Source: Rheinheimera texasensis DSM 17496
GTDB lineage: Bacteria > Pseudomonadota > Gammaproteobacteria > Enterobacterales > Alteromonadaceae
Reading direction: 5' to 3'
Assembly (NCBI RefSeq): GCF_000711985.1
Contig: NZ_KL544007.1
Location: 1 to 64,000 of the forward strand
Length of the DNA stretch: 64,000 nucleotides
Numbering within the stretch: the first letter of the stretch is position 1; every line of letters starts with the position of its first letter. This document shows positions 1 to 64,000 of the stretch, one piece after another. A program made the translations under genes and the position numbers. Below the pieces are notes generated by a model that was given only the letters and a program-made list of their open reading frames with translations, ran no database searches and was not told where the DNA came from.

Positions 1-20
1 CATCATTCCGGGGGAGCACA

Positions 21-275
21 CCCGAAGCTCTGCGAGGGTGCAGACTATCAAGAAGCCGCGATGTTGAAGCCTTAAAATCTCCAAAGCCAACAGTTTGGCT
101 CGTCTGGCCGTCACACGGCGGCTGAACGCCCTGAGCTCTGCGAGGGTGCAGACTCCCACGAAGCCGCAATGGTGAAGCCTTGAAATCTCCAAAGCCAACA
201 GTTTGGCTCCTCTGGCTGTCACACAGCTGATGAACACACCCGAAGCTCCGTGAGGGGGCAGACTCAAACAGCGGG
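21..275. repeat. Tandem ~109-bp structured repeats (two full copies and a partial third)
   Basis: Copy 1 starts at 21, copy 2 at 129 and a third, diverging copy at 239, giving periods of 108 and 110 bp. The first two full units each hold a short CTGC/GCAG stem, a strong AGCCAA-CAGT-TTGGCT hairpin (85-100 and 193-208) and a third hairpin. The third hairpin is GCCGT-CAC-ACGGC in copy 1 (107-119) and GCTGT-CAC-ACAGC in copy 2 (215-227), a compensatory base-pair change. No open reading frame is conserved across the copies. The array begins at the window edge, so more copies may lie to the left. Function unknown; a structured RNA or a dispersed intergenic repeat is plausible. Confidence 0.75.
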
Positions 276-607
276 CCGCGTAGAGGCGAATCCATACATG
301 GGGTGAGCAACTAGTACAGTGAAATCGGGAATAAGAGAGTCCGCTAGTTTGGCGTTGGTTCGGCGCTTTACTTCTGAGCAGCTTCTTTGGGGTAGAATCT
401 GTCAGTCATTTCTAAAAGTTTAAGGAACTCAACGAAACAGAGTGACCATTGGTGCATTAATTGGCTTTTATCAGTATATCTGCCCCTAATCAAGGTAATA
501 ACTGTAGTCTCATATGATAAAATAATGATAAATATTTGTTTATTATTCCTAATCTGTTTTTGTGTTCTAAATTCTCCTGACCCAGATAAATACACAAGGA
601 AGATAGA
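276..607. other. AT-rich intergenic region
   Basis: About 330 bp between the repeat array and the first gene. It becomes clearly AT-rich after position 400. A GTG-started minus-strand reading frame (368-595) has no ribosome binding site and no recognisable family, and I treat it as chance. The promoter for the gene at 608 probably lies here, but I cannot single out a convincing one. Confidence 0.5.
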
Positions 608-1240
608 ATGAAACGGTTTAGCGCCATGTTGGCTTATCTCGTGTTAGCAATGAGTTTTAATACATCTGCTGTAGAAAAAAATTACTTCGATACCTTTCCT
701 TACGCTTGCAATCAAATGGAACAACCCAGTTCGGTTGCATACTTTAAGCAATACTCCCCTCATATGCTGATCCATGCTATCGACATTGATTTTGTTGTAA
801 AACAAACAGGTGTTTGTACTTCGTTGTTGATTGCGCTAATGGAACAAGAAACAGGTCTTATCCGCCGTCACACCGTCAAGCGCAAGCCATGGATCCAGCC
901 TTTTGGTCAATTGTCCAAGAAGTATGGATTTATTGCTCAACTTGTTGATGTTGCTGTAAAGCTTCGGCAATTGAAAAATCGGGCTTATTCAGGTTATCTC
1001 CCGGCAAATGAGAAAATGGCTTATTTATTTAATGTACAAATGCCGGTAGGAACTCCAAATCGTCTTCTGCAAATTGAAGCGCGAGCGCAATTTAAAACTC
1101 TATATAGAGATATGTTCATGTTGGAGTATGTTCCGACCTATTACTTGCATAGCAGCGATTTTGGTTTAAAGCAGGACTTGTTACTACGGAGTTGGCAGTT
1201 TCGTCAGGACATGGTCAGACCCATATTCGCAGTTGCCTGA
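608..1240 (+). CDS. Exported protein of unknown function, possibly lysozyme-like
   Basis: 210 residues. The start is supported by AAGGAAG six bases upstream. Residues 1-21 form a signal peptide (hydrophobic LAYLVLAMSF, then a small-residue cleavage region near TSA), so the product is probably periplasmic. Around residues 73-85 the segment SLLIALMEQETGLI resembles the helix with the catalytic glutamate in soluble lytic transglycosylases, but I cannot see the other family motifs, so this is only a suggestion. Base composition is markedly more AT-rich than the metabolic genes nearby, which hints at horizontal origin. It stands alone, with the next gene on the opposite strand. Confidence 0.6.
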   Translation: MKRFSAMLAYLVLAMSFNTSAVEKNYFDTFPYACNQMEQPSSVAYFKQYSPHMLIHAIDIDFVVKQTGVCTSLLIALMEQETGLIRRHTVKRKPWIQPFGQLSKKYGFIAQLVDVAVKLRQLKNRAYSGYLPANEKMAYLFNVQMPVGTPNRLLQIEARAQFKTLYRDMFMLEYVPTYYLHSSDFGLKQDLLLRSWQFRQDMVRPIFAVA

Positions 1241-1377
1241 TAATGAGTTACCTGAGTGTTTGAAGTGCGGTAAAGAAGTTATCTTTTAAAAATGCTGAGA
1301 ACTGAGAAGTTGCCTGCAAAATAGCGCTCCAGAAGATACTTAATTCATAAACTCTGATTTTCTTCCGTTTATCAAAC

Positions 1378-1407
1378 GAAAAACGGACCTGAATCTTCAG
1401 GTCCGTT
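1378..1407 (-). terminator. Intrinsic terminator of the YjfB-like gene
   Basis: A 12-bp perfect stem (1382-1393 with 1396-1407) is followed on the minus strand by a run of T. It lies directly after the stop codon of the minus-strand gene. Confidence 0.8.
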
Positions 1408-1411
1408 ACGC

Positions 1412-1594
1412 TTACACCATTATATCAACATTCTGTCCCAAATTTCCGATTGGTGCTGCGGGTTGCGCCACAGTTGCACTTTGTAACAGTTGCATCGTCA
1501 TTTGAGCTTCTTGTTTCTGCTGGGTTTTTGCCAAGGCGGCTCCCAGCATTTCATAGCTTTGGCCGACAGCCTGGCTACCGATGCTTTCAGTCAT
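1412..1594 (-). CDS. YjfB-like putative motility protein
   Basis: 60-residue protein starting MTESIGSQAVG. I chose this ATG over one four codons upstream because GGGAGGA sits five bases before it and overlaps the alternative start. The central part is a Gln- and Ala-rich amphipathic helix (KTQQKQEAQMTMQLLQSA). The C terminus, PIGNLGQNVDIMV, matches the Gly-x-x-Val/Ile-Asp ending of the YjfB family. That family is annotated as putative motility proteins, but its molecular role is not established. It is monocistronic with its own terminator. A chemotaxis gene (cheV) occurs at 47 kb but is not linked. Confidence 0.65.
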   Translation of the reverse strand: MTESIGSQAVGQSYEMLGAALAKTQQKQEAQMTMQLLQSATVAQPAAPIGNLGQNVDIMV

Positions 1595-1724
1595 AGTTCC
1601 TCCCATGCCGTTACATCCTGTAGGTTATCGGCATATGCGCATGCAACTTTAAGGGAGTGATTATCACGCTAGCGGCTTATCACTGCAATTATGACAAGAT
1701 CGTCAAGCTCGACAATCCGGCAAA

Positions 1725-1757
1725 TAAAAAAGCCCCGTTTGTTGCAGCAAACGGGGC
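1725..1757 (-). terminator. Intrinsic terminator of the DUF2726 gene
   Basis: Perfect 10-bp stem GCCCCGTTTG/CAAACGGGGC (1732-1741 and 1748-1757). On the minus strand it is followed by a T-run (1725-1731). It lies 63 bp past the stop codon at 1820. Confidence 0.85.
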
Positions 1758-1819
1758 CGGGGGCTTTTCGCTAGGAGTGACTTATGGTTTCCAAAGCGTC
1801 AAGGTTCGATGGGTATTGG

Positions 1820-2440
1820 TCATCCAATCTGGACCAATGCCGTTGAATTCGTTTTCAATGCTTGTGTCGGTAAGGCAGTTGTCAGTGGGCGAACCGGCCG
1901 GGTAGGGCCTTTTTTCACTGTTCCTTTGACTAAAGGGAGCGGGGCCATCGGGATATTGCCAAGTTTCGCAGCCAAACCTTGTTGTATATCGGCAACAGTA
2001 TAACCAGCTTTAATCTTCATTCGAATGTAAGGGATGCCGCTGGCTTCCAAAGCGCCGCTGACAAACCAGTCTGGCACTGCTTTGTGGCCTTCTTTATTGG
2101 TATTGTTGACCAGATCGATCACCGCAACAATGGACATATCGTCTGCGTTACAAAGCACATAATCCAGATATTTGGCGTTGAGCTTCAACAGCGCAGCTCT
2201 GCGGGTTTTACTGTCGGCATTATCTTTCAGTTCTAAGATATCAGCCAGTTTCACTCTATTGATAATTTTGTACTGTCCGCCTACGGCACGTTCGAGCAGT
2301 TGTAGAAATGATCGTTCGACCTGAGTAAACAGTTGGGTCTTTTTGTGAAAGGGGAATGGGTTGCCATGATGGATAAAACGGTTCACGACAATTGCCGCCA
2401 TCACCGCTAACAACACCAATAGTACAATGATCAATTCCAT
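1820..2440 (-). CDS. DUF2726 domain membrane-anchored protein
   Basis: 206 residues from the ATG (MELIIVLLVLL) preceded by TGAGGTG; a start five codons upstream would place the ribosome site inside the gene. Residues 1-20 form one N-terminal membrane helix, followed by a cytoplasmic domain. The segment VERSFLQLLERAVGGQYKI, the 'NRVKLADIL' stretch and the 'HKAVPDWFV...ALEASGIPYIRMK' end fit the DUF2726 family, which is distantly related to restriction-endonuclease-like folds. Role unknown. The Pro-rich tail after residue 165 is probably disordered. Confidence 0.75.
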   Translation of the reverse strand: MELIIVLLVLLAVMAAIVVNRFIHHGNPFPFHKKTQLFTQVERSFLQLLERAVGGQYKIINRVKLADILELKDNADSKTRRAALLKLNAKYLDYVLCNADDMSIVAVIDLVNNTNKEGHKAVPDWFVSGALEASGIPYIRMKIKAGYTVADIQQGLAAKLGNIPMAPLPLVKGTVKKGPTRPVRPLTTALPTQALKTNSTALVQIG

Positions 2441-2557
2441 AAACACCTCAGACAAATTTTTGACGTTCAGCAGAAACGGCGGTGCGCCGTGTGATTACTT
2501 AGCAGAAGTCATGCCAGAAAATGCGAGGTATTGATTGGATGATCATAATAATCGGTG

Positions 2558-2577
2558 ATGCCAGACATATTTGGCAT
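2558..2577. promoter_or_regulatory. Inverted repeat upstream of aceB
   Basis: ATGCCA and TGGCAT form a perfect 6-bp dyad separated by 8 bp, 133 bp upstream of the aceB start. It could bind the neighbouring LysR regulator, but it does not have the T-N11-A form seen at 5373-5387. Confidence 0.4.
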
Positions 2578-2602
2578 TAATGCCTGTGATAGTCTTTTCA
2601 GG

Positions 2603-2611
2603 CCTATAGTG
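2603..2611 (+). promoter_or_regulatory. Candidate -10 region of aceB (CCTATAGTG)
   Basis: The nonamer CCTATAGTG, containing TATAGT, occurs here and again upstream of aceA at 5432-5440. No good -35 hexamer sits at the right spacing in either place. That fits an activator-dependent or RpoS-type promoter (RpoS favours a C before TATA). Inference from the shared word only. Confidence 0.4.
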
Positions 2612-2709
2612 CTGCAAGTAACAATAGTGCAGCGATATCCCGGCTGTCCTGTATTAAAGGACAGTTGATCGGTGTACTGAGAAAGTCCATACCAGATGAG
2701 GAAACTGTG

Positions 2710-4302
2710 ATGACCACTTGTGCAGGATTAACGATTAAAGGCCCGCTGACGGCGGAATACGGACAAATTCTGACAGAAGCTGCCTGCAGCTTTGTCGTCG
2801 ACCTTGTCCGTGAGTTCAGACCTGAACTGCACCAGTTACTAGCAACACGTCAGCAAGCGCAGGCCCGCTTCGATGCTGGTGCTTTACCAGACTTTTTACC
2901 AGAAACTGCACATATTCGTCAAAGTGACTGGCAGGTTGCTGCTATCCCTGCTGATTTACAGGATCGACGCACTGAAATCACAGGCCCGGTTGATCGGAAA
3001 ATGATCATCAACGCGCTCAATGCCGACGTGAAAGTCTTTATGGCGGACTTTGAAGACTCGCAAGCGCCCAGCTGGCAAGGTGTGATTGAAGGCCAGATCA
3101 ATTTGCGTGACGCCAATCTTGGTACTATCAGCTACAGCGACCCGCAATCAGGTAAACAGTATGCGCTGCGCGACAATCCGGCGCTGCTGATTGCCCGAGT
3201 TCGCGGTTTACATCTGTGGGAGCGACATCTGGAAGTCGACGGCGCTCAGGTACCGGGTTCACTGGTCGACTTCGCTTTGTATTTCTTCCATAACTATCAG
3301 ATCCGTAAGAAAAAAGGCACTGGTGTTTATTATTACCTGCCGAAGCTGCAAAGCCACAAAGAAGCCGCCTGGTGGGATAAAGTGTTTCGCTTTACTGAAG
3401 CGCGCTTCCAGCAACCCGTTGGTTTTATCCGGGCGACAGTGCTGATCGAAACCTTACCCGCAGTGTTTGAAATGGACGAGATCCTGTACAGTCTGAAAGA
3501 TCATATCGTGGCGCTGAACTGCGGTCGCTGGGACTATATTTTTAGCTATATCAAGACCTTGAAGAATCATCCAGACCGCGTTTTGCCTGACCGGCAAGTG
3601 GTAACGATGAATCAGCCGTTTTTAAGCGCATATTCCCGGTTGCTGATTAAAACTTGTCACAAACGGGGGGCGCTGGCTATGGGCGGTATGGCTGCTTTTA
3701 TTCCGGCGAAAGATCCGGTGGCCAATGCGGCCATTTTGCAAAAAGTGACGGCAGATAAATCACTGGAAGCAAATAACGGCCATGACGGTACCTGGGTGGC
3801 GCATCCGGGGCTTGCCGCTACAGCCAATGCTGTCTTTGACGCCAAACTCGGTGAAAAGCCGAATCAGTTACATGTACTGCGTGAACAGGACGCGCCAATC
3901 AGCGCAGCCGAGCTGCTGCAACCGAGCGAAGGCGAGCGGACCGAAGCCGGGATGCGGACTAATATCCGCGTGGCACTGCAATATATTGCCGCCTGGATCA
4001 GCGGCAAAGGCTGCGTGCCGATCTATGGCCTGATGGAGGATGCGGCCACCGCAGAAATTTCCAGAACTTCAATCTGGCAATGGATAAAACATGGTAAGTC
4101 ATTGTCAAACGGGCAATTAATTACCAAGGCTTTGTTCAGCCAGATGTTAACAGAAGAAAGTGCCGTCGTTCGGTCCGAAGTTGGGGAAGAGCTATGGCAA
4201 CAACAATCCTTTGACAAAGCGGCGGCTTTATTGCTAAGTATCACCACAGCTGATGAGTTGGTGGACTTCCTGACCCTGCCAGCGTATGAGCTTTTAGTGT
4301 AA
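2710..4302 (+). CDS. aceB: Malate synthase A
   Basis: 530 residues. It condenses glyoxylate with acetyl-CoA to malate, the second step of the glyoxylate shunt, in the cytoplasm. I chose the ATG of MTTCAGLTIKGPL because GAGGAAA lies just upstream; a longer reading to 2665 has no better signal. Family landmarks are visible: GPVDRKMIINALNADVKVFMADFEDS in the N-terminal half, the GRWDYIFSYIKTL segment, 'GGMAAFIPAKD', and 'GCVPIYGLMEDAATAEISR' near the C terminus. Length is typical of the A isoform rather than the ~720-residue G isoform. A LysR gene and aceA follow, so both shunt enzymes sit around one regulator. Confidence 0.95.
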   Translation: MTTCAGLTIKGPLTAEYGQILTEAACSFVVDLVREFRPELHQLLATRQQAQARFDAGALPDFLPETAHIRQSDWQVAAIPADLQDRRTEITGPVDRKMIINALNADVKVFMADFEDSQAPSWQGVIEGQINLRDANLGTISYSDPQSGKQYALRDNPALLIARVRGLHLWERHLEVDGAQVPGSLVDFALYFFHNYQIRKKKGTGVYYYLPKLQSHKEAAWWDKVFRFTEARFQQPVGFIRATVLIETLPAVFEMDEILYSLKDHIVALNCGRWDYIFSYIKTLKNHPDRVLPDRQVVTMNQPFLSAYSRLLIKTCHKRGALAMGGMAAFIPAKDPVANAAILQKVTADKSLEANNGHDGTWVAHPGLAATANAVFDAKLGEKPNQLHVLREQDAPISAAELLQPSEGERTEAGMRTNIRVALQYIAAWISGKGCVPIYGLMEDAATAEISRTSIWQWIKHGKSLSNGQLITKALFSQMLTEESAVVRSEVGEELWQQQSFDKAAALLLSITTADELVDFLTLPAYELLV

Positions 4303-4313
4303 CCCGAAGCAAA

Positions 4314-4343
4314 GAGGGGCATCCCAACCGCCCCTCTTTTTTT
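4314..4343 (+). terminator. Intrinsic terminator of aceB
   Basis: GAGGGGC (4314-4320) pairs with GCCCCTC (4330-4336), followed by seven T, 11 bp after the stop codon. Confidence 0.9.
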
Positions 4344-4383
4344 ATCCGCAATCTGGCTCAGACACCATATGTCTGCCATTTGC

Positions 4384-5322
4384 CTAACTCAATTCATCCG
4401 CAATCTCGACAATCAATCGGCGCAACCAGATATGGCTGGCGTCCTGATGCAATAACGGGCTCCAAATCATCTTCAGTTCAATAGACGGGATGGGGAAAGG
4501 CGGGTCCAGTACCTGCATGCTGCTGTCGTTTCTATACAGCATAGCGGCGCGATAGGGCAGGGTCGCAATCAAATCGGTTTCGACGGCCAGATGCATCGCC
4601 ACATGATAGTTTCGGGTGAATACGCCGATATTGCGCTGCTTACCAAATTTGGCCAGTGCTTCGTCGACCCAGCCGAGTTTTTGCACATCTGCCGGATCCA
4701 TACCGACCCCAACGCCAAAACCGGTTTTACTGACCCAAATATGCTGGCCTTTTAAATAGGTATCTAAATTAAAGTTCTGCAAAATCGGGTTTTGTTTATG
4801 CACCAGACAAGCAAAGGCATCTTTCCAAATGGTTTTTTGGTGGAAGGATTGTGGTAGCTGGTCAAAGCGGTTAATCGCCATGTCCACTTTGCCGTTTTCA
4901 ACGTCGTGGAAGGTCACGTCAGACGGCGTCATGATATCCAACGAAGTACCGGGCGCTTGCGCCCGCAACCGCTTCAGCAGTGCAGGGATCAGCGTGGAAG
5001 CCGCATAATCACTGGCCATAATACGAAACACCCGATGGCTGTGTGAAGGCTCAAACTCTTTGTTCGGCTGCAGCGTTTCTTCCAGCGTTAACAACACGCC
5101 GCGTACGATAGGCGCCAGTTCTTTTGCGCGTTCGGTTGGCACCATGCCGTCTGAGGTTCTGACCAAAATTGGGTCGTTCAACAGGTCGCGCAGGCGCTTC
5201 AGGCCATTGCTCATCGCCGGCTGCGTGATACTGAGCTGGTTGGCGGCGCGGGTGACATTTTTCTCCCTGAGCAACATGTCCAGATAGACCAACAGGTTTA
5301 AGTCGATTTTGCTGATATTCAT
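4384..5322 (-). CDS. LysR-family transcriptional regulator next to the glyoxylate-shunt genes
   Basis: 312 residues from MNISKIDLNLLVYLDML; the start has GGGGGA upstream, whereas a longer frame to 5484 adds a non-homologous extension. Residues 1-60 are the winged helix-turn-helix (NVTRAANQLSITQPAMSNGLKRLR). The rest is the periplasmic-binding-like effector domain, in the NodD/PcaQ-like style that begins 'FRIMASDYAASTLIP'. It is divergent from aceA and convergent with aceB, a placement that suggests it controls acetate or fatty-acid use through the shunt. That is inference; the inducer is unknown. Confidence 0.88.
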   Translation of the reverse strand: MNISKIDLNLLVYLDMLLREKNVTRAANQLSITQPAMSNGLKRLRDLLNDPILVRTSDGMVPTERAKELAPIVRGVLLTLEETLQPNKEFEPSHSHRVFRIMASDYAASTLIPALLKRLRAQAPGTSLDIMTPSDVTFHDVENGKVDMAINRFDQLPQSFHQKTIWKDAFACLVHKQNPILQNFNLDTYLKGQHIWVSKTGFGVGVGMDPADVQKLGWVDEALAKFGKQRNIGVFTRNYHVAMHLAVETDLIATLPYRAAMLYRNDSSMQVLDPPFPIPSIELKMIWSPLLHQDASHIWLRRLIVEIADELS

Positions 5323-5372
5323 CAAATCCCCCGTGAATTGGCTGTGCCGGCGGCAAATAAACCATTTTTCAT

Positions 5373-5387
5373 ATTCATATAATGAAT
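5373..5387. promoter_or_regulatory. T-N11-A LysR-type palindrome
   Basis: ATTCAT-ATA-ATGAAT is a perfect palindrome containing T-N11-A (T5374 to A5386), the classical LysR box. It lies 51 bp before the lysR start and 140 bp before aceA, in the divergent control region, so it is the best candidate for the regulator's own binding site. Confidence 0.6.
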
Positions 5388-5431
5388 GATGAGCATCAAA
5401 AAAATCAACTGGATGAATCGTTTTGCTGAAA

Positions 5432-5440
5432 CCTATAGTG
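5432..5440 (+). promoter_or_regulatory. Candidate -10 region of aceA (CCTATAGTG)
   Basis: Same nonamer as upstream of aceB (2603-2611), here 87 bp before the aceA start. In both places a TGCAA word follows within about 10 bases. Confidence 0.4.
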
Positions 5441-5526
5441 AAATGCAACAGCGCAGGGCACATACAACACCTGCATAGCTGCAAACAGAAAGAACCTAAC
5501 AGCCCGAACCCGATGAGGATGCAGTG

Positions 5527-7122
5527 ATGTCAGCCTACTTACAGAAAGTCCAGCAACTGGAACAAAGTGTTAAAGCCAATGGCAACGCCTGGAATGCCAT
5601 CAGCGCTGAATATGCAACCCGGATGCAACTGCAGAACAGATTTAACAGCGGCCTCGACATTGCGCAGTACACCGCCGATATCATGCGCCGTGATATGGCA
5701 GAGTACGACGCCGACAGCGCCAGCTACACCCAGTCACTTGGCTGCTGGCACGGTTTTATCGGTCAGCAGAAACTGATTGCCATCAAAAAGCATTTTGGCA
5801 GCACGAAGAAACGTTATTTGTACCTGTCCGGCTGGATGATTGCAGCACTGCGCTCTGAGTTCGGACCACAGCCTGATCAATCAATGCATGAAAAAACCGC
5901 AGTGCCGGCGCTGATTGAAGAGCTGTATACCTTCTTAAAACAAGCAGATGCCCGTGAACTCGGCGGTTTGTTCCGTGAACTGGATGCTGCCCGTGCAGCC
6001 GACCAGCAAAGCAAAGTGACAGAGATCCTGGCGAAGATCGATAACTTTGAAACCCACGTGGTGCCGATTATCGCCGACATCGACGCCGGTTTTGGTAATG
6101 CCGAAGCGACTTACCTGCTGGCGAAAAAAATGATTGAAGCCGGCGCCTGCGCCATTCAGATTGAAAACCAGGTGTCAGACGAAAAACAATGTGGTCACCA
6201 GGACGGTAAAGTCACAGTGCCACATGCGGACTTCCTGGCAAAAATTAACGCGGTACGTTACGCCTTCCTCGAGCTTGGCATCGAAAACGGCATCATCGTG
6301 GCGCGCACCGATTCTTTAGGTGCTGGCCTTACCAAACAAATCGCTGTGACCAACGAACCTGGTGATTTAGGCGATTTGTACAACAGTTTCCTGGATGGCG
6401 ACTACATCCAAAGCGCTGACGATATTCAGAACGGCGACGTGGTGGTAAAAGCCAATGGCAAGCTGTTAAAACCGAAACGCCTGCCAAGTGGCCTGTTCCA
6501 GTTCAAAGCTGGCTCAGGCGTTGACCGAGTGGTGCTGGATTGTATTACCTCGCTGCAGCATGGCGCTGACTTGCTGTGGATTGAAACGGAAAAACCACAC
6601 GTTGGCCAAATCGCCGAAATGGTCGATCGTATTCGCGCTGTGGTACCAAACGCCAAGCTGGTATACAACAACAGTCCGTCCTTTAACTGGACATTGAACT
6701 TCCGTCAGCAGGTGTTTGATGCCTGGGCGGCAGAAGGCAAAGATGTGTCGGCTTATGACCGCGCCAAACTGATGAGTGTTGATTACGACAGCACCGCACT
6801 GGCGCTGGAAGCAGATGAGCGTATCCGTACGTTCCAGGCCGATGGCTCAAAACGCGCAGGGATTTTCCACCATCTGATCACGTTGCCGACGTATCACACG
6901 GCGGCGCTGTCGACCGACAATCTGGCCAAAGAGTATTTTGGCGAGGCCGGCATGCTGGGTTACGTAAAAGGTGTGCAGCGTCAAGAGATCCGTCAGGGCA
7001 TTGCCTGCGTTAAACACCAGAATATGTCAGGGTCAGATATTGGCGATGACCATAAAGAATACTTTGCCGGTGAAGCTGCATTAAAAGCAGCCGGTAAAGA
7101 TAACACCATGAATCAGTTCTGA
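5527..7122 (+). CDS. aceA: Isocitrate lyase (long form)
   Basis: 531 residues; cleaves isocitrate to glyoxylate and succinate. The ATG has GAGGAT upstream; a GTG directly before it is less likely. The catalytic loop EKQCGHQDGK carries the active-site cysteine (Cys222). 'PIIADIDAGFGNAEATYLLAKKMIEAGA' provides Mg-binding Asp residues, and 'NNSPSFNW' matches the conserved substrate segment. The length is about 100 residues more than the E. coli enzyme and equals the Pseudomonas-type long form with an inserted helical region around residues 280-330. It ends with its own terminator. Confidence 0.95.
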   Translation: MSAYLQKVQQLEQSVKANGNAWNAISAEYATRMQLQNRFNSGLDIAQYTADIMRRDMAEYDADSASYTQSLGCWHGFIGQQKLIAIKKHFGSTKKRYLYLSGWMIAALRSEFGPQPDQSMHEKTAVPALIEELYTFLKQADARELGGLFRELDAARAADQQSKVTEILAKIDNFETHVVPIIADIDAGFGNAEATYLLAKKMIEAGACAIQIENQVSDEKQCGHQDGKVTVPHADFLAKINAVRYAFLELGIENGIIVARTDSLGAGLTKQIAVTNEPGDLGDLYNSFLDGDYIQSADDIQNGDVVVKANGKLLKPKRLPSGLFQFKAGSGVDRVVLDCITSLQHGADLLWIETEKPHVGQIAEMVDRIRAVVPNAKLVYNNSPSFNWTLNFRQQVFDAWAAEGKDVSAYDRAKLMSVDYDSTALALEADERIRTFQADGSKRAGIFHHLITLPTYHTAALSTDNLAKEYFGEAGMLGYVKGVQRQEIRQGIACVKHQNMSGSDIGDDHKEYFAGEAALKAAGKDNTMNQF

Positions 7123-7212
7123 GGGGCGCTGATTTGTTAACAGCCGGTAAGCATGGACAGCTTGCCGGTAATTGCTGAAACGAGTTTTACGTGGTCGGGT
7201 GAATCGACTGTT

Positions 7213-7239
7213 GGCAGCCAAAGATTGGCTGCCTTTTTT
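7213..7239 (+). terminator. Intrinsic terminator of aceA
   Basis: 9-bp stem GGCAGCCAA/TTGGCTGCC with a 3-base loop, followed by six T. Confidence 0.9.
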
Positions 7240-7241
7240 AT

Positions 7242-7481
7242 TCAAGCGCTAAACTCACCCTGCGGCTGCAAATTTAGCAACAGCTGACTTAAACGTACTT
7301 TGTGATACGGCAGATGACGCTCGGCTTTGCCGGTTTTGAGCAGGACCAATGAGTGTTCCTGAAATTCTACTGCTGCCCGCGCCGTGCGGATTTGATTGCC
7401 GTGCCGGCTGAAAGGTACCTGGGCCAGCGTCAGGCGTTCACACAATAATAGCTTTAACATCCGTTTATCATACATCTGCAT
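7242..7481 (-). CDS. Small protein of unknown function
   Basis: 79 residues beginning MQMYDKRMLKLLLCERL. The start is chosen because GGAG lies four bases before it on the minus strand. It is a soluble, basic protein with no signal peptide and no motif I recognise. It lies convergently just after the aceA terminator. A real gene is likely because the ribosome site is good and the frame is uninterrupted, but the function is unknown. Confidence 0.5.
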   Translation of the reverse strand: MQMYDKRMLKLLLCERLTLAQVPFSRHGNQIRTARAAVEFQEHSLVLLKTGKAERHLPYHKVRLSQLLLNLQPQGEFSA

Positions 7482-7605
7482 GTCTCCGCAAAACTGCAAG
7501 CAACATCAGGAGATATCCTGACGCCGGGCAGTCTATCGGCCAGAGATGACAGAAAATTGAATCTGAGCTGATTAAGTGGTTGAAAAATAACCGCTTGCTA
7601 TCAAT

Positions 7606-8490
7606 CTATTCTGCTGGCAGCTGATAGCTGTCGCAAATCACTTGCCAGGCAGCTTCTGCGCTATCTACAAAGCGGATCAGGGTCAAATCCTGCGGGCTGA
7701 TGAGCCCCTCTTCAACCAGCAAATCAAAGTTGATTAATTTGCGCCAGAAGTGCTCGTCAAACAGCACCACCGGCACCTTACTGGCTTTTCCGGTTTGCAG
7801 CAGGGTCAGGGTTTCGAACAACTCGTCCAGAGTACCAAAACCACCCGGAAAGGCGACCAAAGCGCGGGCGCGTTGCAAGAAATGCATTTTGCGGATGGCA
7901 AAATAGTGAAACTGGAAACAAAACTCCGGCGTGATGTAAGGGTTGGGTTTTTGCTCGTGTGGCAGCACGATATTGAGGCCGATACTTTTGCCGCCGACCT
8001 GATAAGCGCCGCGATTGGCCGCTTCCATCACACCGGGGCCACCACCGCTGATAATCGTCAGGGCGCTTTTTGGGCAGTGCAGACTGTGTTGGGTCACCAG
8101 TTCGGCAAAGCGTTGTGCTTCAACATAATAACGGCTGTTACGCACCTGACGTTTGGCTTGTTGCAACAGCTGCTGATGTCGGGGTTCGTCAGGGGCCAAT
8201 GCCAGTTGTTGCTGCGCCTGCGCCAACTTAAGCGACGCTTGTTCCGGCGACAAAAAACGCGCACTGCCAAACACCACGACAGTGGCTTTGACCTGATGTT
8301 GTTCCAGAATTAATTGCGGCTTCAGGTACTCCAGCTGCAGGCGGGCTGAACGTAATTCGTCTTGCATCAGAAATTCAGTATCGGCAAAAGCAAGGCGGTA
8401 CGACGGATGGTCCTGCAGTTCCAGCGCCTGCTCTAAAGCGTCACGCGCCGAACTGAAGTGACGGGCTTCTAACGGGTTTTTTGCTTTCAT
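7606..8490 (-). CDS. LOG-family (TIGR00730-type) Rossmann protein
   Basis: 294 residues from MKAKNPLEARHF (AGGA upstream). An N-terminal helical extension of about 80 residues precedes the Rossmann domain starting 'KATVVVFGSARF'. Family motifs GGGPGVMEAANRGA and PGGFGTLDELFE are intact; these are the nucleotide-binding and catalytic signatures of LOG proteins, which release cytokinin-like bases from nucleoside monophosphates. Often mis-annotated as lysine decarboxylase. The bacterial substrate is unknown; a nucleotide hydrolase role is the family inference. Confidence 0.85.
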   Translation of the reverse strand: MKAKNPLEARHFSSARDALEQALELQDHPSYRLAFADTEFLMQDELRSARLQLEYLKPQLILEQHQVKATVVVFGSARFLSPEQASLKLAQAQQQLALAPDEPRHQQLLQQAKRQVRNSRYYVEAQRFAELVTQHSLHCPKSALTIISGGGPGVMEAANRGAYQVGGKSIGLNIVLPHEQKPNPYITPEFCFQFHYFAIRKMHFLQRARALVAFPGGFGTLDELFETLTLLQTGKASKVPVVLFDEHFWRKLINFDLLVEEGLISPQDLTLIRFVDSAEAAWQVICDSYQLPAE

Positions 8491-8617
8491 AAAAAAGTCC
8501 TGTCTGTTTCCCTGTATTGATGGCATGAAGTGTCACAAATCAATAGTTTGATCTAGCCTAACATGTCCCAATTTTTTTTGGTGTAAGTTAGGCCTGTCTC
8601 TCCAGAAGGAAGCTGTC

Positions 8618-10024
8618 ATGCCATTAGATGCACGTTTAACATTTTTAGGCGCGGCCCGTCAGGTGACCGGGTCTTGTTATTTATTGCAGTGGAACGGCCG
8701 GAATGTGTTGCTGGATTGCGGGATGCAGCAGGGCGGCGATCAGGTAACAGACTTGCATAAGTTCCGTTTTCAGTTCAGACCCAAAGATATTGACGCAGTC
8801 ATTTTGTCGCATGCCCATATCGATCACAGTGGTTTGCTCACGTTACTGGTAGCGCGTGGATTCCGCGGCCGGATTTTTTGTTCAGAAGGCACAGCCAGTC
8901 TGTTACCAATTTTGTTAAAAGATGCGTTTTCGCTGTATATCAAAGATCTGGAGTGGCAGAACCGGCAACGGGCGCGGCTCGGTAAGCCGGAGCAAGACCC
9001 GATCATGAGTCTCAAAGATGTCATGGCGGTGACTGACAGTCTGGAGCCTTTGCCTTATCAGCAGGACACGGACGTGCTAGAAGGCTTGACACTACGCTTG
9101 CACGACGCTGGGCATATTCTGGGCTCGGCCATCGTTGAACTTTGGATCAAAGCCCATAAAGCGATGCGCCACCTGGTGTTTTCCGGCGATTTGGGCAATC
9201 CGGCCACCGTACTGATGCACGACCCGTCGCTAATTGAGAGCGCAGATGTGGTGTTGATGGAAAGTACCTATGGTGACCGCGACCATCAATGTCTGGACAA
9301 TACCCTGGAAGAATTTGCCAGCGCGCTGGATGCGGCGCACAAAGCCGGTGGCAATGTGTTTATCCCGGCGTTTGCACTGGGTCGCTCGCAGGAAATTTTG
9401 TATTACTTAGGCTTGTTATATCATCAGGGCCGGCTAAAGCAACGCATGGTGGTGCTGGACAGCCCGATGGCGATCGAGATCACGCAGATTTACGACAAGC
9501 TGATCAAAGAGTTTGATCACAAAGATACGCAGGTGTTTGCCCGTTATGGCGCCAAAGATCTGAAATCGTTTTTGCCGATTTTGCATCTGACCAAAGATGT
9601 CGAAGAATCGATGGCTCTCAACCGGATTAATCAGGGCGCGATTATCATCGCCGGCAGCGGCATGTGTAACGGTGGCCGCATCCTGCACCACTTTAAACAC
9701 AACCTGTGGAAAAACGTCAACCATCTGATTTTTGTTGGTTTTCAGGCCAAGGGAACCTTAGGACGCCGGTTGATTGACGGCGAAACTCGGGTGAAAATTC
9801 TCGGTCAGCCATTAGTGGTGCGGGCGGCTATCCATACCATCGGCGGTTTTTCTGCGCATGCCGGCCAAAGCCAATTGCTGGCCTGGGCCAAACATATCGG
9901 CGGTAAACCACAGTTTTATCTGGTTCACGGCGAACCGCAGGCGCAGGATGCCCTACAGGCCAAACTGACAGCGCTTGGGATCAACGTCTCTATTGCTGAA
10001 CCGGCACAGTCGGTGGCTTTGTAA
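8618..10024 (+). CDS. MBL-fold beta-CASP ribonuclease-like protein
   Basis: 468 residues, AGAAGGAAG upstream of the ATG. The metallo-beta-lactamase domain has the zinc motif SHAHIDHSG near residue 67, then HDAGHILGSA and FSGDLGN. A beta-CASP domain follows ('GNVFIPAFALGRSQEILYYL', 'GSGMCNGGRILHHF') and a C-terminal RMMBL segment ('IGGFSAHAGQSQLLAW'). This is the layout of bacterial proteins related to eukaryotic CPSF73, cytoplasmic RNA nucleases. Its last 35 bases overlap the end of the convergent gene on the other strand. Confidence 0.9.
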   Translation: MPLDARLTFLGAARQVTGSCYLLQWNGRNVLLDCGMQQGGDQVTDLHKFRFQFRPKDIDAVILSHAHIDHSGLLTLLVARGFRGRIFCSEGTASLLPILLKDAFSLYIKDLEWQNRQRARLGKPEQDPIMSLKDVMAVTDSLEPLPYQQDTDVLEGLTLRLHDAGHILGSAIVELWIKAHKAMRHLVFSGDLGNPATVLMHDPSLIESADVVLMESTYGDRDHQCLDNTLEEFASALDAAHKAGGNVFIPAFALGRSQEILYYLGLLYHQGRLKQRMVVLDSPMAIEITQIYDKLIKEFDHKDTQVFARYGAKDLKSFLPILHLTKDVEESMALNRINQGAIIIAGSGMCNGGRILHHFKHNLWKNVNHLIFVGFQAKGTLGRRLIDGETRVKILGQPLVVRAAIHTIGGFSAHAGQSQLLAWAKHIGGKPQFYLVHGEPQAQDALQAKLTALGINVSIAEPAQSVAL

Positions 10025-10766
10025 GATTTTCTGTGTGATTTGAGACCACATCCATATCACAAAGGGCTGATTGTTCAGCCCTTTTTTTCAAGATGAGTTC
10101 GTCGACTCTTTGGATAAAGTCGGTTGGGACTGTCGCGGAAAAAGCAATGCGTAATAAACCGTCGTCAACGGGCAGCGCTAAAGCCTTGTATTGCGACCGT
10201 TGCTCAGCCGGTAAACGGCGCAGATAAACTTCCGGGCTAATCAACAAATCAGCTCTGTTACCATCCAATAGAGCAAAGGTCTGTTCGAGACCTCGCGGAT
10301 TTTCAATAAACCATTTGCTGCAGTTTTTATCGTGGCGTAACTTTTCAACCTGTTCACCCAGATATAAACCGGACATCGCGACGATAGTCGCTTGTTGCAT
10401 CATAGGGTCGCACCAGCTTTTAATCTGGTCCCATTGTGGAGCGCCACTACGCCGGTACAGCCGGCTTTTACTGACAGCAAAAGCCTCACTGAACTGGAAA
10501 CTGCGTTTGGGAGATTTAACCAGCCCTGTGACCAGCTGGATCTTATCTCGTTGTAACGCCGTTTCTTTTTGCGCAACTGACGGGTTGCCGCTAACAAACT
10601 GCAATGGACACCCAAGCTCTGCAAATAACTGTTGTTGCCATTGGTCAAGACAACCTAGCTGTTTACCTGTGCGCTCATAGATATGAAAGGTCGCTAATTG
10701 CACCGGGCATTCGGCGGCAATAGCTGCAGGAAAAATCAGCCAGCTAAGCCATAGCACTTGTTTCAT
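9990..10766 (-). CDS. Periplasmic solute-binding-like protein
   Basis: 258 residues. GGGGGAGAG lies just before the ATG. Residues 1-18 form a signal peptide (MKQVLWLSWLIFPAAIAA). The rest resembles the family-3 extracellular solute-binding fold, with 'QRDKIQLVTGLVKSPKR...FQFSEAF' and 'LLDGNRADLLISPEVYLRRL' as typical lobes. No permease or ATPase gene adjoins it, so it may act as an orphan sensor or binding protein. It follows pheA by 57 bp on the same strand and may be co-transcribed. Its 3' end overlaps the MBL gene and contains that gene's terminator. Confidence 0.75.
   Translation of the reverse strand: MKQVLWLSWLIFPAAIAAECPVQLATFHIYERTGKQLGCLDQWQQQLFAELGCPLQFVSGNPSVAQKETALQRDKIQLVTGLVKSPKRSFQFSEAFAVSKSRLYRRSGAPQWDQIKSWCDPMMQQATIVAMSGLYLGEQVEKLRHDKNCSKWFIENPRGLEQTFALLDGNRADLLISPEVYLRRLPAEQRSQYKALALPVDDGLLRIAFSATVPTDFIQRVDELILKKRAEQSALCDMDVVSNHTENLTKPPTVPVQQ
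10064..10088 (+). terminator. Intrinsic terminator of the MBL gene, inside the convergent gene
   Basis: GGGCTGA/TCAGCCC stem (10064-10070 and 10075-10081) followed by seven T. It lies within the coding sequence of the minus-strand solute-binding protein gene. Confidence 0.85.
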
Positions 10767-10823
10767 GATCTCTCCCCCGCAGCATGCTGTAGCTTCCGGT
10801 ATAGATGCCTGAGCGAACTGCTG

Positions 10824-11981
10824 TCAAGGCTGCACCACTGTCGGTGCCACATCCTCGCTCGGATAACAGCCCAATACTTTGACAAAGCGGGTGATGCGAT
10901 TCAGTTCATCCAGCGCCCGTTTCATTGCGTAGTCATCGAGGTTGGCAAAGACGTCGACATAAAACATCTCTTCCCATGGATTGCCCGGGATTGGCCGCGA
11001 TTCCAGTTTGCCCATGCTGATACCATGTTGTTTCAGTACTGTTAAAGCGTCGACCAAAGCGCCCGGTTGCTGGCCGGTGTACATAATAAAAGTGGTTTTG
11101 GCCGGAATGGCTTTGGCCACATTGATTGGTTTACGCGCGACCACAATAAAACGGCTGACATTGTCTTTTTGGTTGGCGAGTTCACGGCCTAAGACTTCGA
11201 GGCCATAGAGTTTGCCGCCTTCTTCACCGCCAATGGCGACCACGGACAAATCCTGCGCCTGACGTACCCGGTTAAAGGCATCACTCGAAGCGTCGCAATA
11301 TTCGATTTTGACGTTGCTGAGTGTCTGCAGATATTGACTACACTGCGCGATAACTTGCGGGTGGGCGCAAATCTGTTTGATCTTACTCAGATCAGTGCCA
11401 GGTAATCCAAGCAGACAATGTTTAATCGGGTGGGTTAGTTCACCCACGATCGATAACCGCGTGTGCTGCAATAGATCAAACACTTCGTTGATACTGCCGC
11501 TGGAGGTGTTTTCAATCGGTAACACGGCGTAATCGGCGTGGCCGGTTTCCACCGCCTGCACGATTTCGTTAAAGCTGTCGCAGCCAATTTCAATCAGTTT
11601 TTCGGCGCGGCGGGTGAAGTATTTTTGCGTCGCCCAATAACTGTAGGAGCCCTGCCGGCCGAGGAATGCGACGCGGCAGACCGGACCGTTGTCGCCATTG
11701 AGCTGGCCTTGTACTTTGGCTTGTTGTTGTAAAACAGAATCTTCGATAATCACATGGTAAAGCCGGGTGACGTATTGGGCATCGAGGCCTAAGTCTTTGC
11801 CTTTACCAATTAGCGACAGCAACAGCTCTTCTTCGCGCTTCTGGTCGCGGATTGGTTTGTTTTGCGCCAGTTTGGCTTCAGCCACAGCGAGCGCCAGCGC
11901 GCGGCGTTTGGCTAATAAGCCCAGCAATTGCTGGTCTGTGTCACTGATGTCGTGACGAATTTGATCAAGTTCGATTGCCAT
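10824..11981 (-). CDS. pheA: Bifunctional chorismate mutase / prephenate dehydratase
   Basis: 385 residues, making phenylpyruvate from chorismate for phenylalanine synthesis. The N-terminal AroQ chorismate mutase spans residues 1-90 ('IRHDISDTDQQLLGLLAKRRALALAVAEAK'). Prephenate dehydratase follows ('RVAFLGRQGSYSYWATQKYF', with 'LPIENTSSGSINEVFDLL'). A C-terminal ACT domain ('TTFIMYTGQQPGALVDAL', 'KLESRPIPGNPWEEMFYVDV') is the usual site of feedback inhibition by Phe. It is preceded by a Phe-rich leader peptide and an attenuator. Confidence 0.96.
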   Translation of the reverse strand: MAIELDQIRHDISDTDQQLLGLLAKRRALALAVAEAKLAQNKPIRDQKREEELLLSLIGKGKDLGLDAQYVTRLYHVIIEDSVLQQQAKVQGQLNGDNGPVCRVAFLGRQGSYSYWATQKYFTRRAEKLIEIGCDSFNEIVQAVETGHADYAVLPIENTSSGSINEVFDLLQHTRLSIVGELTHPIKHCLLGLPGTDLSKIKQICAHPQVIAQCSQYLQTLSNVKIEYCDASSDAFNRVRQAQDLSVVAIGGEEGGKLYGLEVLGRELANQKDNVSRFIVVARKPINVAKAIPAKTTFIMYTGQQPGALVDALTVLKQHGISMGKLESRPIPGNPWEEMFYVDVFANLDDYAMKRALDELNRITRFVKVLGCYPSEDVAPTVVQP

Positions 11982-12001
11982 TTTTCCTATCCCCTGAAAC
12001 G

Positions 12002-12064
12002 AAAAAACCTCCCGGCTTGGGAGGTTTTCAACTGGTTTGACACACGCGCAGCCAGTTACCTCCC
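12002..12064 (-). promoter_or_regulatory. pheA transcription attenuator
   Basis: On the minus strand CCTCCC (12019-12024) pairs with GGGAGG (12008-12013), followed by a T-run to 12002, forming a terminator just ahead of pheA. The same GGGAGG word occurs at the end of the leader peptide (12059-12064) and could pair with CCTCCC instead, preventing the terminator. A third stem, AACTGG with CCAGTT (12030-12035 and 12052-12057), competes with the antiterminator arm. This is the classical arrangement for ribosome-mediated attenuation. Confidence 0.88.
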
Positions 12065-12115
12065 GGATTGGGTGGTAAAGCTAAAAAAGAAGCGAGTGGT
12101 CAGAATTTTTTGCAT
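12056..12115 (-). CDS. pheL: pheA leader peptide
   Basis: 19-residue open frame, MQKILTTRFFFSFTTQSGR, with four Phe codons in five positions. AAGG lies eight bases before the ATG. Its stop codon lies 75 bp before pheA and overlaps the attenuator stems. Ribosome stalling at the Phe codons when Phe-tRNA is scarce should favour the antiterminator. Function inferred from the enterobacterial pheL paradigm. Confidence 0.88.
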   Translation of the reverse strand: MQKILTTRFFFSFTTQSGR

Positions 12116-12148
12116 AGCCGTTACCTTATTCCGTCTGGATGGCTAAAG

Positions 12149-14503
12149 TCAACGCTGTGGCAGCAATTGCAGTGAATATTTTTCCGCCTGCGGCAAAAAG
12201 CCCAGCGGTTTTTCACCAAGCCAATAGGCGTGATCGGCCGCGTAAAACTCTGATAGCGGATGACCGGACTGACCGGCCGGGATCACTAAAATGCCGTCGG
12301 CTTCGTGGCCTGGCGATACCACCATGCGTTCGCTCTGTCCGTGTACCTTCAGCTGCACTCGCGGCATATGCCGGTCGCCGGCCAGTGGATCGGCCGGCAT
12401 ATTTAACCAGCGGCCGAGAAATGGCAGCGCTTTAGTCAATGGATGCTGAATTTCAGCGCTGTTGAGCGTTCCCCAGCGTGCTTTGCTTAAATCGCCTTCG
12501 GTTTGCGCTTTAAGCTGTGCGACCGAATCCAGTACGGCTTGTTGCAAAAGTGCATCCCAGCTCTGGAAGCTTCCAGGCAGGGTATCGCCGCGTCGGGCTT
12601 GTAACAGCGCCCAGGCCGGTGTTTCCGGCACCATTTTTAGATCACGTAGGCGCAGCTGCTGCGCTTCCAGTTGTGCGGCTAGTGGTGCAAACATCAGCTC
12701 CAGCGTTTTGTCGCGAAAGGCGCGTAGCAGACTATATCCGATGGCATCACGGCTGGCGGCCTTACTGTCGGTTTCAATCCACTGGCGGTATTGCTGCAGT
12801 TGCTGTGCGGCGACAAATTCAGGTGTCAGCACTTGCAATAACAGCTGTTGCCAGCGCTGGAGGAATAACGCTTCATGGTCGAGCTGAATATCGTGCAGTG
12901 ATTTTTCGTCGTGCTGCGCTATGGCAAACAGGCGGTCGCGGATTTGTTTGCCACGGGCGCCTAAGTCATAGCCACCATTACCAAGCACCGCTAACGCATC
13001 GCCGCCGACCGAACGGGCATTGGCGGTCCAGAGCCGGCTGTCTTTTGGCGCATAGATTTGTGGATAATCTTTGGCAGACAAATAACCGGACCAGTAGTTT
13101 TTACCTTCACTCCAGTCCTGCGGCGTATCCCAGTCTTGTAACTGGCGGGATGGGATGGCACCGATGATGGTCCAACCGATTTGACCTTTGCTGTCGGCAA
13201 CCAGCAGGTTCTGCGCCGGTACGCCGATACTGGGTGCAAGAGCTAATGCTTCGCTGCTGCTTTGCGCTGTCTCCAGTGCCAGTAAATTCAGGTTCAGACT
13301 TTCGCGGTCATAACCCACCCAGCGCAGCGCAAATTTATCAAATGGTGCTGGCATGACCGGGCCCCATTGGGTTTCTTTGACCAGCAGCACCACATCGGCT
13401 TCGCCTTTGACCTTAATCACTTCGTTGTTGTAGCTAAATTCCTGCAGACCGGCCGGTGTCTGATATTTTTGCCCGCTGGCGTCCAGCTTGAGGGCAATGA
13501 CGTCATGCCAGTCGGCAGTGCTGTTGGTAAAGCCCCAGGCAATATGGCCGTTGCTGCCGGCGACTACCGCTGGCGTGCCGGGCAGAGTGACACCGGCGAT
13601 GTTGTGTTGTTTGTCGCCTTCAGACCAGCTCATTTGCGCTTTATACCAAGTGCCCGGCACCCTAATGCCTAAGTGCATGTCGTCGGCCAGAATAGCGCGG
13701 CCATCTTTGCTGGCGCTGGCGGCAACGGCAAAGTTATTCGAGCCGATATCGCGGCTGTCAGTTAAGCCACAATCGCGGCACGCCTGCGCCGGAATGGCTT
13801 TTAACAATGCAGGCAGCGGGTTTGCCGGCAGTGGCAATGCCTTGGCTTCAGAGCCGTCGATGGCTGCCTGCCAGTCACTGCTGTGCTGAGTTAAAAACTG
13901 ATACCACTCCAGCGGTAATGCTGCTTTCAGGGCACCTTGTGCCAGCTCATCTTTGCCTAATGAGCCCTGCAAATCCAGAAACATGCTGTAAATGACCAGC
14001 AGTGAATCGGCGCTTTGCCAGGGGCGCGGCTTTTGAGTCAGCAACAAGTATTCAAATGGCGGCAATCCAAGCTGTTGTAAGCCTGCGTTTGCTCCGGCGG
14101 CGTAGCGTTCCAGCATGTCGCGTTGCTGTTTCGGTAATTCGCGTAAAATGGCGTCCGCCCGGTCGCGGAAACGATGCATGCGTTGTTTTTTATCAAAATC
14201 TAGTGCGGCCGCGCCAAATAACTCTGCCAGTTCTCCGGCTGAGTTACGTCGCAGTAAATCCATCTGAAAATAACGTTCCTGGGCATGGGCAAACCCGAGC
14301 GCAAAGGCGGCATCGCCGCGGTTTTGTGCCCGGATACTCAGATAACCCTGAGCATCACGGCTGGATACGACCTGTTGCTGTACTGCTGCGCTCAGTTGAC
14401 CTTGATATAAAGGCAGGCTTTGGTGCACCATCCAATAGGCGGCTATAGCGGCTATCGCCAGCAACGCTATGACGACTGCTAACATATTTTTTATAATTTT
14501 CAT
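12149..14503 (-). CDS. Penicillin acylase family N-terminal-nucleophile hydrolase
   Basis: 784 residues. An N-terminal hydrophobic stretch (residues 5-25) acts as signal peptide or anchor, so the protein is periplasmic. The alpha part contains 'ALGFAHAQERYFQMDLLRR'. The autocatalytic processing site is at 'DIGSNNFAVA', where the Ser becomes the beta-subunit N-terminal nucleophile. 'GSNGHIAWGFTNSTADWHDV' is the conserved beta-chain segment. Family members hydrolyse beta-lactam side chains or acyl-homoserine lactones; the substrate here cannot be told from sequence. It is upstream of pheL-pheA on the same strand, with no visible terminator between. Confidence 0.9.
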   Translation of the reverse strand: MKIIKNMLAVVIALLAIAAIAAYWMVHQSLPLYQGQLSAAVQQQVVSSRDAQGYLSIRAQNRGDAAFALGFAHAQERYFQMDLLRRNSAGELAELFGAAALDFDKKQRMHRFRDRADAILRELPKQQRDMLERYAAGANAGLQQLGLPPFEYLLLTQKPRPWQSADSLLVIYSMFLDLQGSLGKDELAQGALKAALPLEWYQFLTQHSSDWQAAIDGSEAKALPLPANPLPALLKAIPAQACRDCGLTDSRDIGSNNFAVAASASKDGRAILADDMHLGIRVPGTWYKAQMSWSEGDKQHNIAGVTLPGTPAVVAGSNGHIAWGFTNSTADWHDVIALKLDASGQKYQTPAGLQEFSYNNEVIKVKGEADVVLLVKETQWGPVMPAPFDKFALRWVGYDRESLNLNLLALETAQSSSEALALAPSIGVPAQNLLVADSKGQIGWTIIGAIPSRQLQDWDTPQDWSEGKNYWSGYLSAKDYPQIYAPKDSRLWTANARSVGGDALAVLGNGGYDLGARGKQIRDRLFAIAQHDEKSLHDIQLDHEALFLQRWQQLLLQVLTPEFVAAQQLQQYRQWIETDSKAASRDAIGYSLLRAFRDKTLELMFAPLAAQLEAQQLRLRDLKMVPETPAWALLQARRGDTLPGSFQSWDALLQQAVLDSVAQLKAQTEGDLSKARWGTLNSAEIQHPLTKALPFLGRWLNMPADPLAGDRHMPRVQLKVHGQSERMVVSPGHEADGILVIPAGQSGHPLSEFYAADHAYWLGEKPLGFLPQAEKYSLQLLPQR

Positions 14504-14561
14504 GCAGATGCGCTCATTTTGACTTGGAAAACTTAGATTATCACAGAAGATCAGGTGTTAT

Positions 14562-15254
14562 ATGCAACAAATTCAATCTGCCCTCACGCCGGTGTTTGAC
14601 CTGGCAGTCCGGCTGTTTCACTGGTTGCAGGTACTGCTGCTGGGTGGGCTTTGGTACAGCGCTGAGCAGGAATGGTATGGCATTCATCAGCTGTTGGCTT
14701 ACACGTTGGCGTCCCTGCTAGGAGCGCGGCTGATTTGGGGGCTGATTGGCAGTGACACGGCGCGTTTTCGCCATTTTGTACCTGGTTTTAGACAATTACG
14801 GCATTATCTGGCTACCAAAACACCTGCTGTCGGGCACAATCCGCTTTCAGCACTGATGATTCTGGCACTCATCCTGTTAGTAGCTCTGCAATTTTTTTCT
14901 GGGCTGATGACCACTGACGAAGTGATGACGGAAGGGCCGCTGTATAGTCTGGTGCCGGACTGGCTCAGTAGTCTGGCCGGCAGCTGGCACGAGCTGGGAT
15001 TTAATCTGTTACTGGGGTTGGTTGCGCTGCATGTATTAGCTGCTGTGCTGCACCAGTGGCGTGGCGACAGAGTGATTAGTGCCATGTGGCATGGCCGCAA
15101 GGTACTTCCAGCGAATACGCCGGCACCGCAACTGCTGAACAGCTTCAAATACTTGCTGTTGGCGCTGATTTTGTTTTGCGGTCTGATGGGCTGGCAGGGC
15201 AGTGCGCTCTGGCCACAAGTTTTGACCGACCTGCAGACGATTGGCGTGCTGTGA
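14562..15254 (+). CDS. Membrane cytochrome b561-type protein
   Basis: 230 residues. AGGTG lies before the ATG. Four or five membrane helices are visible (VFDLAVRLFHWLQVLLLGG; LLAYTLASLLGARLIWGLIG; LSALMILALILLVALQFFSG; LGFNLLLGLVALHVLAAVLH). Histidines in the first and fourth helices (RLFHW and ALHVLAAVLHQWRGD) fit the heme b ligands of the Ni/Fe-hydrogenase b-type/cytochrome b561 superfamily. It is convergent with a cytochrome c' gene, the usual partner in such pairs, suggesting electron transfer between quinol pool and periplasm. Confidence 0.85.
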   Translation: MQQIQSALTPVFDLAVRLFHWLQVLLLGGLWYSAEQEWYGIHQLLAYTLASLLGARLIWGLIGSDTARFRHFVPGFRQLRHYLATKTPAVGHNPLSALMILALILLVALQFFSGLMTTDEVMTEGPLYSLVPDWLSSLAGSWHELGFNLLLGLVALHVLAAVLHQWRGDRVISAMWHGRKVLPANTPAPQLLNSFKYLLLALILFCGLMGWQGSALWPQVLTDLQTIGVL

Positions 15255-15260
15255 TATCAA

Positions 15261-15291
15261 AAAACGGAGCCAAAGCTCCGTTTTGTTTTTG
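15261..15291. terminator. Bidirectional terminator between the cytochrome genes
   Basis: AAAACGGAGC-CAAA-GCTCCGTTTT (15261-15284) with T-rich sequence following on the plus strand and an A-run before it, serving both convergent genes. Confidence 0.85.
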
Positions 15292-15316
15292 CTATTAGCC
15301 TTTTCGTTGAGCGAAA

Positions 15317-15772
15317 TTAATCGGCTTTGTATTTGTCGTGACAGGCTTTGCAGTTGCCACGGAAAGTAGCAAAAGCCGCTTTAATTTTGGCTTGATCGCC
15401 ACTTTGTGCTGCAGTTTGCAGTGCTTTGGCGTCCAGTTGGAATTTGTCTGCTTTGGCGGTGAAATCTTTAAAATCGGCCCAAATCTCTGCTTTTGCATCA
15501 CCACCGCCAGTTTCGGTGCCGGCAGTACTGAAGGCTGGCCACGGCAATGGCGCTAAAGCAGCCAGTGCGTCAGCACGTTGTTGTACGCGTTTGGCATCAA
15601 ATGGCACTTTACCCTGCAACATCTCACCGATGTCGCCGGTATTGTGCCGGATCATGGTAAAGGCAGACTGGCGGTAATCCACCGCGTCTTTGGCGTCGGT
15701 AAAAGCGGTTGCTGCCTGTGCTGCAGCGGAAAGCGCGGCAGCTGCTACGAAAGTTGTGAATAGTTTTTTCAT
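15317..15772 (-). CDS. Cytochrome c' (c-prime)
   Basis: 151 residues from MKKLFTTFVAAAAL, with a signal peptide cleaved around residue 21 (AQA). A longer frame upstream adds no homologous sequence. The body is a four-helix bundle ('VDYRQSAFTMIRHNTGDIGEML') with a C-terminal heme site CKACH, the position expected for class II cytochrome c. Usual roles are binding of NO or electron transfer in the periplasm. It is convergent with a b561-type cytochrome. Confidence 0.92.
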   Translation of the reverse strand: MKKLFTTFVAAAALSAAAQAATAFTDAKDAVDYRQSAFTMIRHNTGDIGEMLQGKVPFDAKRVQQRADALAALAPLPWPAFSTAGTETGGGDAKAEIWADFKDFTAKADKFQLDAKALQTAAQSGDQAKIKAAFATFRGNCKACHDKYKAD

Positions 15773-15910
15773 CGTCGGATTCTCATTTAGCGATTTAGCA
15801 TGCAATAATGCTATAAGTTTTGTGCACTTGAGTACATTGATCTCACAGTGTTTTACCATCAGGCTACCGCAACGTCCAGTGATCGGACTTTCAACGAGCA
15901 GGCGTAACCC

Positions 15911-18907
15911 GTGAAGGAATCCATCTACAAGACGACTGGGCTCAACTCTCTCAGCATCAAATTTTCTGCACTGGTTTTTTTATTAACAGTGCTGGCCAGT
16001 ACCGTCATTGCTTTTGCCATGCTGGCGTTACAGCAAGACGTGTTGATTGACCAGGAACACGCTGAGCTCGAACAAACCACTTCGCGCTATGCCAGGCAGC
16101 TGGATAATGAATTCTGGCAGAAAGAAAAAAAGGCCATCAGCGCGAATCAGGTTGTAAGCCGTTATCTGCAGCAACACCCAGCAGTAAAGGAACATCAGGC
16201 CGAAAGTTATGCCGACGGCAGCTTGCGCAGTAAAGATGATTTGTCGGCGGCGTTTCAGCAGCAACAAAATTTCCAGCGTCAGCCGCACGGCTATTTTGGC
16301 CAGACACAGCAGTTGTGGCAGCAACTGGCACCTGTGCTGCTCGAAGACTTCTTTAATTTCTATTTTATTTCCAAAGATGGATTTATCCGCATCTCCCCTG
16401 CCGATTGGGCGCTGGAAATTCCTGCCGATCATGATTTTCGCAAAGATATCTTTTTTTCGATAGCGACGCCCGAGCAAAATCCGGCCAGGTTACCGCGCTG
16501 GACACCGCTGTATTACGACTCAATCTGGCAAAAATGGATGACCAGCCTGGTGATCCCGGTCTATATCAATGACGAGTTTGTTGGTATCACCGGTACCGAT
16601 TTGGTACTGGACGACATTTTTGCCGATTTGGGGCAGATTTCGCAGTGGGAGCCCGGCCGGCAGGCCATGTTATTTGACGGCAAAGGTAATTTATTACTGG
16701 ACGCGCAAAACAGCCTGCAGCGGCAAATCGCCAAGCCGGCGATGAATCAACTGGCTGTTGGTATCAAACCGCAACAGGCTGAATTACATCAATTTATGCA
16801 AAGTGTGCTGGCCAGGCCATCGGCACAGGGGCAGCTCAGCCGTGAAGTGGAAAATTACGTCGCATCGACCGCGCGGATAGACCGGCTCGATTGGCACGTG
16901 ATGTTGTATCACGCCAAAGCTGACGTGGTGAAAGGGCTACAGGACTACCGCAATAAAGTGGTGTTGTTATTTTTGCTGGTGGCGCTGATTGTGGCGCTGG
17001 CTCTGCAGTTTTTTATCTATAAATTTGTCCTGAAACGGCTGACCAATCTGGCCAATGCCGTGCAGAGGTTGTCGCACAACGACGGTGAAAAAATTGAACT
17101 GGACGATCGCTTCGATGAAATAGGTTTGTTAAACCGCGCTTTTGCCCGGATGTCCGATGAAATCACCCAGCTCATCGGTGGTCTCAATACCCGTATTCAG
17201 GAAAAAGAAGAAGCAGAGCGGGCGACACGTAAACTGAGTAAAGCCGTAGCCTTTTCCAGCTCAGGCATAGTGCTGACCGACAGCGCGCTGGTAGTCGAGT
17301 ACGTCAACCCATTCTTACTGGAAATGATTGCCGCCGAGCCGGAAACGGTACTGGGCAAACCTTTGTCCTTGTTGTTTGCGCACGAAATGCGCTTTGTTGG
17401 CGAAGATATTTTGCAAAGTCTGCAGGAGCGTCATCACTGGCGTGGCGATATGCTGCTGCAACAGGGTAACAAACAATTCTGGGCCAGCCTGGCGATAGCG
17501 CCTATTCGTGATGATAAAGGTGATGTCAGTAACTATGTCTGTGCCATGCAGGACATTTCTTTTATTAAAGAAAGTCAGCGCAAAATGGAACAACTGGCGT
17601 ATTACGACGTGCTGACCGGCCTTGCCAACCGCAGTTATTTCCGTGATCAGCTGAGAAAAGCGATAGCGATGGCGGCACGGGGTTATTACCACTTTGCGCT
17701 GTTGTATTTTGATTTAGATGAATTCAAACGCATTAACGATACCCTCGGCCATGATGCCGGCGATGAACTGCTCAAAGAAGTGGCACGGCGGCTGATTAGC
17801 CGGCTGCGCGAAGAAGATACGATTGCGCGGCTCGGCGGCGATGAATTCGCGGTGATTTTAAGCGGCATTTCCGATCGCAAAGCAGCAGCAACTATTGCCG
17901 AGAATCTGCAGCAAGCCTTTGCTCAGCCGGTACGACTGGCAGGCCATGATGTAGCCATCAGCGCCAGTATCGGCATCACCATAGCGCCGCAGGACGCCGA
18001 CGAAGAGGAAATGCTGCTCAAACACGCTGACCTTGCGATGTATGAAGCCAAAGCGCGCGGCAAAAATACTTACCATTTCTTTAGTCAGGAACTCAATGAC
18101 GCCGCCAATGACCGGCTGCAAATCGAAAACCAGCTGCGTGAGGCCATTCGCGAGCAACAGTTCCTGCTGTATTACCAGCCAAAAATTGATATCCGCACCA
18201 ATGAAGTCAAAGGTTACGAAACGCTGCTGCGCTGGCTGCGGCCGGACAACACTATGGTGCCGCCACTGAAGTTTATTCCGGTCGCCGAATCGACCGGTTT
18301 AATTGTGCAAATCGGCGAGTGGATATTATGGGAAGCCTGCCGTTTTCTGGCGCGCCAGCACGCCCGTGGCTTGCTGGTGACTGTGTCCGTGAACCTGTCA
18401 GCCCGTCAGTTTACCGATCAGGATTTACCGGGCCTGGTGGAGCGCATCCTCAAACGTACCGGCGCTTTGCCGGAGTATCTGATTCTGGAAATTACCGAAA
18501 GTATGCTAATGGGCGACACTGATGCGGCCATTACCCAGCTCAATGAGTTAAAACGGCTCGGATTGGCTTTATCAATTGATGACTTTGGTACAGGCTATTC
18601 TTCGCTGAGTTATCTGAAGCGTTTCCCTGTTGATGAACTGAAAATCGACCGCTCTTTTGTCAAAGACATTCCGGACGACAAAAACGACATGGACATTACT
18701 GCGGCCATTATTGCGATGGCGCAGAAAATGGACCTGCGGGTTGTAGCCGAAGGGGTTGAGACCGCAGAGCAGGTCGAATTCCTGCTGAACAATACTTGTT
18801 ATCTGGTACAGGGTTATTACTTCAGCATGCCGTTGGCCGAGCAGGAACTGTCCCGCTTAAACTTCAGTGTGAACACGCAAAAGCTTACTCAAAAAACAAT
18901 CACTTAA
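15911..18907 (+). CDS. Cache-HAMP-PAS-GGDEF-EAL cyclic-di-GMP signalling protein
   Basis: 998 residues with a GTG start. Two membrane helices (about 20-40 and 348-370) enclose a periplasmic Cache-type sensor domain; a HAMP linker (KRLTNLANAVQRLSHND) and a PAS domain with the PAC end 'YVCAMQDISFIKE' follow. The GGDEF domain has intact RLGGDEF (residues 640-646). In the EAL domain the signature is ETLLR (Glu770) rather than EALLR. The other catalytic residues (NLSARQF, EITESML, DDFGTGYSS, LKIDRSF, AEGVET) are present, so phosphodiesterase activity is likely. Whether synthesis or degradation dominates is unclear. A periplasmic ligand presumably sets it. Confidence 0.94.
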   Translation: MKESIYKTTGLNSLSIKFSALVFLLTVLASTVIAFAMLALQQDVLIDQEHAELEQTTSRYARQLDNEFWQKEKKAISANQVVSRYLQQHPAVKEHQAESYADGSLRSKDDLSAAFQQQQNFQRQPHGYFGQTQQLWQQLAPVLLEDFFNFYFISKDGFIRISPADWALEIPADHDFRKDIFFSIATPEQNPARLPRWTPLYYDSIWQKWMTSLVIPVYINDEFVGITGTDLVLDDIFADLGQISQWEPGRQAMLFDGKGNLLLDAQNSLQRQIAKPAMNQLAVGIKPQQAELHQFMQSVLARPSAQGQLSREVENYVASTARIDRLDWHVMLYHAKADVVKGLQDYRNKVVLLFLLVALIVALALQFFIYKFVLKRLTNLANAVQRLSHNDGEKIELDDRFDEIGLLNRAFARMSDEITQLIGGLNTRIQEKEEAERATRKLSKAVAFSSSGIVLTDSALVVEYVNPFLLEMIAAEPETVLGKPLSLLFAHEMRFVGEDILQSLQERHHWRGDMLLQQGNKQFWASLAIAPIRDDKGDVSNYVCAMQDISFIKESQRKMEQLAYYDVLTGLANRSYFRDQLRKAIAMAARGYYHFALLYFDLDEFKRINDTLGHDAGDELLKEVARRLISRLREEDTIARLGGDEFAVILSGISDRKAAATIAENLQQAFAQPVRLAGHDVAISASIGITIAPQDADEEEMLLKHADLAMYEAKARGKNTYHFFSQELNDAANDRLQIENQLREAIREQQFLLYYQPKIDIRTNEVKGYETLLRWLRPDNTMVPPLKFIPVAESTGLIVQIGEWILWEACRFLARQHARGLLVTVSVNLSARQFTDQDLPGLVERILKRTGALPEYLILEITESMLMGDTDAAITQLNELKRLGLALSIDDFGTGYSSLSYLKRFPVDELKIDRSFVKDIPDDKNDMDITAAIIAMAQKMDLRVVAEGVETAEQVEFLLNNTCYLVQGYYFSMPLAEQELSRLNFSVNTQKLTQKTIT

Positions 18908-18922
18908 TTCAGGAACATCAGA

Positions 18923-21900
18923 ATGAAGCCACTTCGTTTATCGCTGCTCAGTGCAGCGGTTGTCTGTGCTGTTGCGCCAGCATGGGCTGATCCAACGCAG
19001 CCGCTGCAGGGCATCCGTGATAATAGTGCTCAGCTGTTGGCTTTCACCGGAGCGGTTGTGCATACCGAACCCGGCAAAACGCTGAGCAATGCCACTGTGC
19101 TGGTGCAAAGCGGCAAAATCACTGCTGTTGGCACCAATTTAAAAATCCCGGCAGGCTTTCGCCAGATTGATGTCGCCGGCTACCACCTGTATCCGGGTTT
19201 TATCGATTTATATGGCCAATATGGTGTGGAAAAAGCGTCCTCAGAGCGCAGCGGTGGTCGTGGCGATGGCCCGATGTATCAGAACCCACGTAGAGGTGGC
19301 AATGCAGTCAACGCCGCAATCCATGCCGAACAGCGCTGGGCTGACAGTTTTATGCCAAATGCTGATGATGCCAAAGCTTATCAGCAGCAAGGTTTCACCA
19401 CAGTACAGTCTGCCCGTCAGGACGGTATTTTCCGCGGCCAGGCCGTGGTTGCTTCGACCGGCAAAGGCTTGCCAGGCGAGCTGATTTTAAATGCCGATGG
19501 TCAGCATTTTTTATCGTTTGACCCGGGCAGCTCGAAACAAAGTTATCCGTCTTCCCTGATGGGCAGTATTGCGCTGGTGCGTCAGACGCTGGCCGATGCG
19601 CAGTGGTATCAGCAAGCATACGGCAAAGCCGACTGGCGTTTATTCCGCGAACCAGTACCTTTTAACGCCGCTTTAGCCGCGCTTGGTCAGTTAAATCAGA
19701 CCGGTCTGGTGTTTGAAGTCAATAACGAGCGTAACCTGCTGCGTGCTGACAGTCTGTTAAAAGAATTCAACTTGCCAAAAGTCGCGCTGGTCGCTTCCGG
19801 TTATGAGTACGTGCGGGCGGCGGATGTGAAAAAGACCGGTCGCAACCTGATTGTGCCATTGGCTTATCCGGCCGCGCCAAGTGTCGGTAAGCTGGATGAC
19901 CAGCTTGATGTTAGTCTGGCGGATTTACGTCATTGGGAACGGGCACCGACCAACGCAGGCGCGCTGGAAAAAGCCGGAGTGAATTTTGCCCTGACTACCC
20001 ACAAGCTGGACGATAAAGCCAAGTTCTGGCCAAACGTTCGTACCGCAATTAAATATGGTCTCAGCACTGAAAAAGCGCTGGCGGCGTTAACCACAGTGCC
20101 GGCTGAACTGATTGGTATGCCAGGCCAGCTCGGCCGGATAGCCAGTGGTTATCAGGCTGATTTAGTCGTCAGTAAAGGCGATTTATTTAAAGACGGTGAA
20201 ATTGTTGCGACCTGGAACCGCGGTGTCGAAACTCAGTTTAAACCGCTGCAAAACGCCGATGTGGCCGGTGATTACGCGCTGAATGTTGCTGGTAAAGCAC
20301 TGAAACTGAACTTAAGCGGTGCTTTGGGTAAAGTCGAAGGCAAAGTGCAGCAAGGTGAAAAAGAAGCCAAGCTGGAAAACCTCAGTGTCGACAAACAGCA
20401 GGTGCAGTTTGGTTTTAGCCTCAAAGACGTTGACGCCGGTGACGGTGTGGCACTGTTTAGCGGTTCGATGGCTGGCAATTTGCTCCAGGGCACCTTACAG
20501 CTGCCGGATGGCAGTCAGCAGGCGCTGACACTAAGCCGTCAGGCTGCAGCTGTTAAAGCCGATGAGAAAAAAGCTGAAGACAGCACTTTATTGTCGCAGC
20601 TGAGCATGCCGAATCAGGCATATGGTGTGGCAAACGCACCGCAACGCCAGAACGTACATATCAAAAATGCCACGGTCTGGACTTCGGACAAAGCCGGTAA
20701 GCTGGAAAATACCGATGTGATTGTCCGCGATGGTGTGTTCACTGAAATTGGCAAAAACTTAAAAACGCCGTCAGGTTTTGTCGAAATTGACGCCACCGGC
20801 ATGCATGTAACTGCCGGCATCATCGATGAGCACTCGCATATCGCCATTGAATCAGGCGTTAACGAAGGCTCCGACGCGGTGACCTCAGAAGTGCATATCG
20901 GCGATGTGTTAAACCCGGATGACATCAATATTTACCGCGGTTTAGCCGGTGGAACCACCACAGCACAGCTGCTGCACGGCAGTGCTAACCCAATCGGTGG
21001 CAAAGCGCAGGTGATCCAGCTGCGTTGGGGCGTGTCTCCTGAAGGCCTGAAGTTTAAAGCTGCACCAGCAAGCATCAAGTTTGCGCTCGGTGAAAACGTC
21101 AAGCAATCAAACTGGGGTGATAACTACACCAGCCGTTATCCGCAGAGCCGCGTTGGCGTGGAAACCACCATTCGTGATGCGTTCCAGGCCGCCAAAGAAT
21201 ACAAAGCCGCCTGGGCAGCTTACGATGACTTATCGTCGTCAGAGCAAAAACGCACAGTGCCGCCACGCGTTGATTACCGCCTGCAGACGCTGGTGGAAAT
21301 TCTCGACAACAAGCGGTTTGTCCACACCCACTCTTATGTCGCTTCAGAAATTCTGATGCTGATTAAGCTGGCGGATGAAACCGGCTTTAAAGTCACCACT
21401 TTCACGCACATTCTTGAGGGTTACAAAACCGCCAAGGAAATGAAAGAGCATGGGGCCAGCGCGTCAACTTTTGCCGACTGGTGGGCGTACAAGATGGAAG
21501 TAAAAGATGCTATCCCAACCAACACTTGTCTGATGGCAGACCAGGGTGTGGTGGTATCTGTGAACTCTGACAGCCCGGATTTACAGCGCCGGTTAAATCA
21601 GGAAGCGGCCAAGTCGGTGAAATACTGCGGTATGTCAGAAGAAGACGCACTGAAGATGGTCACGATCAACCCGGCTATTCAACTGAAAGTTGATCAGAAA
21701 GTCGGTTCTATTGCTGAAGGGAAGCAAGCAGACTTTGTGTTGTGGTCAGAGCATCCGTTGTCAGTTTATGCCAAAGCGATGCAGACCTGGATTGACGGCA
21801 CCAAGTACTATGATCGTAATGTCGATATGACGCTTAATGCCGGTATTGAACGCGAGAAACAACAGCTGATCCAAAAAGTGTTAAAAGCACCGGACAGCGC

Positions 21901-22027
21901 CAAAGCGGGCAGTGGTGGTGAGATGAAAAAACCAGAACCAATCTGGCACTGTGAAGACAACGGCGACTACCTGGACCTGGCTTTTGGCCGTGTCGCAGGT
22001 GCGCAACAACACGCTCATCAACACTAA
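18923..22027 (+). CDS. Exported double-domain amidohydrolase
   Basis: 1034 residues; signal peptide 1-22 (VCAVAPAWA). Two amidohydrolase-like halves lie in tandem. The N-terminal half has the composite-domain start 'LLAFTGAVVHTEPG' and 'GYQADLVVSKGDLF' end, but the metal motif is degenerate (YPGFIDLYGQYG, no HxH). The C-terminal half (from about residue 575) has an intact IDEHSHIA, 'FVHTHSY', 'FTHILEG' and 'VSVNSDSP', so it should bind metal and be the active half. It may act on an exported or peptide-like cyclic amide, but the substrate is unknown. A second amidohydrolase gene follows after 15 bp, so they form an operon. Confidence 0.9.
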   Translation: MKPLRLSLLSAAVVCAVAPAWADPTQPLQGIRDNSAQLLAFTGAVVHTEPGKTLSNATVLVQSGKITAVGTNLKIPAGFRQIDVAGYHLYPGFIDLYGQYGVEKASSERSGGRGDGPMYQNPRRGGNAVNAAIHAEQRWADSFMPNADDAKAYQQQGFTTVQSARQDGIFRGQAVVASTGKGLPGELILNADGQHFLSFDPGSSKQSYPSSLMGSIALVRQTLADAQWYQQAYGKADWRLFREPVPFNAALAALGQLNQTGLVFEVNNERNLLRADSLLKEFNLPKVALVASGYEYVRAADVKKTGRNLIVPLAYPAAPSVGKLDDQLDVSLADLRHWERAPTNAGALEKAGVNFALTTHKLDDKAKFWPNVRTAIKYGLSTEKALAALTTVPAELIGMPGQLGRIASGYQADLVVSKGDLFKDGEIVATWNRGVETQFKPLQNADVAGDYALNVAGKALKLNLSGALGKVEGKVQQGEKEAKLENLSVDKQQVQFGFSLKDVDAGDGVALFSGSMAGNLLQGTLQLPDGSQQALTLSRQAAAVKADEKKAEDSTLLSQLSMPNQAYGVANAPQRQNVHIKNATVWTSDKAGKLENTDVIVRDGVFTEIGKNLKTPSGFVEIDATGMHVTAGIIDEHSHIAIESGVNEGSDAVTSEVHIGDVLNPDDINIYRGLAGGTTTAQLLHGSANPIGGKAQVIQLRWGVSPEGLKFKAAPASIKFALGENVKQSNWGDNYTSRYPQSRVGVETTIRDAFQAAKEYKAAWAAYDDLSSSEQKRTVPPRVDYRLQTLVEILDNKRFVHTHSYVASEILMLIKLADETGFKVTTFTHILEGYKTAKEMKEHGASASTFADWWAYKMEVKDAIPTNTCLMADQGVVVSVNSDSPDLQRRLNQEAAKSVKYCGMSEEDALKMVTINPAIQLKVDQKVGSIAEGKQADFVLWSEHPLSVYAKAMQTWIDGTKYYDRNVDMTLNAGIEREKQQLIQKVLKAPDSAKAGSGGEMKKPEPIWHCEDNGDYLDLAFGRVAGAQQHAHQH

Positions 22028-22042
22028 GCAAAGGAGCTTCAG

Positions 22043-23341
22043 ATGACTTTTAAATTGAATAGCCTGTCGCTGCTTTGCATCGCAGCTTTTGCCACCCCGG
22101 CACTGGCGACCTCGCCGGTACCGGCAGCAGCGCAGCAAGGCGCAGTATTACTGAACGATGCGACCTTACATACGGTCAGCAATGGCGTGCTGGAAAACAC
22201 CGACCTGTTGATGGTTGACGGCAAAATTGCCGCCATCGGCAAAGACTTGTCAGCGCCAGCCGGCGGCACTGTGGTTGAACTGCAGGGTAAGCATGTTTAC
22301 CCGGGCCTGATTGCGCTTGCTAACCAGCTAGGTCTGGTGGAGATTGAAGCGGTGCGCGCCACCGATGATACCCATGAAGTGACGGATACTAACCCGGACG
22401 TGCGGGCACAAGTGGCGTACGACGCCCAATCGGATGTGATCCCAACTGTGCGCTCTAATGGCATCAGTTACAGCCTGGTATTCCCGGCCGGTAGCCTGCT
22501 GATGGGCCAAAGCAGCCTGATGCAGCTTGATGCCTGGAGCTGGCAGGACGCGACGGTCAAAGCCGGTGTTGCTTTGCACATCAACTGGCCGAATGCCAGT
22601 GTGCTGAGCTCGCCGTGGAATCCGAAAAAGCCAGAAGAGTTAGCCAAGCAAAACGCTGAAGATCTGCAAAAGCTGTATGACACCATGGCGCAGGCCAAAG
22701 CCTATGTCGATGCGAAAAAAGCTGGTGCTATTAAAGCGTTGGATTCGCGTTGGGAAGCCATGATCCCGGTATTCAGCGGTGAACGTGCAGTGTTTGCTCA
22801 TGCTGAAGATGCCCGGCAAATCCGTCAGGCCATCGCATTGGCTGACAAATATCAGCTGAAGCTGACCATTGTCGGCGGCCGTGACAGCTGGCGCGTTGCT
22901 GATGAGCTGGCGGCGCGGAAAGTGCCGGTGATCTTCGGCTCACCTTTTGGTATTCCAGATCGTGACGACGAAGCCGTCGACACTGCTTATGCCACACCGG
23001 CCAAGCTGGCCAAAGCCGGTGTCACTTTCGCCCTGGCGATTGGCAGTTACTGGGATAGCCGTAACCTGGCCTTTGGCGCCGGTCAGGCGGTGGCTTTTGG
23101 TTTGGATAAAGAACAGGCACTGGCTGCTGTGACATTAAATGCAGCCAAAATCGCCGGTGTTGACGACAGACTCGGTTCTTTGGAAGTGGGCAAAGCCGCG
23201 ACAGTGGTGGTGTCTGAAGGCGACATTCTGGATTACCGCAGCAGCAAAATCAGTTCGATGTGGATTGACGGCCGTGCGGTTGATTTAAACAACAAACAAA
23301 AAGATCTGCACCAGAAATATCAACAGCGTTATAGCCGGTGA
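22043..23341 (+). CDS. Exported amidohydrolase-like protein lacking the HxH metal motif
   Basis: 432 residues; AAAGGAG before the ATG; signal peptide 1-22 (FATPALA). The amidohydrolase composite domain is clear ('GAVLLNDATLHTVSNGVLENTDLLMVDGKIAAIG' and 'DRLGSLEVGKAATVVVSEGDIL'). The place of the HxH motif reads YPGLIALANQLGL, without histidine, and a later His (FAHAEDA) stands alone. It is therefore probably a non-catalytic or differently metallated partner of the upstream enzyme, with which it is co-transcribed. Confidence 0.88.
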   Translation: MTFKLNSLSLLCIAAFATPALATSPVPAAAQQGAVLLNDATLHTVSNGVLENTDLLMVDGKIAAIGKDLSAPAGGTVVELQGKHVYPGLIALANQLGLVEIEAVRATDDTHEVTDTNPDVRAQVAYDAQSDVIPTVRSNGISYSLVFPAGSLLMGQSSLMQLDAWSWQDATVKAGVALHINWPNASVLSSPWNPKKPEELAKQNAEDLQKLYDTMAQAKAYVDAKKAGAIKALDSRWEAMIPVFSGERAVFAHAEDARQIRQAIALADKYQLKLTIVGGRDSWRVADELAARKVPVIFGSPFGIPDRDDEAVDTAYATPAKLAKAGVTFALAIGSYWDSRNLAFGAGQAVAFGLDKEQALAAVTLNAAKIAGVDDRLGSLEVGKAATVVVSEGDILDYRSSKISSMWIDGRAVDLNNKQKDLHQKYQQRYSR

Positions 23342-23362
23342 TAGGGTTGAATGTTTGATCTG

Positions 23363-23387
23363 AAAAAGCGGCTTCGGCCGCTTTTTT
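23363..23387. terminator. Bidirectional terminator after the amidohydrolase operon
   Basis: AAAAA-GCGGC-TTCG-GCCGC-TTTTTT: a stem with UUCG tetraloop and T-run. Confidence 0.9.
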
Positions 23388-23464
23388 GTTGTCATGAAGA
23401 AATACTGACTTCTTCCGGCTCGTCGCGGAGCACCTCCCGGCCCTCACCATAGGTTCGGGCGTTC

Positions 23465-23563
23465 GCCGGGCATGCAGCCAAACTGTTGGCTGCATGAGAT
23501 CCCCGGCTCACCGTAAAAACGGCGAGACGCAAAGCAGTTTGCGTCTCGAAACCCCGTTTTTAC
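23465..23563. repeat. Two nested long hairpins between convergent genes
   Basis: First hairpin: 11-bp perfect stem CATGCAGCCAA/TTGGCTGCATG (23471-23496) inside an outer GCCGGG/CCCGGC stem (23465-23507). Second: 11-bp perfect stem CGAGACGCAAA/TTTGCGTCTCG (23523-23548) inside a 10-bp outer stem GTAAAAACGG/CCGTTTTTAC (23513-23563). Each loop is four bases. The first contains AGCCAAACTGTTGGCT, the reverse complement of the hairpin in the tandem repeats at 85-100 and 193-208. The last bases overlap the yciH stop codon. Confidence 0.8.
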
Positions 23564-23961
23564 CCCCCCGACCACTTGTGTTTGTAGCCGAGTTTGGTCA
23601 GTTCTTGTTGGATGACTTCGCGTTTGTCGCCCTGAATTTCGATAATGCCGTCTTTGACCGCGCCGCCGCAGCCGCATTTCTTTTTCAGCAGTGCGGCGAT
23701 TTCAGCGAGCTTTTCTTCGGGTTCGGCGATGCCGGCGATGGTGATGACGCCTTTGCCGTTACGGCCTTTAGTTTCACGTTTTAAGCGCAAAAAGCCGTCA
23801 GCAAAGGCCTGGCCTGTGGCTTTTTCTGCTTTAGGTGCGTCAATGCGACCGCTGTCGGTGCTGTAAACCAGACTATCGCCGGCAGGTGTTGTTGGTTTTG
23901 CCGTGGCCTGGCCGCCGAGTTGCTGTTGCCAGTCGGCTAAGGAGATTTTTTTTGAACTCAT
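23560..23961 (-). CDS. yciH: SUI1/eIF1-like translation initiation factor
   Basis: 133 residues. The C-terminal SUI1 domain contains 'LRLKRETKGRNGKGVITIAGI', 'LLKKKCGCGGAVKDGIIEIQGD' and 'IQQELTKLGYKHKWSGG', which match bacterial YciH throughout. It is a ribosome-binding relative of eukaryotic eIF1 that in vitro affects start-site fidelity. The N-terminal 50 residues are a low-complexity linker. It is convergent with the amidohydrolase operon. Confidence 0.92.
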   Translation of the reverse strand: MSSKKISLADWQQQLGGQATAKPTTPAGDSLVYSTDSGRIDAPKAEKATGQAFADGFLRLKRETKGRNGKGVITIAGIAEPEEKLAEIAALLKKKCGCGGAVKDGIIEIQGDKREVIQQELTKLGYKHKWSGG

Positions 23962-24167
23962 GCTCGGTTCCGTTTCGTCGTGCGCTGTTGTTCAGCCTGG
24001 AATCGTGGCAAGATAAAGCAACACAAGGCGCACAGCAATGCTTCCGTTTTAATCTATTGCAGCTGCTGGCGTAAACGCTGAATTTCCCCGCAAAGTCTTG
24101 GATTTTTGCCTCAATCTGGTAGACTGCTGCGGCATTTTTAGAAATCTGGACGGCTATTTTGCTTCAA

Positions 24168-24845
24168 ATGTCGATTCAAGCATATCTCGCACGCTGCGGC
24201 GTACAGAGCGATACTATTTCCGCTGATTTTTACCAGCAAGTGGCAGATTATCAGCTGCAGCTCACAACTTTAGCGCCGGCCAGCACCGTACAATGGCAGT
24301 TCCGGGTACCGGAACTCGGCGAAGGCGGCAGTTGTTCTTTATTTGGCCAGCTGGCGGAAGAACCATATGATTTGGCGCCGATCCTGGGCGGGCAAACTGA
24401 CGCTAACCAGCAATTGCTGGCCAAAGTCACTGCTATCGTCCAGTTTTATCAGGCGCAGAGCGCCAGCCATTGGTTTGGTGTGTATCAGCGCAGGAAGAAT
24501 TCGGCCGGCGAAACTGTGTTAGTGAAACTGGCCTATTTCGGCGCTGAAAGCCGGGCAGAATTTCCACTAACCGCCGAATTTGCGGCCATCAGTAATAACA
24601 GTACTGTTGGCTTGTCGGGGCAGGGGCGGATTATCAACGACGTGGCGGCTTATCTGGCAAAAGGCGGCGAGTATTACACTTGCGACCCGAAAGTCCAGGC
24701 CGAAGCTTGTTTGCCACTGCTTGGCGCTGATGGCGCTGTTATCGGCATCATTGATTCCGAAGCATTCACACAAAACTTATTTCACGGTAAAGAGCTGGCG
24801 CTGCTGGTTGCAGTCGCGCTGACTTTGCCGGCGCTGCTGGCCTGA
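24168..24845 (+). CDS. GAF-domain protein resembling free methionine-(R)-sulfoxide reductase
   Basis: 225 residues from the ATG of MSIQAYLARCG. A TTG three codons upstream, with GGACGG before it, is an alternative start. The C-terminal 130 residues look like a single GAF domain ('HWFGVYQR', 'GRIINDVAAYL', 'YYTCDPKVQAEACLPLL', 'GAVIGIIDSEAF'). That end resembles the fRMsr group, but the reductase Cys pattern is not complete enough to claim activity. No partner gene; the next gene is an aminotransferase. Confidence 0.65.
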   Translation: MSIQAYLARCGVQSDTISADFYQQVADYQLQLTTLAPASTVQWQFRVPELGEGGSCSLFGQLAEEPYDLAPILGGQTDANQQLLAKVTAIVQFYQAQSASHWFGVYQRRKNSAGETVLVKLAYFGAESRAEFPLTAEFAAISNNSTVGLSGQGRIINDVAAYLAKGGEYYTCDPKVQAEACLPLLGADGAVIGIIDSEAFTQNLFHGKELALLVAVALTLPALLA

Positions 24846-24935
24846 TAACATCAGACCACCGCGCATGCAGGCTGAGGTTATGCTGCAGCCGAAGAATTTT
24901 TAACAGTATCAGCAACAGTAACAGGTGAGCACTTT

Positions 24936-26126
24936 ATGTTTTCTCGTTTACAGCCGGTAGCGACAGATCCGATTTTGGGTTTAATGGCCGCGTACAAAGA
25001 AGATCCGAATCCACTGAAAGTGGACCTGGGTGTCGGTGTCTACAAAGACGAAGCGGGCCACACGGCTGTGCTGGAATGTGTGAAAAAAGCGGAAAAGCTG
25101 CGGCTGGATAACGAAGACAGCAAAACTTATATCGGCATGGCTGGCGATTTAAGCTTCAACGCTCATATCGAAAAACTGGCGTTTGGCCCGCATAAAGTAT
25201 TGTTGGAAGGCCGTACCACCACGGCGCACACGCCAGGCGGTACCGGTGCGCTGCGCGTCGCTGCTGAATTTATCAAAAAGGCCAACCCGGATGCGACTAT
25301 TTGGGTCACCAGTCCAACCTGGGCCAACCACATTTCGATGTTTCAGGCTGCGGGCCTGAAAGTCAAAGAATACGCCTACTACGATTACGACACTAAAGGC
25401 CTGAAAGAAGAGGCGATGTTCGCTGAACTCGCCACAGTGCCGGCCGGTGACGTGGTATTAGTGCATGCCTGCTGTCATAACCCAAGCGGCATGGATTTAA
25501 ACTTTGTTCAGTGGCAGAAGTTTGCGGCGCTGGCGAAAGAACGTGGTTTCACGCCATTGGTCGACATGGCGTATCAAGGCTTTGGTTTGGGCCTGGACGA
25601 AGATACCCAGGGTCTTCGTCACCTCGCCAACGAAGTGGAAGAACTGATCCTGTGTACGTCCTGTTCGAAAAACTTCGGTTTATACCGTGAGCGGATTGGT
25701 GCAGTGTCTGTAGTCGTCGACAGCAATAAAATGCTGGAAACGGCCCGCACCAACTTACTGGCCGTGGTGCGTAGCATCTATTCTATGCCACCGGCGCACG
25801 GCGCTATTATCGTCAGCCATATTCTGGATAGCGCGGAACTCACTGCTTTGTGGCACCAGGAACTGGCCGTGATGCGTAACCGTATCAACGACTACCGTCA
25901 GCTGATTATTGACAAACTGCAGGCCGAAGGCGTGCAGCAGGATTTCAGCTTTATTACCAAACAACACGGTATGTTTAGCTTCCTTGGTATTAATAAAGAG
26001 CAAATCGAGCGGCTGCGAAAAGAATTCAGTATTTATATGGTGGGCTCCAGCCGCGTCAGTATCGCGGGCCTGAATCACAGCAATATTGATTATTTCGCCA
26101 AAGCTGTGGCGACCGTGCTGAAATAA
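24936..26126 (+). CDS. tyrB: Aromatic/aspartate aminotransferase (class I)
   Basis: 396 residues, the usual length for the AspC/TyrB group. The PLP-binding lysine is Lys245 in CSKNFGLYRERIG. 'DLGVGVYKDEAGHT', 'HTPGGTGALR', 'HACCHNPSGMDL' and 'SSRVSIAGLN' are all family motifs, the last carrying the Arg that binds the alpha-carboxylate. TyrB and AspC cannot be separated safely from sequence alone. A location 13 kb from pheA gives no further support. The gene is monocistronic with a strong terminator. Confidence 0.88.
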   Translation: MFSRLQPVATDPILGLMAAYKEDPNPLKVDLGVGVYKDEAGHTAVLECVKKAEKLRLDNEDSKTYIGMAGDLSFNAHIEKLAFGPHKVLLEGRTTTAHTPGGTGALRVAAEFIKKANPDATIWVTSPTWANHISMFQAAGLKVKEYAYYDYDTKGLKEEAMFAELATVPAGDVVLVHACCHNPSGMDLNFVQWQKFAALAKERGFTPLVDMAYQGFGLGLDEDTQGLRHLANEVEELILCTSCSKNFGLYRERIGAVSVVVDSNKMLETARTNLLAVVRSIYSMPPAHGAIIVSHILDSAELTALWHQELAVMRNRINDYRQLIIDKLQAEGVQQDFSFITKQHGMFSFLGINKEQIERLRKEFSIYMVGSSRVSIAGLNHSNIDYFAKAVATVLK

Positions 26127-26152
26127 ATCAGCTCCGTCGTGTTTATCGCTGC

Positions 26153-26186
26153 AACAAAGGCAACTTAACGGTTGCCTTTGTTTTTT
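26153..26186 (+). terminator. Intrinsic terminator of the aminotransferase gene
   Basis: 12-bp stem AACAAAGGCAAC/GTTGCCTTTGTT followed by T-run. Confidence 0.9.
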
Positions 26187-26230
26187 GTGCTGTTTAAGGT
26201 AAAGCAAAGTGATCAATCGGAGCGCACAGG

Positions 26231-27007
26231 TTGCGGCAATTGGCAGTGAAGCGGTGGCAGGGATGTCTGATAGTAATGATGTTGGGGCTGACGCTTGGTA
26301 AACCGGCAGTCGCAGCACAACCGCTGCGGGTGGTGCTGGAAGTTTCACCACCGCATCAGACGCTGGATAACGGCAAAGTCGGCGGCCTGACGACTGCTGT
26401 GGTTGCAGAGTTGCTGCAACAGGCTGGCTTATCGGCAAGCTTCGAGGTGTATCCCTGGGCGCGCGCTTTTAAAATCGCGGCGACGACACCGGATGTGCTG
26501 ATTTATAACATGGCGCGCACTCCGGAGCGCGAAGCGCAGTTTGAATGGATTGGTATTGTAACCCGTTATAAGTTTGGTTTGTTAAAGCTGAGCCAGCGGG
26601 AGGATATTCAGGTCAGTCAACTGGCGGATATCAAACATTATGTCGTAGGCGCGCAGCGCGAAGATTTTTCTGCTGAGTGGCTTAAGGATGCAGCGAAGCA
26701 ACCACCGGAAAAGCTGGAACTGCAGCCAGATGTCATTGAAACCTGGCGTTTACTGGTCAACGGCAAGCTGGACCTGATGATTGATGATCCGCAGGCCATC
26801 GACGATATGCTGCACCAACATCAGCTGGAGCGCAGTGATATCGAGTTTGTGCTATTTCCGCCAGAACTGGAGCAACAAACCTGGATTGCGCTGAAAAAAG
26901 GCTCATCGCCGGAGTTGGTGCAACGGCTGCGTCGGGCTTACCAGCAAGTTCGAGGTGGCAGCGCTTATCAGCAAGCGATGGGGCAAATCGTCAGCAAAGC
27001 CCATTAG
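26231..27007 (+). CDS. Periplasmic solute-binding-like protein (family 3)
   Basis: 258 residues from a TTG start with GGAG eight bases upstream; a GTG five codons on is an alternative. Signal peptide about 1-28 (LGLTLGKPAVAA). 'LRVVLEVSPPHQ...VGGLTTAVVAELLQQAG' and 'ATTPDVLIYNMARTPEREAQFEWIG' are typical of orphan family-3 binding proteins widespread in Alteromonadales. No transporter genes adjoin it. Its ligand is unknown. Confidence 0.78.
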   Translation: MRQLAVKRWQGCLIVMMLGLTLGKPAVAAQPLRVVLEVSPPHQTLDNGKVGGLTTAVVAELLQQAGLSASFEVYPWARAFKIAATTPDVLIYNMARTPEREAQFEWIGIVTRYKFGLLKLSQREDIQVSQLADIKHYVVGAQREDFSAEWLKDAAKQPPEKLELQPDVIETWRLLVNGKLDLMIDDPQAIDDMLHQHQLERSDIEFVLFPPELEQQTWIALKKGSSPELVQRLRRAYQQVRGGSAYQQAMGQIVSKAH

Positions 27008-27027
27008 CGTTGTTTGCTACTTCATAA

Positions 27028-27055
27028 AAAAATCCCTGCCAAAGCAGGGATTTTT
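27028..27055. terminator. Bidirectional terminator
   Basis: AAAAATCCCTGC-CAAA-GCAGGGATTTTT, 12-bp perfect stem, serving the binding-protein gene and the convergent ettA. Confidence 0.92.
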
Positions 27056-27074
27056 ATCCGAACAATTTTCGTCG

Positions 27075-28736
27075 TTAAATCTTCTTGTATTTAATGCGGT
27101 GCGGCTCTAATGCCTGCGCACCGTAAGTCGCTTTTAACCAGGCTTCGTAATCCGAATAGTTGCCTTCGAAGAAGTTCACTTTGCCTTCGTCGCGGTAATC
27201 GAGGATGTGCGTGGCGATACGGTCGAGGAACCAGCGGTCGTGCGAGATCACCATGGCGCAGCCCGGGAAATCCAGCAAGGCGTTTTCTAAGGCCCGCAGT
27301 GTTTCCACGTCTAAATCGTTGGTCGGTTCGTCGAGCAGCAGCATGTTGCCGCCGGCTTTTAACAGGGCTGCCAAGTGCACGCGGTTGCGCTCACCACCGG
27401 ACAATTCGCCGATAAACTTCTGCTGGTCGTTGCCTTTGAAGTTAAAGCGGCCAACGTAAGCCCGGCTTGGAATAGTGAAGTTGCCGATTTGCAGCATGTC
27501 CTGACCGTTGGAAATTTCCTGCCAAACGGTATTTTTCGGATTCATGTTGTCGCGGAACTGGTCGACGCTCGCCAGCTGCACGGTTTCACCGACTTCAATA
27601 GTGCCGGCATCTGGCTGCTCTGAGCCGCTTATCATGCGGAACAGCGTTGATTTACCGGCACCGTTGGCACCGATAATGCCGACAATCGCGCCTTTTGGCA
27701 CGCTGAAGCTTAAATCGTCAATCAGCACGCGGTCGCCATAGGATTTGCGCAGGTTTTTCACTTCCAGCACTTTGTCGCCTAAACGAGGTCCTGGCGGAAT
27801 GAACAACTCATTAGTTTCGTTGCGTTTCTGGAATTCCTGGCTTTGCAGTTCTTCAAAACGCGCCATGCGCGCTTTGGACTTGGCATGGCGGCCTTTAGGA
27901 TTGGTACGCACCCATTCCAGTTCTTGTTTGATGGAGCGCTGGCGGGCGTTTTCGGTTTTCTCTTCCAGCTGCAGACGGGCTTCTTTTTGTTCCAGCCAGC
28001 TGGAGTAGTTACCCTGCCATGGGATCCCTTCGCCGCGGTCCAGCTCTAAGATCCAGCCGGCAACGTTGTCGAGGAAATAACGGTCGTGGGTAATTGCCAC
28101 CACAGTACCGGTGTAATCGTGCAGGAAGCGCTCCAGCCAGGCGACAGATTCAGCATCTAAGTGGTTGGTCGGTTCGTCCAGCAGCAGCATGTCTGGTTTT
28201 TCTAACAGCAAGCGGCAAATAGCGACACGGCGGCGTTCACCACCGGACAGCACTTTGATTTCGGCGTCCCATGGCGGCAGACGCAGCGCATCGGCGGCGC
28301 GTTCTAAAATATTGTCGAGGTTGTGGCCATCTTTAGCCTGAATGATCGCTTCCAGCTCGCCTTGTTCACGGGCCAGCGCGTCAAAATCTGCGTTTTCGTC
28401 GGCATAAGCGGCGTACACGGCGTCAAGGCGGGCAAAGGCGTTTTTCACGTCGGCGACGGCTTCTTCCACCACTTCGCGCACGGTTTTGCTCATATCCAGC
28501 ACGGGTTCCTGTGGCAGGTAACCGATGTTGATGCCGGCCAGTGGCTTGGCTTCACCGTCGAACTCCTTGTCGACGCCGGCCATAATACGCAGCAGGGTGG
28601 ATTTACCTGAACCGTTTAAACCGAGCACACCGATTTTGGCGCCTGGGAAAAACGATAATGAAATGTCTTTTAAAATCGTACGCTTAGGTGGAACCACCTT
28701 CGACATCCGATACATCGAATAAATGTATTGAGCCAT
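27075..28736 (-). CDS. ettA: Energy-dependent translational throttle protein
   Basis: 553 residues, an ABC-F protein with two ATPase cassettes and no membrane part. Walker A motifs are GLNGSGKST and GANGAGKST; signature motifs are LSGGERRRVA and LSGGERNRVHLA; 'LLLDEPTNHLDAESVAWLE' and 'LLLDEPTNDLDVETL' are the Walker B segments. The charged linker between them ('KTENARQRSIKQELEWVRTNPKGR') is the P-site tRNA interaction region of EttA. It binds the ribosomal E site and gates the first elongation cycle according to ATP/ADP. Confidence 0.96.
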   Translation of the reverse strand: MAQYIYSMYRMSKVVPPKRTILKDISLSFFPGAKIGVLGLNGSGKSTLLRIMAGVDKEFDGEAKPLAGINIGYLPQEPVLDMSKTVREVVEEAVADVKNAFARLDAVYAAYADENADFDALAREQGELEAIIQAKDGHNLDNILERAADALRLPPWDAEIKVLSGGERRRVAICRLLLEKPDMLLLDEPTNHLDAESVAWLERFLHDYTGTVVAITHDRYFLDNVAGWILELDRGEGIPWQGNYSSWLEQKEARLQLEEKTENARQRSIKQELEWVRTNPKGRHAKSKARMARFEELQSQEFQKRNETNELFIPPGPRLGDKVLEVKNLRKSYGDRVLIDDLSFSVPKGAIVGIIGANGAGKSTLFRMISGSEQPDAGTIEVGETVQLASVDQFRDNMNPKNTVWQEISNGQDMLQIGNFTIPSRAYVGRFNFKGNDQQKFIGELSGGERNRVHLAALLKAGGNMLLLDEPTNDLDVETLRALENALLDFPGCAMVISHDRWFLDRIATHILDYRDEGKVNFFEGNYSDYEAWLKATYGAQALEPHRIKYKKI

Positions 28737-28925
28737 GATTGGAGTTGTCCCTTCAGGAAGAATGCAGCGAATTGTACGTTATTTTTCGAAGGGGCGGGAA
28801 CCTGCCACAGTGACAAATTCAGCCTGAGGCAAAAATTTCCGGTGCCAATCAGCAAAGCTTCTGGGATAATCTTTAAAGCACGGCCGGACATTCCCGTCCC
28901 GGCGACCCAACACAGGACTTCAATC

Positions 28926-29279
28926 ATGGCTGAATATGCACACGATCCGGTATTTCAGGGCTTTATCGCCGAAGCGCGCTCAGAAGCACAAGTTTGGGTG
29001 CTGGCGCATGGCGAAGATTTGCTGGTGGTCGAATCGGTTGAATTTGAAGACACTGATGTGATGCCATTCTGGTCGAATGAAGCTGCGGCTCAAGCACACT
29101 GCAGTGAAGAATGGGCAGAATACAAACCGGAGGCCATTCCGCTGGATATTTTCTGCGAAGGCTGGTTAAAAGAGATGTATGACGACGGCGTGCTGATTGG
29201 CACCAACTGGGACAGCGAATTAAATGGCCCGGAAGTGGAACCACGCGAAATACTCGAAGCGCTGTCGCAGCTGCAATAA
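28926..29279 (+). CDS. DUF2750 family protein
   Basis: 117 residues from the ATG of MAEYAHDPVFQGF. An in-frame extension to 28728 would overlap the ettA start region and has no homologous look. 'WVLAHGEDLLVV', 'LPFWS-like VMPFWSNEAAAQAHCSEEW' and 'PEAIPLDIFCEGWLKEMYDDGVLIGTNWD' fit DUF2750. It is a small acidic cytoplasmic protein of unknown function, divergent from ettA. Confidence 0.8.
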   Translation: MAEYAHDPVFQGFIAEARSEAQVWVLAHGEDLLVVESVEFEDTDVMPFWSNEAAAQAHCSEEWAEYKPEAIPLDIFCEGWLKEMYDDGVLIGTNWDSELNGPEVEPREILEALSQLQ

Positions 29280-29296
29280 CTCGTTTCTGCGCCATG

Positions 29297-29320
29297 AAAA
29301 CCCGGTTTTACCAGGTTTTT
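29297..29320 (+). terminator. Weak intrinsic terminator
   Basis: AAAACC/GGTTTT stem with T-run 18 bp after the DUF2750 gene; short stem, so only moderately supported. Confidence 0.4.
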
Positions 29321-29350
29321 GTTATTCTGTGCTCTGCTTTGAACCAGGGT

Positions 29351-30082
29351 TCACTTTTCAGCACCGGCAAAAAAATCTTCTACCGCTTGGGGCAAAGCCG
29401 CCGGCAGCACCTGCAAGTCGCGACTGAACTCCCGCAGCAATAGTTGGAATACCGCCAGTCGCGCCTGATGTTTATCATTGGCGTCAATACAATGCCAGGG
29501 CGCCTGTGGGGTTGAAGTGCGGCTAAACATCTCATCGCGCGCTACGATGTAGTCATCCCAGCGCGCCCGGTTACGGATATCCTCAGCGGTGAGTTTCCAT
29601 TGTTTCGCCGGGTCCAGGTAACGCTCGGTGAAACGGCGCAGCTGGGTATCGGCGCTGATATCGAGCCAGATTTTCACCAGTACAAAACCCTCTTGCTGCA
29701 ACATCTGCTCAAAAGCATTGATTTGCTCATAAGCACGTTGCCAGACGTTGTCATCCACCAGCTGCTCCACCCGTTCCACCAGCACCCGGCCATACCAGGA
29801 ACGGTCAAACACCGCCCAATGGCCTTGTTGCGGCAGCCGTTGCCAGAAACGCTGCAACCAATGCTGGTTGCGTTCGGCGTCGTTCGGGGCGTTGGTCGGC
29901 CAGACATGCAACCAGCGTGGGTCCAGACACCAGCCAAGCCGGCGGATAATGCCGCCTTTGCCGGCTGCATCCGGCCCTTCCAGAACTATGACCGCGCCGC
30001 GCTGTTGCCGCCCCATTGCCTGTTGTAGCAGTACCAGCTGATGTTGTAATTGGCGTAATGCTTCGGTGTGCTGATCTGACAT
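29351..30082 (-). CDS. Polyphosphate kinase 2 family protein
   Basis: 243 residues from MSDQHTEALRQL. Walker A is GPDAAGKGG; the lid and Walker B segment is 'FDRSWYGRVLVERVE'. 'WLDISADTQLRRFTERYLDPAKQWKL' and 'RWDDYIVARDEMFSRTST' are typical single-domain PPK2. The enzyme transfers phosphate from polyphosphate to nucleotides or in reverse. The subclass (ADP- or AMP-phosphorylating) cannot be settled here. It is convergent with the DUF2750 gene. Confidence 0.92.
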   Translation of the reverse strand: MSDQHTEALRQLQHQLVLLQQAMGRQQRGAVIVLEGPDAAGKGGIIRRLGWCLDPRWLHVWPTNAPNDAERNQHWLQRFWQRLPQQGHWAVFDRSWYGRVLVERVEQLVDDNVWQRAYEQINAFEQMLQQEGFVLVKIWLDISADTQLRRFTERYLDPAKQWKLTAEDIRNRARWDDYIVARDEMFSRTSTPQAPWHCIDANDKHQARLAVFQLLLREFSRDLQVLPAALPQAVEDFFAGAEK

Positions 30083-30163
30083 CGTTGAATTCCATCGCTG
30101 ACTATCTACCAATATCTTGCGTCAGTTCAGCGGTCTTTGCATGCTCTTTACATAGGCATTGTT

Positions 30164-30183
30164 GCAAATAAGAATGAATCTCA
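30164..30183. promoter_or_regulatory. Fur-box-like site
   Basis: Read on the minus strand the site is TGAGATTCATTCTTATT, which matches TGAGAATCATTCTCATT at 15 of 17 positions. It lies about 40 bp before the PepSY-domain gene. Iron control of the following operon is inferred. Confidence 0.5.
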
Positions 30184-30219
30184 GTAACATTCAGGCCAGT
30201 TTTAACCGGAGGTAGTGCT

Positions 30220-30819
30220 TTGTCGCGTTTTCTGCGTTGGTTGCACATTTATGTGTCGATGGCCGTGCTGGTGGTGTTTGTATTTTTTGCCCTGACCGGT
30301 ATCACGCTGAATCATCCGGAATGGCAAATGGATGCCGGCAAACAAAGTGACAGTGTGCAGTTGCAGCTACCGCCACAGTTAGTTGCGCTGGCGTTTAGCG
30401 AAGATCAGTTGCAGCAGGCGGCACAGGCGCAGCAAATCGCTGACTGGCTGCGGACAGAGCATCAGGTGCAAGGTGCCGTGTTTGCTTTTGTCTATGATGC
30501 CGACGAGCAGCTGCTGGAACTCGATTTTAAGCAACCGGCCGGTTTTACCAATGTGCAAATTGAGCTGGAAAGCGGCGCGGTGGAATTGTCGCGCGAATTC
30601 GGCGGTTATCTGGCACTGCTCAATGACCTGCATAAAGGCCGTTACGCCGGTACGGCCTGGAAATGGCTGATTGATATCGTGGCGGCGGCTTGTTTGTTGT
30701 TTGCGCTGAGCGGTTTTTATTTGTTGTGGCGACAGCCCGGCAGGCGTTGGTGGGGCGTGCAGTGCGCGTTGACCGGCGCCGGTGTGATGTTGTTGGTTTA
30801 TCTGGCCGCGCTGCACTGA
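30220..30819 (+). CDS. PepSY-associated transmembrane protein
   Basis: 199 residues from a TTG start with GGAGGT eight bases upstream. Residues 10-31 are a membrane helix (YVSMAVLVVFVFFALTGITL) with an Asn-His (NHPEW) right after it, typical of the PepSY TM family. A periplasmic loop follows, then two C-terminal helices (WLIDIVAAACLLFALSGFYLLW and a final one). Relatives include PiuB-like proteins of iron-uptake operons. First gene of a three-gene operon. Confidence 0.85.
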   Translation: MSRFLRWLHIYVSMAVLVVFVFFALTGITLNHPEWQMDAGKQSDSVQLQLPPQLVALAFSEDQLQQAAQAQQIADWLRTEHQVQGAVFAFVYDADEQLLELDFKQPAGFTNVQIELESGAVELSREFGGYLALLNDLHKGRYAGTAWKWLIDIVAAACLLFALSGFYLLWRQPGRRWWGVQCALTGAGVMLLVYLAALH

Positions 30820-30874
30820 TGGGTCGAATGTTGATCTGCAGACGGTGTGAAGTGGTGAAAAGGAGAGTAGGGCG

Positions 30875-31372
30875 TTGAAAAAAACATGCAGTGTGGCACT
30901 GATGCTGGCTTTAGGTTTTAGCATGCCGGCCACGGCCAGTGATCTGGAGATCTCATTACAGCTGCCAAAAATAAGCGAAGGCCAGTATCACCGGCCTTAT
31001 GTGGCGGTCTGGGTCGAAGACAGCAGCGAAAAGTCAGTACGTTTAATTGAGATCTGGCGGGAAAAACCAGATTGGATCAAAGATTTACGCCGCTTTTGGC
31101 GCAAAACCGGCCGCGCTGACCAGCCGCTGGTGGATGCCCGTACCGGCGCGACCAAAGGCCCGGGCGCTTATCAGCTGCGCTGGGATGGCAAAGATGACAA
31201 AGGCGCAATGGTACCAAAGGGGGCCTATCAGCTGGTGATTGAAGCGGCGCGCGAACATGGTGGCCGGCAGCTGGTGAAACAGAAATTTAATTGGGATGGC
31301 AGTGCCATCACCCTGACCGTTGCAGCCGGTAACGAAATCGGTGAGGTTCAACTGAACCGCAAAGCGCCTTAA
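30875..31372 (+). CDS. DUF2271 exported protein
   Basis: 165 residues from TTG, with AAAAGGAG upstream. Signal peptide 1-22 (SMPATAS). The body 'RPYVAVWVEDSSEKSVRLIEIW...KPDWIKDLRRFWRKTGR' and 'KGPGAYQLRWDGKDDKGAMVPKGAYQLVIEAAREHGG' is the DUF2271 beta-sandwich pattern (FlgD-like). It lies between the PepSY and DUF4198 genes, a combination often found near siderophore receptors; the precise role is unknown. Confidence 0.85.
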   Translation: MKKTCSVALMLALGFSMPATASDLEISLQLPKISEGQYHRPYVAVWVEDSSEKSVRLIEIWREKPDWIKDLRRFWRKTGRADQPLVDARTGATKGPGAYQLRWDGKDDKGAMVPKGAYQLVIEAAREHGGRQLVKQKFNWDGSAITLTVAAGNEIGEVQLNRKAP

Positions 31373-31402
31373 CAACGTTGATTTTTAGCAAGGACATATC
31401 TA

Positions 31403-32203
31403 ATGAAAACAGTTCATTTATTCACTCTGAGCGCGTTGTTTGCCGCTTCCAGCGCGTTGGCCCACACGATGAACGTGCTGCCAAGCCATTATGTGCAATC
31501 AAAAACCGGCGGTTTTGTCACAGTGGATTTATTTGCCAGCAATATGACGTTTCAGGCGGATAAAGGTGTTGGCGTCGATGGTTTTAAAGTGGTGTTGCCA
31601 GACGGTACTGTGGCAAAGCCAGCCTCCGCCGCACAGGGTAAACGCAAGTCGATGGCTGATGTTGAATTGCCGGTCGCCGGAACTTACCGCTTAGAAATGG
31701 GGGGGCAGCCGCGTTATTTCACCAGCTATAAAGTCGGTGGTGAGCAAAAACGGCTGATGGGTGACAAGCAAAAAGCTGCCAAAGAGCTGCCAAAAGACGC
31801 GACAGATGTGGTCACCACACAAGGCCGCAACCGCGCACTGGCATTTGTTACTGTCAATGGCCCGACTGACACAGTGCTGAAAACCACAGGGCAAGGCCTG
31901 GAATTCAGTTTTGACCGCCACCCGGCGGACATTGTCGCCGGCGAAGCTGTGACTGTAACTTTAATGCTGAACGGCAAGCCAATCGAAGGTGTCAAAGCTG
32001 ATCTGTCATTTGACGGTGAGTTGTATCGCAATGACCCGGCGCGTCAGCATCTGGTCACTGACAAAGCTGGCCAGTTTAGTTTCACGCCAGCCAATGCCGG
32101 GCGTTATTTGCTGGAAGCGTCAGCCGAAGCGGTACTGAAGTCTGATAAAGCCGACAAAATCCGCGAAGGTTTTACCTTGAGTTTTGAAGCGGCCTTACCT
32201 TAA
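31403..32203 (+). CDS. DUF4198 exported protein
   Basis: 266 residues; AAGGACATA upstream; signal peptide 1-20 (SSALAH). 'AHTMNVLPSHYVQS...FVTVDLFASNMTF' and 'GQGLEFSFDRHPADIVAGEAVTVTLMLNGKPIEG' are DUF4198 signatures, periplasmic Ig-like proteins linked to metal uptake (CbiK/NikK-like in other bacteria). Last gene of the putative iron-controlled operon. Confidence 0.85.
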   Translation: MKTVHLFTLSALFAASSALAHTMNVLPSHYVQSKTGGFVTVDLFASNMTFQADKGVGVDGFKVVLPDGTVAKPASAAQGKRKSMADVELPVAGTYRLEMGGQPRYFTSYKVGGEQKRLMGDKQKAAKELPKDATDVVTTQGRNRALAFVTVNGPTDTVLKTTGQGLEFSFDRHPADIVAGEAVTVTLMLNGKPIEGVKADLSFDGELYRNDPARQHLVTDKAGQFSFTPANAGRYLLEASAEAVLKSDKADKIREGFTLSFEAALP

Positions 32204-32249
32204 TAGCAAGGCCTGCTGCGCCGGCGCCTTGCTGGCGCCGCAGAAAGCA

Positions 32250-32280
32250 AAAAAAAAGAGGAGCGAGCTCCTCTTTTTTA
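32250..32280. terminator. Bidirectional terminator after the DUF4198 gene
   Basis: AAAAGAGGAG-CGAG-CTCCTCTTTTTT. A second GGCGCC hairpin at 32222-32240 precedes it. Confidence 0.88.
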
Positions 32281-32312
32281 ACCAGCGATGCGTTCACATC
32301 TGCTGTGACTGT

Positions 32313-32516
32313 TTAACCGACCAGGTCGATTTCCAGTTCATCTTCGTCATCCAAATCCAACATCTGCCGTAAGCGTTTTTGCTCCATCAGATCGTCGATC
32401 CGGCGTCTGGCTTCGACTTTATGTTTATTTTTCGCGTCTTTATTGCTGATCTTTGTCAGCTTGATGTCGGCGCCTGCATCAGCAGTGCCGTAGTCCCCTG
32501 CAATCATTTCGGCCAT
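32313..32516 (-). CDS. Small acidic protein, PA3496-like
   Basis: 67 residues. The second half, 'VEARRRIDDLMEQKRLRQMLDLDDEDELEIDL', has the Arg-rich then Asp/Glu-rich helix typical of the small proteins annotated as PA3496 family (putative envelope integrity). No signal peptide and no membrane helix. The family link is a pattern match from memory. Confidence 0.55.
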   Translation of the reverse strand: MAEMIAGDYGTADAGADIKLTKISNKDAKNKHKVEARRRIDDLMEQKRLRQMLDLDDEDELEIDLVG

Positions 32517-32784
32517 TTTATGCGACTTCCCTATGTAATTCTTTTTTCGAGCCGCCCTCGTTTTAGTCCTATTTCAGAGACTGCTAAAGAGATTTATTTT
32601 TATCGTAATCATAAACAATGTTTATCGATGCGCTAAGTAGTTGCTCTTTATCGCAGTTCAGCTTCCTCTGGTCGGATCCGCAGACAGATCTACCGGATCG
32701 TTCGCTGAAAAATTAAACAATGGCAGATGGTAGTCGGGATCTTTTTTGCCAATTCAGCGTATGATCAGAAAAAAAGGAGGGTAT

Positions 32785-33342
32785 ATGCGTGTGTTAAAAT
32801 TAGCGTCTTTGTTATCGGTTCTGGGGTTGGCTTTAGTCAGTGGTCAAGCAGCCGCAGCCCAATGTGGTGATGTGCTGAATCATTCGATGCAGCAATTGCG
32901 CAGTAAAGAAACTGTCGATTTATGTGAGTCCTATCAGGATAAAACTTTGCTCATCGTCAATACCGCCAGCAAATGCGGTTTTACCCCACAATTCAAAGCA
33001 TTACAGGCTTTGTCTCAGAAGTATGCCAGCAAAGGTCTGGTGGTTTTAGGCTTTCCGTCTGACGATTTTATGCAGGAGCATGATGACGAAGCCAAAACCG
33101 CTGAAGTCTGTTACATCAACTACGGCGTGAAGTTTCCGATGTTCTCCACCAGCCCGGTGCGCGGCGATGATGCCAACCCGGTGTTCAAAGCGCTCATTGC
33201 CAAAACCGGTGAAAAACCAAGCTGGAACTTTAACAAATATCTGGTCAGCAAAGGCGAGACCACAGTGAAACACTTTGGTAGCAAAGTAAGCCCGGACGAC
33301 CCGGCGTTTATTGCTGAAGTCGAAAAGATGCTGGCGCAGTAA
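32785..33342 (+). CDS. Exported glutathione peroxidase family protein
   Basis: 185 residues from MRVLKLASLLSVLGLAL, where GGAGGG sits five bases upstream. Signal peptide 1-22 (SGQAAAA) makes it periplasmic, unlike most bacterial homologues. The peroxidatic cysteine is in NTASKCGFTPQ, with Cys where animal enzymes have selenocysteine. 'VLGFPSDDFMQEHDDE' replaces the usual 'FPCNQFGxQEP', so the Gln of the usual tetrad is also the less typical Asp-Phe-Met-Gln. 'WNFNKYLVSKGE' holds the Trp-Asn pair. Thioredoxin-like reductants are more likely than glutathione. Confidence 0.88.
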   Translation: MRVLKLASLLSVLGLALVSGQAAAAQCGDVLNHSMQQLRSKETVDLCESYQDKTLLIVNTASKCGFTPQFKALQALSQKYASKGLVVLGFPSDDFMQEHDDEAKTAEVCYINYGVKFPMFSTSPVRGDDANPVFKALIAKTGEKPSWNFNKYLVSKGETTVKHFGSKVSPDDPAFIAEVEKMLAQ

Positions 33343-33358
33343 AAAGTAGCCACAGCGA

Positions 33359-33387
33359 AAAAGCCCGCGATGAACGCGGGCTTTTTT
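33359..33387. terminator. Bidirectional terminator
   Basis: GCCCGCG/CGCGGGC stem (33363-33369 and 33375-33381) flanked by A-run and T-run, between convergent genes. Confidence 0.9.
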
Positions 33388-33392
33388 CTGGC

Positions 33393-34157
33393 CTATTTCA
33401 CGATAACTTTGTTCAGATCACCCGACTGATAACGCCAGCGTTGCCATGCCACTTGCAGGCGGTATTTCAGATTGCGCAGCGCAGTGGTATCGCCCTTGCG
33501 GCTGCCGCCGCTGATTTGATTGATCACACTGTCGAATTTCGTTGATGGCCAGATGGTGTAGGGCAGTAGAGAAAATAACTGCAGGTCCAGTTCGGCACCG
33601 AATTGCAAATCTAAATCCACCGGTCGGAAGAATTTGTCACGTTGCAGCATTTTCTTGGCACCGCTTAAACTCATGGCGTAACCGGTGGCGCAGTTTGGAA
33701 CGCGCTTGAAATTCACCAGTTCAAAACCGCTATCCAGAGCTTTGCGGGCAAATGCTGGCGTATCTCTGTCGTCTGAAAGCTTAATATGGTCCCAACCACT
33801 CAGCTGGCTGATTTGCGCCAGGGCGTCAGCGAAGCGGGTGTCTACATCTATGTCATCTTCCAGCACAATGGCCACTTCAATATTTTGCTCGACCATCAAT
33901 TGCCAGACGCCGCGATGCGATAAATAACAACCTAATTCACCCGGTGATAAAGATCGGCGGAAATACTGCAGGTTCGCGCTTTTATCGTAACAGGCATCAA
34001 CTTCTGCCGGGCTTAAGTCTTTGCCGTAAACCCCGCGAAACCGTTGTGGCTGGATCCCCAGCGCCTGTAGCTGTTGTTCTGCATGGACAAAACGCTCAGG
34101 TGAGCTGTCCAGGTTGATGATAAACACCGGGATGTGAGCAAGAGCGGGTAAAGTCAT
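33393..34157 (-). CDS. Glycosyltransferase family 25 protein
   Basis: 254 residues from MTLPALAHIPVFIINLDSS (AGGA upstream); a longer frame adds 16 unlikely residues. 'IPVFIINLDSSPERF', 'LSPGELGCYLSHRGVW' and 'VAIVLEDDIDVD' (DxD-type) are the GT25 landmarks shared with LPS galactosyltransferases such as LgtB/LpsA. Probably adds a sugar to lipopolysaccharide or another surface glycan. No other LPS genes adjoin it. Confidence 0.88.
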   Translation of the reverse strand: MTLPALAHIPVFIINLDSSPERFVHAEQQLQALGIQPQRFRGVYGKDLSPAEVDACYDKSANLQYFRRSLSPGELGCYLSHRGVWQLMVEQNIEVAIVLEDDIDVDTRFADALAQISQLSGWDHIKLSDDRDTPAFARKALDSGFELVNFKRVPNCATGYAMSLSGAKKMLQRDKFFRPVDLDLQFGAELDLQLFSLLPYTIWPSTKFDSVINQISGGSRKGDTTALRNLKYRLQVAWQRWRYQSGDLNKVIVK

Positions 34158-34322
34158 GAATGGTCCTGCAGCAAAATACAAAGGCGCTAGTGTAAGCAAA
34201 TTCAACCAGGCACTCCACGTAATTTACGTCGCCCGGATTTTGTATGGCTTGAGTTCTGTCAGGGACTGTCTTAATATTGGTTTTAGTTATTAGCATAGAA
34301 CGTAATGAAATAAGGAGCTGCC

Positions 34323-35066
34323 ATGAGCTGGACTATGCCGTTGCTGGCAGCTTTATTAATCGGCATTACGTTGGGCCTGTTTGGCTCCGGTGGTTCTATT
34401 CTGACGGTACCGGTACTGATTTTTCTACTGGATATGCCGGAAAAACTGGCGATCAGCACTGCGCTTGGCGTGGTGGCGTTGATTAGTCTGGGCGCTGTAT
34501 TGCCATATGTCTGGCGCCGTCAGGTGGCAGGCAGCTTGCTGGCGCAACTGGCGTTACCCGGCATGGCGGGGGCGGCGCTTGGCGGTTATGTCAGTCAATG
34601 GCTGCCGGCATTCATACAGTTGTTGATTCTGGCAGCGTTGATGCTACTCAGCAGTGTCAATATGTGGCGCACGCATCCCTGGCAATTCCAGTTACCGCGG
34701 GTCTGGCAAGTCATGCTGGCGGGCACGGGGCTTGGTCTTATCACTGGCCTGGTCGGCGTAGGCGGTGGTTTTTTGCTGGTGCCGCTGCTGCTGGCGATAA
34801 GCGACCTGTCCTCACAGCGGGTGGTTGCAACCAGTCTGGCGCTGGTGTTTCTGCAAAGCTGCAGCGGTTTTGTCAGTTTGTGGTTCAGTCAGCCACAGCT
34901 GAGACCAGATTTATGGCTGGTCGGTAGTTTTGGTTTGGTCGGTGTGGTTGGAAGCCTGTTTGGCTTGCTGGCGCTGCAATATTTGCCGCAGCGCTGGTTC
35001 CGGCGCGCTTTTGCATTATTTTTACCGGTGTTGGCTGTCAGTTTAGTGCTACAGCACTGGCGTTAA
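34323..35066 (+). CDS. TauE/SafE-family sulfite exporter-like membrane protein
   Basis: 247 residues; AAGGAG before the ATG. About eight membrane helices. The two repeats begin 'LIGITLGLFGSGGSILTVPVLIFLL' and 'GLGLITGLVGVGGGFLLVPLLLAIS', the duplicated motif of TauE/SafE. Exports sulfite, sulfoacetate or related anions. The following DUF2892 gene is a common partner in sulfur-detoxification clusters. Confidence 0.9.
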   Translation: MSWTMPLLAALLIGITLGLFGSGGSILTVPVLIFLLDMPEKLAISTALGVVALISLGAVLPYVWRRQVAGSLLAQLALPGMAGAALGGYVSQWLPAFIQLLILAALMLLSSVNMWRTHPWQFQLPRVWQVMLAGTGLGLITGLVGVGGGFLLVPLLLAISDLSSQRVVATSLALVFLQSCSGFVSLWFSQPQLRPDLWLVGSFGLVGVVGSLFGLLALQYLPQRWFRRAFALFLPVLAVSLVLQHWR

Positions 35067-35140
35067 GCTGACGTTGGCGGTGTGCGACAAATAAAAATTT
35101 ATCGTATATATTAGAAAATATTAATTTACTGGAGGTGGCT

Positions 35141-35356
35141 ATGACGGTTGAAAGAGCTTTATTAGTGTTCGCAGGGTCTATGGTGTTGCTGTCAGTGTTG
35201 CTGACCTACTATGTGCACCCGAACTTTGTCTGGCTGACGTTGTTTGTCGGCGCCAATATGATCCAAAGCGCCTTTACCGGCTTTTGCCCGGCGGTAATGG
35301 TGATGAAAAAACTGGGGCTGAAAACTGAAGCGCAAAAAGCCTGCGCTGTGCGTTGA
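35141..35356 (+). CDS. DUF2892 (YgaP-type) membrane protein
   Basis: 71 residues from the ATG preceded by GGAGGTGG. Two membrane helices are separated by a short loop ('LLVFAGSMVLLSVLLTYYV' and 'FVWLTLFVGANMIQSAFTGFCPAVMVMKKLG'). The TGFCP motif is typical of DUF2892, the membrane part fused to rhodanese in YgaP. An AT-rich block (35093-35126) ahead of it may hold a promoter. The likely role is with TauE in handling sulfane sulfur or sulfite. Confidence 0.85.
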   Translation: MTVERALLVFAGSMVLLSVLLTYYVHPNFVWLTLFVGANMIQSAFTGFCPAVMVMKKLGLKTEAQKACAVR

Positions 35357-35403
35357 GCGTGAGTATGCGGTGAGCTTGTGAGTGCTCTGATCTGCGAAGC
35401 CAA

Positions 35404-35871
35404 TCAGATCCGGCTAAAACCCGGATCTGGTTGAGTCGCCTGATGAGTCGCCGCTTCGCGAGCTAACACATCACAGCGTTCGTTTTCCGGATGACCGGCA
35501 TGGCCTTTCACCCAGTGCCAGCGGATGTCGTGGGTCTGGCATGCTGCGTCGAGGCGTTGCCATAAATCTTTGTTTTTCACTGGTTCTTTGGCTGCTGTGC
35601 GCCAGTTATTGCGTTTCCAGTTCACCAGCCACTGCGTGATGCCCTGGCGGACATACTGACTGTCGGTGGAGATATCTACAGAGCATGGGCGCTTCAGACA
35701 TTCCAGCGCGGCAATAGCAGCCATCAGTTCCATCCGGTTGTTGGTGGTCTCGATAAAACCGCCGGATAACTCTTTGACATGCTGCTGATACTTCATCACT
35801 ACACCATAGCCGCCCGGGCCCGGATTACCGAGGCAGGAGCCATCGGTGTAGATTTCAACAGTTTTATGCAT
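35404..35871 (-). CDS. rnhA: Ribonuclease HI
   Basis: 155 residues, cleaves RNA in RNA-DNA hybrids. Catalytic residues are visible: Asp in [16 protein letters not shown], Glu in NNRMELMAA, Asp in [10 protein letters not shown] and Asp in [10 protein letters not shown]. '[11 protein letters not shown]' holds the flexible His. Divergent from dnaQ with 65 bp between, the conserved gammaproteobacterial arrangement. A 9-bp stem (35405-35429) overlaps its last codons. Confidence 0.96.
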
Positions 35872-35936
35872 CAAGACTTCCCAGCTATCACAACGGCGTA
35901 TACTCTAACGCAAAAAGTGCTGAAAAACGATTTCTC

Positions 35937-36638
35937 ATGGCAAAACGTCAGATCATCCTCGATACCGAAACCACCGGTATCAACCCGCAGGAAGGCCACC
36001 GCATCATTGAGATCGGTTGTGTCGAGATGTTCAACCGCCGGCTTACCGGCAATAACTTCCATGTCTATTTAAATCCGGACCGGTTTATCGAACAGGAAGC
36101 CATTAATATCCACGGTATCACCAACGAATTTGTCGCCGACAAACAACGCTTCCGCGACATCGCCCAACAGTTTTTTGACTATGTGCAGGGCGCCGAGCTA
36201 GTGATCCACAATGCCGCGTTTGACGTCGGCTTTATTAATCACGAATTTAAATTGCTGGCGGAGCCATTGCCGCCGGTCGACAGTGTCTGTGCCATTCTCG
36301 ATACGCTGAAGCTGGCGCGGGATTTACATCCTGGCCAGAAAAATAACCTTGATGCTTTGTGCCGCCGGTATGACATCGTCAACAGCCACCGGACTTTCCA
36401 CGGCGCTTTACTCGATGCCGAGATTCTGGCTGATGTGTATCTGGCGATGACCGGAGGGCAGGTCAGTCTGAACCTGGCCAGTAATAGCGGTAGTGAACAA
36501 AATAATCAGCAACAAATCGGGTTGGTACGGCGCGGGCCGTTAAAAGTTGTCAGCGCCAGCGCAGACGAGCTGGCCGCACATGAAAAACGACTGGATTTGG
36601 TACAGAAAAAAGGTGGGTCTTGCCTGTGGCGCAGTTAA
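35937..36638 (+). CDS. dnaQ: DNA polymerase III epsilon subunit (proofreading exonuclease)
   Basis: 233 residues. DEDDh exonuclease motifs: LDTETTGINP, HNAAFDVGFINHEF and HRTFHGALLDAEILADVY. The C-terminal tail (after residue 180) would bind the alpha subunit. Its 3' end overlaps the next gene by 19 bp. Confidence 0.96.
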   Translation: MAKRQIILDTETTGINPQEGHRIIEIGCVEMFNRRLTGNNFHVYLNPDRFIEQEAINIHGITNEFVADKQRFRDIAQQFFDYVQGAELVIHNAAFDVGFINHEFKLLAEPLPPVDSVCAILDTLKLARDLHPGQKNNLDALCRRYDIVNSHRTFHGALLDAEILADVYLAMTGGQVSLNLASNSGSEQNNQQQIGLVRRGPLKVVSASADELAAHEKRLDLVQKKGGSCLWRS

Positions 36639-38122
36639 AGTGGCTTTCGTTGTTGTGGATTGGTGCAGCGCTGTTGGCGCCACATGCTTTTGCTCAAACC
36701 AGCGCCGCAGCTGAAACCAAAGCGGCTGCACCGGCCGAAAAACAGGTTATCACTGAGCTGAAAGACATTGCCGGCACTAACAGTATTCCGCTGCTTGGCA
36801 ACCGGTTTCGCATTGATTATGCCGTTGATGAAGTGACGCTGGTGTTTTTCCGCAAAAAAGGCGCGCCGTCTGTGGTGCTGGTGCGGCCGGATGGCAGCAA
36901 AGTTTACGCCCGCACAGCCAAAGACAACGGCATGCAGTGGTTTGACGATAAAACCTATGACCTGATTAAAATGACCAAGCCTACGCCGGGCCCCTGGCAG
37001 GCGATTGGTGAAATTTTGCCGGAAAGCCGCATTATGGTGCTGACAGACATTGGTCTGGACGTTGATGCGCTGCCCAAAGACCTGATGGTTGGCGAAATTT
37101 TTAAAGTCACAGCCCGGCTCAGTAACGGCGGCAAGCCAGTCAATGTCAAAGATTTTCGCGATATTCTGCAGCTGGATGTGTTGTTGTTCAGCACGCAAAA
37201 GCCCGGTTTTGACAATTCCAATGCCACAGTGCTGAATTTCACCACTTTTGCTGATGATGGCAAAAACTACGACGAAAGACCGCGTGACGCCATCTTCACC
37301 GGTGAATTTAACTTAAAAGTGCAGGCAGGGGAGTGGTTACCCAAGTATTTGGTAAAAACACCTTTATACACGCGGGAACTGATGCAAGAGCCAGTGTTGG
37401 TGGTGCGCACACCGATCAAAACTGAATCCGTAGAAAGCCTGACGCCGGATGAGCCGCATCAGGTGATTTATCAGGTGACTGACGGACCGCTGAATCCCGA
37501 TACTTTAATAGTTCAAGGCCGGCTGCGTTACCCCAATGGGGAAGTGCAGAGTTTTTCACTCGGTGAGCAAAAAGGTGATAAACGCATTTTGCGCGTGGCT
37601 AATGCTGGCGTTGGTACTTATCGCATCGAGCAGATGCTTTTTGGTAAAACACAGAGTGGCCGTGATGTGGTGATTAGTCTGCCGGAATATACTTTTGCCG
37701 CCATCGGTCCGAAGATAGCTGTGCCGGAAATTCCGGTTGCTGATAAAGTTGCAGCGTCAACTGAGGCAGGGGCAAAAAATCAGTCTGATCCGGCAGCAAG
37801 TCAGGCTGAAATACCGGTAGAACCACCGGCTGAGTTTCCGCTGGGGCTGGTGATAGGGGTGAATCTGCTGATTTTAATCGGCGGTGGTGGCGCGATTTTT
37901 CTGACGATGAATCAGAATGCGCAGCGGACCTTTAGCATGTTAGTGGCCAAGGTGAATCCGGCCGCTATCCTGCGCCGGAAAAAAGCTGGTGTTGGGGATA
38001 TTGCATCTGTTGAAGCAGAATCAAGCCCGGCCACTGCGGCTGACAGCGCCGCAGCGGTGAAAAAAGCACCGAAAAACAAAGCCTCTGACGATATTTTGGA
38101 CCTTTCGTTACCGGATGATTAA
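36620..38122 (+). CDS. TIGR03503 family membrane-anchored protein
   Basis: 500 residues from a TTG preceded by AAGGTGGG, overlapping dnaQ. Signal peptide 1-25 (LLAPHAFAQ). A large periplasmic part holds several beta-sandwich domains ('FRIDYAVDEVTLVFFRKKGAPSVVLVRPDGSKVY'). A single membrane helix lies near residues 408-430 (GLVIGVNLLILIGGGGAIFLTM), with a low-complexity Ala/Ser/Lys cytoplasmic tail. The family is conserved next to dnaQ in Alteromonadales and Vibrionales but has no known function. Confidence 0.85.
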   Translation: MPVAQLKWLSLLWIGAALLAPHAFAQTSAAAETKAAAPAEKQVITELKDIAGTNSIPLLGNRFRIDYAVDEVTLVFFRKKGAPSVVLVRPDGSKVYARTAKDNGMQWFDDKTYDLIKMTKPTPGPWQAIGEILPESRIMVLTDIGLDVDALPKDLMVGEIFKVTARLSNGGKPVNVKDFRDILQLDVLLFSTQKPGFDNSNATVLNFTTFADDGKNYDERPRDAIFTGEFNLKVQAGEWLPKYLVKTPLYTRELMQEPVLVVRTPIKTESVESLTPDEPHQVIYQVTDGPLNPDTLIVQGRLRYPNGEVQSFSLGEQKGDKRILRVANAGVGTYRIEQMLFGKTQSGRDVVISLPEYTFAAIGPKIAVPEIPVADKVAASTEAGAKNQSDPAASQAEIPVEPPAEFPLGLVIGVNLLILIGGGGAIFLTMNQNAQRTFSMLVAKVNPAAILRRKKAGVGDIASVEAESSPATAADSAAAVKKAPKNKASDDILDLSLPDD

Positions 38123-38150
38123 GCTTTAGCCAAATCCGGCAAAAAAGAAG

Positions 38151-38179
38151 TTGACGGGTCTGGGGCAGAACCGTATTAT
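38151..38179 (+). promoter_or_regulatory. Sigma-70 promoter of tRNA-Asp
   Basis: TTGACG (38151-38156), 17-bp spacer, TATTAT (38174-38179), then a GC-rich discriminator CCCGCCGC typical of stringently controlled stable RNA promoters. Confidence 0.8.
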
Positions 38180-38227
38180 TCCCGCCGCAACGCAGCATCC
38201 CCAACTGATATGCTGTGTTGAAGGCTT

Positions 38228-38304
38228 GGAGCGGTAGTTCAGTCGGTTAGAATACCGGCCTGTCACGCCGGGGGTCGCGGGTTCGAGTCCCGTCCGCTCC
38301 GCCA
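38228..38304 (+). tRNA. tRNA-Asp (GTC)
   Basis: 77 nt including encoded CCA. Acceptor stem GGAGCGG/CCGCTCC, T arm with GGTTCGAGTCC, anticodon GTC at 38262-38264 in the loop CTGTCAC. It borders the RHS accessory region. No copy of its 3' end is visible elsewhere in the window. Confidence 0.97.
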
Positions 38305-38334
38305 CTTTACTGCACTGAACAGCAGTAAAACAAT

Positions 38335-38358
38335 AACCAGCCAAGTGCTGGTTTTTTT
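38335..38358 (+). terminator. Intrinsic terminator of the tRNA gene
   Basis: AACCAGC-CAAGT-GCTGGTT with T-run. Confidence 0.88.
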
Positions 38359-38541
38359 GTGCCTGCGATTTGTCTGTCGCATATTGTGTTGTTGATCAGT
38401 CAAAATCAGCAGAGGTGAGCAGTTTCGTCAGTGCCAGCAGCTGTAGGCGCTGCAGCAAATTGACAGCCCTGCTGGAGAGGACTGATCACTTCTACTGGAA
38501 ATGACTGATCAGGCTGCTGGGGATTTTGCGCGGTTTTTAGT
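38359..38541. other. Gene-free interval with repeated GACTGATCA words
   Basis: No credible gene. The nonamer GACTGATCA occurs at 38480-38488 and 38503-38511, and inverted at 38393-38401. This could be a regulator site or chance; it marks the boundary between the tRNA and the RHS region. Confidence 0.4.
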
Positions 38542-38570
38542 AAAAAAAGGACACCTGTTTATGGGCGTCC
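38542..38570 (-). terminator. Intrinsic terminator of the RHS operon
   Basis: On the minus strand GGACGCC pairs with GGTGTCC (one G-T pair), followed by seven T. It lies about 57 bp past the stop codon of the last gene. Confidence 0.7.
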
Positions 38571-38626
38571 TTTTCATTTATTGGTGTCTATTTACTATTT
38601 AAGCAGTAGCTACGGCATTATTTATA

Positions 38627-39106
38627 CTATTCAATTATATAACAGTCATTAATTTTAAACTCTGGGGAAAACGCACCTTTATTAAAGTAAGCATCCACTG
38701 AAACTGCACCAGGAGCAGGGGATGTAATGATTGCAATACTTAAGCCACTTTTATTAAACAACACAATCCCGCACTCTGAATAGTATTCGTCACATTCATA
38801 TGCAATCAACTTTGCAGAACTAATTGCAAAACCTTCAATTGATTCCAAACTAGAACTATCTGAACCTAAAAAACGATTCTCTCCTATTGATACCTTGATA
38901 AAACCTACTTCCTGCCAACCGTCTAAATCACCTGTCTTTGATGACAGTGTGACCACACATCCATTATCAGCCATTAACCTGAGACACCAAGTGCACGCAA
39001 GACTTTGGTGGTTAGGTATCTGGTAAGCTATGAGAGTAAGTCCCTCTAGCTTGGCTTGGATGCTATTCCAATTAAGACCATCAGCATCTATTTTAAATTT
39101 TTTCAT
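38627..39106 (-). CDS. Putative immunity protein for the RHS toxin tip
   Basis: 159 residues, no signal peptide, acidic, starting MKKFKIDADGLNWNSI. It begins 11 bp after the RHS stop codon and is clearly AT-richer than the RHS gene. A small cytoplasmic AT-rich gene immediately after an RHS gene is the standard position for the cognate immunity protein, and that is the only basis for the call. No motif I recognise; 'GWQEVGFIKV' and 'LIAYECDEYYSECGIVLFN' are its most distinctive parts. Confidence 0.6.
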   Translation of the reverse strand: MKKFKIDADGLNWNSIQAKLEGLTLIAYQIPNHQSLACTWCLRLMADNGCVVTLSSKTGDLDGWQEVGFIKVSIGENRFLGSDSSSLESIEGFAISSAKLIAYECDEYYSECGIVLFNKSGLSIAIITSPAPGAVSVDAYFNKGAFSPEFKINDCYIIE

Positions 39107-39117
39107 TTTCGGCCCTG

Positions 39118-42100
39118 CTACTTCTTTTCGTAGTGCAAAGTTTCATGCGGTTTGTCACCTTTTGCTGGGATATCAATACTTGCCCCCCCACTAGAATTCG
39201 TAGGCCTCCCAAAGATCCCATTCTCTCCGATTGAGCTGCCTGGTGGAGCTGAGTCTCCTTCCCCTGCGGGGCGGGTTCCACCAGTAAGGGTTTGCAAATC
39301 TTGTTCATAGTCACCTGTTCCGCCATTTTCGGGTGTAAGCGGACCGGAAGTATGTCTAGTCCCGCTTTTATTAGGACCTGCGCGTGAATCGCTTTGATCT
39401 CCAACTAGTTTTCCTGGCACCTCTGGGGCTGAAGAATTGTTATTCCCACTGTTAGCGGCTTCATTTAAAACCGCTCCCACAACGACTTTAGCTATCTGCA
39501 CTCCTCTGCCTGCAGGAGAAGCACTAATAACCATTCTGACCCCTGCAATTTTTTGTGCAGTACTTAATGGTTGTAGCGTTGCAGCCATTCCTTGGGGATT
39601 GTAGGAGCTTCTGCCATCCGGATCTGTAAATTTATATGGATTATTATTCGCATAGGCGTAGCGATTAAAACCGTAAGTCCCGTTTGTTCCATACAGATGG
39701 GCGACGGTATCCACCGGATCATTCGAATAGAACCGCCCAATCACCGGGTCATAATACCGCTGCTGCATATAAGTTAAACTTAAATCCTTGTCTTCGACAT
39801 GGCCGGTGTAACCTGGTTTGTCTTCAAGTGCTGCGGCGGAACCGGTTTTGGCGATAAGCTCTTTACCGAGGTGAATATAACGGGTCTGGCCGTTCGGGCC
39901 GTCGGTCATTAGTAAGCTGCCGGACAGGTCATAGATGCTGTAACCATTGCTGGAGCCGGTTTTTTTCACTCTGCGGCCGTGGCCGTCGTATTGATAGCTG
40001 ATGGTGCCTGAGCTGGTCAGCTGGTTGGCGCGGTTAAACTGGAAGGCGCGTTTGCCATTGTTAATCACGTTACCGCGATCGTCGTAGCTGAAGCTGTAGC
40101 CCCCGCTGACGGTATTTAAGCGTTTGCTGGTGCTGTGGTAGCTGTAACTCAGGTTTTGCGTGCCCAGCACTTTGCTGCTGAGATTGCCAAGGCTGTCGTA
40201 GCTAAAGCTGCCAGTGCCCCAAACGCCACTCGCTGTGTCCAGCCGGTCCAGGTCATCAAAGGTCATGCTAATAGATTGACTGGCGGTTACCAGGTCTGTA
40301 ATAGCATCCAGATTGTCATTGTCATCATAGCCATAACGCTGCCCCATGCGGTTTGTGCTGCCAGATTTGACCCGCCGTTCATCAGGTTTAAAGGCTGCAT
40401 TCAGGGTTTGATTGAAGGTCAGGCCATTGCCATAGGTGTAACTTTTGAGCTGACCATTGGGGTGGTACAGCACATCGCTGGCGTACGTTTGACTGTCTGC
40501 CACCTGAGTTGGTAGCCCCAGCGCATTGGGCGCATAAGCAAGTGTGGCACCACCGTAGGTTTTGCTTTGCAAGTGGCCGTGATTGTTATAGGCAAGACCA
40601 ATGGTATAGGTCTTACTGTCCAGGCTCAGGCTTTGCTCGTAGGGCAGGTTCAGGCTGTTATAGGCATAACTCCAGCTGTTATTGCCGTTTACCAGGCCGG
40701 TCAAATTGCCCTGGCGGTCTAAAGTGACGGTTTTGGTGGCGGTGCCGTCGGCATAACTGGTTTCCCAGGCGTCGCCTAACTTGTCATAGGTTTGGGTGAC
40801 CCAGCTGCTGGCTGCGTTGATGTAGTCAGAACAACTATTGCTGCTGTCCGCCGGATTATCGGACAACCCTTCGGCATAGTCGGTGACCTGGCCAAGTATA
40901 TTATATTTCAGCACTTTGATGCCGGTTTCCGGCCGTTTTTGCAGGCACAGGCGCATGGCACTGTCATACCGGCGCTCTTCGGTAACATCGCCTTGCGTGA
41001 TAGATACAGGCAGATTGGCGATGTTGTAACTGATGGTGGTGGTTACACCTTCTGGCTGACTGATAAGCATGGCCAAATCTGTCGCCGGGCTGCCATAGGC
41101 CAGATACTGCGTAGTGGTGCTGTGGCCTTTGCCGTTGCTGACACTGATGCTGTTATTGCTGCCGTAGCTGAAACTCAGGTTGCCGTTGGCGGTATTGGTC
41201 TGGCTGACGATGCGCTGTAAACCATCATAAGTTGTAGAGGTGCCGTAAGTTTCGGTGCTGGAAGCTGAAGGGACAGAGGTAAAAGTTGCCTTACCGTATG
41301 CGTTGAACTGCTGATTGATATAACGCACTGTGTCAGCTTCATCGTCGTTGTCCCATTCTTTACTGAGTACCGGTTGCATTAGCGCATCTAAGGTGATGGT
41401 TTTCCGGTAACTGCCGCGGGTGATTTTTTGCAGCAGGGCGCCAACCGCGCTGGTATCGGCCTCATAGCTGATGCTGGTGTTGAGCCACTGGCTGTCTTCC
41501 GGGTCAATCAGTGTCAGCCGGTTCAGGCTGTCGTAGCTATAGCTGGTTTTGTTGCCGTTGAGGTCCTTCGCCCAGGCGATAGTACCGGTGTCGTTGACAC
41601 TGAGGCTCACAGTAAAATTTCCGGTGATATAGCGGTTGGGCAGTTTGATACTCTCTGGTTTTCCCCGTTTATAACTGCCAAATTCAACCCAGCGGTCGGT
41701 GATGGCGTAAGTGGTTTTTTTCAGCGTACCGTCCGCGTTGTACTGGTGACTATGGACGACTAGCTGTCCATTGCGGCTTTCGGTTTTTGGTAATGATTTT
41801 TCTGCATCGGTTGGCGCGTAGTAAGTCGCTGAACGCTCAGAATAGCTGTTGCCATTTTGGCTGATTTGACGATTGGCTTCCTGGTTTAACACCCAGTTGC
41901 TGGTGTCCTGATGATAAGTCGTCACAATGGTGCGCTCAGGTACGCCCAGTGAATTGTTTTCTACGGTTTTGGTCGGCAAACCATAGCTGTTGTACTCAGG
42001 ATATTCGGTGGTGAAACTATCTCCTGCCACACCACCTGTGTAACTAATCACTTTTTCACTGGTTTTATTGATGTAGTTCTCATGTGGTGCCGGGTTGTCG

Positions 42101-43959
42101 GTCAGATACGCAGTCCCGAGCTCATTGCCCGTATAGGAGGTCATCTCGACTGAGCCTCCGGTAGCCACCGCCGCAAACTTCCGTTCAATCCGGCGCAGCA
42201 AGCTGCTGCCATCAGTGTCGTAATACTCAGTGCCGACTTCCTGCCCGTCGGTATGGTCCCAACGCCGGCTAAAGATATGCACGGTTTTGGCACCATCAGG
42301 TGTGGTGATGCTGGTAGATCGTAAATCCATCAGGTTGTAAGTGGCTGGTGTGGCTGCAAGGCCAGTCAGTTGCGCACCAGTACCGGCAACGTTCCACGAA
42401 CCTTTGTTCTGGGAATATGCATACTGCCAGCTCATCGCGGATAGCCCCGGGCCGCTCAGCGTTTTTTGCTCCAGCGAATTCGTCACAAAACATAAGTCAT
42501 TGGTGTGGACGTCACCATGGGGATAGCCGCTGTAATTTGACAGGACCTTAGGCACCTGTGAGCGGCCAAACCGGGTAAAACGCATTGATAAATCGAGGCG
42601 GGCGCCATTGGGATGAACTAAGAACGCTGATTGCGCCGGATTGGTCGCCGGTAACAAATCCAGGCATTGGGTTTCGATGATTTGGTAAAGGTCGACAATG
42701 GCTTCGTCACCTTCTGGGTTGTATTTAATGTGGTAGTAGTAGTCACGCTGCGTGGCACTGCCTGGTGTGATGTTCAGTGCGGCTAAAGAGAACTGCCACT
42801 TCTTGCCGTCCGGCCGCTCCACTTCAATCAGCGAGTCATTGTTACTGGGGTGAGTTGCATTCTGGTAACGGTAAGTCCAGGTCTGGCCGTTGGCCGTCAT
42901 GGAACGGACCCGCTTTTTACCATAAGTATTGGTTTCATAAGCGATATCGATTTGCCGACCATCTGGACTAGAAATGGAGCTAAGCTGGCCGTCGGTATAG
43001 GTGTAATTCACCGTATTGCCGAAACGGTCGGTGATTTTAGATACCAATAAATACGCATTATACTTGGCAACGACTTCGTCAAACCCCAGACCATTGGCCG
43101 CACTCATCGGAGTGGTGGGGATCAGCTTAGGCTGAGTAAATTCATAAGTGACGCCTTCTGGTGAGGTAGCTTTTAAACCTTCAATCGTCACACCATCAAC
43201 AGACACAGCCGTGCAGGCAAATTTCCAGTTTTTAATAAAACGTTGTGCGACATAGTTCTGGTATTTCACCTGAACTTTTTCACTGATAACGCCGGGGATA
43301 TCCAGCGTCTCACCACTCCAATAATCACCGGATGCGAGAATTTGGTTGGGGCCAACAGCAAAATTGCCCGGATTGAGCTGGCCTGAGCACATGCTACCGC
43401 TGCCCCAGTTCCCAGAGAATCGCTGATAGGTGATGTGATCATAAATCACCGTCGTGCTGATACTGGGAATAGCAATATTCCATTCACCGAGATTCAGGTT
43501 GCTGTAGTGGGCATAGTTTGCACCTTTGAAGATACGGCGAAACTCGACCGGTATATTGAAGTTGCCAGGGATACTTATATCCACTTGTTGCAAAGACACC
43601 GCGCCGGTGTTGAGGTCTATAGTTTCACCAAATAACGCAGTGGTTTCTGGCGTGACTTGTTCGCTGACTTTGAGTTTATCCAGAATCATCGCGCTCATAT
43701 TGGTACCCGGCACGACGACATCATCACTCATCAGTTCGTCGTAGACGGACGTGACGCTGCCGCCCTGCGCCTGATCTTTTTTCTTGGCTTTTTTCACCGC
43801 TTTGTATTGTTTCGGCTGTTTTGGTGTAACGCCGGGTTCAATCGCAGCAAGCCAGATTGCGGTGGCATCTTTAACTTTTTGTGTTTCCGGCCCCGCGTTT
43901 ATCGACAGGCTGGTCAGCGCCAAAGTGGCCAGAATGGTCAGAGTAGAAATATGCTTCAT
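39118..43959 (-). CDS. Secreted RHS-repeat protein with variable C-terminal tip
   Basis: 1613 residues from MKHISTLTILATLAL (AAGGGA upstream); signal peptide 1-23. Residues ~100-500 are the N-terminal beta-rich part, then many YD/RHS repeats ('GNLTGLVNGNNSWSYAYNS', 'YGYDDNDNLDAITDL'). The core ends with 'YMQQRYYDPVIGRFYSNDP' and 'YAYANNNPYKFTDPDGR'. About 165 residues follow that boundary (39118-39615) and end 'IDIPAKGDKPHETLHYEKK'; this is the likely toxin, family not identified. In the core the passage from 'IHLGKELIAKTGS' goes straight to 'EDKPGYTGHVEDKD', omitting the usual HTDxLGS strand segment. Confidence 0.9.
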   Translation of the reverse strand: MKHISTLTILATLALTSLSINAGPETQKVKDATAIWLAAIEPGVTPKQPKQYKAVKKAKKKDQAQGGSVTSVYDELMSDDVVVPGTNMSAMILDKLKVSEQVTPETTALFGETIDLNTGAVSLQQVDISIPGNFNIPVEFRRIFKGANYAHYSNLNLGEWNIAIPSISTTVIYDHITYQRFSGNWGSGSMCSGQLNPGNFAVGPNQILASGDYWSGETLDIPGVISEKVQVKYQNYVAQRFIKNWKFACTAVSVDGVTIEGLKATSPEGVTYEFTQPKLIPTTPMSAANGLGFDEVVAKYNAYLLVSKITDRFGNTVNYTYTDGQLSSISSPDGRQIDIAYETNTYGKKRVRSMTANGQTWTYRYQNATHPSNNDSLIEVERPDGKKWQFSLAALNITPGSATQRDYYYHIKYNPEGDEAIVDLYQIIETQCLDLLPATNPAQSAFLVHPNGARLDLSMRFTRFGRSQVPKVLSNYSGYPHGDVHTNDLCFVTNSLEQKTLSGPGLSAMSWQYAYSQNKGSWNVAGTGAQLTGLAATPATYNLMDLRSTSITTPDGAKTVHIFSRRWDHTDGQEVGTEYYDTDGSSLLRRIERKFAAVATGGSVEMTSYTGNELGTAYLTDNPAPHENYINKTSEKVISYTGGVAGDSFTTEYPEYNSYGLPTKTVENNSLGVPERTIVTTYHQDTSNWVLNQEANRQISQNGNSYSERSATYYAPTDAEKSLPKTESRNGQLVVHSHQYNADGTLKKTTYAITDRWVEFGSYKRGKPESIKLPNRYITGNFTVSLSVNDTGTIAWAKDLNGNKTSYSYDSLNRLTLIDPEDSQWLNTSISYEADTSAVGALLQKITRGSYRKTITLDALMQPVLSKEWDNDDEADTVRYINQQFNAYGKATFTSVPSASSTETYGTSTTYDGLQRIVSQTNTANGNLSFSYGSNNSISVSNGKGHSTTTQYLAYGSPATDLAMLISQPEGVTTTISYNIANLPVSITQGDVTEERRYDSAMRLCLQKRPETGIKVLKYNILGQVTDYAEGLSDNPADSSNSCSDYINAASSWVTQTYDKLGDAWETSYADGTATKTVTLDRQGNLTGLVNGNNSWSYAYNSLNLPYEQSLSLDSKTYTIGLAYNNHGHLQSKTYGGATLAYAPNALGLPTQVADSQTYASDVLYHPNGQLKSYTYGNGLTFNQTLNAAFKPDERRVKSGSTNRMGQRYGYDDNDNLDAITDLVTASQSISMTFDDLDRLDTASGVWGTGSFSYDSLGNLSSKVLGTQNLSYSYHSTSKRLNTVSGGYSFSYDDRGNVINNGKRAFQFNRANQLTSSGTISYQYDGHGRRVKKTGSSNGYSIYDLSGSLLMTDGPNGQTRYIHLGKELIAKTGSAAALEDKPGYTGHVEDKDLSLTYMQQRYYDPVIGRFYSNDPVDTVAHLYGTNGTYGFNRYAYANNNPYKFTDPDGRSSYNPQGMAATLQPLSTAQKIAGVRMVISASPAGRGVQIAKVVVGAVLNEAANSGNNNSSAPEVPGKLVGDQSDSRAGPNKSGTRHTSGPLTPENGGTGDYEQDLQTLTGGTRPAGEGDSAPPGSSIGENGIFGRPTNSSGGASIDIPAKGDKPHETLHYEKK

Positions 43960-43972
43960 CTGAATTAATCCC

Positions 43973-46789
43973 TTAATTATCCTTGCTCTCGCCAAATGGT
44001 TTGTATTCCGTGCGTTTTTTCACGTTGCCACTGGCATCGGTTTCTAAAATCACGGATCCAAGCACGTCGGTGTGTAAATAGATGATGGTTTGTACTGAAG
44101 GTTGAGCTGTAAAAGTTGCCGTGACAGTACATGCACCGGTAATAGCCGCTGTGGTGTAAGTCTTGCCAGACAAACTGCCGCCACAGCCTGAGGCTGCTGC
44201 GGTGTAGCCCGTGTTAGGGGTCACGGTGAATGCTGTCGTCTGACCGTGGTTGACGGTTTTGCCGGCAGAAATAGTACCGTTCTCACCAGCAGTGGTCGTG
44301 ACGCTGTACTTCCGTTGGCTGAAGGTAGCGCTGACTTGGCAGTCAGCTGTAATGGCACCGGTGGTGTAAACGGAGCCAACCAGTTTGCCGTTGCAGCCCC
44401 AGGCATCAGCAGAGTAGCCAGTGTTTGGCGTCACAACAAAAGTGGTTGTTTTGCCGTAGTCGACAGTTTTCTCCGGAGGGTCGATGGTGCCGTTCGCAGT
44501 GGCTGTGGTTGTTACTGTCCAGACTTTCGTTTTAAATGTGGCTTTCACATCACATGTTGAGGTGATAGGGCCTGTAACGTAAGAGTTACCAGAGCGCTTG
44601 CCATTGCAGCCCGTGATAGCCTGCACTTCTTTACCAATCCCTGGCGTCACATTAAAAGTGGCGCGGTCGCCATGTAACACTTTTGTTGAAGGGGTTGGTG
44701 AAATAGTGCCGCCGCCATCTGTTGAACTACCGACAACATAGGACTTGCGACTAAAAACAGCATCTACTTCGCAGTCAGAGGTAATAGCCCCAGTGGTGTA
44801 GATGGTGCCAACCAGCTCGCCGTTGCAGCCCCTGGCATCTGGCGAGTAGCCAGTGTCTGGCGTCACAACAAAGGTGGTTGTTTTGCCGTATTCGACAGTT
44901 TGCTTCGGTGGAGCGATGGTGCCGTTCGCTGCGGCTTTGGCCTTTACTGTAAAGGTTTGCGCTTTAAAAGTGGCGTGAACATCACATACCGAGGTGATAG
45001 GGCCTGTAACGTAAGCGTTCCCAGTCCGTTGACCATTGCAGCCTTTGATATCAAGCACTTCTTTGCCAATCCCTGGCGTCACATTAAAAGTGGCGCGGTC
45101 GCCATGTAACACTTTTGTTGAAGGGGTTGGTGAAATAGTGCCGCCGCCATCTGTTGAACTACCGACAACATAGGACTGGCGACTAAAAACAGCATCTACT
45201 TCGCAGCCTGCATTAATAGACCCTGTTGTGTAGGTGCTGCCAGATAATTTCCCATTACAACCTTGCACCGATGAAATTACAAAGCCAACTGCTGTCGATA
45301 GATTGAAAGAGGTTGTTTGGCCGTGGATCACTTTGGTGTTAGTCGGTGCAATACTGCCGCCGTCTGTCGCAGTTGCTGTGACGGTGTGAGACACGACAGG
45401 TGACAGGATTGTGATAGTCGAGGACGGCCCAAACCCCGAGCAGCCATTGTAGTTACAGCTCCGATACATTAATTGATAATTCCCTGCAGTGTTAATTGAC
45501 ACTTTGAGGGATGCAGTCGGTTTCGGCGGATATAAAGTTGTCGGTGCCGCGACTGTACCTAAATACTGCAGATTACCGCTGGGATCCTGAGCTGATAGTT
45601 GATAGGTCAGTGCGTTGTAGTCATTGTTGCTTGCCAGCACGACGTTAAACTGGACACCCTGCGCCGCCTGGTTAAAGCTCACTCGGGGCGCCTCAGTCGG
45701 AGGTTTGGGAATGATACCACCAGGACAAGCTTGCAGTGTGGTGATTTCGTCAGCCGCAATCATGTCTCCCGGACAACCTTGCAGTTCCGTGATATCGGAC
45801 TGCAATGAGGGCTTTACAGTATTGCCAATGCTGACAACCGGGCAATATTCCTCAGCAATCATGGTTTCAGTATCAAACAGTCTGCCAGCGCAATTACTGT
45901 TTTGCACGGTCCGTTCCGCATGGTTGTAAGCCCGAAATAAAACCGTCTGATGGTCCGATTTACGTCTGACTGCAGTAATACCTGATGCGCTATCCGACCA
46001 GCTGACATCAGCTTGCCGCACCGGGATTAACTTCCCGTCATCGCTGGCAAACCTGCCTTTCCCCTCACTATAAAGCAACACATGCGGTTGCTTACCGTCC
46101 TTTGACAAGGCAAAAACATCATCGTGGCCGTCTTTGTTAAAATCTCGGATGATCAAACGTTCATTATTTTTCAGTCCCCACTGCACGGTCTTGGATAGTT
46201 TTTTTGCAGTACCAAAATGATGCTGTTTTTCTGCCAGAATGAGCTGATGTTCGCCTTTAATGCTGTCAAGTTGCAGTAGATCTGCTTTCCCGTCCCCATT
46301 GAAATCACCACTGTAATAGAGTGAAGAGGGACTGGCGCGTAACCATTTGAATTGCCTGGAATCGTAGTGTTGTGTTGGAACTGACAGGTCTGCAGCGCTG
46401 TTGATGTACTTAAATAGCCAGGCGGAACTGCCATTATTTGCAATGGCCATTAAAGCTGCGTCATCTTGCGCAGTCGTTGTCAGCGCCAACAATTGGAACT
46501 TTTCCCGGTGCCAATGCACCTGATTAATTTTCTGCGGTAATTCGATGGGGTTTGTATAGTCATAGCGCTGTGCCGCGCTATTTTGACCTAAAACCAGATA
46601 GTGTTTGTCTGCAGCTGTCTTTGCCTGAAATAACAAATCCGGATAGCCGTCGTGGTTAAAATCCGCCTGCAGTATTTGGTGGGTCGCGGGATCCCAGTTA
46701 AGTGAAGCCGCTCCAGCCATTGGGCAGCTGCATGCCAAAAGCAAAGCCGCGTAAGCGAACCAATATCTGCTCAGGTATATCCTTGTCAT
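43973..46789 (-). CDS. Secreted FG-GAP/InlB-repeat protein ending in an RHS-core fragment
   Basis: 938 residues, GAGGAG before the ATG, signal peptide 1-27 (SCPMAGA). Residues 30-290 contain FG-GAP/VCBS calcium-type motifs (ADFNHDGYPDLLF, DFNGDGKADLLQ, DFNKDGHDDVFA). A Cys-containing linker and an Fn3-like domain follow (~360-460). Then come six ~70-residue divergent InlB B-repeats, each with a Cys pair such as GCNGKLSG...CEVDAVF. The last 35 residues, from YLHTDVLGSVILETD to EYKPFGESKDN, are the RHS-core segment missing from the next gene. The stop codon lies 13 bp before that gene. Probably a surface or secreted protein co-expressed with the RHS toxin. Confidence 0.85.
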   Translation of the reverse strand: MTRIYLSRYWFAYAALLLACSCPMAGAASLNWDPATHQILQADFNHDGYPDLLFQAKTAADKHYLVLGQNSAAQRYDYTNPIELPQKINQVHWHREKFQLLALTTTAQDDAALMAIANNGSSAWLFKYINSAADLSVPTQHYDSRQFKWLRASPSSLYYSGDFNGDGKADLLQLDSIKGEHQLILAEKQHHFGTAKKLSKTVQWGLKNNERLIIRDFNKDGHDDVFALSKDGKQPHVLLYSEGKGRFASDDGKLIPVRQADVSWSDSASGITAVRRKSDHQTVLFRAYNHAERTVQNSNCAGRLFDTETMIAEEYCPVVSIGNTVKPSLQSDITELQGCPGDMIAADEITTLQACPGGIIPKPPTEAPRVSFNQAAQGVQFNVVLASNNDYNALTYQLSAQDPSGNLQYLGTVAAPTTLYPPKPTASLKVSINTAGNYQLMYRSCNYNGCSGFGPSSTITILSPVVSHTVTATATDGGSIAPTNTKVIHGQTTSFNLSTAVGFVISSVQGCNGKLSGSTYTTGSINAGCEVDAVFSRQSYVVGSSTDGGGTISPTPSTKVLHGDRATFNVTPGIGKEVLDIKGCNGQRTGNAYVTGPITSVCDVHATFKAQTFTVKAKAAANGTIAPPKQTVEYGKTTTFVVTPDTGYSPDARGCNGELVGTIYTTGAITSDCEVDAVFSRKSYVVGSSTDGGGTISPTPSTKVLHGDRATFNVTPGIGKEVQAITGCNGKRSGNSYVTGPITSTCDVKATFKTKVWTVTTTATANGTIDPPEKTVDYGKTTTFVVTPNTGYSADAWGCNGKLVGSVYTTGAITADCQVSATFSQRKYSVTTTAGENGTISAGKTVNHGQTTAFTVTPNTGYTAAASGCGGSLSGKTYTTAAITGACTVTATFTAQPSVQTIIYLHTDVLGSVILETDASGNVKKRTEYKPFGESKDN
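44634..45206. repeat. 432-bp direct repeat inside the InlB-repeat gene
   Basis: The stretch 44634-44774 recurs at 45066-45206 with an exact 432-bp (144-codon) offset. The first 112 bases are identical, and one mismatch follows in the next 29. The unit covers two InlB repeats, indicating a recent in-frame duplication. Confidence 0.9.
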
Positions 46790-47133
46790 TCAGGTCTCCT
46801 CAATTGTTCTTGATGAAAATTCATCCAATTAAAGGAGTTTTTGCGACTCTGTTGTTTATTTTGTGTGAAAATAAAAACAATATAATGTTTTTATAAGATG
46901 TATTGTTGTTAGGAACGTGGGCAACCGGGTTTAGCCAATCTGTCAGCAGACGCCCTTGCAACACAGTCAATCACAGCGCTGTTATTCCGCAAGCACTTGT
47001 CATCAGTAGCTCAAATGAAATTCCTTGTCCGAAGTCAGTTTCTCCAACCGAAAACTTTGCTATGTTTAGCAACAGGTTATATATCATTAGTCTGGTCAGT
47101 TCAGCATCAGCAGCATAGCCACGCGGAGGGCTC
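46790..47133. other. Divergent control region between the RHS operon and cheV
   Basis: 344 bp, AT-rich at 46850-46910 with a TATAAT at 46881. Promoters for both directions must lie here but I cannot assign -35 elements with confidence. Short frames in the region lack ribosome sites. Confidence 0.45.
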
Positions 47134-48072
47134 ATGAGCAGTTTATTATCCAGTATCGATTCCAAGACCAACATGGTTGGTAAAAACCGGCTCGAATTGT
47201 TGTTATTCCGGCTCAATTCCGCGCAGTTGTTTGGTATTAATGTGTTTAAGGTGCGTGAAGTGCTGATATGCCCGGAATTGTCAGCCCTACCTGGAGCGCA
47301 CTCGCATGTGCGTGGCATTGCGCATTTACGTGGTGAGCCGGTGACGGTGATTGACTTGAGTCAGGCCACGGGCGGAAAGCCGGTCACCGATTTATCGACC
47401 GCTTATATTTTAGTGACCGAATACAACCGCAATACCCAGGGCTTTTTAGTTGCAGGCGTTGACCGCATTGTCAGCAGCAGCTGGGAGCAAATCCATCCGG
47501 CGCCGCAAGGGGCGGGCAAAGCGCATTATGTGACGGCCGTGACTGAGGTTGATAAAAAGCTGGTGCAAATTCTTGATGTTGAGAAGGTTTTTAACGAAAT
47601 CTCGCCAGCGGATGAAACTGTCAGTGAGTCGGTGAAAGAAAAATCCAAAGACGTTGATTTTAAAAACCTGGTGGTGTTGGTCGCTGATGATTCGGCGGTG
47701 GCGCGTAATCAGGTCAAGCGCGCTTTATCGGCGATTGGCGTCGAAATTCAGACCGTCAACGACGGCCGCTCTGCGCTGAACTGGCTGAAAAATCTGGCCG
47801 ATGACATTGGCGGCGATATCTCGCACAAAATGCCGCTGTTAATTTCGGATATCGAAATGCCGGAAATGGATGGTTATACCTTAACCGCCGAAGTCAAAGC
47901 GGACGAACGGCTGCGCAATATCCATATCGTGCTGCACTCCAGTTTAAGTGGTGTGTTTAATCAGGCGATGATTGAAAAAGTGGGTGCGGACCAGTTTATC
48001 GCCAAGTTTCATCCGGATGAGCTGGTGTCGGCCGTGCAAAAATGGATGTCGGACCGCGCACCACAGGCCTGA
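47134..48072 (+). CDS. cheV: Chemotaxis protein CheV
   Basis: 312 residues; GCGGAGGG before the ATG. An N-terminal CheW-like domain (residues 20-160; 'LLLFRLNSAQLFGINVFKVREVL', 'HVRGIAHLRGEPVTVIDL') couples receptors and CheA. A C-terminal response-regulator domain (residues 180-310) has 'VVLVADDSAVARNQ', phosphorylatable Asp in LLISDIEMPEMDGY, and the conserved Lys in FIAKFHPDEL. It stands alone outside a che operon, as is common in Alteromonadales. Confidence 0.95.
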   Translation: MSSLLSSIDSKTNMVGKNRLELLLFRLNSAQLFGINVFKVREVLICPELSALPGAHSHVRGIAHLRGEPVTVIDLSQATGGKPVTDLSTAYILVTEYNRNTQGFLVAGVDRIVSSSWEQIHPAPQGAGKAHYVTAVTEVDKKLVQILDVEKVFNEISPADETVSESVKEKSKDVDFKNLVVLVADDSAVARNQVKRALSAIGVEIQTVNDGRSALNWLKNLADDIGGDISHKMPLLISDIEMPEMDGYTLTAEVKADERLRNIHIVLHSSLSGVFNQAMIEKVGADQFIAKFHPDELVSAVQKWMSDRAPQA

Positions 48073-48110
48073 TTTTGCTATAACGAGCAATATAAACAGC
48101 AACAACAAAA

Positions 48111-48130
48111 ACAGCGCCGGTTGGCGCTGT
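48111..48130. terminator. Bidirectional stem-loop after cheV and the dipeptidase gene
   Basis: ACAGCGCC-GGTT-GGCGCTGT; on the minus strand it is followed by TTTTGTTGTTG, so it mainly ends the cyanophycin operon. Confidence 0.7.
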
Positions 48131-48157
48131 TTGGCTATCAAAGCGGGATAAAAGAGC

Positions 48158-49333
48158 TTATACAAATAACGAATCCCGTTGTACAGGGACAGGCAAACTA
48201 CCGTCGCTATAGCGCCAGATCCCGCGGCTCATCACAGCCCGCACTGCCAGCGTCTCTTTATCCAGCAGTACCAAATCAGCGTCTTTACCGACGGTTATTT
48301 CACCTTTTTGTGGCAGTTTCAACACCCGCGCCGGGTTTGTTGTCGCGACGCTGAGCGCTACTGGCAGCGGTACGCCCAGCCGCACTGCAGCGACTACTTC
48401 TTCCAGTAAACTACCGATCCGGCCAATACCAAGGCCAATAAACTGTTGCTGGTCATCAAACAGCGGCAAAGATGCATTGGCATCGGATGAAAAGGTAATG
48501 CGACTACAATCGAGCCCCAGTTGCCAGGCCTGCAGCAGTGCTTTGGCACATTGCACCTCACCGGCGGCCAGTTCTTGCGGCGTAGTACTGGTGGTAAAAT
48601 CAATCCAGCCGCCGGCTTGTAAAAAGGCAAAGCCTTGCTCCACAAGCTGTTGATTGCGATTCATATGCGTCGGATAAAACTGGGTCAGCGGAATATCGCT
48701 GCTGGCCGCGACTTCGCGCAATAACGACACCCCCGCAGAAGCAGGCCCGACATGCACGCTGACGATGCCGGCCTTGCCGGACAACATGCCGCCCACCCGC
48801 GCTTCAGCGGCTAGTTTTTTCAGCTCGTCTGGTGTCGGCTGGGAGCTGCGGTGGTCGGCAATGGCCACTTCACCGACGCCGATAAATTTATCAATCAGCA
48901 GCAAATCTTCGCTGATGGTTGGGAACAAAGTGCGCACAGGGATTTGGTAAGAGCCGGTATGGCAATAACAGTTCAGGCCCTCTTCGGTCAGCGCATGGGC
49001 TTTGGCCAATAAGTTGGTCAGGGTGCGGGTGATGCTGTCAGTGCCGAGCACGCCAACCAGAGTCGTGACGCCACTGGCAAAGGCATCATCGGCATTGAGC
49101 TCCGGCGTTCTGGTGCGAAAGCCGCCTTCACCGCCGCCACCGATAATATGCGCCAGTGAATCGACTAAACCCGGCACCAGATAGCAGCCAGTGGCGTTGA
49201 TGCGCTGCACCGCATTGCCCTGAATATCAATCTTGGCGTTGACTGCACTGATGCGCTGGCCGGCGACCAGCACCTGTTGCTGGCCCTGTGCCTGTGGGCT
49301 GAAAACTTCTGCATGTTCAATCAGCGTGATCAT
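48158..49333 (-). CDS. iadA: Isoaspartyl (beta-aspartyl) dipeptidase, cyanophycin type
   Basis: 391 residues; AGAAGG before the ATG. The sequence follows E. coli IadA: 'IIGGGGEGGFRTRTPEL', 'GVTTLVGVLGTDSITR', 'GSYQIPVRT', 'PTHMNRN' and 'FSSDANAS' (metal Asp). Two metal-site changes stand out. The HxH motif reads DSLAH, with Leu60 for the first His. The bridging-Lys region reads GVGEVAIADHR with Glu. It should cleave beta-Asp-Arg from cyanophycin to Asp and Arg in the cytoplasm. Last gene of the locus, 12 bp after the transporter. Confidence 0.9.
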   Translation of the reverse strand: MITLIEHAEVFSPQAQGQQQVLVAGQRISAVNAKIDIQGNAVQRINATGCYLVPGLVDSLAHIIGGGGEGGFRTRTPELNADDAFASGVTTLVGVLGTDSITRTLTNLLAKAHALTEEGLNCYCHTGSYQIPVRTLFPTISEDLLLIDKFIGVGEVAIADHRSSQPTPDELKKLAAEARVGGMLSGKAGIVSVHVGPASAGVSLLREVAASSDIPLTQFYPTHMNRNQQLVEQGFAFLQAGGWIDFTTSTTPQELAAGEVQCAKALLQAWQLGLDCSRITFSSDANASLPLFDDQQQFIGLGIGRIGSLLEEVVAAVRLGVPLPVALSVATTNPARVLKLPQKGEITVGKDADLVLLDKETLAVRAVMSRGIWRYSDGSLPVPVQRDSLFV

Positions 49334-49345
49334 AAATACCTTCTT

Positions 49346-50800
49346 TTAAAATCCTGTCCAGACGGCAATCGCCATCGCGCTGATACTCATCAGTGTCAGC
49401 AATAACCATAACGACCACATGGCTTTGAGCCAGCGGCTGAATTCAACGCCGGCAATCGCCAGCGTTCCCATCAGCGCAGGGGAGGTCGGATAAAACAAAT
49501 GGGCCAGACCGTCGCCAAGCTGGAACGCCAGTACTGCGGTTTGGCGCGACACCCCGACTAAATCGGATAAAGGCGCCATTAACGGCATCGTCAGCGCGGC
49601 CTGGCCTGAGCCCGAGGTAACGAGGAAGTTAAACGCACTCTGAAATACCAGCATGCCTTGCGCGGCGACCATCGAGCTGTGGCCATCAATAGTGCTGGCT
49701 GCGTGCTGCAAAATGGTGTTGATGACAGAAGGTTTGGCCGGATCTGTGCCGCCCAGCAGCAATAAAATGCCCTGCGCAATGCCCACTACCATGGCGGCCG
49801 GCAACAGCTGCGCGGCGCCGGTTTTAAAGGCGTCGACATAATCATTGGTACGGCCTTGTTGCGGTAAAAACAGCCGGGCTAATAGCGCCGACACACAACC
49901 AATCACCAGAAACTGACTGGCAATTTCGCGCAGATAATAGCCTTGGGTCACGACGCCCCAGACCAGCCAGACCATGCCGGCGGCAAAACACAACACAATC
50001 AGCAAATGTGGCCAGGCGAACTTTTGCTCCAGTGCAAAAGGCTGTACTGGCGCTGCGCCTTGCTGGTTTTTGCGCAGCCGTTCGGCGCGGCTCATCATCC
50101 AGATGATATAAATCAGTGTGAACACCAGCCACATCACCATGCGAAATCCGGCACCGGACAAAGGCGGCAGGCCGGCAATACTCTGGGCGATAGCAACCGA
50201 AAACGGGTTCATCCAGGAGGTGGCAAAACCGACCTGCGTCGCGCCGTAGGTCAGCAACACCCCTGTGATGGCGTCATAGCCAAGCAAGCGCACCAGCGGC
50301 ACCAGAAATACGGCAAAAGCCATCGCTTCTTCGCCCATGCCAAACACGGCGCCGCCCAACGAGAAAAACAGCGCCATCACTGGCAATAACAAGCGGGCTT
50401 TGTGCTGCAGCCGGTTTATGAGCCACTTCAGCATTTCGTCGATAGCGCCGGTTCTGAGTACGATGCCAAAGCTACCGCCGACCAGCAGGATAAACACCAC
50501 CACGCCAATGGCGGAGCCGGAGCGGCTACCGGAGGTCATGCCGTCAAAAAAGGCGCTGAAAAAGCCGGTTTGCTCACCGGCAGTAAAAATCGGTGCTAAC
50601 GAGGCTTCACCGACCGCCTGATAACTGCCGGCTTGCAACAGATGACGGCCGGTTTCGGCATCCAGCCTGGTTTCAAACTGGCCCGGCGCGAGCAGGGCGG
50701 TCAGCAGTAAAGCGAGCAATAACACGCCGCCGACAATCAGCAGGGTATCGGGCATTTGCCAGCCGCGGCTGGTGTTGGTGACTGGAGTAGGTGTATGCAT
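49346..50800 (-). CDS. YfcC-family transporter, probably for Asp-Arg dipeptide or arginine
   Basis: 484 residues with about 12 membrane helices. 'GSRSGSAIGVVVFILLVGGSFGIV', 'GGAVFGMGEEAMAFAVFLVPL' and 'GATQVGFATSWMNPFSVAIAQ' are characteristic of the YfcC/DcuC superfamily (basic amino acid or dicarboxylate antiporters). It starts 4 bp after the cyanophycinase stop codon and is followed by the dipeptidase, so it most likely moves the beta-Asp-Arg product or its amino acids. The substrate is inferred from context. Confidence 0.85.
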   Translation of the reverse strand: MHTPTPVTNTSRGWQMPDTLLIVGGVLLLALLLTALLAPGQFETRLDAETGRHLLQAGSYQAVGEASLAPIFTAGEQTGFFSAFFDGMTSGSRSGSAIGVVVFILLVGGSFGIVLRTGAIDEMLKWLINRLQHKARLLLPVMALFFSLGGAVFGMGEEAMAFAVFLVPLVRLLGYDAITGVLLTYGATQVGFATSWMNPFSVAIAQSIAGLPPLSGAGFRMVMWLVFTLIYIIWMMSRAERLRKNQQGAAPVQPFALEQKFAWPHLLIVLCFAAGMVWLVWGVVTQGYYLREIASQFLVIGCVSALLARLFLPQQGRTNDYVDAFKTGAAQLLPAAMVVGIAQGILLLLGGTDPAKPSVINTILQHAASTIDGHSSMVAAQGMLVFQSAFNFLVTSGSGQAALTMPLMAPLSDLVGVSRQTAVLAFQLGDGLAHLFYPTSPALMGTLAIAGVEFSRWLKAMWSLWLLLTLMSISAMAIAVWTGF

Positions 50801-50804
50801 CTGG

Positions 50805-52550
50805 CTATCCTTGAGTGCGGTTTAGCTGCAGACTAAGCGGCTGTGCCAGATAATGCCAGCGGCCATCGCTACGCTGACAGGCTGCCACTTTACCTTCAAC
50901 GCCAAGTTGCCAACGTACACTGAGGCCAGGTTGGCTCAGCGGCGCGTAAGCCTCGCTGTCCACTTTGGCCGCATCGGTTGCCGGAGGCTCGCCGCAAGAC
51001 AGTTGGCCCTGATACTTCACTGCAGCAGTGCCAGTACCCGACAGCTGCTGCCAGTGCACAACGTCGCCGGGCAGCAGGCGGCTGACTTTCAGCTGCGTGA
51101 GTTTGGCGTCCGGCGCATTGAGGCTGCCTTGCGCGGCTGTGCGGTCTATCACCCAGACCGCACCACTGCCCAGCACTTCCAGCGCAGCGTCCTGGCCATT
51201 GCCGTCCTTGTCAGATGCGAAACGGGCGCGCAGCACTGTGGCTTCATCAACGCCAAAACCGGCCGGCGCTTTGGCGTCTTGTACCAGCGTCAATAACCGG
51301 CCTTCGCGGTTGCGCTCGCGAAAATGTGTATCGGCGATGCCGAGGCTGAATAACTGCAGCCCGCCTTGTGGCCGGTAGGTCAGTTGTTCGTCGGCAAGTA
51401 CCTTGCCGCAGCTTTGGCTCAAGCGGCACAGCGGCGCGTCTATATCATGCGCCAGCGCACCAAATTGCAGTGCATGGGCACTACGCCCGCCACTGATCAT
51501 GGCGATATCGCCAAGCGGGCGACCCGATTGCACGGCATTGCCGGCACTGGACCCGCCTAAGGGCACAGCTTCAAACCGGACGCGTTGCAACAGGCGTTCG
51601 GTCAGTGCCAGCCACTTGCCGTCTGGCCCGGTCAGCGCTCTTAACGTTAATGATTGATCGCCGCCGTTGATAAACACTGCATCAGCGCGTTCAATTAATT
51701 CGGCCATGGCTTTGGGATCAGCACAGAGTTTTTGCTGCTGTGCCGCCAGTTCCGGATAACGTTCGGCGCGGCGCAGCTGACCTGAGTGTTTCAGCCGGCC
51801 TGCCTCAATGGCTTTGCAATCCCACGGCTGGTTTTGCTGGCTCAGCGCCGGTTCCAGCGGCAGCCAGTCGACATCAGCACCGGCGGCGCTGAACAGCTGT
51901 TGGTAATAATCGACCCATTCATAAGGGTTGTAAGAGGAGGCGGTGATCAGCAGCAGCCGCGGTTTTTGCGTGGCCGGGGTTTGTGGACTACGTAGCTGAC
52001 GGCGCTGCTGTGCTGACGTGACAAAAGACTGAAACAAATGCTGGGTCACGGCATAAGTGCCTGGCCAATACACTGCCATCCGCGCCGTGCTGCCGTCCGG
52101 GCGCTGCGGCCTCACTTCACAGCTGTCTTCGATTACACTGTATTCGTCACCACTAAGCCGATGCTGCTCACTGAATGTATCCAAAGCGGCGCTGGTCAGA
52201 AGCTGGTCCTGCTGACCGCGCAGCGCTTGCAGAATACTGAGCCGGCGGGTTTCGCTGTCGCCGGCCACAGGCCAGTGCGGCAGTTGCTGCAACAGTTGCA
52301 GACTGCTTTTATCACAGCGATACGTTTTGCCGGTCTGTGCCTGCCGGGCGGCAAAATAAGCTTGTGCTGCCTGCAGCTGTGAAGTTTCGCAGTATTCCGG
52401 TTCCACGCTGGAACAAATGCGCTCACCGCCACCAAACAACCATAGTTCTTTGCCGGGCAAAGTCTGCGCGGCGAACGCCTGCGATGCGGACAACAGCAAA
52501 AGTGTCAGCGCCGGCAACGCAAAAGCGGGCCGTTTCAAAAAAACTAACAT
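50805..52550 (-). CDS. cphE: Exported cyanophycinase (peptidase S51)
   Basis: 581 residues; CCGGAG before the ATG; signal peptide 1-27 (ASQAFAA). The S51 nucleophile elbow GGSSAGNAV has Ser335; 'VFINGGDQSLTLRAL' and 'ADTHFRERNREGRLLTL' are the other cyanophycinase motifs ('GGDQ' and 'HFxxRxRxGRL'). The length, with extra N-terminal and C-terminal segments, agrees with extracellular CphE-type enzymes rather than intracellular CphB (~270 residues). It depolymerises cyanophycin to beta-Asp-Arg outside the cytoplasm. Neighbours: TonB receptor upstream, transporter and dipeptidase downstream. Confidence 0.9.
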   Translation of the reverse strand: MLVFLKRPAFALPALTLLLLSASQAFAAQTLPGKELWLFGGGERICSSVEPEYCETSQLQAAQAYFAARQAQTGKTYRCDKSSLQLLQQLPHWPVAGDSETRRLSILQALRGQQDQLLTSAALDTFSEQHRLSGDEYSVIEDSCEVRPQRPDGSTARMAVYWPGTYAVTQHLFQSFVTSAQQRRQLRSPQTPATQKPRLLLITASSYNPYEWVDYYQQLFSAAGADVDWLPLEPALSQQNQPWDCKAIEAGRLKHSGQLRRAERYPELAAQQQKLCADPKAMAELIERADAVFINGGDQSLTLRALTGPDGKWLALTERLLQRVRFEAVPLGGSSAGNAVQSGRPLGDIAMISGGRSAHALQFGALAHDIDAPLCRLSQSCGKVLADEQLTYRPQGGLQLFSLGIADTHFRERNREGRLLTLVQDAKAPAGFGVDEATVLRARFASDKDGNGQDAALEVLGSGAVWVIDRTAAQGSLNAPDAKLTQLKVSRLLPGDVVHWQQLSGTGTAAVKYQGQLSCGEPPATDAAKVDSEAYAPLSQPGLSVRWQLGVEGKVAACQRSDGRWHYLAQPLSLQLNRTQG

Positions 52551-52569
52551 GATAACTCCGGAAAAAGAC

Positions 52570-52603
52570 CGCTCCCCACCAAGGCAACAACATGCGGGGA
52601 GCG
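52570..52603 (-). terminator. Intercistronic stem-loop between TonB receptor and cyanophycinase
   Basis: CGCTCCCC pairs with GGGGAGCG (52570-52577, 52596-52603), followed on the minus strand by TCTTTTTC. It could terminate part of the transcripts or protect the receptor mRNA end. Confidence 0.65.
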
Positions 52604-52610
52604 GCGCTTG

Positions 52611-55586
52611 TTAAAACGAGTACCGCGCGGTCAGACGGACAGATCTAGGCGTCTGATAGTTCAGGTCGTGCCGGAAGTTTGGGTTTTGCCCGGTATCTTC
52701 CAGCGAGACATCACCCTGTTCGTCATACTCGGTGACTTGCTGGCTATTCAGCAGGTTAAACACCTGCATTTGCAGCTTGAGGCCAGGTACTTTCACCGGC
52801 TGATACGTCAGGCCGGCGTCTAAGGTGTAAGTCCATGGTGTGCGGCCATACTGCCCGCGATGGGTCAGCACCTGCTCGCCGGCTTCGTTACGGCAATACA
52901 GGGTGGACGCGGCATACCGTTCGAACACTTCATATTCCGGGTCGTCGACGTCAAAGGCCGGATATCCAAAACAGCTGACCGGCCGGCCGGATTGCACCGC
53001 CAGATTGGCGGAAATTTCCAGCTCGTCAGTAAGTTCATAACCGCCAAATACTTTGAAGCTATGGCGGCGGTCATTCGACAGGTAGCCGTCGGTGCCATCA
53101 ACAAACATTTTGTGGTCGAAGTCGTTGGTGAGGCCGGGCGATTCCACTTCAAGGAAGCTGTTCACCAAGCCTTCGGCATTACCTTTGCTATAAGCCAGTG
53201 TATAGCTGCCCTGCAGATACCAACCGTCGGCGCGGCCGCGTTCAAAGAAGAATTCCAGCGCTTTATAAGTGCGTTTGTATTCTTCCAGCTGCAGATAGTC
53301 ATTGGAGACTGTGACGCGTTTTAACTCGCCATCGCCGGCAACATCCATATCCATCTGCAGGTCGCGGCCCGGGTTCACGATAATGCAGGTGGCCAGGGTG
53401 TCGGCGTCGAAATCGTCATAACCCTGATCAGCGGCGAAGTCGATAAAGGCCTGGCGGCCACAATAATCGTCGACGCCGTTTTTCACTTCGCGGGCAATGG
53501 CTTTCACGCCACCGGTCCAGCCATCAAACAACTCGCGCTGGTAACCGACAATCAGCTCGTCCTGCAACATCGGCTCTAAGTCGGCCGAGGCAACAGTAGC
53601 CGGATCCGGCGAGGTATTGCGGCCGCTGGTCAGCGTATCACCGAGTTTTTGCCCGAGCTGACGTGGTGCCTGCGTCACCGGGTCGACTGTGCCGTCATAC
53701 AGGTAATATTCGGTGGTGACATATTGCCAGTTCGACGCCCGCACGTTGGTGTTGGCGGCGATAGGAATAAAATAACGGCCGGCGTTGGCAAAGACTTTGG
53801 CGCTGCCGTCTGAATTGACGTCCCAGGCAAAACCTAAGCGCGGCGCCAGCATGTCTTTGGCGTCGACAAAAGACACGCCGTCGCCGTTGAGGTTATCAAA
53901 AGATTCGTTACGCAGACCGGCATACAGCATCACGTCTTCCGTGACATAAAAACTGTCTTCGAGGTAAATCGCGTCGTTTTTCACTTCATAGCTGCCGGCT
54001 GGCGAACTGCGCGTACGTTTACGCACCACATTGGCATTTGGCGCCACGTTCACACCATTCCAGCGGTCGGCAAACGGCAGCGGTGTATAAATCCGATAGA
54101 ACACGCCGCCGGAATATTCAGCGCCGGCGCGTACTGAGGTGAAGGTTTCACTGTCGTATCCAAAGCGGATAGTATGGGCGTCCAGTGCCCATTCACCGTC
54201 GATGCGCAGCGCTTTGCGCTCGTCGGTGTTAGGGCCGAAGTTCAGCGTGCGCACGTTAATCTCGTTCCAGCAGCCAACGTCGGTGATGTCGTCGGTATCC
54301 TGATCATAAATATCGACCAGCGGACATTCGTTGCCCGGCAGCGGGTCCGGTGTCACATAAGCGGCGTCGGTTTTCAGATAACCGTACATCACGCCCAAGT
54401 TAAAATTGTCGGTCAGCTGGCCGGTGTATTTACCGATGACGATGTTACCGCCATCGCGTTCCTGATATTGCGTGCGCAGATTGCCATGCTGGCCGGTGTA
54501 ATACTGATCAGCCGGGTTGCGATAAGTGGTGTAGTCCGTTTTATTGACGTTGCGGATGCCGGTCAGCTCGAAGATGTGGCTGTCGGTGATATACCAGTCC
54601 AGTTTCACTAAGCCATTTGGGCTGTTGTTGTCGCTCGCCGTGCTGTTGTCGGCACTAAAACGATCGCGGCTGTGTTTTTTGCCTTCGACCAGGCCATAGA
54701 TAAACAGCTTATCCTGAATAAGCGCGCCGCCACCACCAACGCTGTACACCAGCTTGTCTTCTTCATCCGCTGAGCGGTAAGCCGAATAATAGCTGTTGTC
54801 ACCCGGCGCTAAGCCCGGCACTTTACTGACCACATCTTTACCGTGGCCGGCGAGGCTGGCCGGGTCCCACACCACTGAACTGGTAAATTCCCAGTCATTG
54901 GTGCCGCGTTTGGTGACTATGTTAATAACACCACCTAAAGCACGGCCATATTCTGCGCCGTAGCCGCCGGTTTTCACCTGCTGCTCGCCGATGGCATCAA
55001 AAGGCACTTTGCCATAAGACAAAAAGGTACGGGCGTTAGTGACGTCAAAGCCGTTGATGTAATAGCCGTTTTCGGCAACTGATGCGCCGCCGAACGACGC
55101 CAGATTGCCAAAACCACTGTCGCCACGCACTGTGCCTGGCGCGAGCAATGCTACGTCAGAAATATCACGGCCGACTGGCAGCATTTCCAGCTGGTCGGCA
55201 CTAAACACCGTACTGGATTCGACCGACGAGGTGTCGATTGGATTGATAGCCCGGCCTTGTACCGCAATGCGTTCAATGTCGCCGTCGGCGAAACTGACCG
55301 GGGTACCTGTGCCGAGCGATACTGTCACTTCACGGGCGATACCGGCGTTTTCCACTTTATAACGACCGCCCGGTAACTGGCTGAATTGGAAGCGGCCATT
55401 CTGGTCGACCTGGATTTGCCGTTTTAAGCCGGTGTCGAGGTTTTGTACTGTGACAGTGCTGCCTTTGGCGGCCTGGCCAAAAATCGAGCCGACGGACAAG
55501 TCTGCCTGTGCTGCGGGGGCCAGAGCCAGCGCGACCAGCGAGGCCAGAGCGGTTTTTTTCAGGATGTTCAAACTGTTGCGTTGCAT
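52611..55586 (-). CDS. Oar-like TonB-dependent receptor
   Basis: 991 residues from MQRNSLNILKKTALA (GGAGATC upstream); a longer frame adds 31 residues without homology. Signal peptide about 1-28. Then a carboxypeptidase-regulatory-like domain ('VQNLDTGLKRQIQVDQNGRF'), a plug domain ('GYYINGFDVTNARTFLSYGKVPFDAI', 'EYGRALGGVINIVTKRG') and a beta-barrel ending in Phe (ARYSF). Oar-like receptors import peptides or proteins. First structural gene of the cyanophycin locus, so probably takes up cyanophycin fragments. Confidence 0.9.
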   Translation of the reverse strand: MQRNSLNILKKTALASLVALALAPAAQADLSVGSIFGQAAKGSTVTVQNLDTGLKRQIQVDQNGRFQFSQLPGGRYKVENAGIAREVTVSLGTGTPVSFADGDIERIAVQGRAINPIDTSSVESSTVFSADQLEMLPVGRDISDVALLAPGTVRGDSGFGNLASFGGASVAENGYYINGFDVTNARTFLSYGKVPFDAIGEQQVKTGGYGAEYGRALGGVINIVTKRGTNDWEFTSSVVWDPASLAGHGKDVVSKVPGLAPGDNSYYSAYRSADEEDKLVYSVGGGGALIQDKLFIYGLVEGKKHSRDRFSADNSTASDNNSPNGLVKLDWYITDSHIFELTGIRNVNKTDYTTYRNPADQYYTGQHGNLRTQYQERDGGNIVIGKYTGQLTDNFNLGVMYGYLKTDAAYVTPDPLPGNECPLVDIYDQDTDDITDVGCWNEINVRTLNFGPNTDERKALRIDGEWALDAHTIRFGYDSETFTSVRAGAEYSGGVFYRIYTPLPFADRWNGVNVAPNANVVRKRTRSSPAGSYEVKNDAIYLEDSFYVTEDVMLYAGLRNESFDNLNGDGVSFVDAKDMLAPRLGFAWDVNSDGSAKVFANAGRYFIPIAANTNVRASNWQYVTTEYYLYDGTVDPVTQAPRQLGQKLGDTLTSGRNTSPDPATVASADLEPMLQDELIVGYQRELFDGWTGGVKAIAREVKNGVDDYCGRQAFIDFAADQGYDDFDADTLATCIIVNPGRDLQMDMDVAGDGELKRVTVSNDYLQLEEYKRTYKALEFFFERGRADGWYLQGSYTLAYSKGNAEGLVNSFLEVESPGLTNDFDHKMFVDGTDGYLSNDRRHSFKVFGGYELTDELEISANLAVQSGRPVSCFGYPAFDVDDPEYEVFERYAASTLYCRNEAGEQVLTHRGQYGRTPWTYTLDAGLTYQPVKVPGLKLQMQVFNLLNSQQVTEYDEQGDVSLEDTGQNPNFRHDLNYQTPRSVRLTARYSF

Positions 55587-55904
55587 AGGATCTCCAGCGT
55601 TGTGCTTGTCTGTGGCCGCCTTAATCTGTATTCGTGTGCCGACCGCACTGCGCAAAAAGTCCGGTACGGGGCGAGCCAACTTTGATATTAGAGCTGAGTA
55701 ACCGGAACAGAAATATCCAGTTAGGGATAGGGCGCAGCACTCAGGTGCAGTGAGTGCGCAATTTCCTATTGCTTAAGGAATAGGCAAGCAGGCGGCTTGC
55801 CTCAGACTGGTGCAGTGAGCGGCCCGGCGGGCTCTAGAGCGCCACTATTCCTTCGCTGTGTCGCCTTGCCTGAGGCAATTTCAGGCTGCTCTGCTGTTCG
55901 CTTA
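55587..55904. other. Control region upstream of the cyanophycin operon
   Basis: 318 bp without a gene. It holds two dyads: CCTATT-N8-AATAGG at 55765-55784 and TTGCC-TGA-GGCAA at 55866-55878. Either could bind the LuxR-type regulator encoded just upstream. Confidence 0.5.
55765..55784. promoter_or_regulatory. 20-bp dyad, candidate LuxR-type regulator site
   Basis: Perfect 6-bp arms CCTATT and AATAGG with an 8-bp spacer, about 180 bp before the receptor start. Length and symmetry fit LuxR-family operators. Confidence 0.4.
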
Positions 55905-56798
55905 TTAAACTATATGGTGCTCTTGTGCCTGCTGATAACTATGCAGCGGATCTTCTGGTAAACCGGGGCGGGCGAAGGGGATGCAATTGATAAATAACGA
56001 GAATAATTCCGCTTGTGAGCCAATCTCCAGTTTGCGGTAAATGTTTTTGCGATGGATTTTGACGGTGCCGTCCGAGGTTTGTAATTTCTCCGCGGTCAGC
56101 GCTGAAGAATAACCGCGCAGCAGATACCACAATACATCCCGCTCGCGTGGCGTCAGCAAAGAACTGGCGAAGTTACTCAGTGTAGTTTCTACCTGTAAAT
56201 GGGTTTGGTCTGAGCTGTTGGCGAGCGGCAACGGCGTGGCCAGCTGATGGTGGCGGGTCAGCGCAGCATCGAGCACCGGCATCACCATATTGAGCGCCTG
56301 TACGTCGGCACGGCTGAAGGTATTGCTGTTGATATTACGCTGCATAAAAAAATTCAGCGCCGTGTTGTCGTCAATGCGCCACAGCACATCAATCGAATCG
56401 GCCACGCCGATTTTGCTGTAAAAGGCGGTGTAATAACTGCTTTGATAAAAATCGTCGGGTGCCACATCGGCCAGCCAGTAGGTGCCGCTTTGGCAGCCTT
56501 TCAAAAACAGCTGATACTGCGGGTCCAGCGCATAAGGCCCGGTGGAATAAATATCGGCGTGTAAACTGCGGTCAAACGGATGGAACCGGTGCAGCAGGCT
56601 TAACGGCTTTTGCTGGCGGTAAAACACCAAAAGTCCGCTGGAGTCGACCGGGCAGACGGCTTCGAGTACATCCAGTACGGCGGCGAAAAAGCCCGGTTTA
56701 CCCAGCTGTTGCCACAAAGCGACCTGAGCATCGAGCATGCGTTGATCCCAAATCAGTGCCAGTGAGCCCCGATGATAAACTTCCGGTTTTGCGCGCAC
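55905..56798 (-). CDS. LuxR-type transcriptional regulator of the cyanophycin locus
   Basis: 297 residues from a GTG with GGAGG four bases upstream. The C-terminal 65 residues are a LuxR helix-turn-helix ('LTPRERDVLWYLLRGYSSALTAEKLQTSDGTVKIHRKNIYRKL'). The N-terminal 200 residues have no recognised receiver or autoinducer domain. It lies upstream of and collinear with the receptor operon, so local control is likely. The inducer could be a cyanophycin product; that is inference. Confidence 0.85.
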   Translation of the reverse strand: MRAKPEVYHRGSLALIWDQRMLDAQVALWQQLGKPGFFAAVLDVLEAVCPVDSSGLLVFYRQQKPLSLLHRFHPFDRSLHADIYSTGPYALDPQYQLFLKGCQSGTYWLADVAPDDFYQSSYYTAFYSKIGVADSIDVLWRIDDNTALNFFMQRNINSNTFSRADVQALNMVMPVLDAALTRHHQLATPLPLANSSDQTHLQVETTLSNFASSLLTPRERDVLWYLLRGYSSALTAEKLQTSDGTVKIHRKNIYRKLEIGSQAELFSLFINCIPFARPGLPEDPLHSYQQAQEHHIV

Positions 56799-56932
56799 AC
56801 CGCCTCCCTGTCGCCTGCTGTAAAAAAGCCAAAGCAGTACCTTAACGTGTTTTGTCGCTGCTGCCTATTAGCGCAAAGGCGATGTTGAGATGAGTGTTTT
56901 GAATTTGTCGTCTGGTTGCCGGGAGTGATGGC

Positions 56933-56957
56933 AAAAAAACAGCGGCCGAAGCCGCTG
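56933..56957 (-). terminator. Intrinsic terminator of the GH3 gene
   Basis: CAGCGGC-CGAA-GCCGCTG, followed on the minus strand by seven T. Confidence 0.9.
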
Positions 56958-56976
56958 CTATTGATTTTTTAGTCTG

Positions 56977-59532
56977 TCACTGACAGGACAAACTGGCTTT
57001 GCCGGCCAAACCTGGTACCAGACGGATATCCGACAGCTGCACTTTGTTGGCGGCTTTGCTGCTTAACACAAAGCTTTGCTGTACTTTGCCAAAGTCGGTG
57101 CCTTTAAAACAGGCGAGGTCAATACTGAGGGTCTGCCAGCCGGTTTTGCCTTGAAGCAGCGGCGTCAGGTCGACCGAGCCACCACATTGTTCACCGCAGC
57201 CGAGGCTTAAGTTCAGGCCTTGCACGGGTTGTACTGGGTTGATTTGCAATTCCAGCACGGCGTTACTTTCACGGTAGCCACGCAAATCGCGGGGGAAATT
57301 ACTAGCGAGCGCCACGGCATTATCAATCTTGCCACCGAAGTTGATTTCGCGGCCATCTTCCTGCACGCGCCGGTCTATTGATTTAAAGCTCAGGTCACCC
57401 AGTGTCTGCACATTGGCGGTGACAGGAGCCATTTGCGTACCGCTTCGGAGCCAGAACTGCCACGGTGCTTTGGCTGCGCGTTCAAATAGCGGCAGTGGCT
57501 CATGGGCGCCATTGCCGCCGGCAGCCTGTTCCGGCAGTGCTTTACTGAGCGGGCCGCTGTCTTTGCTGGTGTAGCTTAAACCAAAACCATAGGGCAATAA
57601 TGGTGTCTGACCGTCGTTCAGATTGACTTTAAATTGCGTCGGCGATACTGGCCAGCTGTAACTCAGCTTGCCGTGGAAATCATATTGCACTTTGCCGCTG
57701 GCGGTTTTCAGCAGCACGTCGGCGATGCCGGCGCCTTCACTGCCCGGCAACCAGGCGGCGACAAAAGCGTCGGACTGATTCAGCTCGGGATTGACCCAAA
57801 GCGGCCGGCCACTTAAAAACACACTAACCACCGGAATGCCTTGTTGTTTCAGTGACTTTAATAACGCTAACGCCGTTTTATTACCGCGCTGGAATTCCAG
57901 ATTATCGATATCGCCATTGCCTTCGGCATAAGGTTCTTCACCAAACACCACCACAGCCACATCAGGTTTTTGCTGGAAACTACCATCTTTGGATAAGTGG
58001 ATTTGACCGCCGGCGGCTTTTACCTGTGCAGCAAAGCCCTGATAAATCGAGCTGCCGCCGGGGAAGTCGCTGTTCACATTACCAGTGCCTTGCCAGCTGA
58101 TGGTCCAGCCGCCGCTTTGTAAACCGATGTCATCAGCCGCCGGGCCGGTCAGCAAAATATTTGCCTTGGGGGATATTGGCAGCAATGACTGATTGTTCTT
58201 CAGTAATACCAGCGATTTACGCACTGCATCGCGCGCCACAGCGCGGTGTTCAGCGGCGCCAATCAGTTCCAGTTTGCCAGAAAACGCGCGTTTGGCCGGG
58301 CCTGGCCGGTCAAATAATCCGGCGCGTAATTTCACCCGTAAAATGCGACGCACTGCATCGTCAATCCGGCTTTGCGCAATTTCGCCACTTTTCAGCTGCG
58401 CCAGCAGATTGTGATAGAGCGGCTTCCAGGCGGCTGTCGGCACCATATAAATATCTAAACCAGCGTTGGCAGCCTGGGCGCAGTTTTCGTTAGTGCAGCC
58501 CGGAATTTGGCCATGGCCGTTCCAGTCGCCAACCACTAAGCCGTCAAAGCCAAAGCGCTGTTTTAACACTTGCGTCAACAGATATTGGCTGCCGTGGTTT
58601 TTCTCGCCGTGCCAGCTGTTAAAAGACGCCATGACTGTTTGCGCGCCGGCCTGCAGACCGCCGACATAACCTTGGGCGTGAATGTCGATCAGCTGTTGTT
58701 CGCTGGCGATATTGTCGCCCTGGTCGACACCGCCTTCAGTACCGCCGTCGCCGAGGAAGTGTTTAACTGTGCTGATCACATGATGGTCGGTGAGGAATTT
58801 TCCACCCGGTTCGCCCTGTAAGCCACGGACTATGGCCGCGGCATAATCGCGTACCAGCGCCGGATCTTCGGCGTAGCCTTCATAAGTGCGACCCCAACGG
58901 TCGTCCTGTGGTACAGCTACAGTAGGTGCAAAAATCCAGTCGATGCCGGTGGCACGTACTTCCACCGCTGTCGCACGGGCGATTTGTTCAATCAGTCTGG
59001 CGTCACGCGCGGCGCCAAGGCCGATATTGTGCGGGAAAATGGTCGCGCCGATGACGTTATTGTGGCCATGCACTGCGTCTGTGCCCCACATGGTCGGAAT
59101 ACTGCTGCCGTCCTGACTGGCATCAATGGATGCCTGATACATGGCTTCAGCGAGTTTTATCCAGTCGGCTGGTGTCGCGTGTTTGTTATTGGCCGGGAAA
59201 GAGCCGCCACCATTGAGATAGGATCCAAAGCCATATTTGCGCATATCTTCGACGGTGATATCGCGGATCTCCGGCTGGATCATCTGGGCAATTTTTTGTT
59301 CAGGCGTCATAGCGGCAAGGATTTTTTCCAAGCGTTGTTCCAGTTTGGCATCTACCGGCACGGCAGAAGTCAGGACCGGCCAGCGCTGGATATCACGCGC
59401 TTTAGCCTGGTCTGCAGTTGACGCTGCAGCGCTGACGCTGCCCGCCGTCAAAGCCAGCGTGACCGCCAAAGTTAAAGGCGCCAGACGATGGGTTACAGAG
59501 CTCAGAGTAAAAACCGGCAATACTGACAACAT
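56977..59532 (-). CDS. Exported GH3 beta-glucosidase / exo-glucanase (ExoP-like)
   Basis: 851 residues from MLSVLPVFTLSSVTHRL (GGGGAC upstream). Signal peptide about 1-37. The first GH3 domain has 'GTDAVHGHNNVIGATIFPHNIGLGA' and the nucleophile Asp in GDWNGHGQIPGC. The second domain follows ('LVLLKNNQSLLPI', 'VVVFGEEPYAEGNGD', 'VSVFLSGRPLW'). A C-terminal ~160-residue beta-sandwich extension ends the protein, as in marine ExoP exo-1,3/1,4-beta-glucanase. Periplasmic hydrolysis of beta-gluco-oligosaccharides is likely. Divergent from a TonB receptor with shared LacI-type operators. Confidence 0.93.
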   Translation of the reverse strand: MLSVLPVFTLSSVTHRLAPLTLAVTLALTAGSVSAAASTADQAKARDIQRWPVLTSAVPVDAKLEQRLEKILAAMTPEQKIAQMIQPEIRDITVEDMRKYGFGSYLNGGGSFPANNKHATPADWIKLAEAMYQASIDASQDGSSIPTMWGTDAVHGHNNVIGATIFPHNIGLGAARDARLIEQIARATAVEVRATGIDWIFAPTVAVPQDDRWGRTYEGYAEDPALVRDYAAAIVRGLQGEPGGKFLTDHHVISTVKHFLGDGGTEGGVDQGDNIASEQQLIDIHAQGYVGGLQAGAQTVMASFNSWHGEKNHGSQYLLTQVLKQRFGFDGLVVGDWNGHGQIPGCTNENCAQAANAGLDIYMVPTAAWKPLYHNLLAQLKSGEIAQSRIDDAVRRILRVKLRAGLFDRPGPAKRAFSGKLELIGAAEHRAVARDAVRKSLVLLKNNQSLLPISPKANILLTGPAADDIGLQSGGWTISWQGTGNVNSDFPGGSSIYQGFAAQVKAAGGQIHLSKDGSFQQKPDVAVVVFGEEPYAEGNGDIDNLEFQRGNKTALALLKSLKQQGIPVVSVFLSGRPLWVNPELNQSDAFVAAWLPGSEGAGIADVLLKTASGKVQYDFHGKLSYSWPVSPTQFKVNLNDGQTPLLPYGFGLSYTSKDSGPLSKALPEQAAGGNGAHEPLPLFERAAKAPWQFWLRSGTQMAPVTANVQTLGDLSFKSIDRRVQEDGREINFGGKIDNAVALASNFPRDLRGYRESNAVLELQINPVQPVQGLNLSLGCGEQCGGSVDLTPLLQGKTGWQTLSIDLACFKGTDFGKVQQSFVLSSKAANKVQLSDIRLVPGLAGKASLSCQ

Positions 59533-59616
59533 AAAATAAAGTCCCCGTATTAGAGTTGGCCCGGCGCGGCGCTGTGGCGCCTGCAATACTGACGTTGCGT
59601 GGCCAAATTGATGATT

Positions 59617-59668
59617 TGAAAGCGCTTACAGATATAGCATCAAATGCGGCGCTGTCAAAGCGCTTTTT
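59617..59668. promoter_or_regulatory. Two LacI-type operator half-sites with AAGCGCTT core
   Basis: TGAAAGCGCTTACA (59617-59630) and TCAAAGCGCTTTTT (59655-59668) lie 85-136 bp upstream of the GH3 start. They are near-palindromes with the central CG typical of LacI/GalR regulators. Confidence 0.6.
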
Positions 59669-59721
59669 CCGCCAGCATGCGGAGTAGGGTGGGCAGAAGC
59701 TGTGCAGAAATCGCTGCATAT

Positions 59722-59733
59722 GTAACCGGTTAC
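59722..59733. promoter_or_regulatory. Palindrome GTAACCGGTTAC, second LacI-type site
   Basis: Perfect 12-bp palindrome in the middle of the divergent region; its AACCGGTT core differs from the AAGCGCTT sites and suggests a second regulator. Confidence 0.5.
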
Positions 59734-59786
59734 TGAACTATAAACCTTTATAAAACATATGGATATTATGCATTACATTTTTTGTA

Positions 59787-59831
59787 TTGACGGGTTATAA
59801 AAAATCAACTAATGTCCTGAAAGCGCTTTCA
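59787..59831 (+). promoter_or_regulatory. TonB-receptor promoter with overlapping operator
   Basis: A -35-like TTGACG at 59787-59792 is followed by a weak -10 near 59810 (TAATGT). A perfect 14-bp palindrome TGAAAGCGCTTTCA lies at 59818-59831, where a repressor would block initiation. Confidence 0.55.
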
Positions 59832-59932
59832 AGAGTGTGTCAGGGCAGTATCAACACCAAAGAAAAAGGCGCAACGTCTGCAGTTCAGGCAGACAAACGA
59901 AGCCAGATAATAAAAGTCGACAGGGAAACTAA

Positions 59933-62899
59933 ATGAATCCAACTACATTTCACAAAAGCAGACTGGCCACCAGTATTGCACTGGTGCTTGGCGTCGCGAT
60001 GCCGGGTTATGCAGCTGCTGATGACGCCGCAGCGGCAAAAGAAGATAAAATTGAGGTGATTTCGGTCACTGGTATTCGCGGCAGTCTGATCAAATCGATG
60101 GACACCAAACGCGAATCTGAAGGTATTCTCGATGCGATTTCAGCCGAGGATATCGGTAAGTTCCCGGACACCAACCTGGCAGAATCGCTGCAGCGCATCA
60201 CCGGTGTGTCGATTGACCGCGTCAACGGTGAAGGCAGCAAGGTGACGGTGCGTGGCTTTGGTCCGGATTTTAACCTGGTGACGTTAAATGGTCGTCAGAT
60301 GCCGGTGACTACAGGCTCGCGCTCATTTGATTTTGCCAACATTTCTTCTGATTCGATCAGCGGTGTGGAAGTACACAAAACCGCACTGGCTTCAAACCCA
60401 ACCGGTGGTATCGGTTCTACTATCGACGTGCAGACGCTGCGCCCGCTAGATTCACCAGGCCAGAAGGCAACGGCCAGCGTTGCTGCTGTTGATGACCGCT
60501 CCACTGATAAAGGCAGTACGACGCCAGAAGTCTCAGCGTTGTATTCCAATACTTTTAACGACAATAAATTCGGTATTTTACTGTCAGGTTCTTACCAGGA
60601 ACGCGAAAGCGGCAATCAGCAGGCCAACGTCGGCACTGGCTGGCGTAGCTTTTTAGGTAAAGTCGATGATAACTGGGGGGCTGGTACTGCTGAATGGGGT
60701 GGTGTACCACAGACCAATCAGGTCAACCGTCCAAGCGCCGATGAAGTCTACTCAGTCCCGCAAACCACCATCTATAAATTTGAAGAACAACAACGTAAAC
60801 GCACCAACGGCCAGTTAGTGCTGCAATACAGCCCACGCGATGACATCAAAGCGACGCTGGATTACACCTACATGCGTAACGATATCGACACCCAATATAA
60901 CGACGTGTCGGCCTGGTTTACGTTCGCACCTTCATCCAGCGTCTGGACTGACGGCCCTGTCTCTTCACCATTGGTCTATTCCGAAACCTACGACGCCAAA
61001 CAAGATTTATCGATGGGCGCGGGTGACTACGGCGTGCGCAATGAAAGCGGTTCTTTAGGCTTTAACCTGGAATGGGAAGTCAACGACAAGCTGAGCCTGT
61101 CCTTTGACGCGCACAAATCTGAAGCGGAAAACAAACCGAACAGCCCGAATGGTTCTAACAGCACCTTAAGTACTGCTGGTTTTGTTCGTACTTATGCAGC
61201 AACTGATTTCAGCGGTGATTTACCGGTGCTGGCGGTTGGTGGTGGCAATGCCGTGACGCCGCAGGATATGCGTGTGACCGGTTCAGTGTTTGGTAGTGCC
61301 CGTAACAAATCTGAGATTGATCAGGTGCAGTTAGACGGCGATTACACGCTGAACGATGAATCGAACATCGATTTTGGTATTGCGCTGACGACAGTGGATA
61401 ACCATTCACAGTCAGTCAACGTGCAACGCAACGACTGGGGTGGTGTCGGTAAAGCCGGTGATTTAGATCCAAGCTGGTTCCCGGCTGAAACTATTCATGA
61501 CAAATTCACTGCCAATGGTGGCAATTTCTCGGCGTTTACCGGTAAGAACTTTGATGTGCTGAACAAAATCTTTATGTGGGATTTTGAACGGGTGCGTGCA
61601 CAGGCAGAAAAACTGTACACACCAGCTGGTTATAAAGGCAAAGGTGATTGTGGCACGGATTTCTGTCCATCGACTGACTACGCCAGTGATACGGACCGTT
61701 ACACCGAAGAAGAGTCACAATCAGCATACGTGCAGTATAACTACCGCAATGACTGGAAAGGTAAACCGTACGATTTGCATGTCGGTTTACGGTATGAGCA
61801 AACCGACGTGACCTCGACTTCTGCAGTGGCTGCCTATGATCGCGCTGACTGGATCGCCGATACTGAGATCGCGCTGCATGCCAGTGGTAAACGGGAATTC
61901 CAGACGCAGCAAGGTGACTACGATTACCTGTTACCAAGCATCAACTTCAATATCGAAATCGTTGAAGATGTGATGTTACGGGCCGCTTACAGCGAAACCA
62001 TTGGTCGTCCGGACTATGTGTCTATCCAGGGCGGTACTGTGGTCGGCACGCTGGCGAACCGTTCAGGTGGCAGCGGCTCATCAGGGAACCCAAGCCTGTT
62101 ACCACTGGAATCGCAGAACTATGACTTCTCGGCCGAATGGTACTATGCCGAGGCAAGTTACTTGTCTGCCGGTTATTTCCGTAAAAACGTCACCAACTTT
62201 ATTACCAACGTCAAAGTCGACTCGACCATTTACAACCTGGCGAACCCGGCGGATGGTAAAAAGTACCGCGAAGCTTTAGCGGCGGTGGGCGCGGATGCTG
62301 CGGCGATCCGCAACTGGATCTTCGCCAATTATCCGAACGACCCGAGCGTCAACGTAGCGGGTAAAGTCATCAGCGGTAAAACCGGTGAAGACAATACGAT
62401 GATCTTTAAGATCGACACGCCATCAAACGGTACAGAAGAAGAGACCATCGACGGTTGGGAATTTGCCATCCAGCACGCCTTTGGCGAGACCGGTTTTGGC
62501 ACTATCCTGAACTACACCATGGTGGATTCAGGCGTTGAATATGACAACTTTATCCTGAAAGATCAGCCGGCGCTGGTCGGTTTAAGTGACACCGCTAACG
62601 CCATCCTGTTCTATGAGAACAATGGTCTGCAGGCACGGGTTGCTTATAACTGGCGCGATGAGTTCTTAAATTCACGCGGTCAGGGCACAGGCGCCAACCC
62701 GCAATATACCGAAGCTTATTCACAAATTGACGCGTCGGTCAGCTATGACCTGCCACAGGTGAAAGGCTTAACTGTGTATCTGGAAGCGCTAAACATCACT
62801 GACGAGTACATCCGTGTGCATGGCCGTGCCAAAGAGCAGGTATTGAATCTGACTGAAGCCGGTTCCCGTTATAGCATCGGTGCCCGCTACAGCTTCTAA
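59933..62899 (+). CDS. TIGR01782-type TonB-dependent receptor
   Basis: 988 residues; GGGAAACTAA upstream. Signal peptide about 1-29 (PGYAAADD). TonB box-like 'IEVISVTG' then plug 'GILDAISAEDIGKFPDTNLAESLQRITGVSIDR', 'VTVRGFGPDFNLVTLNGRQMP', typical of TIGR01782. The barrel ends in Phe (GARYSF). Such receptors import oligosaccharides in Xanthomonas, Caulobacter and Alteromonas. With the GH3 gene it forms a beta-glucan uptake locus. Confidence 0.95.
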   Translation: MNPTTFHKSRLATSIALVLGVAMPGYAAADDAAAAKEDKIEVISVTGIRGSLIKSMDTKRESEGILDAISAEDIGKFPDTNLAESLQRITGVSIDRVNGEGSKVTVRGFGPDFNLVTLNGRQMPVTTGSRSFDFANISSDSISGVEVHKTALASNPTGGIGSTIDVQTLRPLDSPGQKATASVAAVDDRSTDKGSTTPEVSALYSNTFNDNKFGILLSGSYQERESGNQQANVGTGWRSFLGKVDDNWGAGTAEWGGVPQTNQVNRPSADEVYSVPQTTIYKFEEQQRKRTNGQLVLQYSPRDDIKATLDYTYMRNDIDTQYNDVSAWFTFAPSSSVWTDGPVSSPLVYSETYDAKQDLSMGAGDYGVRNESGSLGFNLEWEVNDKLSLSFDAHKSEAENKPNSPNGSNSTLSTAGFVRTYAATDFSGDLPVLAVGGGNAVTPQDMRVTGSVFGSARNKSEIDQVQLDGDYTLNDESNIDFGIALTTVDNHSQSVNVQRNDWGGVGKAGDLDPSWFPAETIHDKFTANGGNFSAFTGKNFDVLNKIFMWDFERVRAQAEKLYTPAGYKGKGDCGTDFCPSTDYASDTDRYTEEESQSAYVQYNYRNDWKGKPYDLHVGLRYEQTDVTSTSAVAAYDRADWIADTEIALHASGKREFQTQQGDYDYLLPSINFNIEIVEDVMLRAAYSETIGRPDYVSIQGGTVVGTLANRSGGSGSSGNPSLLPLESQNYDFSAEWYYAEASYLSAGYFRKNVTNFITNVKVDSTIYNLANPADGKKYREALAAVGADAAAIRNWIFANYPNDPSVNVAGKVISGKTGEDNTMIFKIDTPSNGTEEETIDGWEFAIQHAFGETGFGTILNYTMVDSGVEYDNFILKDQPALVGLSDTANAILFYENNGLQARVAYNWRDEFLNSRGQGTGANPQYTEAYSQIDASVSYDLPQVKGLTVYLEALNITDEYIRVHGRAKEQVLNLTEAGSRYSIGARYSF

Positions 62900-62956
62900 G
62901 TGAAGCGGTTGTAGGTCAAGACAAACAGCAGGTGCACAGGAAGTGCCCTGCTGAAT

Positions 62957-63015
62957 TGTAAGCGCTCTCTTGTTTGCAACTGTAGTTTGTTGCATGCTGC
63001 AGAGCGCTTTTTTTT
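62957..63015 (+). terminator. Terminator after the receptor, with an operator-like arm
   Basis: AAGCGCTCT (62960-62968) pairs with AGAGCGCTT (63001-63009), followed by a T-run; an inner GCAAC/GTTGC stem strengthens it. Its 5' arm, TGTAAGCGCTCTCT (62957-62970), matches the operator TGTAAGCGCTTTCA (reverse of 59617-59630) at 12 of 14 positions. Confidence 0.75.
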
Positions 63016-63076
63016 CGGCTGTATTTAGCGTGATACGCCATTTTCGTTCCAATTCAAGCGGTAAAAGGTCAGGCCG

Positions 63077-64000
63077 ATGCCAAGTTGTCCTCCTGCAAAA
63101 ACTGAAGTGCTGATTGTTGGTGGTGGTGCTGCCGGCTGGCTGACGGCTGCGGTACTGAGTGCCACGCACAATCTCGATGAAGGTGTCCTGGCGGCGCAGC
63201 CGCGGGTACAAGTCATTGTGCTGGAATCGCCCGATGTGCCAACCATTGGCGTCGGCGAAGGCACCTGGCCCTCGATGCGCCAGACGTTAAAGCTGATTGG
63301 TCTTTCTGAAACCGAATTCTTCCGTTGCTGCGACGTCAGCGCCAAACAAGGCTCTTTGTTTGTCGACTGGTTAGAACCCGGCAGCCACTATTTGCACCCG
63401 TTCATGCTGCCGGCTGGTTGGCCGGAATTTAATCTGGCCGGTTGTTGGTTGCCTTTTGCTGGCGACATCGCTTTTGCCGATGCCGTCACCACGCAATATC
63501 AGTTAAGCAAGGCCGGTTTTGCGCCGCGTTTGCCCCAGGCACCGGATTATCAGCCGGTACTCAATTACGGCTACCACTTAAACGCCGGCAAATTTACTGC
63601 GTTATTGCAGCGCCATTGTCAGGACAAACTTGGCGTCCGTTATGTGCCGGCACATTTAAAAGAGGTGGTGCTGCGTGCTGACGGCGCTATCGACAAATTG
63701 CTGGCGACGCCCGCAGGCAGCGCTGAGCTTGGTGTTTATCAGGCTGACTTATATGTCGATTGCACCGGCATGCAATCTTTGTTGCTCGGAAAAGCACTGC
63801 AGACGCCGCTCACCAGCGTCAAAGATATATTATTTAACGATCGCGCTTTGGCGGTGCAGGTGCCCTATCCGGATGCCGACACGCCGATTGCCAGCAATAC
63901 CATTTCAACTGCACAAGACAGTGGTTGGGTTTGGGATATTGGCCTGCCGACCCGCCGTGGCGTCGGTTTTGTGTATGCCAGCGATTATTGCTCTGACGAC
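63077..64000 (+). CDS. Flavin-dependent 'tryptophan halogenase'-family protein (5' part)
   Basis: 308 residues visible; the frame runs off the window. The start MPSCPPAKTEVL has AAAAGGTCAGG upstream. FAD-binding VGGGAAGWLTA and 'IPTIGVGEGTWP-like VPTIGVGEGTWPSM' match the family. The Lys in VSAKQGSLFVDW aligns with the catalytic Lys79 of PrnA. The later motif GWVWDIGLP corresponds to the WxWxIP halogenase signature. Homologues are common beside TIGR01782 receptors in glycan loci, where the substrate is unknown and is probably not free tryptophan. Confidence 0.88.
   Translation, partial: MPSCPPAKTEVLIVGGGAAGWLTAAVLSATHNLDEGVLAAQPRVQVIVLESPDVPTIGVGEGTWPSMRQTLKLIGLSETEFFRCCDVSAKQGSLFVDWLEPGSHYLHPFMLPAGWPEFNLAGCWLPFAGDIAFADAVTTQYQLSKAGFAPRLPQAPDYQPVLNYGYHLNAGKFTALLQRHCQDKLGVRYVPAHLKEVVLRADGAIDKLLATPAGSAELGVYQADLYVDCTGMQSLLLGKALQTPLTSVKDILFNDRALAVQVPYPDADTPIASNTISTAQDSGWVWDIGLPTRRGVGFVYASDYCSDD

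What the first reader, a model, noticed from the sequence alone, without database searches (positions are those of the whole stretch)
39118..46789. RHS core split between two adjacent genes
The RHS protein (39118-43959) passes directly from 'HLGKELIAKTGS' to 'EDKPGYTGHVEDKD' at 39820-39840, without the 'HTDxLGS...PFGE' segment that canonical RHS cores have at this point. That very segment, from YLHTDVLGSV to EYKPFGESKDN, is the last 35 residues of the upstream gene (43973-44080). The two pieces are complementary, not duplicated, and lie in one operon. Either the upstream protein is a truncated RHS-core relic left by recombination, or the missing strands are supplied in trans to close the RHS cocoon, which would be a new assembly principle.
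Basis: partly seen in the sequence, partly recalled or inferred. Interest (0 to 1): 0.78.

Follow-up and report, generated by a model that had tools for sequence, protein, structure and literature searches.

The report
Toxin shell borrows strands from partner
A bacterial toxin-carrying shell protein (RHS) lacks a small piece of its own wall, and a separate, very variable secreted protein encoded next door carries that piece as a tail; the arrangement recurs in many related bacteria, which suggests that the partner plugs into the shell.

Summary
The RHS protein (39118-43959, minus) lacks the HTDxLGS...PFGE segment, and the upstream protein (43973-46789, minus) ends with it.

It is neither a strain-specific frameshift nor a relic. 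Of 65 full-length RHS proteins that I classified, 45 lack the segment and 38 of these have a gene in the same locus that carries it; of the 20 that keep it, none has (Fisher p = 3e-11, relatedness ignored). Gap and tail match in two sizes: through PFGE, or the first hairpin only. On the tree the segment state changed at least five times and the donor never went the other way, though five contrasts are too few for p < 0.05. Tails are under purifying selection. In two genomes the only complete donor found lies away from the RHS gene; one donor is divergent and one carries the strand at its N-terminus.

Best reading: the donor hairpin fills the gap beside the C-terminal plug in trans and docks an exchangeable, adhesin-like body on the cocoon. 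Physical contact is inferred; the one structure model was unusable. I found no description in print.

The parts
43973..46789 (-). Strand-donor (adaptor) gene, 938 aa: signal-peptide-like N-terminus, FG-GAP repeats, InlB B-repeats, C-terminal RHS hairpin tail
43973..44080 (-). Donated segment YLHTDVLGSV...EYKPFGESKDN (35 aa) and stop
   Evidence: PF03527 match
39118..43959 (-). RHS shell gene, 1613 aa, signal-peptide-like N-terminus, YD repeats, C-terminal plug and variable tip; lacks the segment
39826..39846 (-). Gap site: TGSAAAL in place of the segment
39118..39612 (-). Variable C-terminal tip after the DPDG motif, no family match
   Evidence: boundary approximate
38627..39106 (-). Small gene (159 aa) directly downstream, no family match; candidate immunity gene by position only

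Best explanation
The two genes encode two exported proteins that complete one RHS cocoon. The RHS protein folds into a YD-repeat shell that lacks one hairpin (and, in this long-tail type, the strand after it) just before its C-terminal plug. The upstream protein is an adaptor: a variable adhesin-like body with the missing piece as a C-terminal tail. The tail inserts into the gap in trans, completes the wall at the joint of shell and plug, and so anchors the body on the cocoon that holds the toxin-type tip. Shown by sequence: both genes, complementary lengths, conservation, purifying selection, correlated gain and loss, independence of gene order, linkage and tail position. Inferred: the physical insertion, assembly after export, the body's role in anchoring or targeting, and any link between docking and autocleavage of the tip.
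For: Association 38 of 45 against 0 of 20 (p 3e-11). Inter-anchor length 47-53 in canonical RHS (9 of 13 measurable), exactly 12 in 12 of 12 long-split, 28-35 in 20 of 21 short-split; tails 32-34 and 14-20 residues from the motif's first residue to the stop. Segment state changes at least 5 times on supported branches; donor never goes the opposite way. Tail pN 0.07, pS 0.46 for window/L085. Only complete donor found unlinked in G020 and G017. Divergent donor L225. N-terminal donor L248. Two tandem donors before one RHS in G013. A donor body (L142) is fused to the N-terminus of RHS that keep the segment (L234, L235; 35% over 307 aa, E 2e-43). The segment is internal in solved YD shells.
Against: No direct structural or biochemical evidence; the AlphaFold model had mean pLDDT 48. 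Seven segment-less RHS have no complete donor in their locus; for L134, L136 and L222 no matched donor was identified anywhere. Independent contrasts are too few for significance. In several short-tail pairs the tail is no more conserved than the body, for example L084/L163 0.56 against 0.66. G020 is a fragmented assembly (680 contigs, 3% contamination). The RHS might close its shell without the hairpin and use the tail for something else.
Confidence: 0.8

Rival explanations
1. The tail does bind the gap, but as a removable latch that controls plug closure, autocleavage or release of the tip, rather than as a lasting part of the wall.
For: The gap lies next to the C-terminal plug, which in RhsA and Tse5 seals one end and is the aspartyl autoprotease (passages). 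Orphan donors and several donors per RHS would fit regulation.
Against: The segment is a regular internal element in solved YD shells; donor and gap sizes add up to about the canonical length.
Confidence: 0.12
2. The conserved tail acts as DNA or RNA: a recombination site for swapping genes, or a signal for translational coupling, not as protein.
For: In the window the genes are 13 nt apart. Unlike bodies can share nearly the same tail within one genome, L142/L229 0.96 against 0.34, which suggests exchange at the tail.
Against: The protein is kept while synonymous sites are near saturation (window/L073 pS 0.81, pN 0.18). Unlinked, divergent and N-terminal donors exist. It does not explain why the RHS lacks that very piece.
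Confidence: 0.04
3. The tail is a truncated RHS-core relic left by recombination, without function.
For: Remnants exist: a 55-aa frame with a tail in G003 (L081) and partly decayed tails in L067 and L068. Core-tip cassettes move in these genomes.
Against: Tails end at nearly the same residue in unrelated bodies, are under purifying selection, and occur where the RHS lacks the segment, 38 of 45 against 0 of 20.
Confidence: 0.03

Closest known systems
TcB-TcC (BC) cocoon of ABC/Tc toxins
   Same: An RHS cocoon made of two polypeptides from two genes; orphan partner genes elsewhere in a genome can join the complex (YenC3; passages of PMC11067744).
   Different: There the second chain is a whole core plus toxin. 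Here only a hairpin (or hairpin plus one strand) out of the middle of the core comes from the partner, and the toxin-type tip stays on the shell chain. No SpvB match in the donor.
T6SS Rhs effectors RhsA and Tse5
   Same: YD shell with a C-terminal plug that is an aspartyl autoprotease; processed pieces stay bound to the shell (passages).
   Different: One polypeptide before processing; segment internal; no PAAR match in the window RHS and a signal-peptide-like N-terminus instead.
Donor-strand complementation of chaperone-usher pili (recalled)
   Same: A strand of one exported protein completes the fold of another.
   Different: No sequence relation; the donor is usually C-terminal and gives a hairpin or three strands; the acceptor is an RHS shell. 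Works like, not a member.
Two-gene shell/cap RHS (L232, L233 and phage-like contigs L240-L242)
   Same: The break falls at the same joint, just before the HTD strand.
   Different: The hairpin stays with the plug and tip on the second chain; it is not given by a third body alone.

Membership tests
RHS/YD-repeat protein | YD repeats and RHS-associated core | tested here: met
   PF05593 E 8.7e-17; TIGR03696 65.4 bits, cut-off 32.5, from profile position 13
RHS/YD-repeat protein | Core hairpin (HTDxLGS/PF03527) within the same chain | tested here: not met
   Absent from the window RHS. PF03527 is an insensitive test: two of three RHS that keep the segment were not matched either, so the statement rests on the sequence itself
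RHS/YD-repeat protein | Aspartyl autoprotease motif in the plug | tested here: met
   D1414-P and D1446-P-x-G invariant in 20 of 20 aligned RHS; equivalence to the RhsA/Tse5 pair inferred, activity not tested
T6SS Rhs effector | PAAR domain | tested here: not met
   No PAAR match in the window RHS up to E = 1; VgrG genes were not sought
Tc (ABC) toxin BC component | Cocoon from two polypeptides | tested here: inconclusive
   Two-gene split shown by sequence; a complex was not shown
Tc (ABC) toxin BC component | SpvB domain in the partner | tested here: not met
   Pfam finds FG-GAP and InlB B-repeats only
Tc (ABC) toxin BC component | TcA gene nearby | tested here: not met
   No frame of that size (about 2000 aa or more, recalled) in the window: the longest is 1625 aa
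Polymorphic toxin | Variable tip after the core with a small gene behind it | tested here: inconclusive
   Present by position; tip and small gene have no family match in the window; the related L078 tip matches Tlde1
Donor-strand complementation | Donor strand seated in the acceptor fold | not testable with these tools
   The structure tool takes one chain; the RHS model had mean pLDDT 48

The most novel reading that the evidence does not exclude
RHS cocoons of this family have a standard socket: one hairpin of the wall has been moved to a set of separate secreted adaptors, and any adhesin-like body that gains the hairpin, at either end and at any locus, can plug into the cocoon and decide where it is anchored or delivered. 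This would be a modular docking system built on strand complementation of a toxin shell in trans.
Probability: 0.6. Interest if true: 0.85.

Novelty: new variant of a known kind. Interest (0 to 1): 0.76.

Why it matters
The hairpin is an internal part of YD shells from bacterial Rhs proteins to teneurins, so its transfer to another protein points to a new way of assembling these cocoons and of attaching other modules to them. It suggests a role for secreted proteins now annotated as hypothetical, for example AVL57_01000 and FX988_RS21200. It also gives a testable prediction about how RHS toxins with a signal peptide are assembled.

Tried and rejected
Frameshift or sequencing error: rejected, because the same break recurs in many genomes with open frames. 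Natural fusion of the tail to the front of the RHS: none among the loci held. Structure: one AlphaFold job (6 sequences) gave mean pLDDT 48 and was not used; the second job was not run. First automatic sorting missed internal HVD and HRD forms in L156 and L158; mended. In one search L232 and L233 were printed as lacking the segment, but they carry it (VMTDMLGS) on a separate cap protein; I dropped both, which takes LACK from 47 to 45. L230, counted as internal without donor, starts at its contig edge, so its upstream gene is not visible. Spread: with the tail profile 16 of 345 genomes of the order, 13 of 321 of the class and 9 of 40 of the family of G500 had matches. Of the 43 loci these gave, 7 carry the match at the end of a frame and 36 inside; outside the window's family only 1 of 35 is terminal (L191, G500). 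The profile is short, so absence elsewhere is not shown. PDB searches with the window proteins found nothing.

Full report
OBSERVATION. The RHS frame (39118-43959, minus strand, 1613 aa) reads HLGKELIAKTGSAAALEDKPGYTGHVEDKD where canonical cores have a hairpin (HTDxLGS) and a further strand (ending PFGE). The upstream frame (43973-46789, 938 aa) ends with YLHTDVLGSV...EYKPFGESKDN and TAA, 13 nt before the RHS ATG. Pfam sees FG-GAP and InlB B-repeats in the upstream protein and RHS repeats in the other. NCBIfam sees the RHS-associated core in the RHS from profile position 13 on. Pfam's 38-residue PF03527 matches 5 of 5 donor ends tested, weakly (E 2.6e-5 to 0.23, all below Pfam's cut-off), and is not reported in the window RHS. 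Of three RHS that keep the segment it matched one, at E 0.16, so it is a label rather than a strict test.

WHERE IT COMES FROM. The nearest named relative is a Rheinheimera metagenome bin, 73% identical in the best piece of the donor (L062). The own genome has one match to the RHS and one to the tail profile, so the pair is one to one here. The wider family is probably Alteromonadaceae: contig G159:C2 has the length of a Paraglaciecola mesophila plasmid and the same pair (inference).

IS IT STRAIN-SPECIFIC? No. In the genus, frames ending with the tail occur in G000, G003 (a 55-aa remnant), G004, G009, G011, G013, G017, G019 and G020, all ending at or within one residue of the profile's end. 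In the family search 121 of 295 genomes had an RHS-core match. I fetched chosen regions: 32 and 20 (one a placeholder), and plasmid records. Some regions were chosen on donor hits, the others on the RHS match. Twenty were chosen because the match crossed the segment site in one piece, which favours segment-less RHS; none of those was chosen by looking at the neighbouring gene. Left out of the count: frames under 1300 aa, RHS cut by contig ends (for example L071-L074, L085), L252 (the plasmid of L227), and L232 and L233.

THE ASSOCIATION. Of the 65 remaining RHS, 45 lack the segment and 20 carry it (two rows dropped). Of the 45, 38 have a donor gene in the locus: 36 on the same strand with the strand at the C-terminus, one divergent (L225), one with the strand at the N-terminus behind the signal peptide (L248, Alteromonas stellipolaris plasmid). 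Of the 20, none has (for L230 the upstream DNA is not visible). Fisher p = 3e-11, relatedness ignored. The seven without a complete local donor are L065, L067, L068, L069, L134, L136 and L222. L067 and L068 have a short upstream gene that keeps only the last strand, YQPFGESIDN, and their genomes have a complete donor elsewhere (G017:C28, G019:C27); so have the genomes of L065 and L069 (G004:C20, G020:C316). For L134, L136 and L222 I identified no matching donor; the genomes of L134 and L136 do hold donors, of which some belong to other pairs.

COMPLEMENTARY SIZES. Between the anchors LGxxLIA and GYTGH, RHS that keep the segment have 47-53 residues (9 of 13 could be measured). Long-split RHS have exactly 12 (12 of 12), short-split 28-35 (20 of 21; L152 has 73). 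Tails run 32-34 residues from the motif's first residue to the stop in the long type and 14-20 in the short type. In the short type the RHS keeps the last strand (for example MHYKPFGE), which the tail lacks. The cut point differs, the sum stays near the canonical length.

EVOLUTION. On a tree of the 65 RHS, built without gap and tip columns, the segment state needs 7 changes, at least 5 on supported branches. In 5 independent pairs the donor goes the same way in 4.3 on average, the other way in none; five pairs cannot reach p < 0.05. The tree of 49 gave the same picture. RHS with an internal segment (L078; L148, L153, L162) are nested among split ones and have no donor. Tails are under purifying selection: window/L085 pN 0.07, pS 0.46, tail identity 0.90 against 0.68 for the body; window/L073 pN 0.18, pS 0.81. 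This is not uniform: in several short-tail pairs the tail is no more conserved than the body. Unlike bodies within one genome can share nearly one tail (L142/L229, 0.96 against 0.34), which suggests exchange of bodies at the tail.

TRANS, NOT CIS. G020 has one RHS match and one donor match, on different contigs with unrelated neighbours; the assembly is fragmented. Its donor stands between the same two flanking genes that flank the donor-plus-RHS loci of G013 (one side) and G004 (other side), so the RHS seems to be gone from that place. G017 likewise has its only complete donor away from its RHS. G011, G017, G019 and G020 have orphan donors. G013 has two tandem donors before one RHS, G072 two donors in one locus. 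RHS L234 and L235, from the genus of L142, carry an L142-type body fused to their N-terminus and keep the hairpin (35% over 307 aa, E 2e-43 for L234), a fusion that links adaptor body and shell.

STRUCTURE. In the solved chains whose alignments were printed (two teneurin-like proteins, 8h8a, 8h8b, Teneurin-m) the segment is internal; by their coordinates Tc and other Rhs chains also align across it. In RhsA the conserved C-terminal region spirals inward, seals one end and is the aspartyl autoprotease (passages). In Tse5 the C-terminal plug is residues 1092-1168 (passages); from the phmmer coordinates the hairpin lies just before it (inference). My model of the window RHS was unusable.

MECHANISM. 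Donor and shell both seem to be exported: 30 of 36 donors and 55 of 65 RHS have signal-peptide-like N-termini by a simple hydropathy rule, against 1 of 345 control slices. I propose that the donor hairpin fills the gap beside the plug. Donor bodies carry FG-GAP, InlB B-repeat, bacterial Ig, cadherin-like, fn3 or chitobiase C-terminal modules (window; 7 of 10 others had a Pfam match), which look like surface or adhesion modules and would thus be held on the cocoon. Whether docking also controls plug closure or release of the tip is open.

LITERATURE. Searches (listings only) showed no title or abstract start on a strand given in trans to an RHS shell. I read passages, not whole texts, of PMC8765631, PMC11067744, PMC3482391 ('in trans' does not occur in the held text) and PMC10684867. 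Papers outside this library were not searched.

VERDICT. A real and conserved split of the RHS core, best explained as strand complementation in trans by an exchangeable adaptor: a new variant of the known building of RHS cocoons from two chains. The physical interaction is untested.

Noticed in passing
L232 and L233 (G105, G166): Another split at the same joint: an RHS shell gene ends just before the hairpin, and the next gene joins a repeat body of about 2000 aa to hairpin, plug and tip.
   Followed up: partly
L240-L242 (phage-like contigs): A shell gene and a separate signal-peptide, hairpin, plug and tip gene (336-362 aa frames) stand near each other.
   Followed up: partly
L174, L182, L192, L237 and similar: Proteins of about 250-350 aa that begin with the hairpin, mostly behind a signal-peptide-like start, and go on into plug and tip, without a shell.
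   Followed up: no
L135 (G088:C2): Twelve core-bearing frames within 19 kb, with different ends: an array of core-tip cassettes.
   Followed up: no
L134, L136 (genus g54): Full-length RHS that lack the whole segment and have no donor next door; how these shells close is unexplained.
   Followed up: partly
L251, 5971-6537 (Klebsiella pneumoniae plasmid pKP27-MCR1): A fragment of a split-type RHS core, 68% identical to the window RHS, between an IS4 transposase gene and a mercury-resistance region.
   Followed up: no
L078 (G006:C2): An RHS of the same genus with an internal segment has a tip matching Tlde1 (E 2.8e-7), a family that I recall as antibacterial.
   Followed up: no
window 38627-39106: Small gene behind the RHS without family match, a candidate immunity gene by position.
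   Followed up: no
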